Shown piece by piece: positions 1 through 32,348 of a DNA stretch of 32,348 nt. The stretch lies in the NCBI GenBank assembly GCA_903926565.1, contig CAIYJU010000117.1:1-32348 (forward strand), given 5' to 3'. The notes beneath the pieces are model-generated. The model saw nothing but the letters and a program-made list of their open reading frames with translations. It did no database searches and was not told the DNA's origin. Source of the stretch: an uncultured Bacteroidales bacterium. Its GTDB lineage: Bacteria; Bacteroidota; Bacteroidia; Bacteroidales; FEN-979. Positions within the stretch are counted from its first letter, which is position 1. The number at the start of each line of letters is the position of its first letter. Position numbers and translations under genes: made by a program.

Positions 1-63
1 ATATTTAAGCTACTTTTACCCAGGATTATGCATCGCTATTTTCCGAAATTGATACATCCTTAA

Positions 64-804
64 TTACCGAAATCACAGCATATTTGCTTTCTGGTAACAG
101 GCGGAAAATATATCCTAAAGCCCCAGCATCATCTTTATCCTGAAATGCCTGAGAATGAAGACCTGACCATGAGGCTTGCAAGTGAGATTGGCCTGAATGT
201 ACCATTACACGGTTTAATCTGGTCAAAAGATCACACACTTACCTATTTCATCAAGCGGTTTGACAGACGAGGGCAGAACGAAAAAGTCCCGATTGAAGAT
301 TTTGCGCAGTTGGCTGGTATGAGCCGGGACACAAAGTATGACTATAGCATGGAAAAAGTTGTAAGTTTAATCAACTATTTCTGTACGTTCCCTTCGATTG
401 AAAAATTGTCCCTGTTTAAACTTACCATATTTAATTATTTGGTTGGCAATGAAGACATGCACCTGAAAAATTTCTCTATTATCACAGAAAATGGCAAAGT
501 AACGCTGTCACCATGTTACGACCTTGTCAATTCTACCATAGAATATAAGAAACAGGACGAAGAAATTGCTTTGCCCCTGAAAGGGAAAAAGAAACATCTG
601 ACCCGAAACATTCTGGTTAACTATTTTGGCATGGAAAGATGCGAGCTAACTACAAAGAGTGTTGACAAAGTCCTTGAGACAATCTTCTCAAGTGTTCCAA
701 AATGGAAGGAATTGATCGATGCCAGTTTCTTGTCAAATGAGATGAAGGAAAAATATCATGGTTTGTTGGAAATAAGGCTCAAAATTTTCAGGATACTTGA
801 ATAA
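64..804 (+). pseudogene. HipA/HipT-like serine/threonine kinase, 5'-truncated
   Basis: This is the C-terminal kinase core of a HipA-family protein, the toxin kinase of hipBA or hipBST toxin-antitoxin systems. The frame shows YILKP near position 112 (region of the ATP-contacting lysine), PENEDLTMRLA, IKRFDRRG, the catalytic-loop motif GNEDMHLKNFS and the metal-site motif CYDLVNS. The frame is closed upstream by TAA at 61-63. The first ATG (145) lies after the YILKP strand, so a protein starting there (219 residues) would lack the lysine and the glycine-rich segment. Bacteroidota relatives are, from memory, over 300 residues. No hipB-like or hipS-like partner is visible, although upstream sequence is cut off. 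I infer a decayed remnant; a frameshift near position 64 is the alternative. Confidence 0.7.
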
Positions 805-912
805 TCACGCCTGCATGCTGCTGCCACTGGTTTTCATGCCTGCACTAGAATGAGAGGTTAAGTTAATCATTTCAGATTGTTTGTTGCCATTTTGTTACCC
901 GATAAAATAAAA

Positions 913-944
913 AAACCCTGCAAACATTGATGTTTACAGGGTTT
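913..944 (-). terminator. Hairpin terminator, minus orientation
   Basis: Fourteen-base arms (913-926 and 931-944) pair with one wobble across a TTGA loop. Read on the minus strand, the hairpin is followed by a T-rich run (plus-strand A run at 909-915), so it is built to stop minus-strand transcripts coming from 945 and above. Confidence 0.6.
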
Positions 945-1049
945 ATGTGTAGACCGTAGAGGAGTAACATGCTGCTATCCAGTCACTTTCGTTAGCTCCT
1001 AAGTAATATACATTCATGTTGTTGTATTTTTCATCAGGTGCGCCTGGGG
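943..1049 (-). pseudogene. Short C-terminal-like coding remnant, unrecognised
   Basis: On the minus strand a frame reads LTTPGAPDEKYNNMNVYYLG and continues to SSTVYT before a TAA at 943-945. It stops directly at the terminator hairpin 913-944. The first ATG is at 1017 (24 residues); upstream the frame closes at a TGA. The position against a minus-oriented terminator suggests the 3' tail of a lost gene. I do not recognise the family, and the frame is short enough to be chance. Confidence 0.25.
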
Positions 1050-1075
1050 TTGTCAAACGCCATGGAAAGTCTCAT

Positions 1076-1099
1076 TTGTTGTACCCATTGTTGTACCCA
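1076..1099. repeat. 12-bp perfect tandem repeat with GTACCC core
   Basis: The unit TTGTTGTACCCA occurs twice in tandem (1076-1087 and 1088-1099). A further GTACCC occurs at 19059, beside the recombinase stub near tRNA-Leu. Short direct repeats of this kind can be recombinase arm-binding sites, but nothing here proves it. Confidence 0.4.
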
Positions 1100-1102
1100 C
1101 CC

Positions 1103-1132
1103 AAACTATTTCAAACTTTGAAATAGTTTTTT
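1103..1132 (+). terminator. Hairpin with T-run
   Basis: Thirteen-base perfectly complementary arms, 1103-1115 and 1117-1129, separated by one base (so the real loop opens several pairs), followed by a T run to 1132. The form is that of an intrinsic terminator on the plus strand. It lies just before the -7 box at 1137, insulating the next gene. Confidence 0.55.
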
Positions 1133-1136
1133 GGTT

Positions 1137-1144
1137 TATATTTG
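1137..1144 (+). promoter_or_regulatory. Candidate -7 box TATATTTG
   Basis: Matches the Bacteroidota sigma-70 -7 consensus TAnnTTTG exactly and lies 57 bases before the ATG at 1202. No TTG is found at the ideal 19-21 base spacing, so only the -7 element is supported. Confidence 0.45.
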
Positions 1145-1201
1145 TATAAAGCGGGAAGAGGTCACTCTTTGACCTTTGTTAATAGTGTTATTTAAAGCGG
1201 A

Positions 1202-3850
1202 ATGATGCATTCACATTATCTGAAAACAGCCGTGGTCCTATTATTTGCATTATTCATAGTGAATGGCATCCACGCCGGAGGATGGACCTGGTTAAATTCT
1301 AAACCCCAGGCGGATCTGCTCTCACAGGTGAAATTCGCCAATTCAAATACAGGGTATGCCGTATCCTGGGGAGGAAATATTCTGAAAACCGTTGATGGCG
1401 GCCAAACCTGGCTTGTCCTTTCGCCCGGTGTCGTGCTGCGCTTCAATTCCATTTTTTGTGTAGATGCTTGTATCGTTTACGCGGTTGGATTTGAGGGTAC
1501 AATCGTGAAGACAACCGATGGGGGTGATCACTGGACGCTCCAGAACACCAGCGAAGGGAAGGAATTGACCTCGGTGTGGTTTACCAACTGCAGTACCGGA
1601 TTTGCCGTTGGGTTGACCCGTCCAGAGGACGGATACAGCGTGGTGTATAAAACCACAAACGGTGGAAATACCTGGAATCTCCGGAATACAGGTATGACCT
1701 TCCAGTTTTTTTCAGTCTGTTTTATCGATTCACTTACCGGGTACCTGTCCGGAAAGGACCCACTTTCTGGTTATGCTGCTGTGCTGAAAACGACCAATAG
1801 TGGAAATACGTGGACTGCTGTACCTCTCGGGGCCGTCAATTTCTTCAACGATATTTCATTTCCCAGTCGTGACACAGGGTATGTTGTGGGTAATGAGGGA
1901 TTCATGAGGCGGACAGTGGATGGCGGAAACACATGGAGTAGTCTGAATTCAGGATATACCGGCAGGCTCCATGCCACTTTTTTCACCGACAGGAATACAG
2001 GTTATGCTGCAGGTGATGCTGGAACTGTGCTTAAAACCACAGACGCGGGCGATCACTGGTCTTCTTTAAATTCGGGAACACAGTATGATCTCTATTCCGC
2101 ATTTTTTGTTTCTGCCGATACAGGATACATTACCGGAGATTTTGGGCTAATCCTGCACACCAGGGATGGGGGAGTGACCTGGACAAATCTTAGTTATGGA
2201 TCAACGGCGCGGTATCTGTCATCACCCTTCTTTTTAAATACTGACAGTGGATTTGTGGTAGGGTCAAAGGGAACCATCCTTAAAACAACCGATGGAGGAA
2301 CAAATTGGACTGACCACACGATTTCGACACTTTTCGATCTTTATGCAGTTCATTTTCCGTCAGCTTTGACGGGATACGCAGTTGGGTTCAGTGGTCTGCT
2401 GGCTATGACCAAGGATGCAGGAGAAACCTGGACTTCGTCATCAATAGGGGGAGTGCCACTGAGGTCGGTTTTCTTTACATCCAATGACACTGGATTCGTA
2501 GCAGGTAATGGAAAGCTTTATAAAACCCGCAATGGTGGCGTTTCATGGACGACAGTCTGGACCGGCACCAAATCATTGAACACAATCTTTTTTACAAGTA
2601 AGCTTACGGGTTATGCAGGTGGTGCTTCAGCCACCTTGCTTAAAACAACAGATGGTGGAAACACATGGTTTAACCTCAACCCGTCTGCAATGGCATGGAA
2701 TAGCATCAATTCCATCTGGTTCACCGATGACAATACCGGGTATTGTGCTGGTACTTATGGCAGAATAATCAAAACAACCGACGGAGGCTTCACCTGGCAA
2801 GAACAGGTTGCAGGCCTTGCCTATATGATGTCATCAATTCAATTTCCGACCCGTGATACCGGGTATGCCATTGCCAACAACCCTGAGTTAAACTATTATA
2901 TGAACCAGGCTGCCATTTTCCGCACAACCAACGGTGGGGCCGACTGGGTGATGACACCCATGGAGACGATGCAGCAGGTGTATAGTCTTTTTTTTACAAG
3001 CGCCAATGTGGGTTATATCGCAGGGTCATCAGGATTGATTCTGAAGACTACCACCGGAGGTATTCCCTTCCTGGCAATAAACGGGCAGCCGGAAAGTCAA
3101 ACAGTTTGCGATGGGGATTCTGCCGTCTTTTCGGTTGCCGCGACCGGAACCGGACTGAGTTACCAGTGGCGTAAGGGGATGGCCCCTTTGGTAAACGGTG
3201 GGGCGGTTTCCGGGGCAACATCCAGCCGCATGGTTCTCTTCCCGGTGAAGGTTTCCGATATGTCTGCTGATTATAATGTTTTGGTGCGTGCCGCTGGAAT
3301 GTCTCCGATTCCATCCTCCAATGCCTCTCTTATAGTTCATCCAATTCCCGCGGTACCTGTGGTTTCTGCTGATACCTACTTCCTGACTTCGAGTGCAGCT
3401 TCCGGGAACCAATGGTACCATGATGGAGTTCCGATTTCCGGCGCAACAGGCCATACCTATGTGGTTCCTGTCAACGCCACTGGTCATTACTGGACTATGG
3501 TTACAATTGAGGGATGCCAGTCCGACCCCTCCAACCATGTATATGTTCACGGGCTTGGATTAAATGATCCTGAATTCGACGGGATCCATGTTTTTCCCAA
3601 TCCTTGCGACAACCATTTCAGTATCCGGCTGGATTGCCGGAGGGCTAGCCGCCTTTCCCTAGAAATGTACGATATCCTGGGAAAAAAGGTTTATGCAGGC
3701 GATTTTTATATGCAGTCCGGGGAGAATACAATTTCCGTACATCCGGGAAATTTGCAATCGGCTTTCTATTCGATCATTCTCCGGTCAGGCAGATCCTATG
3801 TGGCAGAAAAAATCATGATCAGAAATCCCCAATCCGCACCAGAGAAATAG
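1202..3850 (+). CDS. Secreted Ycf48/BNR-repeat protein with T9SS sorting domain
   Basis: The 882-residue protein begins with a signal peptide (hydrophobic residues about 8-24, cleavage near HAG). Residues about 28-620 are filled by 13 clear copies, plus one degenerate copy, of a repeat built on TGYAVG...G.ILKTTDGG.TW. This is the beta-propeller repeat of the Ycf48/HCF136 and sialidase-like group. An Ig-like segment follows (GQPESQTVCDGDSAVFSV, about 630-720). The last roughly 80 residues (from VFPNPCDN to KIMIRN) have the form of a type A type IX secretion sorting domain. It is therefore predicted to cross the outer membrane and be surface-anchored or released. Substrate is unknown; despite the Ycf48 similarity there is no link to photosynthesis here. 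The ATG at 1205 is an equally good start. Confidence 0.85.
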   Translation: MMHSHYLKTAVVLLFALFIVNGIHAGGWTWLNSKPQADLLSQVKFANSNTGYAVSWGGNILKTVDGGQTWLVLSPGVVLRFNSIFCVDACIVYAVGFEGTIVKTTDGGDHWTLQNTSEGKELTSVWFTNCSTGFAVGLTRPEDGYSVVYKTTNGGNTWNLRNTGMTFQFFSVCFIDSLTGYLSGKDPLSGYAAVLKTTNSGNTWTAVPLGAVNFFNDISFPSRDTGYVVGNEGFMRRTVDGGNTWSSLNSGYTGRLHATFFTDRNTGYAAGDAGTVLKTTDAGDHWSSLNSGTQYDLYSAFFVSADTGYITGDFGLILHTRDGGVTWTNLSYGSTARYLSSPFFLNTDSGFVVGSKGTILKTTDGGTNWTDHTISTLFDLYAVHFPSALTGYAVGFSGLLAMTKDAGETWTSSSIGGVPLRSVFFTSNDTGFVAGNGKLYKTRNGGVSWTTVWTGTKSLNTIFFTSKLTGYAGGASATLLKTTDGGNTWFNLNPSAMAWNSINSIWFTDDNTGYCAGTYGRIIKTTDGGFTWQEQVAGLAYMMSSIQFPTRDTGYAIANNPELNYYMNQAAIFRTTNGGADWVMTPMETMQQVYSLFFTSANVGYIAGSSGLILKTTTGGIPFLAINGQPESQTVCDGDSAVFSVAATGTGLSYQWRKGMAPLVNGGAVSGATSSRMVLFPVKVSDMSADYNVLVRAAGMSPIPSSNASLIVHPIPAVPVVSADTYFLTSSAASGNQWYHDGVPISGATGHTYVVPVNATGHYWTMVTIEGCQSDPSNHVYVHGLGLNDPEFDGIHVFPNPCDNHFSIRLDCRRASRLSLEMYDILGKKVYAGDFYMQSGENTISVHPGNLQSAFYSIILRSGRSYVAEKIMIRNPQSAPEK

Positions 3851-3852
3851 CG

Positions 3853-3922
3853 AAAGTGTAAAGTCTGAAACGAAAAATGCAAACTGTAACTGATTACACT
3901 TTGCACCTTGCACTTTGCATTT
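3853..3922. repeat. Interspersed inverted repeat with AAAGTGCAAAG-type motif
   Basis: Two nested 9-base inverted pairs are visible: 3853-3861 with 3894-3902, and 3875-3883 with 3914-3922. The minus strand carries GCAAAGTGCAAGGTGCAAAG. A related motif recurs at 9081-9143. It may double as the terminator of the upstream gene. Confidence 0.45.
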
Positions 3923-3928
3923 GAGAGG

Positions 3929-4000
3929 TAGCCCGTAGGAGAATCGAACTCCTATTACCAGGATGAAAACCTGGCGTCCTAACCGTTAGACGAACGGGCC
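3929..4000 (-). tRNA. tRNA-Glu (UUC)
   Basis: Read on the minus strand, the sequence folds as a 72-nt cloverleaf. The acceptor GGCCCGT pairs with ACGGGCT with a G-U at the first pair. The anticodon stem is CCAGG/CCTGG with loop TTTTCAT, giving anticodon UUC. The T loop is GTTCGATTC and the discriminator is A. CCA is not encoded. Confidence 0.95.
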
Positions 4001-4019
4001 AAATTGTTATTTGGGAGTG

Positions 4020-4050
4020 CAAAAGTACAACATTGTTTTTTTCTGAACAA
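4020..4050 (-). promoter_or_regulatory. Promoter of tRNA-Glu
   Basis: On the minus strand a -7 box TACTTTTG (complement of 4020-4027) is preceded by TTG (complement of 4048-4050) at exactly 20 bases. This fits the Bacteroidota TTTG/TAnnTTTG promoter. The -7 box ends 19 bases before the tRNA 5' end at 4000. Confidence 0.65.
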
Positions 4051-4199
4051 GAAAAAAATTAAATCTCTTAAAAATTTTGTATATTTGCTTGGCCGTTTAA
4101 AAAATTACGGTTCCACACGGATGATTAAAATCAGGCGCCCGCCTGAAATTTTTTTTCTCTGTTTTCCCGTTTCTCCGGTGGTAAATGCTTTAACCTTTC

Positions 4200-4308
4200 T
4201 CTAATCTTCCGCTAACCTTCCTCTAACCTGCCGCTAAGTTACCAATGATGTTCCAATGTGGTTCGTATGAGGTTCCTTGAGGTTCCTTCGATGTTTCTAT
4301 GATATTTG
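4200..4308. repeat. Degenerate array with 11-bp periodicity
   Basis: Ten consecutive units can be laid out. Four have the form (T/G)CTAA....CC: TCTAATCTTCC, GCTAACCTTCC, TCTAACCTGCC, GCTAAGTTACC (4200-4243). They are followed by AATGATGTTCC, AATGTGGTTCG, TATGAGGTTCC, a 10-base TTGAGGTTCC, TTCGATGTTTC and TATGATATTTG (4244-4308). No protein-like content is seen. The array lies about 165 bases upstream of nifJ. Confidence 0.6.
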
Positions 4309-4408
4309 TTCACAATAGTATGATAGAAAAATGGCATTGTTCACTATCACCATATCAATTCAAAAGAAAATTCAACCATATTTCTAAATGTTTCTCAAAT
4401 ATAATTCG

Positions 4409-4416
4409 TAATTTTG
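4409..4416 (+). promoter_or_regulatory. Candidate nifJ -7 box TAATTTTG
   Basis: An exact match to TAnnTTTG lies 56 bases before the nifJ ATG (4472), leaving an AT-rich leader. No TTG at ideal spacing was found. The rest of the 4001-4471 gap holds the tRNA-Glu promoter and the 11-bp periodic array; I see no gene in it. Confidence 0.5.
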
Positions 4417-4471
4417 CAACTTGTTAGGAAATTCACAACAGTGGAATTAAGTATTTAAAAATCAATATATT

Positions 4472-7400
4472 ATGAGCAAATCAAAAAAATTCTTGTCGTG
4501 CGATGGAAACCAGGCTGCTGCGCATATAGCCTATATGTTCAGCGAGGTCGCTGCCATCTATCCCATCACTCCCTCCTCCAACATGGCCGAAAATGTAGAT
4601 GAATGGGCCGCCCATGGTCGTAAAAACCTGTTCGGTGAAGAGGTGAAAGTTGTTGAAATGCAATCGGAAGCCGGCGCCGCCGGTACGCTGCATGGTTCAC
4701 TCCAGGCTGGTGCCCTCACCACGACCTTTACCGCATCCCAGGGATTGCTCCTCATGATCCCCAACATGTACAAACTTGCCGGTGAACTCCTCCCGGCCGT
4801 ATTCCATGTAAGCGCCCGTACCGTTGCCGCACACGCCCTCTCCATCTTTGGCGACCACAGCGATGTGTATGCTACCCGCCAGACGGGTTTTGCCATGCTC
4901 GCCTCCGGATCTGTCCAGGAAGTGATGGACCTGGCCGGTATCGCCCACCTTGCCGCCATCAAATCACGCATCCCTTTCCTCCATTTCTTCGACGGGTTCC
5001 GCACTTCACATGAGATCCAGAAGATCGAAATGTTCGAGAATGACGATATGATGAAACTGCTCGACAAGGATGCCCTGCAGGCATTCCGCGATCGTGCATT
5101 GAATCCTGAGCACCCTGTTACCCGTGGTACCGCCCAGAATCCGGATATCTTCTTCCAGGCCAAGGAGGCCATCAACCGTTTCTATGAGCCCATCCCGGAC
5201 GTGGTTGATGCCTACATGCAGGAAATCACCAAAATGACCGGACGTGTATACCATCCGTTCATGTATTACGGTCATCCGGAAGCCGAAAATATCCTGGTTG
5301 CCATGGGTTCGATCACCGACACCACCAAGGAGGTTATTGATTACCTGACCGAAAAAGGGGAGAAGGTGGGACTGATTTCAGTTCACCTGTATCGCCCGTT
5401 CTCCGAAAAATATTTCTTCAACGTCCTGCCAAAGAGTGTGAAACGCATCTGTGTGCTCGACCGCACCAAGGAACCAGGCGCCAACGGCGACCCGCTGTAC
5501 CTCGATATCCGCGATATGTTTTACGACCGCGAAAACCGCCCGATGATCATTGCCGGCCGTTACGGACTCAGCTCCAAGGATACAACGCCTTCACAGATCA
5601 TTACCGTTTACGACAACCTGAAGGCAAAGGAACCGAAGAACCATTTTACCGTTGGAATCATCGATGATGTTACATTCCACTCCCTGCCGTTGATTCCTGA
5701 GATGGACATCGCGCCTAAAGGAACCTATTCAGCAAAATTTTATGGAATCGGTTCTGACGGTACCGTCGGAGCCAACAAAAACTCCATCAAGATCATCGGC
5801 GACAGCACCGATAAATATGCACAGGCCTATTTTGCCTACGACTCTAAAAAGTCCGGAGGTATTACCGTGTCTCACCTTCGTTTCGGCGACAAACCCATCC
5901 GTTCACCGTATCTCGTGATTACGCCCGATTTCGTGGCCTGTCATGTTCCGGCATACCTGGAGAAATATGACATGCTCAAGGGGCTTAAAGATGGTGGCAC
6001 GTTCCTCCTTAATTCAATGTGGGATGCAGAAGAGACCAAACGCCGCCTGCCAGATCACATGAAAAAGTATCTTGCCGACCATAAGATCAACGTCTACATC
6101 ATCGACGCCACCAAGATTGCCGAAGAGATCGGCCTTGGAAACCGCACCAACTCAATCATGCAGAGCGCCTTCTTCAAAGTGTCGAATGTGATCCCGTTCG
6201 AAAAAACGGTCGCCGATATGAAGAAAGCCATCTACAAGACTTATGGCCGCAAAGGGGAGGAGATTGTAAATATGAACAATGCTGCCATCGATCGCGGTGG
6301 CGAGCTGACGAAAATTGAAATCCCGGCCGAATGGACGAAGATTGTTCTGAAACCGGCAAGCGCCGACAACAAGGATGCCTTTATCCGTACGATCTTTGAC
6401 CCGGTAAGCTCCATGGATGGTGATAACATCCCTGTAAGCGCCTTTGTCGGACGTGAGGATGGCACCTTCCCCAATGGAACCACCCAGTACGAAAAACGCG
6501 GCATTGCCGTGAATGTACCTGAATGGGTAGCCGAAAATTGTATCCAGTGCAACCAGTGCGCCTATGTTTGCCCTCACGCTGCCATCCGTCCGTTCCTGCT
6601 CAATGAGGCAGAAAAGAACGCTGCACCGGCAGGAATGATTACACTGAAAGCGGCAGGTAAAGAACTTGCCGGAATGGAATTCAGGATCCAGGTCTCCCCG
6701 CTCGACTGCACCGGTTGCGGCAACTGCGTGGATGTTTGTCCTGCCAAAACCAAAGCACTCGTGTTCCAGACCCTGGAAAGCCAGATGCCGGAAACAACGA
6801 ACTGGGACTTCAACATCAGCAAGGTTACCTATAAAACCGATGTGATCGACCGTTTCAAGACTTTCAAGAACAGCCAGTTTGCACAGCCCCTCTTCGAATT
6901 CTCCGGAGCCTGTGCAGGTTGCGGTGAAACACCTTATGTCAAGCTGCTCACCCAGCTTTATGGCGAACGCATGATGATCTCCAATGCCACCGGCTGCTCC
7001 TCCATCTACGGCGGAACGGCACCGTTCACCCCGTATCGTCCGAATGTGGACGGACAGGGACCGGCATGGGCCAACTCCCTGTTTGAGGATAACGCAGAAT
7101 ATGGTTACGGTATGGCTGTTGCCATTACCCAGCTCCGTAAGCGTATGGCCGACAGGATGCGTGCTGCCATCAAGGAAAATATGCTGAATGTAGCCACGCT
7201 CGATGCCATGAAGGCCTGGGTTGAGGGCATGTATAACGCAGATGCCTCAAAAGCAGCCGCAGCTGCACTGATCCCGTTATTAACCAAAGAGAATACGGAG
7301 CTTACAAAGGAGTTGCTGAACCTGCGCCAGTACCTTGTGAAAAAGTCAATCTGGATTATCGGCGGCGACGGTTGGGCTTATGACATCGGTTATGGTGGTC

Positions 7401-8005
7401 TCGACCACGTAATCGCTTCCGGTGAAGATATCAACATCCTCGTTCTCGACACAGAGGTTTATTCCAATACAGGAGGACAGGCCTCCAAATCAACGCCGGT
7501 TGGCGCCATTGCCAAATTTGCCGCTTCGGGAAAAAAGGTACGCAAGAAAGACCTGGGTGCCATGGCCATGACTTATGGATACGTTTATGTTTCGCAGGTT
7601 TCGATGGGTGCAAATAACAGCCAGCTATTCCGTGCCGTGAAAGAGGCCGAATCATACAACGGGCCCTCCCTCATCATCGCTTATTCACCATGTATCAACC
7701 ATGGCCTCAAGCTGGGCATGGGCAAGGTGGAGGAGGAGATGGACCGCGCAGTAACTTCAGGCTACTGGCAGCTCTACAGGTACAACCCAAAGAACGGCGA
7801 CGAAGGAAAGAATCCGTTTACCCTCGATTCGAAAGAACCGGAATGGAGCAGTTTCCAGGACTTCCTCCTCAGTGAAGTGCGTTATTCTTCCCTCCAGAAA
7901 ATGTTCCCCGATGAGGCCGACGAATTATTCAAGGCTGCTGAAGAGAATGCCAAATGGAGGTATAACCACTACAAGAGGTTGGCCGCAATGACTTACGAGA
8001 AATAA
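4472..8005 (+). CDS. nifJ: Pyruvate:ferredoxin (flavodoxin) oxidoreductase, single-chain
   Basis: A cytoplasmic thiamine-diphosphate iron-sulfur enzyme that converts pyruvate and CoA to acetyl-CoA, CO2 and reduced ferredoxin. Its 1177 residues match the one-piece homodimeric form. In order: the N-terminal pyruvate domain with YPITPSSNMAE (about residue 30) and the EMQSEAGAAGTLHGS segment; the transketolase-like middle; a two-cluster ferredoxin domain with CIQCNQCAYVCP (Cys690-700) and CTGCGNCVDVCP (Cys746-756); then the TPP domain with the proximal-cluster cysteines in ACAGCGETPY (814, 817), TGCSSIYGG (about 841) and SPCINHG (about 1073), and the TPP/Mg motif GDGWAYDIGYGG with DTEVYSNTGGQ. 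All cluster ligands appear intact. The next gene lies 41 bases downstream. Confidence 0.97.
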   Translation: MSKSKKFLSCDGNQAAAHIAYMFSEVAAIYPITPSSNMAENVDEWAAHGRKNLFGEEVKVVEMQSEAGAAGTLHGSLQAGALTTTFTASQGLLLMIPNMYKLAGELLPAVFHVSARTVAAHALSIFGDHSDVYATRQTGFAMLASGSVQEVMDLAGIAHLAAIKSRIPFLHFFDGFRTSHEIQKIEMFENDDMMKLLDKDALQAFRDRALNPEHPVTRGTAQNPDIFFQAKEAINRFYEPIPDVVDAYMQEITKMTGRVYHPFMYYGHPEAENILVAMGSITDTTKEVIDYLTEKGEKVGLISVHLYRPFSEKYFFNVLPKSVKRICVLDRTKEPGANGDPLYLDIRDMFYDRENRPMIIAGRYGLSSKDTTPSQIITVYDNLKAKEPKNHFTVGIIDDVTFHSLPLIPEMDIAPKGTYSAKFYGIGSDGTVGANKNSIKIIGDSTDKYAQAYFAYDSKKSGGITVSHLRFGDKPIRSPYLVITPDFVACHVPAYLEKYDMLKGLKDGGTFLLNSMWDAEETKRRLPDHMKKYLADHKINVYIIDATKIAEEIGLGNRTNSIMQSAFFKVSNVIPFEKTVADMKKAIYKTYGRKGEEIVNMNNAAIDRGGELTKIEIPAEWTKIVLKPASADNKDAFIRTIFDPVSSMDGDNIPVSAFVGREDGTFPNGTTQYEKRGIAVNVPEWVAENCIQCNQCAYVCPHAAIRPFLLNEAEKNAAPAGMITLKAAGKELAGMEFRIQVSPLDCTGCGNCVDVCPAKTKALVFQTLESQMPETTNWDFNISKVTYKTDVIDRFKTFKNSQFAQPLFEFSGACAGCGETPYVKLLTQLYGERMMISNATGCSSIYGGTAPFTPYRPNVDGQGPAWANSLFEDNAEYGYGMAVAITQLRKRMADRMRAAIKENMLNVATLDAMKAWVEGMYNADASKAAAAALIPLLTKENTELTKELLNLRQYLVKKSIWIIGGDGWAYDIGYGGLDHVIASGEDINILVLDTEVYSNTGGQASKSTPVGAIAKFAASGKKVRKKDLGAMAMTYGYVYVSQVSMGANNSQLFRAVKEAESYNGPSLIIAYSPCINHGLKLGMGKVEEEMDRAVTSGYWQLYRYNPKNGDEGKNPFTLDSKEPEWSSFQDFLLSEVRYSSLQKMFPDEADELFKAAEENAKWRYNHYKRLAAMTYEK

Positions 8006-8008
8006 AAG

Positions 8009-8016
8009 TATATTTG
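8009..8016 (+). promoter_or_regulatory. Candidate internal -7 box TATATTTG
   Basis: An exact TAnnTTTG match begins four bases after the nifJ stop codon and lies 30 bases before the next ATG (8047). The downstream gene may therefore have its own transcript as well as readthrough from nifJ. No TTG is present at ideal spacing. Confidence 0.4.
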
Positions 8017-8046
8017 TAGTACCATTTTATTACTAAAAAAACTAAC

Positions 8047-9060
8047 ATGGCAAATTTATCAACACGTTATATGGGTCTTCAGCTGAAGAACCCCGTTATT
8101 GTCGGCGCAAGCAACCTGGTGAAGGATGTGGACAATTGCAAAAAAATGGAGGATGCCGGTGCCGCAGCTATTGTTTACAAGACCCTTTTTGAAGAGCAGA
8201 TCGAACTCGAGCGTTTGCAGATGAGCGAGGAGTTGAATCAATACAACGACCGCCATGCTGAAATGATCAGCTTGTTTCCTGATATCGACCATGCCGGTTC
8301 ACGTGCGCATCTCAGCCACCTGAAAAAGGTGGTTGATGCAGTGAATATCCCGGTTATCGCCAGCCTGAACTGCACCTTCGATGAAACATGGGTTGAATAT
8401 GCACGGCAGCTGGAGAACACGGGTATCAATGCCCTTGAACTTAATTTCTATGCCATACCCGGCGATTTTAAACGTGAAGGGAAAGCAATCCTGAATGAAC
8501 AGCTCGACGTAGTGAGTGAGGTGAAGAAAAGCGTGAAGATCCCCGTCAGTGTGAAGCTCAGCCCGTTCTACACAAACACCCTGATGCTGGTGCAGAACAT
8601 GTACTACGCGGGAGTGGATGGCTTTGTATTGTTCAACCGCATGTTCCAGCCCGATATTGACATGGAAACCGAGGAACATCATTTTCCCTACAACCTGAGT
8701 CATGAAGAGGATAATCGCCTTTCAATGAGGTATATCGGACTGCTTTATGGAGAAATACGCGGATCACTTTGTGCAAATACCGGAATCTTCTCCGGTAAGG
8801 ATGTCGCCAAGATGATCCTGACAGGTGCCGATTGTGTTCAGGTGGTAAGTGCCCTGTATAAAAACGGCATCGGCCATATATCCACGATCCTGGAAGAACT
8901 TGATGGTTGGATGGAACATAAGAAATACGACTCCATCGAAGCCTTCCGTGGTAAACTTTCACGTAAAAACCAGAAAGATCCTTTTGCTTACAGAAGGGCG
9001 CAATACATTGATATCCTGATGAAAAGTGAAGAGATCTTTAAGAAATACCCGATGAGGTAA
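8047..9060 (+). CDS. Dihydroorotate dehydrogenase-like flavoprotein
   Basis: A 337-residue TIM-barrel protein of the DHOD/PreA superfamily, expected to bind FMN. Visible are the N-terminal barrel motif LKNPVIVGASNLVKD, IPVIASLNC, the strand IPVSVKLSPFYTN with the flavin-contacting lysine position, and the C-terminal phosphate-binding part ANTGIFSGKDVAKM...GADCVQVVSAL. In true class 1 DHODs an active-site Cys or Ser sits in an NxSxPN-type motif after the central strand. Here that place reads ELNFYAIPGDFKREG, without Cys or Ser. I infer that it is not a regular PyrD. The location 41 bases behind nifJ suggests a redox role linked to ferredoxin or pyruvate metabolism. Confidence 0.8.
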   Translation: MANLSTRYMGLQLKNPVIVGASNLVKDVDNCKKMEDAGAAAIVYKTLFEEQIELERLQMSEELNQYNDRHAEMISLFPDIDHAGSRAHLSHLKKVVDAVNIPVIASLNCTFDETWVEYARQLENTGINALELNFYAIPGDFKREGKAILNEQLDVVSEVKKSVKIPVSVKLSPFYTNTLMLVQNMYYAGVDGFVLFNRMFQPDIDMETEEHHFPYNLSHEEDNRLSMRYIGLLYGEIRGSLCANTGIFSGKDVAKMILTGADCVQVVSALYKNGIGHISTILEELDGWMEHKKYDSIEAFRGKLSRKNQKDPFAYRRAQYIDILMKSEEIFKKYPMR

Positions 9061-9080
9061 CAGGAAAGATCAAAGGTTAA

Positions 9081-9143
9081 AGTGCAAAGTTAAAAGGCAA
9101 AATTGTGGGAGCACCCTGTAATTTTGCCTTTTGACTTTGCATT
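9081..9143. terminator. Bidirectional terminator between convergent genes
   Basis: A long inverted repeat: arms 9081-9104 and 9120-9143 match over 24 bases with two mismatches, the inner 13 bases (9092-9104 / 9120-9132) perfectly. The loop is about 15 bases. It lies between the DHOD-like gene (plus) and sppA (minus) and is suited to terminate both. It shares the GTGCAAAGT motif with the repeat at 3853-3922. Confidence 0.7.
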
Positions 9144-9151
9144 CTGCATTT

Positions 9152-10912
9152 TTAATTGAAATCAACGTCCATCATCATCCTCGCCTGCACACCTTTCATG
9201 TCGCGGAGTTCCTTATAGTATTGATAGAAACGATAATCAGTGCCCAGCGCTTCTTTCAGTTTTACCGACGGGTCATTTCCGGTTACCTGGTCGATGAGTT
9301 CTTCGAACCACTCCTTTTGTTCCGGCAGGGAAATGATCTTGTAGTTTTTGGTTTTAGCCAGTTCGGCGGCCAGTTCAACTGCTTTGGTAAGACCCCCGAA
9401 TTCGTCAATAAGTCCGATGGTTTTGGCGGAAATGCCACTCCATACACGACCCTGTCCGACACTGTCAACCTGGGTTTTCTGAAGTTTGCGGCCATCGGCC
9501 ACCTTGCCTGTAAAAACATCGTAAATATGATCCACATCACGCTGGATCAGCAATGTCTGATAGCTTGACAGCGGTTTCATGACAGGAATGAAGTCCCCGT
9601 TTTTATTGGTCATGGCCCAATCGAAAGTGACGCCAAGTTTTTTGTTGAAGAGTCCCTGCATGTTGGGAATAACCCCGAAAACGCCAATCGAACCGGTGAT
9701 GCTGGTGGGATCAGCGATGATTTTAGTGGCTGCGCAGGCAATATAGTATCCGCCACTGGCGGCGACATCGCCAAATGAGGCTACCACAGGTTTCACCTTT
9801 TTTGCAAGTTCTACTTCGCGCCAGATCACATCGCTCGCCAGGGCGCTGCCACCCCCGGAGTTGATGCGAAATACAATGGCCTTCACCTTGTCATCCTCAC
9901 GGGCTTTCCTGATGGCCCTGGAGATTCGTTCCGAACCGATGCTCTGATCATCGCCTTCCCCCCCGGAAATCGTACCGGCCGCATAAATGATGGCAATTTT
10001 ATCGCCGCCGGCTGAAGTTTTCCTGGTATCTGCCACAGACGTGTAGTTCTCCATCGAGACCAGCGTGATCTTTTTACTCTCAGCGATTTTCATCTGTTTT
10101 CTGAGCATGGAGAGCAGCTCATCCTTATAAACCAGCTGATCAACAAATTTATATTTGAGTGCATCTTCAGCAGTTTGAATTTTAAGGCTGTCGGCAATAC
10201 GGTTCAGGTCGGTCTTGCTTATTTTGCGCGACTCTGTAATCCCTGTCAGCATTCTATCCCAGATGCTGCCAATCAGTTCGGTAATTTGCCTGCGGTTCTC
10301 AGGGCTCATCTTATCCAGGAACAATGGTTCTGTTGCGGCCTTGAACTTTCCATGCCGGATGATCTGCGGTTTGATATCCAGCTTTTCAAGCATCCCCTTC
10401 AGAAATACTTGTTCAGAGGCGAGTCCCTTGAATTCGATAATTCCCTGGGGGTTTAATAACAGTTTGTCGGCAACCGTTGCGAGGTAATATGACTTTTGGG
10501 AATAGCCCTCGCTGTATGCCCAGATAAATTTTCCTGAGGATTTAAAGTCGAGCAGCCCTTCACGAATTTCGTCAACCGTTGAGATTCCAGCAGGAATATC
10601 GCTGAGGTCGAGGTAAATCCCGGCGATGTTGTCATCTTTTTTTGCTTTCTTAAGGTTGTCGAGCATGTCGTTAAGACCTGTTGCTTTTTCAGGGCCGGCA
10701 TACCCCATGATGAATTTCGATTTCGATCCGCGATCGGCAATCTCTTTGTTGAGTTTCAAATGGAGAAGTGTGTTTTTTGCTATCACTGTCTCCTCGCTCG
10801 ATGCAGTTGCCACAATTGCTAAAATAATTCCAAGACTGATGAAGAAGACCAGGACAAAAAGCAACAAGGTTCCCAGCATGCTGGCGAACATAATTTTAAA
10901 AAACTGTTTCAT
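9152..10912 (-). CDS. sppA: Signal peptide peptidase SppA, long (67K) type
   Basis: A membrane-bound serine protease that degrades cleaved signal peptides. From the ATG at 10912 it has 586 residues, the length of the tandem-domain E. coli-type enzyme. An N-terminal membrane segment (about residues 5-33, FFKIMFASMLGTLLLFVLVF) anchors it. The first domain carries the lysine motif in RHGKFKAATEPLF and the second carries the serine motif in DVAASGGYYIACAA, the Ser/Lys dyad of the family. An upstream in-frame TTG at 10939 would add nine residues, but that TTG is the last part of the TATATTTG -7 box, so ATG 10912 is chosen. The gene is convergent with the DHOD-like gene and diverges from folK. Confidence 0.93.
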   Translation of the reverse strand: MKQFFKIMFASMLGTLLLFVLVFFISLGIILAIVATASSEETVIAKNTLLHLKLNKEIADRGSKSKFIMGYAGPEKATGLNDMLDNLKKAKKDDNIAGIYLDLSDIPAGISTVDEIREGLLDFKSSGKFIWAYSEGYSQKSYYLATVADKLLLNPQGIIEFKGLASEQVFLKGMLEKLDIKPQIIRHGKFKAATEPLFLDKMSPENRRQITELIGSIWDRMLTGITESRKISKTDLNRIADSLKIQTAEDALKYKFVDQLVYKDELLSMLRKQMKIAESKKITLVSMENYTSVADTRKTSAGGDKIAIIYAAGTISGGEGDDQSIGSERISRAIRKAREDDKVKAIVFRINSGGGSALASDVIWREVELAKKVKPVVASFGDVAASGGYYIACAATKIIADPTSITGSIGVFGVIPNMQGLFNKKLGVTFDWAMTNKNGDFIPVMKPLSSYQTLLIQRDVDHIYDVFTGKVADGRKLQKTQVDSVGQGRVWSGISAKTIGLIDEFGGLTKAVELAAELAKTKNYKIISLPEQKEWFEELIDQVTGNDPSVKLKEALGTDYRFYQYYKELRDMKGVQARMMMDVDFN

Positions 10913-10936
10913 ATTGGGTTCAATTTGGATATCATA

Positions 10937-10944
10937 CAAATATA
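10937..10944 (-). promoter_or_regulatory. -7 box TATATTTG of sppA
   Basis: The complement of 10937-10944 is TATATTTG. It lies 24 bases upstream of the ATG at 10912 and overlaps the spurious in-frame TTG start, which therefore cannot be the translation start of this transcript. No clear -33 TTG is seen. Confidence 0.5.
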
Positions 10945-11384
10945 ATAAATATATACGCTTGAATTGGTGGTTGGTTACACTCAGTGTTTCTCAGAACGGT
11001 TCATTCAGACAAGGTAAACCCTGATAGAGATGCGCAACCCTTTCGATCAGGAGCGAATTTGTTTCACGAAGTTCCACAAAGGTTAAAAGAAGATCCACGA
11101 AGGGCGTATCACCGAATGTCTTCGTGTCTCTTCGAATAGCCTTCCAATATCTTCGTGAAACTAATGAAACATTCTAAACCGCAAATACTAAACACTTACG
11201 GAGAAAGTGTTGTTGACATGCCCGTTGAGGTTTCTGGATTGTTGTTGGATTGTTTGTTTTTAATCATTAAATGATAATTTGTGAATAACAAAATTCAAAT
11301 TATGCGCTGAAAATGTTCGAATTCATGTATCATTGCTTTCTGGTTTATCCAACACAGGATCTTCCGGAATCTAATCAGGATCAG
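10945..11384. other. Intergenic region with long-range inverted repeat
   Basis: About 440 bases between sppA and the preferred folK start, without a supported gene. A perfect 11-base inverted repeat (GTTTCACGAAG at 11061-11071, CTTCGTGAAAC at 11151-11161) encloses about 80 bases that also contain CCACGAAGG (from 11095), CTTCGTG and TCTTCG, so a longer imperfect fold is possible. It probably belongs to an intergenic repeat family. The region 11230-11310 is AT-rich and presumably holds the folK promoter, but I could not fix one. Confidence 0.45.
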
Positions 11385-11936
11385 ATGAATGAAGTTTTTA
11401 TTTTGCTGGGAAGCAATCGCGGCGACAGGGCCGGTTGCATTTCAAGAGCGATTGAAATGGCAGAAGTCTCTGCCGGGAAAATTATCAGGAAATCCTCATT
11501 ATATGAAACAGAACCCTGGGGGTTTGAGGACCCGACGCCGTTTCTTAACCAGGTTATCGAAATTGATACGAAGCTGAGCCCTGAAGAGCTGTTGGAACAG
11601 CTCCTTACCATCGAGGTGAAGCTTGGCAGGATCAGGCCTTTTGATGGCTGTGGTTGCGGAATCCCAACGCCCTCATCAATGGATCATGAGCCGGGAAGTA
11701 AGGAGCCTCCTGCTTATGCGGGCAGAACAATTGACCTTGACATCCTGTTTTACGGGCAGCGGCTGGTCTTTACTGACAATCTGATGATCCCCCATCCGCG
11801 CCTCCATGAGCGGCAGTTTACCCTGGTTCCGATGCAGGAGATTGCCCCTGATTTCATGCACCCGTTGCTAAAAAAGACAATTTCAGTACTTTTGCGCGAT
11901 TGCAGAGACCAGGCAAAGGTGATCAAAATTTTATAA
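11385..11936 (+). CDS. folK: 6-hydroxymethyl-7,8-dihydropterin pyrophosphokinase
   Basis: Transfers pyrophosphate from ATP to 6-hydroxymethyl-dihydropterin in folate synthesis; cytoplasmic. The 183-residue frame shows the N-terminal strand VFILLGSNRGDR, the pterin-site segment EPWGFEDPTPFLNQVIEI, the Mg-binding motif RTIDLDILFYG and IPHPRLHERQFTLVPMQEI. I chose ATG 11385 (MNEVFILLG); the earlier ATG at 11313 adds 24 residues with no family resemblance. An odd insertion of about 20 residues, rich in Gly, Cys and Pro (DGCGCGIPTP...), lies between GRIR and GRTIDLD. In E. coli the equivalent loop is short and carries the catalytic arginines 82 and 92. The deoxynucleoside kinase starts 36 bases downstream, probably in the same transcript. 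Confidence 0.9.
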   Translation: MNEVFILLGSNRGDRAGCISRAIEMAEVSAGKIIRKSSLYETEPWGFEDPTPFLNQVIEIDTKLSPEELLEQLLTIEVKLGRIRPFDGCGCGIPTPSSMDHEPGSKEPPAYAGRTIDLDILFYGQRLVFTDNLMIPHPRLHERQFTLVPMQEIAPDFMHPLLKKTISVLLRDCRDQAKVIKIL

Positions 11937-11971
11937 TTTGACTTTGATTTTTGAATTTTCAATTTCATTTC

Positions 11972-12616
11972 GTGTACAACTACGTAGTAATAGAAGGAAA
12001 TATTGGCGCCGGCAAAACATCGTTTGCCACGCTCATGGCCGAGGAATACAATGCACGGCTCATTCTTGAACAGTTTGAAGAGAATTCGTTTCTTCCGAAA
12101 TTTTACGAAGACCCTGCACGATATGCTTTCCCCCTTGAACTCTCCTTTCTGGCTGACCGTTACCAGCAGCTTAAATCAAAATTCCCCGCTTCGGATATGT
12201 TTAAGACATTTACGGTTGCAGACTACTTTATTTTCAAGTCACTGATTTTTGCAAGTAAAAACCTGGAGCCGCTGGAGTTCGGATTATACAGCAAATTGTT
12301 CTCTATTGTCAGTTCCGTTGTGCCGAAACCCGATATGCTTGTATATCTCTATCTCAATATTGAGAATCTAAAGAAAAATATTGAGAAGCGGGGGCGCCCC
12401 TATGAACAGAATATTCAATTCGATTATCTCGAGAAAATTCAGACCGGATATCTCGAATTTCTGCGTCAGCAGACCGACTTGCGGGTGCTTGTGATTGATA
12501 CCAACGGGTTGGATTTTGTGGGCAGGAGAAATGACTACCTGTGGTTAAAGGAGCTGGTCATGCAAGAGTATCCCCTTGGAATGCACCATATCCGGAATTC
12601 AGTGGTCTCAGAATAA
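11972..12616 (+). CDS. Deoxynucleoside kinase (dAdo/dCyd kinase family)
   Basis: Phosphorylates deoxynucleosides for nucleotide salvage. From GTG 11972 it has 214 residues. The P-loop GNIGAGKT lies at residues 9-16, directly after the first strand YNYVVIE. Downstream are LILEQFEENSFLPKFYEDP (substrate-side segment), LSFLADRYQQL, the helix ending TVADYFIFKSLIFA, and the LID-type arginine segment NIEKRGRPYEQ. The frame also has an in-frame TTG at 11951, but GTG 11972 gives the usual short lead into the P-loop strand. It follows folK by 36 bases. Specificity for deoxyadenosine, deoxycytidine or deoxyguanosine cannot be read from the sequence. Confidence 0.9.
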   Translation: MYNYVVIEGNIGAGKTSFATLMAEEYNARLILEQFEENSFLPKFYEDPARYAFPLELSFLADRYQQLKSKFPASDMFKTFTVADYFIFKSLIFASKNLEPLEFGLYSKLFSIVSSVVPKPDMLVYLYLNIENLKKNIEKRGRPYEQNIQFDYLEKIQTGYLEFLRQQTDLRVLVIDTNGLDFVGRRNDYLWLKELVMQEYPLGMHHIRNSVVSE

Positions 12617-12628
12617 TCCGGAAAAAAA

Positions 12629-12658
12629 GAAGCCGTTTCAGTTTCCCGAAACGGCTTC
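12629..12658. terminator. Bidirectional terminator
   Basis: Perfect 11-base arms, GAAGCCGTTTC at 12629-12639 and GAAACGGCTTC at 12648-12658, with an 8-base loop. The A run at 12622-12628 gives a T run on the minus strand. The hairpin separates the deoxynucleoside kinase (plus) from the convergent OmpA/TPR gene (minus). Confidence 0.75.
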
Positions 12659-12680
12659 GATTCAAAATCAGCAAACAAAA

Positions 12681-15269
12681 CTATTTTACAATATTCTGGA
12701 ATTCAGGAGTGGCGGCGAATTTAATGAATTCACGATCGCCCTTTGCCTGAGCTTTAAGGTCGGCATTTTTGCAGGCTTTCATCAGGTTCTCATAGAGACC
12801 CTTGCTATTATTTGCCCGTGCTGAAGATACAGCAAGCAGATAGAATGTTTCAGGGCTTTCAGGAGCACATTTCAGTGTGGTTTCAGCAGCTGCATTGTTG
12901 CCTGACAACAACTGGGCAAGGCCGAGGTTGTAGGTACATTTGGCGTTTGAAAGCATGTTCACTGCTTTGGGATAATCACCTTTCGGGATCATCAGGACAC
13001 CCTGGTTGTAATTGGTGTTTTCACCAAGGGTTGCAGCTTTCTTAAATTGTGCATCAGCTTTTTTCAGATCTTTCTGTTTTGCAGCAACAACACCAATGTT
13101 GTTTTCAATGATTCCGTTATTTGGCTGTGCAGCCTGTGCTTTGGTAAGCAGTTCGGCAGCACGTGGAAGGTTACCCTTTTCAACCTGGGCAACTGCTGCA
13201 TTGTTCAACACTTTCCAGTTCCCCGGGAATTGTTTTGCAGCATTTTCAAGAATAGTAACCTTTACATTGTTGTCTTTGGTGAGGGTGGCTGCATACAGAA
13301 GCTCTTCAGCTTTCAGTTTTTCAGGGTTTGATGCACCAAACTGGAGTAATTCAGCATCGGTCATCCTTGGCTCATAAAGGGTTGCAGTAATTTCACTGCG
13401 ACGTAAAGCAGGAAGCAGATCTTTTTCAATCTCAGGATAGATAAGGATCATGTTGCGGATCTCCTGTTCTTTCTTGCTCACCTCAACGTTTGAGTTGATG
13501 ACGTTCAGAACTTTATCCTTATCTTTCATGTTGCTGTTCTGAACGGCTTTGAGGAATCCATTCCAATCCGGTCCGTGATGTTGCAGGGTCATGTTGACGT
13601 CTTTACCTGCTGCATCAACTGCGGCTTTCACAGCTTTCTTGTCTTTGTTGTCTTTGTTGGCATCTTTTGCCCAACCCTGGAACTGGTCAATCATCCACTG
13701 GTTGCCGGTTTTCGACCGGTTCTCAGACAAATTGGCGTTGTAGGTTTCTTCACCTTCGGGTGATGCATAACCATTCATTGCGATGTCTTTGATTTTCCAT
13801 CCCTGTTTTACAAAGGTATTGAGGTCGGCGAGGGCAGCTTTTGCAGGATCAGTTTTGTTGATGCCAAATTTCATATCAAGATCGAACTTGTTTTTCTTGA
13901 AATAGATAGCACCTGATTTTGACTGGAAGACCTCTTTCTGGTAACCATGATCAGCGATGAGGGTCAATTCGTCGTGCTGTACACGTTTCGATGTATAGAT
14001 TACCCCAGGGGCAAGATCACGTGAAGGCAGTTCCATGAATTTGGCTTTTACCTTGATCTCGTCTTTCTTCACCAGAACTTTTTCCTTTGCTTCGTAAATA
14101 ATAGGAGCAACCGTTAACTGGGAGGTGTTCATCTCAGGTTTATAAGGGAACTTACAGGTGTAGGTAAATGAACCACCCTCCTTATACTTGATCATGGTAC
14201 CTTCGCCGCTTAATTTTTCGCCATAAAGGTGGGTGCCGCACGGGAGTTCGTATTTTCCGCCATCATAGGTAAGAACAGGCTGGAAATACATTGCTGCGGT
14301 AGGGCAGAAGAACTTCGGCGGAACAGTGCCTTTAATGGTAACAACAATAGAATCTCCCTGTTCTGCAAGAACGGCAGGAGTTGTTTCATACTTAATCAGC
14401 GAATAATTTTTGGCCATCTCTTTCAGATTGCAGCCACTGTAAGCGAATTTATAGGTGATACCGAGGTTAACACCACTGTACATGTCGTTGATAACCTGTT
14501 TGGAACCGCCCATGGTCATGTCAAGAACGTCACCATCTCTCCATCTCCAGATGAATTCAGGGTTGATTGACCAGTGTTTGCTGAGGTTGAAATCGAATCC
14601 AAGACCTGCATCAGCTTTAAACTCCAGGTTCCATTTGCCGATCCCGCTGTTATTTCCATAACCCTTGTTGTCCGATCCCTGGTGCGAAGGATATCCAAGA
14701 TACCCGATCGGGGTTGTAGGGTCACTGTTGCTGTATTTTGCACCCTGTGTGTGGTCAGCACCAACACCAAGGATCAAATACGATGAAAAGAATCTTTCAG
14801 GTTTGTATCCCATGATCCAGTTTACCCAGTTGATGGTTGTCTCAACGCCGGCTTCAATAACCCAGGATTTAAAATTCTCTGAAACTTTGGTTGCAGGGGT
14901 ATTGGCCTGATAAACTAATTTATCTGTAACTGAACCTGACAGGGGTACCCATCCGCCTCTTACACGAACGCCAATGACCCTGGTGAACTGCTTGGTAACG
15001 CTTCCGCCTGCACCAAACATCCATTTATCGTTAAAAATAACATTCTTGGATAAGTCACCGTTAAACTGGTCGAGCGCTCCGTAAGCAGTGACTGACCAAT
15101 AGCTGTGTGAGGGGGCTTTCTCACACTTGGAACCTTTTGTGGCCTCAGTTTTTGCGGCATCTTTTTTAGGGGCCTCGGTTTTCTGAGCCTGTGCCGTGGT
15201 AATCATTGGCACAATCATCATAAGAAAGACGATTAATGCCGTCGATAGAGTTGAATAAAGTTTTTTCAT
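12681..15269 (-). CDS. Large OmpA-family envelope protein: barrel, OmpA-like domain, TPR
   Basis: An 862-residue outer-membrane protein. A signal peptide (about 1-28, ending TAQAQ) is followed by a Lys/Glu/Ala-rich linker with one Cys. Residues about 50-280 form a barrel-like region rich in aromatic strands (YWSVTAYGALDQF ... GVNLGITYKFAYSG). About 290-420 is a beta-rich Ig-like part. About 455-560 is an OmpA-like peptidoglycan-binding domain with GYASPEGEETYNANLSENRS; the Arg of the canonical motif is present, while the canonical Asp position reads as the ASPEG variant. About 655-850 holds TPR-like helical repeats (NNAAVAQVEKGNLPRAAELL, NNIGVVAAKQKDLKKADAQF). It probably ties the outer membrane to the cell wall and offers a periplasmic docking surface. 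Monocistronic by context, with terminator and promoter on either side. Confidence 0.82.
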   Translation of the reverse strand: MKKLYSTLSTALIVFLMMIVPMITTAQAQKTEAPKKDAAKTEATKGSKCEKAPSHSYWSVTAYGALDQFNGDLSKNVIFNDKWMFGAGGSVTKQFTRVIGVRVRGGWVPLSGSVTDKLVYQANTPATKVSENFKSWVIEAGVETTINWVNWIMGYKPERFFSSYLILGVGADHTQGAKYSNSDPTTPIGYLGYPSHQGSDNKGYGNNSGIGKWNLEFKADAGLGFDFNLSKHWSINPEFIWRWRDGDVLDMTMGGSKQVINDMYSGVNLGITYKFAYSGCNLKEMAKNYSLIKYETTPAVLAEQGDSIVVTIKGTVPPKFFCPTAAMYFQPVLTYDGGKYELPCGTHLYGEKLSGEGTMIKYKEGGSFTYTCKFPYKPEMNTSQLTVAPIIYEAKEKVLVKKDEIKVKAKFMELPSRDLAPGVIYTSKRVQHDELTLIADHGYQKEVFQSKSGAIYFKKNKFDLDMKFGINKTDPAKAALADLNTFVKQGWKIKDIAMNGYASPEGEETYNANLSENRSKTGNQWMIDQFQGWAKDANKDNKDKKAVKAAVDAAGKDVNMTLQHHGPDWNGFLKAVQNSNMKDKDKVLNVINSNVEVSKKEQEIRNMILIYPEIEKDLLPALRRSEITATLYEPRMTDAELLQFGASNPEKLKAEELLYAATLTKDNNVKVTILENAAKQFPGNWKVLNNAAVAQVEKGNLPRAAELLTKAQAAQPNNGIIENNIGVVAAKQKDLKKADAQFKKAATLGENTNYNQGVLMIPKGDYPKAVNMLSNAKCTYNLGLAQLLSGNNAAAETTLKCAPESPETFYLLAVSSARANNSKGLYENLMKACKNADLKAQAKGDREFIKFAATPEFQNIVK

Positions 15270-15315
15270 ACTGTTGAAATTTTAATTATAAATTGACTTT
15301 TGTTTACTGATTGAG

Positions 15316-15323
15316 CAAATATA
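15316..15323 (-). promoter_or_regulatory. -7 box TATATTTG of the OmpA/TPR gene
   Basis: The complement of 15316-15323 is an exact TAnnTTTG match in a very AT-rich stretch, 46 bases upstream of the ATG at 15269. A -33 TTG is not evident. Confidence 0.5.
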
Positions 15324-15517
15324 ATATATATAATAATATCGAATTTGGTAAAAATTCGGGCTGAAAACGAAGTAATTTTATTATATGCGAATAATGTGTT
15401 AATAATTAGCAAGTTGCAATAATTGGCTCATTTCAGGATGTAAAATTAAAAAAAATGAACAGAAATCAGTACAATTATTTTGTTTTTTTTCTTGTACGGC
15501 CAAAACCAGCCAAGGTT

Positions 15518-16060
15518 TCATTTATTTTGGAAAATATTAATCTTGCCAAATAAATCCCATATCACGATCCCAACTGCCACTGAAATATTGATGGAGTGTT
15601 TTGTTCCGTATTGCGGGATTTCGATGCAATTCTGAACATGAGACATGATCTCCTCATCAATGCCATCTACCTCATTTCCAAAGATGATCGCCAGTTTTTC
15701 GCCTTTCTCCGGCTTGTAATCCGGCAGACTGATGCTTCCTTCTGCCTGTTCAATGGCTAAAATCGTATATCCTGATTTTCGAAGATCAGTAACGGCCTCC
15801 AGGGTGGAGGAGGTGTATTTCCATTCAACAGATTCTGTTGCGCCCAGTGCGGTTTTGTGAATTTCCCTGTGTGGCGGAGTGGCAGTAATTCCGCAGAGGT
15901 AAACACCCTGGAGGCGAAAAGCGTCAGCCGTACGGAAAACGCTTCCGATGTTGTTCTGACTGCGGATATTGTCAAGAATGACGATCACCGGCACCTTTTC
16001 CGCGGCTTTGAATTCATCAACTGTCAAACGCTGCAATTCCGGCATTGTTAGTTTTCTCAT
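15518..16060 (-). CDS. SpoU/TrmH-family RNA 2'-O-methyltransferase
   Basis: A 180-residue SPOUT-class methyltransferase that uses SAM to methylate a ribose in tRNA or rRNA. Family motifs are visible: motif 1 VILDNIRSQNNIGSVFRTADAF (about residues 28-49), motif 2 LAIIFGNEVDGID (about 124-136) and motif 3 IPQYGTKHSINISVAVGIVIW (about 149-169), which together form the trefoil-knot SAM site. Some larger relatives carry an extra N-terminal RNA-binding domain that is absent here; short forms of this kind are, to my knowledge, common in Bacteroidota. The substrate cannot be assigned, so no symbol is given. It diverges from mutS across 70 bases with a good promoter on each strand. Confidence 0.88.
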   Translation of the reverse strand: MRKLTMPELQRLTVDEFKAAEKVPVIVILDNIRSQNNIGSVFRTADAFRLQGVYLCGITATPPHREIHKTALGATESVEWKYTSSTLEAVTDLRKSGYTILAIEQAEGSISLPDYKPEKGEKLAIIFGNEVDGIDEEIMSHVQNCIEIPQYGTKHSINISVAVGIVIWDLFGKINIFQNK

Positions 16061-16076
16061 GATTAGCTGAATTTCT

Positions 16077-16084
16077 TATTTTTG
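16077..16084 (+). promoter_or_regulatory. -7 box TATTTTTG of mutS
   Basis: An exact TAnnTTTG match 46 bases before the mutS ATG. TTTTC at 16052-16056 lies at 20-base spacing and is a near match to the -33 element. It abuts the opposite-strand -7 box at 16085-16092. Confidence 0.55.
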
Positions 16085-16117
16085 CAAAGATAGTTTTATC
16101 GATATTTACCCACAAAA
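16085..16117 (-). promoter_or_regulatory. Promoter of the SpoU methyltransferase
   Basis: On the minus strand the -7 box TATCTTTG (complement of 16085-16092) is preceded by TTTTG (complement of 16113-16117) with exactly 20 bases between TTG and TA. This is a full match to the Bacteroidota promoter form. The box ends 24 bases upstream of the ATG at 16060. Confidence 0.65.
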
Positions 16118-16130
16118 GGAATTCCCTGCA

Positions 16131-18740
16131 ATGGCAAAACCCAAAGAATCCTCCGAAACACCTTTGATGAAGCAATACAATGCCATCAAAGTGAAGTATC
16201 CGGATGCACTCCTGCTTTTCCGGGTGGGTGATTTTTATGAAACTTTCGGAGAAGATGCGATACGTGCATCAAATATTCTTGGGATTGTACTCACCCGGCG
16301 TGCCAATGGATCCGGAACATTTATGGAACTGGCCGGCTTTCCGCATCATTCGCTTGATTTGTACCTGCCCAAGCTGGTTAAAGCAGGTTTACGGGTGGCA
16401 ATCTGCGACCAGCTGGAAGACCCGAAACTAACCAAAACGATTGTTAAACGCGGTGTAACTGAATTGGTTACCCCCGGGGTGTCGTATCATGATAAAATCC
16501 TTGAACAAAAGGAGAATAACTTCCTGGCCGGGGTGCATCTTGAGTCGAAGACATCCGGAATCTCCTTCCTCGACATCTCAACCGGCGAATTTTATCTGGC
16601 CCAGGGAAATTTTGAATACATCGACAAGCTGATCCAGAGCTTCCGTCCGAGTGAAGTGATCATTCAAAAGAGTAAACGGAAAGAGTTCACCGAACTTTTT
16701 GGCAGCAAATTTTACATATCCACTTTTGATGACTGGGTATTTTCCGCTGACTTTTCAAATGATCTGCTTCTCAAACAGTTCGGCACGGTATCCCTGAAAG
16801 GATTTGGTGTTGAGAACCTCGGCATGGGGGTGATCGCAGCCGGAGCAGCGTTGCATTATCTTGCAGAAACACAGCATGATAAAGTGCAGCATATTACAAA
16901 ATTAAGCAGGATTGAAGAGGATCACTACCTGTGGCTCGACCGTTTTACCATCCGGAACCTGGAGTTGCTGAATTCGGTCAATGAAAATGCAAAAACGCTT
17001 CTCGACGTTCTTGATCAAACAGTATCACCGATGGGATCAAGGCAGCTGCGCCGCTGGATCATCCTTCCGTTAAAAAACCGGCAACCCATTGAAGAGCGTC
17101 TTGATGCAGTTGAGTTTTTTACGAAAAACACTGAATCAACAGACCAGTTCCGCCATCATTTCCAGCAAATCGGAGACCTGGAACGGCTGATTTCGAAGGT
17201 GGCGGTGGCAAGGGTGAACCCACGGGAGATGATCTACCTGAAACGGGCCCTTGATTCCATTGAAGCAGTTAAAGTATTGTGTGAATCATCGGGAAATGAC
17301 GGACTGCAGAAAATCGGCGATCAGCTGAATATCTGTGCCCTGGTTCGCGAACGGATCGAACGTGAGGTCAACCCCGACCCGCCTGCGCTGGCGATCAAGG
17401 GCAATATCATCCGGGAAGGGCTGAATGCCGAACTTGATGAATTGCGAGCCATGGCCTATTCCGGAAAAGATTTCCTGCTGCAGATCCAGCAGCGCGAAAT
17501 CGAACGGACGGGCATCACCTCGCTGAAGATCGGGTTTACCAATGTGTTCGGGTATTATCTTGAGGTGACCAATTCCCACAAGGAAAAAGTCCCCCCCGAG
17601 TGGCAGCGAAAGCAAACCCTGGTAAATGCGGAACGATACATTACGGAGGAGTTGAAAGTATACGAAGAGAAAATCCTGCATGCGGAAGAGAAAATGCTTG
17701 AGATCGAACTTCGTATATACAACGACCTGATCCTGTTCCTGGCTGATTATATCGGCCCGGTTCAACTGAATGCCACCCTGGTTGCGCGGCTGGATGTGCT
17801 TGTTTCGTTTGCAGCCAGTGCGGTAAAATACAGGTATGTAAGGCCGGAACTGAATGACAGCTTTATCCTTGACATTAAAAACGGGAGGCATCCCGTCATC
17901 GAAAGGCAGATGAAACCCGGCGAAGCCTATATCGCCAACGATGTTTACCTGGATGACCGTTCACAACAGATCATCATGCTCACGGGGCCGAACATGTCGG
18001 GGAAATCGGCGCTTCTGCGGCAAACTGCGCTCATTGTGCTGATGGCCCAGATGGGGGGCTTTGTCCCTGCTGATCAGGCTGTTATCGGCCTGGTTGACAA
18101 GGTGTTTACAAGGGTGGGAGCTTCCGACAACATCTCATCCGGCGAATCCACCTTTATGGTTGAAATGAACGAGACTGCCAGCATCCTCAATAATATTTCG
18201 AACCGGAGCCTGATCCTTCTTGATGAAATCGGGCGTGGTACAAGCACGTACGATGGTATCAGCATCGCCTGGGCCATTGCCGAATTTTTACATCAGCACC
18301 CGTTGTTCAAACCAAAAGTGCTGTTTGCAACGCATTATCATGAATTAAACGAAATGGCGGCACTCATGCCCCGCATTAAAAACTATCATATATCTGTTAA
18401 AGAGGTCCAGAATAAGGTGATCTTTCTCCGCAAGCTTCAACCGGGCGGGAGCGAGCATAGTTTTGGCATCCATGTGGCAAAAATGGCGGGAATGCCGCAG
18501 TCTGTTCTTGAAAGGGCAGGGGCGATGCTGCTTCAGCTGGAAGAGAGTCATAAGGCGGAAGGCCTGGGCAAACAGAAGCGCTCCTCCACCGCGGGCATGC
18601 AGCTCAGCTTTATCCAGCTTGACGATCCGCTGCTCCAGCAGATCAAGGAGGATATCCTGAATACCGAGATCAACACCCTTACCCCCGTTGAAGCTCTGAT
18701 GAAGTTGAATGAAATTAAAAAATTGCTGAAAAAAAGTTAG
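16131..18740 (+). CDS. mutS: DNA mismatch repair protein MutS
   Basis: The 869-residue MutS recognises mismatches as a clamp and recruits MutL. The N-terminal mismatch domain has the Phe-x-Glu wedge in [11 protein letters not shown] (residues about 37-47). Connector, lever and clamp regions follow; [16 protein letters not shown] marks the core/clamp boundary. The ATPase domain carries Walker A in [16 protein letters not shown] (about 621-636), [13 protein letters not shown], Walker B in [16 protein letters not shown] and the ATHYHEL histidine motif. A helix-turn-helix/dimerisation tail ends the protein ([15 protein letters not shown]). Length and motifs are those of a mismatch-repair MutS1, not MutS2. 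tRNA genes begin 43 bases downstream. Confidence 0.97.
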
Positions 18741-18758
18741 GAGGAATGATTTTTTTTA

Positions 18759-18766
18759 TACATTTG
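18759..18766 (+). promoter_or_regulatory. -7 box TACATTTG of the tRNA-Gly/tRNA-Leu unit
   Basis: An exact TAnnTTTG match between the mutS stop and the tRNA-Gly 5' end, 17 bases upstream of position 18784. The preceding T run (18750-18757) may serve as weak mutS termination. Confidence 0.5.
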
Positions 18767-18783
18767 CAGCCTCAATTTACCAT

Positions 18784-18856
<73 letters not shown>

Positions 18857-18865
18857 CAAAACCAA

Positions 18866-18911
18866 TTTTTAACTGTAGAGGCGTGCCATGGCGCGCCTCT
18901 ACAGTTAAAAA
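18866..18911. repeat. 46-bp near-perfect palindrome between two tRNA genes
   Basis: Arms of 23 bases (18866-18888 and 18889-18911) are complementary except for one G-T wobble, around a central CCATGG. The core GTAGAGGCG...CGCCTCTAC resembles an interspersed palindromic repeat. It begins 9 bases after tRNA-Gly and ends 3 bases before tRNA-Leu, so a transcript through both tRNAs would form a long hairpin that could guide processing or end transcription. Confidence 0.75.
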
Positions 18912-18914
18912 TTC

Positions 18915-18998
18915 GCCCTGGTGGTGGAACTGGTAGACACGCAGGACTTAAAATCCTGTGACTTCACGGTCGTGCGGGTTCAAGTCCCGCCCGGGGTA
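18915..18998 (+). tRNA. tRNA-Leu (UAA)
   Basis: An 84-nt class II tRNA with a long variable arm (TGACTTCACGGTCGTG region). The anticodon stem CAGGA/TCCTG has loop CTTAAAA, giving anticodon UAA. The T arm is GCGGGTTCAAGTCCCGC and the discriminator is A. The acceptor GCCCTGG pairs with CCGGGGT using two G-U wobbles. Its 3' side borders a recombinase remnant, so it is a likely integration target. Confidence 0.95.
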
Positions 18999-19007
18999 CG
19001 AATACAA

Positions 19008-19040
19008 CATCAAAACCCGCAATTGACGCGGGTTTTGATG
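19008..19040 (+). terminator. Hairpin terminator after tRNA-Leu
   Basis: Perfect 13-base arms CATCAAAACCCGC (19008-19020) and GCGGGTTTTGATG (19028-19040) with a 7-base loop, followed by TTT. It ends the tRNA transcript. Confidence 0.75.
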
Positions 19041-19050
19041 TTTAAAGTAT

Positions 19051-19224
19051 CCTAAAAAGTACCCAAAACATTTTATTCGGAGGGAAATATGCAGAGCCAA
19101 AGCTCCCATCGCCTGCATCAGTGAAACCATGGGACACAGCAGTATCCCGACAACCGAAGATTATCTTTCAAGCTTCCCGGATGAATCGGTAAAGGACATT
19201 GCTGGATTGTTAATGGAACTTTGA
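19051..19224 (+). pseudogene. Tyrosine recombinase (integrase) C-terminal stub
   Basis: The plus-strand frame reads ICRAKAPIACISETMGHSSI (about 19087-19146) then PTTEDYLSSFPDESVKDIAG and ends with TGA at 19222-19224. This is the typical end of Bacteroidota tyrosine site-specific recombinases: the GHSS histidine box, the nucleophile tyrosine in TTEDYL, and a short acidic tail. Everything upstream is missing, including the catalytic Arg and HxxR boxes; the frame runs only a few codons back toward the tRNA-Leu terminator. It is a non-functional remnant 53-90 bases from tRNA-Leu, implying past integration and deletion at that tRNA. The nucleotidyltransferase/HEPN pair lies directly beyond it. Confidence 0.75.
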
Positions 19225-19243
19225 AAAAAGGAGGAGAACTTTG

Positions 19244-19621
19244 TCATGCCATCAGAAAATTCCTTATCGAGGTAACAAAACCTGAAGCCTCTTCAAAAGT
19301 GTGTTTTGCATCGTCGGGCGAAGCCTTGAAACCAATCTCATAATCACTTTTCAACCGTTGGTCAAGAATTTTCGAAAAGGTTTTCCCAAATAAAACCGGG
19401 AATTTGCCGGTTTTAATAAAGGTTTTCTGAAATTGAACATTGACGCCTGTATGTGTATATGCCTCGATTTCTTCGGTTAACAAAGCAGCCTGTGCCGCGT
19501 GAAACATGGCATAATAACTTCGCGAAACCGAAGCTGTATAACGACTTTTTTCAAGCAAGGCATTAGCATCAGCAAGGCACTCAAATGCTTTATCCAGATA
19601 AACGGTTACATTTTCATTCAT
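19244..19621 (-). CDS. HEPN-domain protein (candidate toxin of MNT/HEPN pair)
   Basis: A 125-residue, mostly helical HEPN protein of the UPF0332-like type. The hallmark motif reads SRSYYAMFHAAQAAL (about residues 33-47), giving R-x6-H. This is the catalytic pair of HEPN ribonucleases. The residue two after the His is Ala, so the Tyr of the R-x(4-6)-H-x-Y motif, AMPylated in HepT-type systems, is absent here. Its ATG overlaps the end of the upstream nucleotidyltransferase by four bases, so the two are translationally coupled. The pair resembles MntA/HepT (type VII) toxin-antitoxin or defence modules. Whether this HEPN is an active RNase or a substrate-binding partner is not settled by sequence. 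Confidence 0.82.
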   Translation of the reverse strand: MNENVTVYLDKAFECLADANALLEKSRYTASVSRSYYAMFHAAQAALLTEEIEAYTHTGVNVQFQKTFIKTGKFPVLFGKTFSKILDQRLKSDYEIGFKASPDDAKHTFEEASGFVTSIRNFLMA

Positions 19622-19959
19622 ACTTCAATGCCATCTCTGAATACGTTTTTGAAAATCGGGAGTTTTGAGTGAGAAAAACTATCTTCCGAGACTGGATTTG
19701 TTGATATAAAAACATCATGTTCAAGCCCGATACTGAATTTAATATCAGTCAGTCGTTCAATTTCAGTAAATGGGGACTCCATGTCAGAAAGCACAATCAT
19801 TAAATCAATATCTGAATCCTGGTTAGCGATGCCCTTGGCATAGGAACCATAAAGAATTACCTTTTTTAATTTCCGGCCATAAATGCTCCTTGCCTTCTCT
19901 TTAAAACTGGAAAGAATCGGCATAATGTTTTCCGATGATTTAGGTAAAATCTTTTGCAT
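19618..19959 (-). CDS. MNT-type minimal nucleotidyltransferase (candidate antitoxin)
   Basis: A small pol-beta-superfamily nucleotidyltransferase. The motif ILYGSYAKGIANQDSDIDLM satisfies the GS-x10-DxD pattern exactly, so nucleotide and metal binding should be intact. From ATG 19959 it has 113 residues. The frame extends to a GTG at 20010 (130 residues), but a consensus -7 box (TATCTTTG, complement of 19973-19980) lies inside that extension, so the ATG is preferred. The stop overlaps the HEPN start by four bases. In MntA/HepT systems this enzyme AMPylates and silences the HEPN toxin. It is adjacent to an integrase stub and tRNA-Leu, as expected of horizontally moved cargo. Confidence 0.82.
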   Translation of the reverse strand: MQKILPKSSENIMPILSSFKEKARSIYGRKLKKVILYGSYAKGIANQDSDIDLMIVLSDMESPFTEIERLTDIKFSIGLEHDVFISTNPVSEDSFSHSKLPIFKNVFRDGIEV

Positions 19960-19972
19960 CCGGTTTTTTTTA

Positions 19973-19980
19973 CAAAGATA
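19973..19980 (-). promoter_or_regulatory. -7 box TATCTTTG of the MNT/HEPN operon
   Basis: The complement of 19973-19980 matches TAnnTTTG exactly and lies 13 bases upstream of the ATG at 19959. The transcript would begin close to the start codon with a very short leader. Confidence 0.5.
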
Positions 19981-20272
19981 ATCCAAATTCCTGACAGGTG
20001 GTAAATTCACGTATCACAAGAATTGGCAAGAATCATGTGTAAACTTTGAACAGTCATTACTGCACGCCAAATACAATTTTCCAATTCTGCTATAATTCAT
20101 CAAAAACCGGTATTGTGTCGTAATCAACCAACTGCTTTACCTCTTTGCATTGCAGGGCCGCACACTGGCATTTTTTTGACAGCCGGATATGTAATTGAGT
20201 TTAAGATTGGATCTGGACCTTTGAGATTTTTTGGATTTTTAAAGACAATCCTTTCCTCACATCAACAAAAAG
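19981..20272. other. Gene-free stretch beside the MNT/HEPN island
   Basis: About 290 bases between the MNT/HEPN operon and the Omp85-like gene. The only long plus-strand frame (from 20113) continues antisense into the neighbouring gene and has no protein-like features. I see no strong hairpin, tRNA or repeat. It may be the other flank of the decayed element. Confidence 0.4.
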
Positions 20273-21754
20273 CTATATTGGCATGCCAAACCCAAAAAAG
20301 AATCCATTCGTGTGGATCGATGTAAAGGCATATTCAAACCGGACCACCAGGTCGTAATAGGTCACAAAATCAATTCCCAATCCCCAGCTGAACAGCATTT
20401 TGTTGTTGTATGGGTTGTTTGTTGTGAAATTATTGACCACATAGCCTGCATCGGCAAAGGCATTCAGGTAAAAGGCATATTGAAGCGCCTTGAACTTGTT
20501 TTTTTCCTGCCCCTCTTTGACTTTCTTAACGCTTGGTTTGATCAGCTCGAATTTAATGTTGTTCCTGGTAAAATACATCTGGTCGCCCTTCAGTGTATAG
20601 AGGTCAAACCCGCGGATGAAATCTTTCCCGTCGGTCATGTTCAGCTGGTAATAGTAGGGGGCGTTTTCACCGGAGGCATTTTCTGCCTTGAACATCTCTG
20701 CCACATACCATTTCCGGCCAATGGTTTGATAAAAGTGGAAATCGACCCCGTAATAGAACAGGTCAACATCTTTTGAAACGAGGCCCATACCGACTTTATT
20801 GACGAAGGCCCGGAGCATGTTCCCTTTCAACGGGTATGAATGGCTGTTGCGGGAATCGTAATAGTAATCGGCATAAAGACTAAGGGATAAGTTCGATTTT
20901 TTATTTCCGGCCAGGTAGTTGGTGTCAAGTTTTAGCACGGAATCGGAGACTTTGATATATTCGCCGGTCAGTTTTATAGTCCCGTAATTATAAAGTCCCG
21001 GCCGCAGGGTGAGTTTTGCGCCGAGTTTGGCCACCTGGGAGCTGTTGGGAGCATAGAGCATCTGTCGTTTGTTTTCGACCGAGGCATATTCAACATAATA
21101 CATGTTGCTGTAGCCGGCCGTCATTGTCAGCCCGACCATTTTTCCCTTTCCGCCCCAGGGGATCTTGTACCCCACTGCGACGGCCCAGGTTTTCCCTGCC
21201 AGGGCAATCACCGAGGTCTGGTGATTTAGCCCGAAGAGGTTGTTATGACTAAAAAACAGCCCCATACTCAGGTAAGACCAGTCAATATCCCGGATCCATT
21301 CGTTGAAATTCGGGGCATTGAGTTTGGGGATAGGAAACAGCCACCAGTAGTGCCGCTCGACTACGTCGATCAGGAGGGTATATTCGTTGTCCTTTATCCA
21401 TTTTAACGAAAGGTCGACTGTGAGAAACAATTTGGCATTGATCAGGTTTTCGCGGCTGTAATTCATCCTCAGTCGAAGCTCACTCGAATCGCCCGGGTAA
21501 AAAATCCGCTCGTTAAAATTGACCCTCTTCCCCTTCTGAAAGGTTGCAAGGCTGTCACCAATTTTGAAATCCAGTTCACGCACAAGGATTTGTGGTTTAG
21601 TCAGTTTATTGCCGGTGATTTCAACCCCGGTAATCCTGATGTACGGGGAATCCAGTGTGTCCGGTACATGGATCGCGCCGTCTTTGTTCTGCGCCCGCAT
21701 CAGGAGAGGTAAACAAATCATCATAAAAGCCACTGCTGCCGTGAGGATTCTCAT
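20273..21754 (-). CDS. Omp85/BamA-like outer membrane protein with one POTRA domain
   Basis: A 493-residue protein with a signal peptide (cleavage near LMRAQ, about residue 22). One POTRA-like domain follows (about 38-130: IRITGVEITGNKLTKPQILV ... EYTLLIDVVERHYWW), then a barrel of about 350 residues rich in alternating aromatic strands and ending in the strand GFFFGFGMPI. BamA itself has five POTRA domains and about 800 residues, so this is a shorter relative, similar to the patatin- or TamA-type single barrels of Bacteroidota. Its role could be insertion or secretion of a partner, or lipid handling. The sulfotransferase ends 43 bases upstream on the same strand, so co-transcription is likely. 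Confidence 0.78.
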   Translation of the reverse strand: MRILTAAVAFMMICLPLLMRAQNKDGAIHVPDTLDSPYIRITGVEITGNKLTKPQILVRELDFKIGDSLATFQKGKRVNFNERIFYPGDSSELRLRMNYSRENLINAKLFLTVDLSLKWIKDNEYTLLIDVVERHYWWLFPIPKLNAPNFNEWIRDIDWSYLSMGLFFSHNNLFGLNHQTSVIALAGKTWAVAVGYKIPWGGKGKMVGLTMTAGYSNMYYVEYASVENKRQMLYAPNSSQVAKLGAKLTLRPGLYNYGTIKLTGEYIKVSDSVLKLDTNYLAGNKKSNLSLSLYADYYYDSRNSHSYPLKGNMLRAFVNKVGMGLVSKDVDLFYYGVDFHFYQTIGRKWYVAEMFKAENASGENAPYYYQLNMTDGKDFIRGFDLYTLKGDQMYFTRNNIKFELIKPSVKKVKEGQEKNKFKALQYAFYLNAFADAGYVVNNFTTNNPYNNKMLFSWGLGIDFVTYYDLVVRFEYAFTSIHTNGFFFGFGMPI

Positions 21755-21797
21755 GCTATCTTTTTTAAGTGCATAAATAGTTTATAATGGTACATTT

Positions 21798-22982
21798 TCA
21801 TAAGACCATCTGTGGTTTTTCACCTGAAACAAACTGAACGAATTTGTCAGGGTTCGGTGATGATGAAACTGCCTCACTATTCCCGCTATAGCCTAATTTC
21901 TGCATGATGTATGAAGCAAACTGATCGACGAGGCCTATCGTTTCCAGTGTTGGTGGCATGGGGTTATGCTCCGGAGCAGGATTCTGATCGAGGTATTGGT
22001 TGAATCTCCATGAAACTTTGCCAAAATCACCCAGTCCGAATTTTTCATAGATATGATTCAGATGCCTGGGAATATCTTTGGTAAAATCATCCATCTTCAA
22101 TTCGATCAGATCATTTTCAGGAATTTTGTCACGGTCGCAAAAATATGCATCAATCGACTTCCTGTAAAGGTTAAACACGTTTTCGCGGGAAAAGTCATGC
22201 GGAACATCCTGAAGTTGTACTCCGGGAAATACGGAGAGGATGAAATGGTAAAGTGATTCGATGACTTTATAGGGGTGCCGGTGAATGAAGATGAACTTTG
22301 CGTCGGGGAACATCTCCCTGATCAAGCCTATCCTTGTAAGGTGGCACGGGTTTTTCCCGATATACCGGGTGCCGCCGGTATTGAAAATTGCTTTCACGAT
22401 CATTCCGCGATAGGCTTCCCTCCATTGGGCGATTAAATGAGGTGAAAGGTTCCCGGTAAATAATTCCCGGTCGATGATCTGGTCAAACTCAGCAGGGAAC
22501 AGGAAAAATTTGTAGATGGTGGAAGGCTGAATATTCATCAGTCCGAAATCCTCCTCCTGCGGGAAATCCATATCCATGCTTACGTTGTCATAAGGTCTTT
22601 GGGCCGGGAGAAGGTGATTGATCAATGGTTTCATCCACCAGGACTGGGTAAGGACCAGGTTCGGGAAGACAGTCTGAAATGTCGTAGTATAGGCTGCTTC
22701 CGGATCCTGGCACAGGAGGTTGTGCAGCAGGGTGGTGCCGCTGCGCCAGAAACCGATGATGAACACAGGCGGGTTTTTTAACCGGTGATCTCGGATGCGT
22801 TTCTGCCATATCATTCGTTCTGCCAGGGTAAAGGGCTCCAGGATTCCTGCGGCAACCCGGGAGAGGATGAACTTCCATCGGTACTTTTCCTCGACATCAT
22901 AAATGCCTTGCACGGAAGAGAAATTTTTGAGCGAACTTCCGGCAAGGGTAGTTACGGGAAATCTGAAATTAGTGCTACGCAT
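21798..22982 (-). CDS. PAPS-dependent sulfotransferase family protein
   Basis: A 394-residue cytoplasmic enzyme of the Sulfotransfer_3-like group, expected to move sulfate from PAPS to an alcohol or amine acceptor. The 5'-phosphosulfate loop reads PVFIIGFWRSGTTLLHNLL (about residues 72-90). The 3'-phosphate motif reads KFIFIHRHPYKVIESLYHF (about 229-247), with the conserved Arg and Ser-containing helix. The central segment EEDFGLMNIQPST is typical of related bacterial proteins. No signal peptide is seen. The acceptor is unknown; candidates are a sterol-like compound, a lipid or a glycan. It lies between the SulP sulfate permease (88 bases upstream) and an Omp85-like gene (43 bases downstream). 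No PAPS synthesis genes are in the window. Confidence 0.85.
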   Translation of the reverse strand: MRSTNFRFPVTTLAGSSLKNFSSVQGIYDVEEKYRWKFILSRVAAGILEPFTLAERMIWQKRIRDHRLKNPPVFIIGFWRSGTTLLHNLLCQDPEAAYTTTFQTVFPNLVLTQSWWMKPLINHLLPAQRPYDNVSMDMDFPQEEDFGLMNIQPSTIYKFFLFPAEFDQIIDRELFTGNLSPHLIAQWREAYRGMIVKAIFNTGGTRYIGKNPCHLTRIGLIREMFPDAKFIFIHRHPYKVIESLYHFILSVFPGVQLQDVPHDFSRENVFNLYRKSIDAYFCDRDKIPENDLIELKMDDFTKDIPRHLNHIYEKFGLGDFGKVSWRFNQYLDQNPAPEHNPMPPTLETIGLVDQFASYIMQKLGYSGNSEAVSSSPNPDKFVQFVSGEKPQMVL

Positions 22983-23070
22983 TTTATATTATATACATTG
23001 AAGGGTGATCGTTGACTGTTAAATACTTATTTTGATCATGCTGCGATCGGCCATGGATTCAAAACTGTCT

Positions 23071-24861
23071 TCATTCCTGTACTGGGGAAAGAGGATTCGC
23101 ATTGAGTGTTTGGCGTGCCAGATCGGGGTTAATGCTAAAAACCGCAGAATATTGTGTAAGATGAACATTCCCGGTCAGTTCTTTGATAAAATCTGATCGT
23201 TTCAGGCGATCCATTACGGGCCCTTTTACTTCGGAAAGATGGAAGGTGATTCCTCCGTCCTTCAGACGGAGGTTGATCGCTTCTAAACTTTCGAGTGCCG
23301 AGATATCTATCGCATTCACAGCAGGACATTCCAGGATGACATGCTTTATGTCAGGGTTTGCTGCTACTGCCTCATTTACATATTCTTCGACAAACCGGGC
23401 GTTGGGAAAAAAGAGACTTTCATCGACCCGGAGTGAAAGTATTTCAGGATATATTACAACATTGTGGCGTTTCACATTCCGGAAATGCGGGGTGCCCGCA
23501 ATCTGACCCACCATGGCAATGTGCGGCCGTGATGTGCTGTAGAGGTGCAGAACGATGGAGAGGGCAACCCCGGCAATGAGCCCCGGTTCAATACCTTCTA
23601 TCAGGGTAATGAGAATCGTAACTGCCATTGCTGAAAAATCGGCTTTGGAGAATGCCCATGCATGTTTGAGTGCCTTGAAGTTCACCAGCGAAAGCACCGC
23701 GACGATGATGGTTGCGGCGAGGGTGGCATTTGGAAGAAAGAACAACAGGGGAGTAAGAAACATCGTGGTAAGCGCGATGCCAACTGCAGTAAATGCCCCG
23801 GCTGCCGGTGTTTCAGCGCCGGCATCGAAGTTTACCACTGAACGGGCAAATCCACCGGTAACCGGAAAACCACCTGAGATGGCAGAGCCAACATTGGCAG
23901 CGCCCAAAGCGATCAGTTCCTGGTCGGGATCGACACGTTGTCGTTTTTTTGCAGCCAGCGTGAGCGCAACTGAGATGGATTCCACATAACCCACAATGGA
24001 GATGAGCAGTGCAGGCACGAGGATCTTCATCCAGAGCGCCATATCCAGTGGTGGCATGGCAAGTTTTGGCAGGCCGCCGGGAACCTTGCCGACAATCCTG
24101 ACTCCTTTATCGGCCAGGCCCAGGCCTGCAACGATGAGAATTGTGGCAACGATGGCTACAACCGGGCCAACTTTGACCATAATGTCAGAAGCTTTAGCGC
24201 TCAATCCCAGTCGGATCAAAAGCGGTTTCAGCCCGCTTCGGACCCAGAACAGAAAGAGCAGCGAACCGATGCCGATGGCTGTTGTGGCGACATGGATTGT
24301 GGGAATGCTGTGCCACAGCGAGATGACAATGTCCAGGAAACTCTCGCCTTCCGCATGGATCCCGAGAACAGGAGCGAGTTGACCTGCGGCGATCTGAAGT
24401 CCTGAGGCTGTAATGAAACCTGCAATGACCGGGTGACTGAGAAAGTTTGCCAGAAATCCCAGTTTCAGAAAACCCATGGCGAGCAGCAACAATCCTGAGA
24501 CCATGGCGAGCGCAACGGCTGCCCCCAGGTACTCCGGGGTTCCCTGTGAGGCAAGTTGTCCCACAGCTGCCGCAGTCATGAGGCTGGCCACCGCCACCGG
24601 GCCGACTGCCAGTGCGCGGGATGAGCCGAAGATCGCGTAGAGCAGCAGCGGAGCCATCGAAGCATAAAGACCAACTTCAGGCGGCAGCCCTGCAAGGATG
24701 GCATATGCCAGCGACTGAGGGATCAGCATCATGGTCACGATCAGCGCCACGATCATGTCGTTCGCAAAGGTCTTACCGGTGTATTTTGATCCCCAGTCGA
24801 GGATCGGGAAATATGACCGCAGTATTCCGGAAGTTTTTCTGATGAAAGAAGTTTTGCCCAT
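23071..24861 (-). CDS. SulP-family sulfate/anion transporter with STAS domain
   Basis: A 596-residue inner-membrane permease of the SulP (SLC26-like) family. The hallmark N-terminal region FANDMIVALIVTMMLIPQSL is followed by AYAILAGLPPEVGLYASMAP and FGSSRALAVGPVAVASLMTA (about residues 33-95). In all there are about 10-12 hydrophobic segments up to about 440, including AAKKRQRVDPDQELIALGAANVGS before GFPVTGGFARSVVN. The C-terminal STAS domain (about 460-580; HVILECPAVNAIDISALESL) is the cytosolic regulatory part. Likely cargo is sulfate; bicarbonate or another anion is possible for SulP members. It starts 32 bases after the arylsulfatase, so co-expression is likely: sulfatase action releases sulfate. 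Confidence 0.92.
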   Translation of the reverse strand: MGKTSFIRKTSGILRSYFPILDWGSKYTGKTFANDMIVALIVTMMLIPQSLAYAILAGLPPEVGLYASMAPLLLYAIFGSSRALAVGPVAVASLMTAAAVGQLASQGTPEYLGAAVALAMVSGLLLLAMGFLKLGFLANFLSHPVIAGFITASGLQIAAGQLAPVLGIHAEGESFLDIVISLWHSIPTIHVATTAIGIGSLLFLFWVRSGLKPLLIRLGLSAKASDIMVKVGPVVAIVATILIVAGLGLADKGVRIVGKVPGGLPKLAMPPLDMALWMKILVPALLISIVGYVESISVALTLAAKKRQRVDPDQELIALGAANVGSAISGGFPVTGGFARSVVNFDAGAETPAAGAFTAVGIALTTMFLTPLLFFLPNATLAATIIVAVLSLVNFKALKHAWAFSKADFSAMAVTILITLIEGIEPGLIAGVALSIVLHLYSTSRPHIAMVGQIAGTPHFRNVKRHNVVIYPEILSLRVDESLFFPNARFVEEYVNEAVAANPDIKHVILECPAVNAIDISALESLEAINLRLKDGGITFHLSEVKGPVMDRLKRSDFIKELTGNVHLTQYSAVFSINPDLARQTLNANPLSPVQE

Positions 24862-24893
24862 TGACTGCCTTTTTCGTAAAATTCTGCAGACTG

Positions 24894-27251
24894 TTATTTT
24901 CGTTCAATAGTCACGTACCCAATTTTCCCGGTGAATTTTGAAGATTTCCCGTAATCGGCTACATGTGTACCGTCGTCGACGCCAACATCGGCCAGGTCAT
25001 CAACCGAGAATATGCCAGGCTGGGTTTTTTCAATCCTCTTTTCAGCAACTTTTTTATCATTCACTGAAATTGTACCGATACCTCCTTTACCCATTCCTCC
25101 GCCATCGTACCTGAAGTCGTAAACCAGTTTGTAATTTCCCGGCTTCAACGGCTGGTCGGCCATAATCTGGGTTGACTCCATGCCAAGATAGTTGTAGCAG
25201 AATGCAGGTTTGTTGTTTTTCAGATAGAAAGAGAGACCGCCAAACCGGCCGCCCTGGCATACGATTACGCCGTTTCCATTAGCATCTACGGTAACTTCAG
25301 CGGTTATCGTGTAGGATTTGCTTCTAAGGTCGATAAAAATATCAACTCCCATTCCCTTCATGCCCTCTCCATAAGTCACGGTGTTCCTGTTACCCATGAC
25401 TGTCGGCCTGCCCATAAGTTCGGCATTCGTTCTTTCAAGCAGCCGGTCATCAAGCGGCAGTGCATGGTATTTCTCAGCCTCTTTCATAAACACATCCTGC
25501 ATGGCTTTCAGTTTGTCAGGGTTTTTTGCCGACAGATCATTGGCCAGGCTGAAATCGTCGCCGGTATTGTATAATTCCCATTTATCTTCCTGGAGTGTGT
25601 TGTCGGGTTTCAGTTTCCAGGGCGGTCTGTGGAGGGTACGGGCAAACCAGCCATCCTGGTACACGCCACGGTTCCCGAACATTTCGAAGTATTGTACTTT
25701 ATGCTGCTCTGCTGCAGCGGCATTATTGAATGTATAGGCCAGGCTGGTGCCCTCTATCGGATCCTGTTCAATGCCGTTGACCATCTTAGGTGCAGGTATC
25801 TTCGTTATCTCATAAACGGTAGGAGCAATATCAATCACATGGCCAAACTGCGAACGCACCTCTCCTTTGGCTTTGATACCTGCAGGCCACTGAACGATCA
25901 TGCCGTTGCGTGTACCACCAAAATCGGAAGCTACCTGTTTGGTATAGGAGAAAGGAGCATCAAGCGCCACAGCCCATCCGGCTGAAAAGTGAGGATAGGT
26001 GCTTGGTCCGCCCCAGTTGTCATAATGCTTTAACATCTCCGGAACAGTTTCTGCTACTCCGCTAAAATATGTCATTTCACTGTACATGCCATTCATCTGT
26101 CCTTCCGCGCTGGCACCATTGTCGCCGGCAATGAAGATGACAACGGTATTGTCCATGACCCCTAAATCGTTTAACGTTGAGATGAGTCTTCCGACTTCAT
26201 AATCGGTTTGCTCGGCAAATCCTGCATACACCTCCATCTGACGGGTGAACAGTCTCTTTTCATCGGCCGAAAGGTTATCCCAGTCCTTGATCCCGGCAGG
26301 TTTCGGTGCCAGTCTGGTGCCTGGTGGCACAATGCCCATTTTTAGCTGGCGCTCCAAAGTCATTTCACGCAGTTTATCCCATCCCTGGTCAAATTTCCCT
26401 TTGTATTTTTCTGCCCATGCCTTTGGCACGTGATGCGGTGCATGGGTTGCTCCCGGCGCATAATACATAAAGAAAGGCTTATCTGGCGACAATGCCTGCT
26501 GGAAACGGACCCATGAAATAGCCTGGTTGGTCATATCGGTGGTAAAGTGATAATCAGGGTTATCCGGCGTTTCTACCAGCGTACTCCCGTCATAAATCAA
26601 CGGAGACCACTGATTGGTTTCACCGCCGATAAATCCATAGAATTTTTCAAAGCCGGAATGTGTTGGCCAGCGATCCATGGGCCCTGAGTTTGAAATTTCC
26701 CAGGGAGGAGTTTCATGATATTTACCGAAAGCAGCCGTATTGTAACCGTTCTGGCGAAGCACCTCAGCCATGGGAGTGATGGTTTGAGGCCTTACTGAAG
26801 TATACCCGGGGAAGGTAGTCGCAGCCTCACCAATGCAACCCATGTTGTTGCTGTGATGGTTATACCCGGTTAGTAAAGCCACCCGGGTAGGGGAGCAAAG
26901 TGAAGTGGTATGAAAACGGTTGTACCTTAAACCGTTATCAGCAAGTTTGTCCATGGTTGGCGTGGTAACAGGCCCGCCAAACGCTTCGGAAACCCCAAAC
27001 CCCATGTCGTCAATTAAAACAACAACCACGTTGGGTGCACCTTTTGGGGCAGTCACATGGAAGCGTTCAGGCGCTTTTGCGCTGCGAACGTCAAGTTCGG
27101 TGTAGGTTTGCCGTTTCGGTTCCTTAACAGGAAGCATAGTCCGGTTGAACTGATCACCTTCCTTCCTGGTTGCAGGGTCCTCCTTTTGAGCCTGGCTGTA
27201 GCCGGAACAAAGAAAAGTGATGAACAATAAAATAGTCGATATTTTTTTCAT
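24894..27251 (-). CDS. Exported type I arylsulfatase, AtsA-like, with C-terminal domain
   Basis: Hydrolyses a sulfate ester. The 785-residue protein has a signal peptide (about 1-21). The catalytic domain carries the metal motif VVVLIDDMGFG (about 75-85), the formylglycine motif CSPTRVALLTG with Cys at about 119 followed by YNHHSNNMG, GKYHETPPWE, the histidine segment APGATHAPHHVP and FIAGDNGASAEG. The Cys-x-Pro-x-Arg form needs a formylglycine-generating enzyme or anaerobic sulfatase-maturing enzyme, neither of which is in the window. The GYNHH context and a roughly 600-residue core resemble Pseudomonas AtsA and related aryl/alkyl sulfatases more than glycosaminoglycan sulfatases. The last roughly 150 residues form a beta-rich lectin-like domain (TITAEVTVDANGNGVIVCQG ... 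FTGKIGYVTIERK). Probably periplasmic. No SusC/SusD or glycosidase genes accompany it, which argues against a classic polysaccharide locus. Confidence 0.92.
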   Translation of the reverse strand: MKKISTILLFITFLCSGYSQAQKEDPATRKEGDQFNRTMLPVKEPKRQTYTELDVRSAKAPERFHVTAPKGAPNVVVVLIDDMGFGVSEAFGGPVTTPTMDKLADNGLRYNRFHTTSLCSPTRVALLTGYNHHSNNMGCIGEAATTFPGYTSVRPQTITPMAEVLRQNGYNTAAFGKYHETPPWEISNSGPMDRWPTHSGFEKFYGFIGGETNQWSPLIYDGSTLVETPDNPDYHFTTDMTNQAISWVRFQQALSPDKPFFMYYAPGATHAPHHVPKAWAEKYKGKFDQGWDKLREMTLERQLKMGIVPPGTRLAPKPAGIKDWDNLSADEKRLFTRQMEVYAGFAEQTDYEVGRLISTLNDLGVMDNTVVIFIAGDNGASAEGQMNGMYSEMTYFSGVAETVPEMLKHYDNWGGPSTYPHFSAGWAVALDAPFSYTKQVASDFGGTRNGMIVQWPAGIKAKGEVRSQFGHVIDIAPTVYEITKIPAPKMVNGIEQDPIEGTSLAYTFNNAAAAEQHKVQYFEMFGNRGVYQDGWFARTLHRPPWKLKPDNTLQEDKWELYNTGDDFSLANDLSAKNPDKLKAMQDVFMKEAEKYHALPLDDRLLERTNAELMGRPTVMGNRNTVTYGEGMKGMGVDIFIDLRSKSYTITAEVTVDANGNGVIVCQGGRFGGLSFYLKNNKPAFCYNYLGMESTQIMADQPLKPGNYKLVYDFRYDGGGMGKGGIGTISVNDKKVAEKRIEKTQPGIFSVDDLADVGVDDGTHVADYGKSSKFTGKIGYVTIERK

Positions 27252-27288
27252 AGATTTTGTATTTTTAAATTTTCACCCAATTTATAAA

Positions 27289-27296
27289 CAAAATTA
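27289..27296 (-). promoter_or_regulatory. -7 box TAATTTTG of the arylsulfatase
   Basis: The complement of 27289-27296 matches TAnnTTTG exactly, 37 bases upstream of the ATG at 27251. The site suggests that sulfatase, SulP and possibly downstream genes have their own promoter distinct from the SBF-transporter gene. No -33 match. Confidence 0.45.
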
Positions 27297-27387
27297 TTAC
27301 ATTCTCATACTTACTCCTTTTTTTTTTGCGCCCTATTACTTCACCAAACATATCATATTGAATGGCTGTCAGGCGGGTTGATCCATA

Positions 27388-28245
27388 TTACGTGGTCGCC
27401 TTTCTTCCCATGAGAGGGGCAACAATTATACCGAGGATAAAAGACCACAAAGTCCAGATAATTACCATCGCCACCATATTTGGTTTTACTTCCGCGATGG
27501 TAAGAACCCCTATCAGTACGGCTGCTATATTACGTGTACCCATTCCGAGTGACATGACAATTTTCTCACCGCGGTTAAGGCCAAACCCGGAATAAAAGGA
27601 GATCAGTGCCATCACAACCATGAAAATTGTCAGTGAAAGCGTTGCCATGCTACCGGCAGTGTCCCACATAGGCTTGTAATAAATCAGCAGGCAGAAGATG
27701 ACTGTCAATAATGTGGACAGGCCTGCCAGTTTCTTTACCGGTTTGAAGATCTTATCGGCCGCACTACTCGCATATGTCTTTATTAAAGCACCAATGAGCA
27801 ATGGTAAAAGTATTGTCATAAAGAGCGGTTTCAGCAGCGATATTACACTCATTTCTATCCCTTTAACCAGCATGGGTGCGATAACCGGCATTAAAAGTGA
27901 TGTGCCGATCGCTGCTACCGGGATGAAGGCTCCGGCAAAGTCAACGTCTCCATGCGCTTTTGGAAGAAGCGGCGGGAGAAATGGTGCGCATGGAGCCAGG
28001 CTGCCTATGAACAATACGATGATATATTCATTATCCAGTGGAAGTAACAGCGTAATCAGAAAAGCTACAGCAGGCCCTATCACCCAGCCCAACCCGAACG
28101 TCAGACCAAGGAACTTCGGATTTTTAACTATCCTGAACATCTTGCCCAGGTTAACCTGAAGCCCCATGCTAAAAAGGTTTGAGATGGTGAAAACCATAAC
28201 AAGCGGACTAAATATTGTCTGACAAAATTGAATGATTGTGTCCAT
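27388..28245 (-). CDS. SBF/BASS-family (bile acid:sodium symporter-like) transporter
   Basis: A 285-residue inner-membrane protein with about nine hydrophobic segments and no soluble domain. Family features are the N-terminal SNLFSMGLQVN after the first helix, the proline-rich crossing motif LAPCAPFLPPLL (about residues 81-92) and the C-terminal GMGTRNIAAVLIGVL (about 236-250), the equivalent of the second sodium-site crossover helix. Bacterial members carry bile acids, keto acids or other organic anions with Na+. Substrate is unknown here. The arylsulfatase lies 136 bases downstream on the same strand and the CoA-disulfide reductase upstream, so an organic anion related to a sulfate ester is an attractive inference. 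It is shorter than ACR3 arsenite carriers, which also belong to this fold. Confidence 0.85.
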   Translation of the reverse strand: MDTIIQFCQTIFSPLVMVFTISNLFSMGLQVNLGKMFRIVKNPKFLGLTFGLGWVIGPAVAFLITLLLPLDNEYIIVLFIGSLAPCAPFLPPLLPKAHGDVDFAGAFIPVAAIGTSLLMPVIAPMLVKGIEMSVISLLKPLFMTILLPLLIGALIKTYASSAADKIFKPVKKLAGLSTLLTVIFCLLIYYKPMWDTAGSMATLSLTIFMVVMALISFYSGFGLNRGEKIVMSLGMGTRNIAAVLIGVLTIAEVKPNMVAMVIIWTLWSFILGIIVAPLMGRKATT

Positions 28246-28363
28246 AGTCTTTTCCGTTTGAGATTTAGATGTGTTGAAAGAAAGTGTTGATAAAATTTCC
28301 CGGCGCCATATATCTGCTGTATGTTTTCTCCGTCAGGAGGCAGTAATTGACCTCACCCCCCGG

Positions 28364-28387
28364 CCCCCTCTCCTGAAGGAGAGGGGG
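28364..28387. repeat. Palindromic G/C-rich interspersed repeat
   Basis: A perfect inverted repeat of 11-base arms, CCCCCTCTCCT (28364-28374) and AGGAGAGGGGG (28377-28387), with a 2-base centre, inside the 161-base gap between the rhodanese-domain gene and the transporter gene. Its C/G homopurine arms contrast with the AT-rich surroundings. Similar CCCCTCTCC palindromes are dispersed in many Bacteroidota genomes to my knowledge. It might attenuate readthrough between the two genes. Confidence 0.65.
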
Positions 28388-28406
28388 AGAAGGTGGCGCG
28401 TTTACT

Positions 28407-30092
28407 TTAATTTCCGGCACGATGTGAGCGTGACAGCATGCTGCCGGAGATGTTCCGGACTTTGAACCCGTTTTGCAACAGGATTCGCGTAGCGTAGTAG
28501 GAGCGTTGGGCTGAACGGCAAAATACCGCGATTTCACGATCGCGCGGAAGTTCGTCCAAACGTGCACGCAGTTGAGGCAACGGAATGTTGAATGCGCCCG
28601 GAACTGCCTCTGCGGCGATTTCCGGGGGATTGCGCACATCGAGGAGAAAGTCGTTGCCCAAAGTGTCCCAGTGGCATACCGGCATGTCGCCCCGGAGAAT
28701 GTTGGCGGCAATCATCCCTGCGAAGTTGACGGGATCCTTACCAGTGCCGTATGGCGGTGCATAACACAGTTCAGACTCTTCCAGATCGTAAATGGTGCAA
28801 CCCATCTGGATGGCCATGGCGAAGGAATCGATCCGCTTGGGAACGCCATCCTCTCCTAAAATTTGTGCGCCAAGTACGAGTCCGCTGGATTTCCGGAATA
28901 TGACCTTCATGGGTAAGAGTTTTGCCCCCGGATAATACCCGGCATGTGAATTCGGATAGAGGTAGATCTTCTCATAATCTGTATCCCCAAGCCCGATAAG
29001 CTGCTTTTCGCTGACCCCGGTCTGGGCAATTGCCGCGTCAAAAAGCTTGCAGATCGAAGTGCCCTGGGTGCCACGAAAACGGGAGTTGCGTCCGGCGATC
29101 ACATCAGCTACAATACGGCCCTGGCGGTTTGCAGGCCCGGCCAGCGGGATGAGCGCCCATTCGCCTGTAACGAAGTTTTTAACTTCGACTGCATCGCCAA
29201 CTGCGAAGATATCCTGGTCGGAGGTGCGCATCTGCTCATCCACGCGCATACCGCCGAGTTTGCCAATCTCAATCCCGGCCATTTTTGCCAGTGCAGTCTC
29301 AGGCCTCACGCCAATGGCTAATACAACAATGTCTGCCGGATGTGCTTTTCCTGATTCGGTAAGAACTTCAAGCGAACCTGTCGCCGATTTTCTGAATCCG
29401 GCCACACCGTCACTGAGTTCAACATTGACGCCATGTTTTTTCAGGTAACCCTCAACGAGACGAGCCATTTCCGGATCGAGAGGCGGCATGACCTGGTTCA
29501 GTTTCTCGACCAGCGTTACCTTGAGACCGCGTTCAATAAAATTTTCCACCATTTCGAGGCCGATGAATCCACCTCCGACTACCACTGCCTGCTTGGGTTT
29601 AGAAATCGTATCATTGCCAGTGAACGAATTACCAACTGACCGGTCAACATCCCGGTCAAGCCACGCTTTAATATTCCTGGCATCAGGAACGGTTCTAACA
29701 GAGAATATCCCGGGAAGATCGATGCCCGGCAGCGGTGGACGGATTGGCGCAGATCCCGGTGACAGCAATAGCTTGTCGTACTTTTCAGTGGTTACTTCAC
29801 CGGTAAGGTGATTCTTAAGCTCCACTGTTTTTAGTTTGGCATCGATGCCGACTACCTCGCAGCTGGTGCGGCAATCGACCGTGAATAATGCACGGAACAT
29901 TTGTTCAGTCGCCACAAGCAGACTAGACTCCTGTTCGATTGTTCCGCCAACATGATAAGGCAGTCCGCAGTTCGCATACGAAACATAGGGTCCGCGTTCC
30001 ACCATCAGGATTTCCACTTTTTCATCCAATCTGCGGAGGCGTGCTGCGCATGAGGCACCACCGGCCACTCCGCCTACAATAATTATTTTCAT
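28407..30092 (-). CDS. CoA-disulfide reductase-like flavoprotein with rhodanese domain
   Basis: A 561-residue fusion. The N-terminal FAD/NAD(P)H disulfide-reductase part has the FAD motif IIIVGGVAGGASCAARLRR (residues 3-21), the single redox cysteine in SYANCGLPY (Cys42, as in CoA-disulfide reductases), the NAD(P)H motif AVVVGGGFIGLEMVENF (about 168-184) and the second FAD motif TSDQDIFAVGDAVEV (about 288-302). The C-terminal rhodanese domain has the active-site loop VFCRSAQRSYYA with Cys at about 525. Such fusions reduce CoA disulfide, polysulfide or CoA-persulfide (Npsr/CoADR-RHD). It is the 5'-most gene of the sulfur-linked block. The extreme C terminus (ISGSMLSRSHRAGN) departs from the usual SGGY ending; a small frameshift or natural drift are both possible. 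Confidence 0.92.
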   Translation of the reverse strand: MKIIIVGGVAGGASCAARLRRLDEKVEILMVERGPYVSYANCGLPYHVGGTIEQESSLLVATEQMFRALFTVDCRTSCEVVGIDAKLKTVELKNHLTGEVTTEKYDKLLLSPGSAPIRPPLPGIDLPGIFSVRTVPDARNIKAWLDRDVDRSVGNSFTGNDTISKPKQAVVVGGGFIGLEMVENFIERGLKVTLVEKLNQVMPPLDPEMARLVEGYLKKHGVNVELSDGVAGFRKSATGSLEVLTESGKAHPADIVVLAIGVRPETALAKMAGIEIGKLGGMRVDEQMRTSDQDIFAVGDAVEVKNFVTGEWALIPLAGPANRQGRIVADVIAGRNSRFRGTQGTSICKLFDAAIAQTGVSEKQLIGLGDTDYEKIYLYPNSHAGYYPGAKLLPMKVIFRKSSGLVLGAQILGEDGVPKRIDSFAMAIQMGCTIYDLEESELCYAPPYGTGKDPVNFAGMIAANILRGDMPVCHWDTLGNDFLLDVRNPPEIAAEAVPGAFNIPLPQLRARLDELPRDREIAVFCRSAQRSYYATRILLQNGFKVRNISGSMLSRSHRAGN

Positions 30093-30154
30093 GGTTTTAA
30101 AGTTTTTAATTATTGATGTATTAGTCGTAAAATTTTATCATTTTAACCTTTGTG

Positions 30155-30961
30155 TTATTTCTCCTTCCCCTGTTGCTGCTCTTTCAGTTTTTGTTCCTGC
30201 TTCATTTTCTTCTCCTTTGCCCTCGCAGCGTTTTTTGCTTTTGCTTTTTCGCCGGCTCCGATAGGAATGCTTGCAAATAGATAGAATGAAGAGTTTCGCT
30301 GTGGGTCGCCGGGGTTGTTTTTCACAATATCCATAAAGCCATAGTAATAACGAAGGCCAAAATTCATCCCATTCAGGGCATCAATGGCATACCCGATACC
30401 GGCCATGCCTCCGACATCCAACTTTACAAACTGATCTTTTACATCATTATCAAAGGAAAGGTCTTCCTTGTTTTCAATTTCAGTCGTAAAGATATCATTG
30501 GCTTTATACCCCAGGCTAAGCATCGGACCAAACTCAATAAACAACTTTTTCTTTATCGAGTATCTTATCAGGATGGGTACATTGAAATAACTTAATTTCC
30601 GGTCAACGGTACCATTGCTGAAGAGGCTGTCAAGCGCCGTGGAATCAGCATTGGTAAGATGGTATGGAGTAATCCTGTTTGCTCCCAATGCGGATTTAAC
30701 CAATACCCCCGTGTGGAGATACCATGGTTTACCTTTTTTCAACAGGAAATCAAAATAGAAGCCCAGGTTGAACCCGGTACGGTACTTTGCCCCGCTAAGA
30801 TTGCTGATTGTAGAAAAGTTTGCTCCGCCATCGAGCCCGAATTTTAATGTCGGAGAATTGAGTTTATCCCCAAAGATCAATGATATCAGGACCTGGCCTT
30901 GCATCACCTGTGAAACCAGCATGATGGCCATAACCGGTATGAGTATTTTCTGTATTTTCAT
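30155..30961 (-). CDS. Outer membrane beta-barrel protein with lysine-rich tail
   Basis: A 268-residue protein with a signal peptide (about 1-22, VMQGQ) and a PorT-like/OMP_b-brl small-barrel pattern: LKFGLDGGANFSTISNLSGA, GFNLGFYFDFLLKKGKPWYL, FIEFGPMLSLGYKAND, GGMAGIGYAIDALNGMNFGLRYYYG. After the last strand (IPIG, about 235) it ends in about 30 residues almost wholly Lys, Glu, Gln and Ala (AKAKNAARAKEKKMKQEQKL...), a charged helix unusual after a barrel. The tail could lie in the periplasm. It precedes the rhodanese-domain gene by 62 bases. Function unknown. Confidence 0.72.
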   Translation of the reverse strand: MKIQKILIPVMAIMLVSQVMQGQVLISLIFGDKLNSPTLKFGLDGGANFSTISNLSGAKYRTGFNLGFYFDFLLKKGKPWYLHTGVLVKSALGANRITPYHLTNADSTALDSLFSNGTVDRKLSYFNVPILIRYSIKKKLFIEFGPMLSLGYKANDIFTTEIENKEDLSFDNDVKDQFVKLDVGGMAGIGYAIDALNGMNFGLRYYYGFMDIVKNNPGDPQRNSSFYLFASIPIGAGEKAKAKNAARAKEKKMKQEQKLKEQQQGKEK

Positions 30962-31016
30962 GATTGATTGCCTTTAGAACGAATGAATAATATTATTTAC
31001 ACTGAATCAAAACAGG

Positions 31017-32135
31017 CTACAACCCGAAACGGTATTGTAACCCCCCGATGAATTGGTTCCGTGAGCCCAGGAAACCATACTCCGCCCGCAGCATAAAATG
31101 CCTGTTGATCTGGAACTGGGTGCCGATGACGAAATTCCATTTGTTTTTCAGGGATTTCTCCAGTGAGTACTGAACCGTGGCACTGTTGCCATCATTCAAT
31201 GCTGCATCTGCGGCAGTCAATACATCACTTGCTTTAGCCAGGGCTTTATTGGCTGCCTCATACTTCGATACATTGACCGGGTTCTTTTGCTCAACCGGGG
31301 TAAGTCCATCCCACCAAGCAGTTACCTGCTGCGACGTTTCTCCGACTTTTACAAATCCCTGGTCAACTGTTGCCTGTAATTCACTGACAGGTAAAACTTC
31401 TGAAAGGTTTATCGAACCCACCGTATTAGATGTAAAATTAACCCTGAAAGCACCCACCCAGGCGGCGATGTTCATGTTCGGGTTTTTAAACTGGAAGGTC
31501 TTGCCAACCCTGGGGTCAAAGACAAAGGTGAAAACAGGCTTTTCAAGCGCGCTCACATCGGTCCAGACAAAATTCATGTCGAGGGCGATCCATATACCGC
31601 CTGCGCCAAAGGTCGGCGTGATGCCAAAACCAAGGGCCGTGGCGTCAAACCTGGCGGTTGTTGAAATGGAACCAACCTGCGACCAGGTGCTGTCAAAATC
31701 GGGAAGCCACACCCCGGCATTAATGGCTGTTGATGTTTTGGCTTTTGCAAAAACCCCGTACACATTTAAAAAGGGGAAGACCCAGATATCCGGCCTGATG
31801 TTGATGGAACTGGCAGTTGCTTTCGCATCATCGAACCGGATGATCTCATCCAGGTTGTGCATTTCCCCGTTGTTGAAGCCTACCATGAGATTGTCGATGA
31901 TCAGGCTGGATTCCTGCCAGAAATAATTTACGCTGATCCCCGCAGAATATGGGAGCTGATAGCCCTTCGCCGCAGCTTTTTTACCCCAGATCGGCAAAGC
32001 GTAAGGGTATCCTTTTTTTTCAATACTATCCTTAAGTGATTCATTTTTTGAACCAACAATTTTATTCGTATAGACCTGGCTGAAGGCCTGAATAGTAAGA
32101 AAGCACAATGCAGCGAACAGTAAAGATTTTTTCAT
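31017..32135 (-). CDS. Putative outer membrane protein, function unknown
   Basis: A 372-residue protein with a clear signal peptide (about 1-20, IQAFSQ). The body shows beta-strand-like alternation (AGISVNYFWQESSLIIDNLM, FPFLNVYGVFAKAKTSTAIN, AGGIWIALDMNFVWTDV, FVIGTQFQINRHFMLRAEYG) and ends with GGLQYRFGL, a typical terminal barrel strand. Residues about 240-315 break the pattern with a helix-rich insert (WWDGLTPVEQKN...ANKALAKASDVLTAADAAL), probably a plug or loop. It resembles conserved uncharacterised outer-membrane proteins of Bacteroidota and I cannot name it. The neighbouring genes upstream and downstream are also barrel proteins, 55-56 bases away. Confidence 0.65.
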   Translation of the reverse strand: MKKSLLFAALCFLTIQAFSQVYTNKIVGSKNESLKDSIEKKGYPYALPIWGKKAAAKGYQLPYSAGISVNYFWQESSLIIDNLMVGFNNGEMHNLDEIIRFDDAKATASSINIRPDIWVFPFLNVYGVFAKAKTSTAINAGVWLPDFDSTWSQVGSISTTARFDATALGFGITPTFGAGGIWIALDMNFVWTDVSALEKPVFTFVFDPRVGKTFQFKNPNMNIAAWVGAFRVNFTSNTVGSINLSEVLPVSELQATVDQGFVKVGETSQQVTAWWDGLTPVEQKNPVNVSKYEAANKALAKASDVLTAADAALNDGNSATVQYSLEKSLKNKWNFVIGTQFQINRHFMLRAEYGFLGSRNQFIGGLQYRFGL

Positions 32136-32191
32136 TAGTATCAGGTTGAGTGTTTAATGTTTAGAATGGTTTATGGTCTTTTTATCGTGAT

Positions 32192-32348
32192 CTATTGGTC
32201 GTCAGGTGGCTGGTCATATACCGGTTTTTCAGAACTTTCAGTTTTGGTTTTGGCCCGGGCCGTTTCAAAGTACACATGCAGGATAATGTTGAAGGCATAA
32301 AGGTTTGCTGTATCATAATGTGAATCGTACTGATAGGTTATGTTGGCC
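32192..32348 (-). CDS. C-terminal part of an outer-membrane-type protein (cut by window edge)
   Basis: The minus-strand frame enters from the right edge and reads ANITYQYDSHYDTANLYAFN then IILHVYFETARAKTKT, closing with TAG at 32192-32194 after a Glu/Pro/Asp-rich tail. Alternating aromatic and polar residues fit the last strands of a barrel or a periplasmic protein. The next gene on this strand starts 56 bases downstream, so they may share a transcript. Family unknown. Confidence 0.5.
   Translation of the reverse strand, partial: ANITYQYDSHYDTANLYAFNIILHVYFETARAKTKTESSEKPVYDQPPDDQ

What the first reader, a model, noticed from the sequence alone, without database searches (positions are those of the whole stretch)
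21798..30092. Five-gene sulfur/organosulfate locus: CoADR-rhodanese, SBF transporter, arylsulfatase, SulP, sulfotransferase
Five consecutive same-strand genes combine sulfate-ester removal (exported arylsulfatase), sulfate permeation (SulP), sulfate-ester formation (PAPS-type sulfotransferase), an organic-anion carrier of the bile-acid family, and a sulfane-sulfur/CoA-disulfide enzyme. There are no SusC/SusD or glycoside hydrolase genes, so this is not an ordinary sulfated-polysaccharide locus. Inference: a cycle for a sulfated small molecule or lipid (sterol-like, aryl or alkyl sulfate), in which sulfate is removed outside, the organic part is imported by the SBF carrier, sulfate passes through SulP, and the sulfotransferase re-sulfates a product. 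A sulfatase and a sulfotransferase side by side is the most unexpected part. Gene families are seen in the sequence; the joint function is inferred.
Basis: partly seen in the sequence, partly recalled or inferred. Interest (0 to 1): 0.72.

Follow-up and report, generated by a model that had tools for sequence, protein, structure and literature searches.

The report
Composite sulfatase, sulfotransferase, sulfur-gene locus
Five neighbouring sulfur-related genes in an anoxic-water bacterium are really there, but relatives indicate two separate gene sets side by side: a sulfur-handling set also seen in rhizobia, and a sulfotransferase tied to outer-membrane barrel genes, with a sulfatase added.

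Summary
In detail: all five genes are at the stated coordinates, intact, on the minus strand, with the named families. The same-strand run continues on both sides with outer-membrane barrel genes.

The five together were found in none of 60 other genomes. The set resolves into two modules. (B) CoADR-rhodanese and SulP, with SBF in some: they occur in the same 4 of 43 family genomes, close together, and relatives (66%, 75%, 35%) lie within 14 kb on a Rhizobium plasmid, so lateral transfer is likely. (A) A sulfotransferase beside Omp85-type barrel genes, in some genomes with the arylsulfatase. In 6 of 7 genomes that have this sulfatase, the sulfotransferase lies within 14 kb.

The sulfotransferase is 31% identical to one in a Bacteroides PAPS cluster laid out like the BT_0416 cholesterol-sulfation cluster. 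The SBF protein lacks the Glu and Gln of the sodium sites, so a bile-acid role is unsupported. No sulfatase maturase was recognised in this genome. A sulfation/desulfation cycle is not shown. Verdict: new variant of known kinds; the sulfotransferase-Omp85 linkage is the newest element.

The parts
20273..21754 (-). Omp85/BamA-like outer-membrane barrel protein, 493 aa
   Evidence: TIGR03303 (BamA) E 4e-8, far below its cut-off; 14 of 43 family genomes, 16 copies; no Pfam hit
21798..22982 (-). PAPS-type sulfotransferase (Sulfotransfer_3), 394 aa
   Evidence: PF13469 3e-31; fold model pLDDT 88.6 nearest Stf1 and STF9 of mycobacteria
23071..24861 (-). SulP anion permease with STAS domain, 596 aa
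   Evidence: PF00916, PF01740; TIGR00815 over its cut-off; 75% to a Rhizobium plasmid SulP
24894..27251 (-). Exported arylsulfatase-like formylglycine sulfatase with extra C-terminal part, 785 aa
   Evidence: PF00884 9e-61; P. aeruginosa arylsulfatase structures about 1e-59; signal peptide judged by eye
27388..28245 (-). SBF-family carrier, 285 aa, not a canonical sodium/bile-acid symporter
   Evidence: PF01758 7e-17; sodium-site Glu and Gln replaced in 8 of 8 aligned homologues
28407..30092 (-). CoADR-rhodanese (persulfide/CoA-disulfide reductase type), 561 aa
   Evidence: Best structure match B. anthracis CoADR-rhodanese 5e-160, then S. loihica 4e-156
30155..30961 (-). Outer-membrane beta-barrel protein, 268 aa
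   Evidence: PF13568 3e-17
31017..32135 (-). Predicted outer-membrane protein of the same run, 372 aa
   Evidence: No family; homologues of about 77% next to the sulfatase in L023 and L025, a fragment in L024; a homologue has only a sub-threshold OMP_b-brl hit

Best explanation
The locus is a composite of two gene sets. Module B (CoADR-rhodanese, SBF-like carrier, SulP) handles reduced and inorganic sulfur: CoADR-rhodanese reduces persulfide or similar sulfane sulfur, and SulP moves an inorganic anion, most likely sulfate or sulfite. It shares a recent source with Alphaproteobacteria. Module A is a sulfotransferase with Omp85-type barrels: inside the cell it puts PAPS sulfate on an acceptor, perhaps a lipid, whose product acts at or crosses the outer membrane. 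In part of the family an exported arylsulfatase sits in the same neighbourhood and would cleave sulfate esters outside the cytoplasm. Here the sulfatase lies inside module B, between SBF and SulP. Shown: gene content, linkage, kinship. Inferred: substrates, transport directions, the outer-membrane step, and any link between the modules other than that SulP could supply sulfate for PAPS.
For: CoADR and SulP in the same 4 of 43 family genomes (E limits 1e-120 and 1e-100), neighbours in G020 and G030, with SBF between in G013, with SBF and the sulfatase between in the window. G013 has CoADR-SBF-SulP-sulfotransferase-Omp85 on one contig and sulfatase-barrel-PAS gene-sulfotransferase-Omp85 on another; the window sulfotransferase is sister to the first of these (100/97). 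On a Rhizobium leguminosarum plasmid SulP 75%, CoADR 66% and SBF 35% lie within 14 kb, and G013 shares two more genes with that stretch, 77% and 72%. In 4 of 4 opened alphaproteobacterial plasmids with SulP of 60-63%, it lies near MBL-fold, FAD-oxidoreductase or sulfurtransferase genes. Omp85 relative within 1 kb of the sulfotransferase in 11 of 13 family loci by BLAST, a twelfth by Pfam; 0 in 259 kb of other loci. CysD in 11 of 11 genomes asked; APS kinase in 41 of 43, this genome included.
Against: G003 and G018 have the sulfotransferase but no APS kinase match (completeness 81% and 96%). No anSME, and no FGE with the cysteine motif, was recognised in this genome, so the sulfatase may not be active. 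In the 11 most distant sulfotransferase loci (L098-L108) no Omp85 relative was seen by BLAST. Gaps of 32-161 bp on one strand also fit one transcript. SulP sits next to the sulfotransferase in both the window and G013, so the modules may cooperate.
Confidence: 0.5

Rival explanations
1. One reading: the sulfatase removes sulfate from a sulfated small molecule outside, SBF imports the organic part, SulP moves sulfate, and the sulfotransferase re-sulfates a product.
For: Tight same-strand spacing; sulfatase-sulfotransferase linkage in 6 of 7 genomes; SulP next to the sulfotransferase here and in G013; two Nostoc plasmids have FGE, arylsulfatase and an SBF-family gene in a row.
Against: Full set in none of 60 other genomes; CoADR-SulP without the sulfatase in 3 of 3 other genomes; Nostoc SBF only 24% to the window's; SBF lacks the sodium-site residues; sulfatase and SBF stand together in no other family locus read.
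Confidence: 0.12
2. A sulfate-scavenging set: the sulfatase frees sulfate from organic esters, SulP imports it, CysD/APS kinase make PAPS, and the sulfotransferase and sulfur assimilation use it; SBF and CoADR are bystanders or handle other sulfur compounds.
For: Sulfatase-SulP gap only 32 bp; CysD and APS kinase in this genome; Nostoc sulfatase lies near ssu or YeeE genes.
Against: Relatives' sulfatase has no SulP beside it; relatives come from anoxic, partly sulfidic places by record title, where sulfur is unlikely to limit growth (inference).
Confidence: 0.2
3. Chance crowding of mobile genes at a tRNA-side site, without a joint function beyond each pair.
For: tRNA-Gly, tRNA-Leu and a HEPN/nucleotidyltransferase pair lie beside the run; parts are patchy across the family.
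Against: The sub-linkages recur in other genera of the family; no mobility gene was identified in the run.
Confidence: 0.15

Closest known systems
Bacteroides BT_0411-BT_0416 cholesterol sulfation cluster (PMC9417993, abstract and passages)
   Same: PAPS-type sulfotransferase with an anion permease beside it; 31% identity to the B. finegoldii enzyme of the same layout
   Different: No PAPS genes in the locus; SulP instead of SLC13; Omp85 and sulfatase genes added; separate clade. BT_0416 itself was not compared; the link rests on the gene layout.
Sulfur clusters of alphaproteobacterial plasmids with sulP, MBL-fold and FAD-oxidoreductase or rhodanese genes
   Same: SulP 60-75%; CoADR 66% and SBF 35% in the Rhizobium one
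   Different: No MBL-fold gene or regulator beside SulP in the window; sulfatase and sulfotransferase interleaved
P. aeruginosa arylsulfatase AtsA (1hdh; family S1_4 by PMC5066984 passages)
   Same: Catalytic motif and E 8e-60 over residues 72-584
   Different: 785 aa with an extra C-terminal part, against 536; no recognised maturase
NADH-dependent persulfide reductase / CoADR-rhodanese (3icr, 3nta; PMC7969121, abstract)
   Same: Full-length match, 5e-160 and 4e-156; both cysteines
   Different: No difference seen in sequence; activity untested

Membership tests
Formylglycine (S1) sulfatase | C-x-P-[ST]-R active-site motif and Sulfatase domain | tested here: met
   C119-S-P-T-R; PF00884
Formylglycine (S1) sulfatase | A maturase (anSME or FGE) in the genome | tested here: inconclusive
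   No TIGR03942 match at E <= 0.001; 3 FGE-domain proteins without the cysteine motif; genome 93.8% complete
BT_0416-type sulfation cluster | Homologous PAPS sulfotransferase | tested here: met
   31% over 360 residues to the B. finegoldii enzyme
BT_0416-type sulfation cluster | PAPS synthesis genes beside it | tested here: not met
   None in the window run; APS kinase on C30, CysD on C52
BT_0416-type sulfation cluster | Sulfates cholesterol or steroids | not testable with these tools
   Needs an enzyme assay
Sodium/bile-acid symporter (ASBT type) | Glu and Gln of the sodium sites (positions recalled) | tested here: not met
   Gly and Arg in 8 of 8 homologues where the solved transporter has Glu and Gln
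CoADR-rhodanese / Npsr | Reductase with active-site Cys plus C-terminal rhodanese with Cys | tested here: met
SulP permease | Sulfate_transp plus STAS domains | tested here: met
Sulfated-polysaccharide utilisation locus | SusC/SusD pair with glycoside hydrolases | tested here: not met
   None among the 8 proteins 20273-32135; contig ends at 32348

The most novel reading that the evidence does not exclude
A sulfotransferase and small Omp85-type barrels form a dedicated system in anoxic-water Bacteroidales: a lipid or sterol-like compound is sulfated inside and placed in, or passed through, the outer membrane by the barrels, while the linked exported sulfatase can remove the sulfate again.
Probability: 0.12. 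Interest if true: 0.7.

Novelty: new variant of a known kind. Interest (0 to 1): 0.38.

Why it matters
It replaces a proposed five-gene pathway by two testable units. The recurring sulfotransferase-Omp85 pair could lead to an undescribed sulfated envelope compound, and the sulfur module is a likely case of gene transfer between rhizobia and Bacteroidales.

Tried and rejected
Five-gene order as a conserved operon: rejected. Bile-acid carrier: rejected on residues. Polysaccharide locus: rejected. Promoter and terminator scans were uninformative; Rfam found only the three tRNAs. The phylum scan with CoADR at E <= 1e-190 found 1 of 246 other genomes, and no SulP among the frames read beside it; the limit was strict, so more distant kin are not excluded. 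The first structure model, from 12 sequences, was poor (pLDDT 58.4); 31 sequences gave 88.6. A Fisher test used a wrong genome total and was replaced: 6 of 7 sulfatase genomes have the sulfotransferase against 4 of 54 others, p 2.5e-5, or p 6e-4 within the 37 family genomes; the genomes are related, so these values are too small. Junction letters around the sulfatase showed no telling similarity to either G013 locus. Named homologues of SulP, CoADR and SBF were sought among plasmid records only. Literature: no paper of the held library has sulfotransferase, sulfatase and Omp85 together; two have sulfotransferase and Omp85, both on other subjects by title; one search gave none; some searches were seen as listings, apart from the papers named elsewhere.

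Full report
The genes. The window is a whole contig (C117, 32348 bases) of a 4.69-Mb draft genome, 93.8% complete. Relatives found with the sulfotransferase are, by record title, Bacteroidales or Bacteroidetes assemblies (one Chlorobiota; one named Draconibacterium), several from lakes such as Pavin. The five genes are intact at the stated coordinates with the stated families. An Omp85-like gene follows the sulfotransferase after 43 bp, and two outer-membrane protein genes precede CoADR. Nothing in the window shows co-transcription.

Conservation. The sulfatase was searched in 61 genomes, the own one included: 7 have a close orthologue (73% or more), and 3 more (G010, G018, G032) only paralogues of about 42%. 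The sulfotransferase has 13 close copies (48% or more) in 10 of the same 61 genomes. Both are present in 6 genomes, on one contig each time, 0.9 to 13.5 kb apart; G035, the seventh, has sulfatase, PAS-type gene and Omp85 but no close sulfotransferase. SBF at E <= 1e-30 was in 3 of 61, closely related (84%) only in G013. CoADR and SulP were each in the same 4 of 43 family genomes. No other genome has all five. G013 has two loci: C85 with CoADR-SBF-SulP-sulfotransferase-Omp85, and C67 with sulfatase, barrel, PAS-type gene, sulfotransferase, Omp85, DUF1254 gene and a second Omp85. The window sulfotransferase is sister to the C85 copy (100/97); its Omp85 and sulfatase are not resolved among the sister copies. 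So the window resembles the C85 arrangement with the sulfatase between SBF and SulP; how it came there is not visible in the junctions.

Sulfotransferase and Omp85. Of the 13 close copies in the family, 11 have a relative of either Omp85 type within 1 kb by BLAST. A twelfth (L075) has a neighbour 25 bp away that Pfam calls Omp85. The thirteenth (L077) is cut by the contig end on one side and has none in 9.1 kb on the other. The comparison is uneven, since Pfam was run on chosen neighbours only. In 259 kb of 14 other fetched loci the BLAST test found none; these were not drawn at random. Of three further close loci from named assemblies one (L097) has it, two (L092, L095) do not; of 11 more distant ones (L098-L108) none does by BLAST. 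In G065 another sulfotransferase clade (37%) lies beside the same Omp85. The Omp85-like gene occurs in 14 of 43 genomes, 16 copies; 9 of 16 have a sulfotransferase within 3.3 kb, 7 have none in the stretch read. The dependence is therefore one-sided.

What the sulfotransferase is. The fold model (pLDDT 88.6, pTM 0.88) is nearest to mycobacterial Stf1 and STF9, then to tyrosylprotein sulfotransferases, with query TM-scores of 0.4-0.6. B. finegoldii and P. distasonis homologues lie in cysQ-SLC13-cysC-cysD-cysN-sulfotransferase rows. PMC9417993 (passages) describes Bt_0411 to Bt_0415 as PAPS and sulfate-import genes beside BT_0416, which makes cholesterol sulfate; that the rows correspond gene by gene is my reading. 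The window protein is 31% identical to the B. finegoldii one and falls in another clade of 26 rows (99/99), so the acceptor cannot be carried over. CysD was present in 11 of 11 genomes asked. APS kinase was present in 41 of 43; the two without it, G003 and G018, both have the sulfotransferase, which speaks against a simple PAPS supply there unless the drafts are incomplete.

The sulfur module. On a Rhizobium leguminosarum plasmid CoADR, SulP, two rhodanese genes and an SBF gene lie within 14 kb; identities are 66%, 75% and 35%, and G013 C85 shares two further genes with that stretch, 77% and 72%. In G020 and G030 the gene upstream of CoADR region shares 68-71% with another gene of that stretch. 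SulP of 75% across phyla with patchy presence in the family favours lateral transfer; the direction was not tested and only plasmid records were searched. Npsr enzymes reduce persulfides (PMC7969121, abstract). The SBF proteins have Gly and Arg where the solved transporter has Glu and Gln in 8 of 8 rows; that these are sodium-site residues is recalled. Two Nostoc plasmids have FGE, arylsulfatase (50%) and an SBF-family gene in a row, but that SBF shares 24% with the window's. Of 472 plasmid records with a sulfatase match the neighbourhoods of 8 were opened; 7 carried annotation, and none of these showed a sulfotransferase.

Against an active sulfatase. No anSME match was found in this genome; 14 of 43 family genomes have one over the cut-off, and 5 of the 7 genomes with this sulfatase do not. 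The three FGE-domain proteins of this genome found with the Nostoc enzyme lack its cysteine motif. A gap in the assembly or an unknown maturase may explain it.

Verdict. The one-pathway reading is not supported. A narrower claim, that a sulfotransferase is linked with Omp85-type barrels and often with a sulfatase, is supported, and the searches found no paper on it. Substrates and mechanism remain inferred.

Noticed in passing
window 19244-20010: HEPN and nucleotidyltransferase gene pair overlapping by 4 bases, just downstream of the run and near tRNA-Gly and tRNA-Leu (18784-18999); looks like a toxin-antitoxin pair.
   Followed up: no
window 28246-28406: A C- and G-rich palindromic repeat of about 60 bases follows CoADR and is also found after CoADR in G013 (L070); it may be a hairpin between CoADR and SBF.
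   Followed up: partly
own genome; L132, L133, L134: Five sulfatase matches in the genome but no anSME match and no FGE with the cysteine motif.
   Followed up: partly
L081 8218-11987 (own genome C67): A second sulfotransferase-like gene (27%) lies between an acyl carrier protein gene and flexirubin-type FlxY and DarH genes.
   Followed up: partly
L070 2-5424 (G013 C85): Upstream of CoADR in G013: glucosidase, dehydrogenase, lactonase, aquaporin-type and Phenol_MetA_deg genes, two of them 72-77% to the Rhizobium plasmid.
   Followed up: partly
L027, L034 (alignment A3): Some homologous sulfatases have Ser instead of Cys at the formylglycine position.
   Followed up: no
L028-L029 and other relatives; L125, L127: A DUF1254 gene lies near a sulfatase of this kind in G013 (L023), and in Planctomyces and Flammeovirga plasmids.
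   Followed up: no
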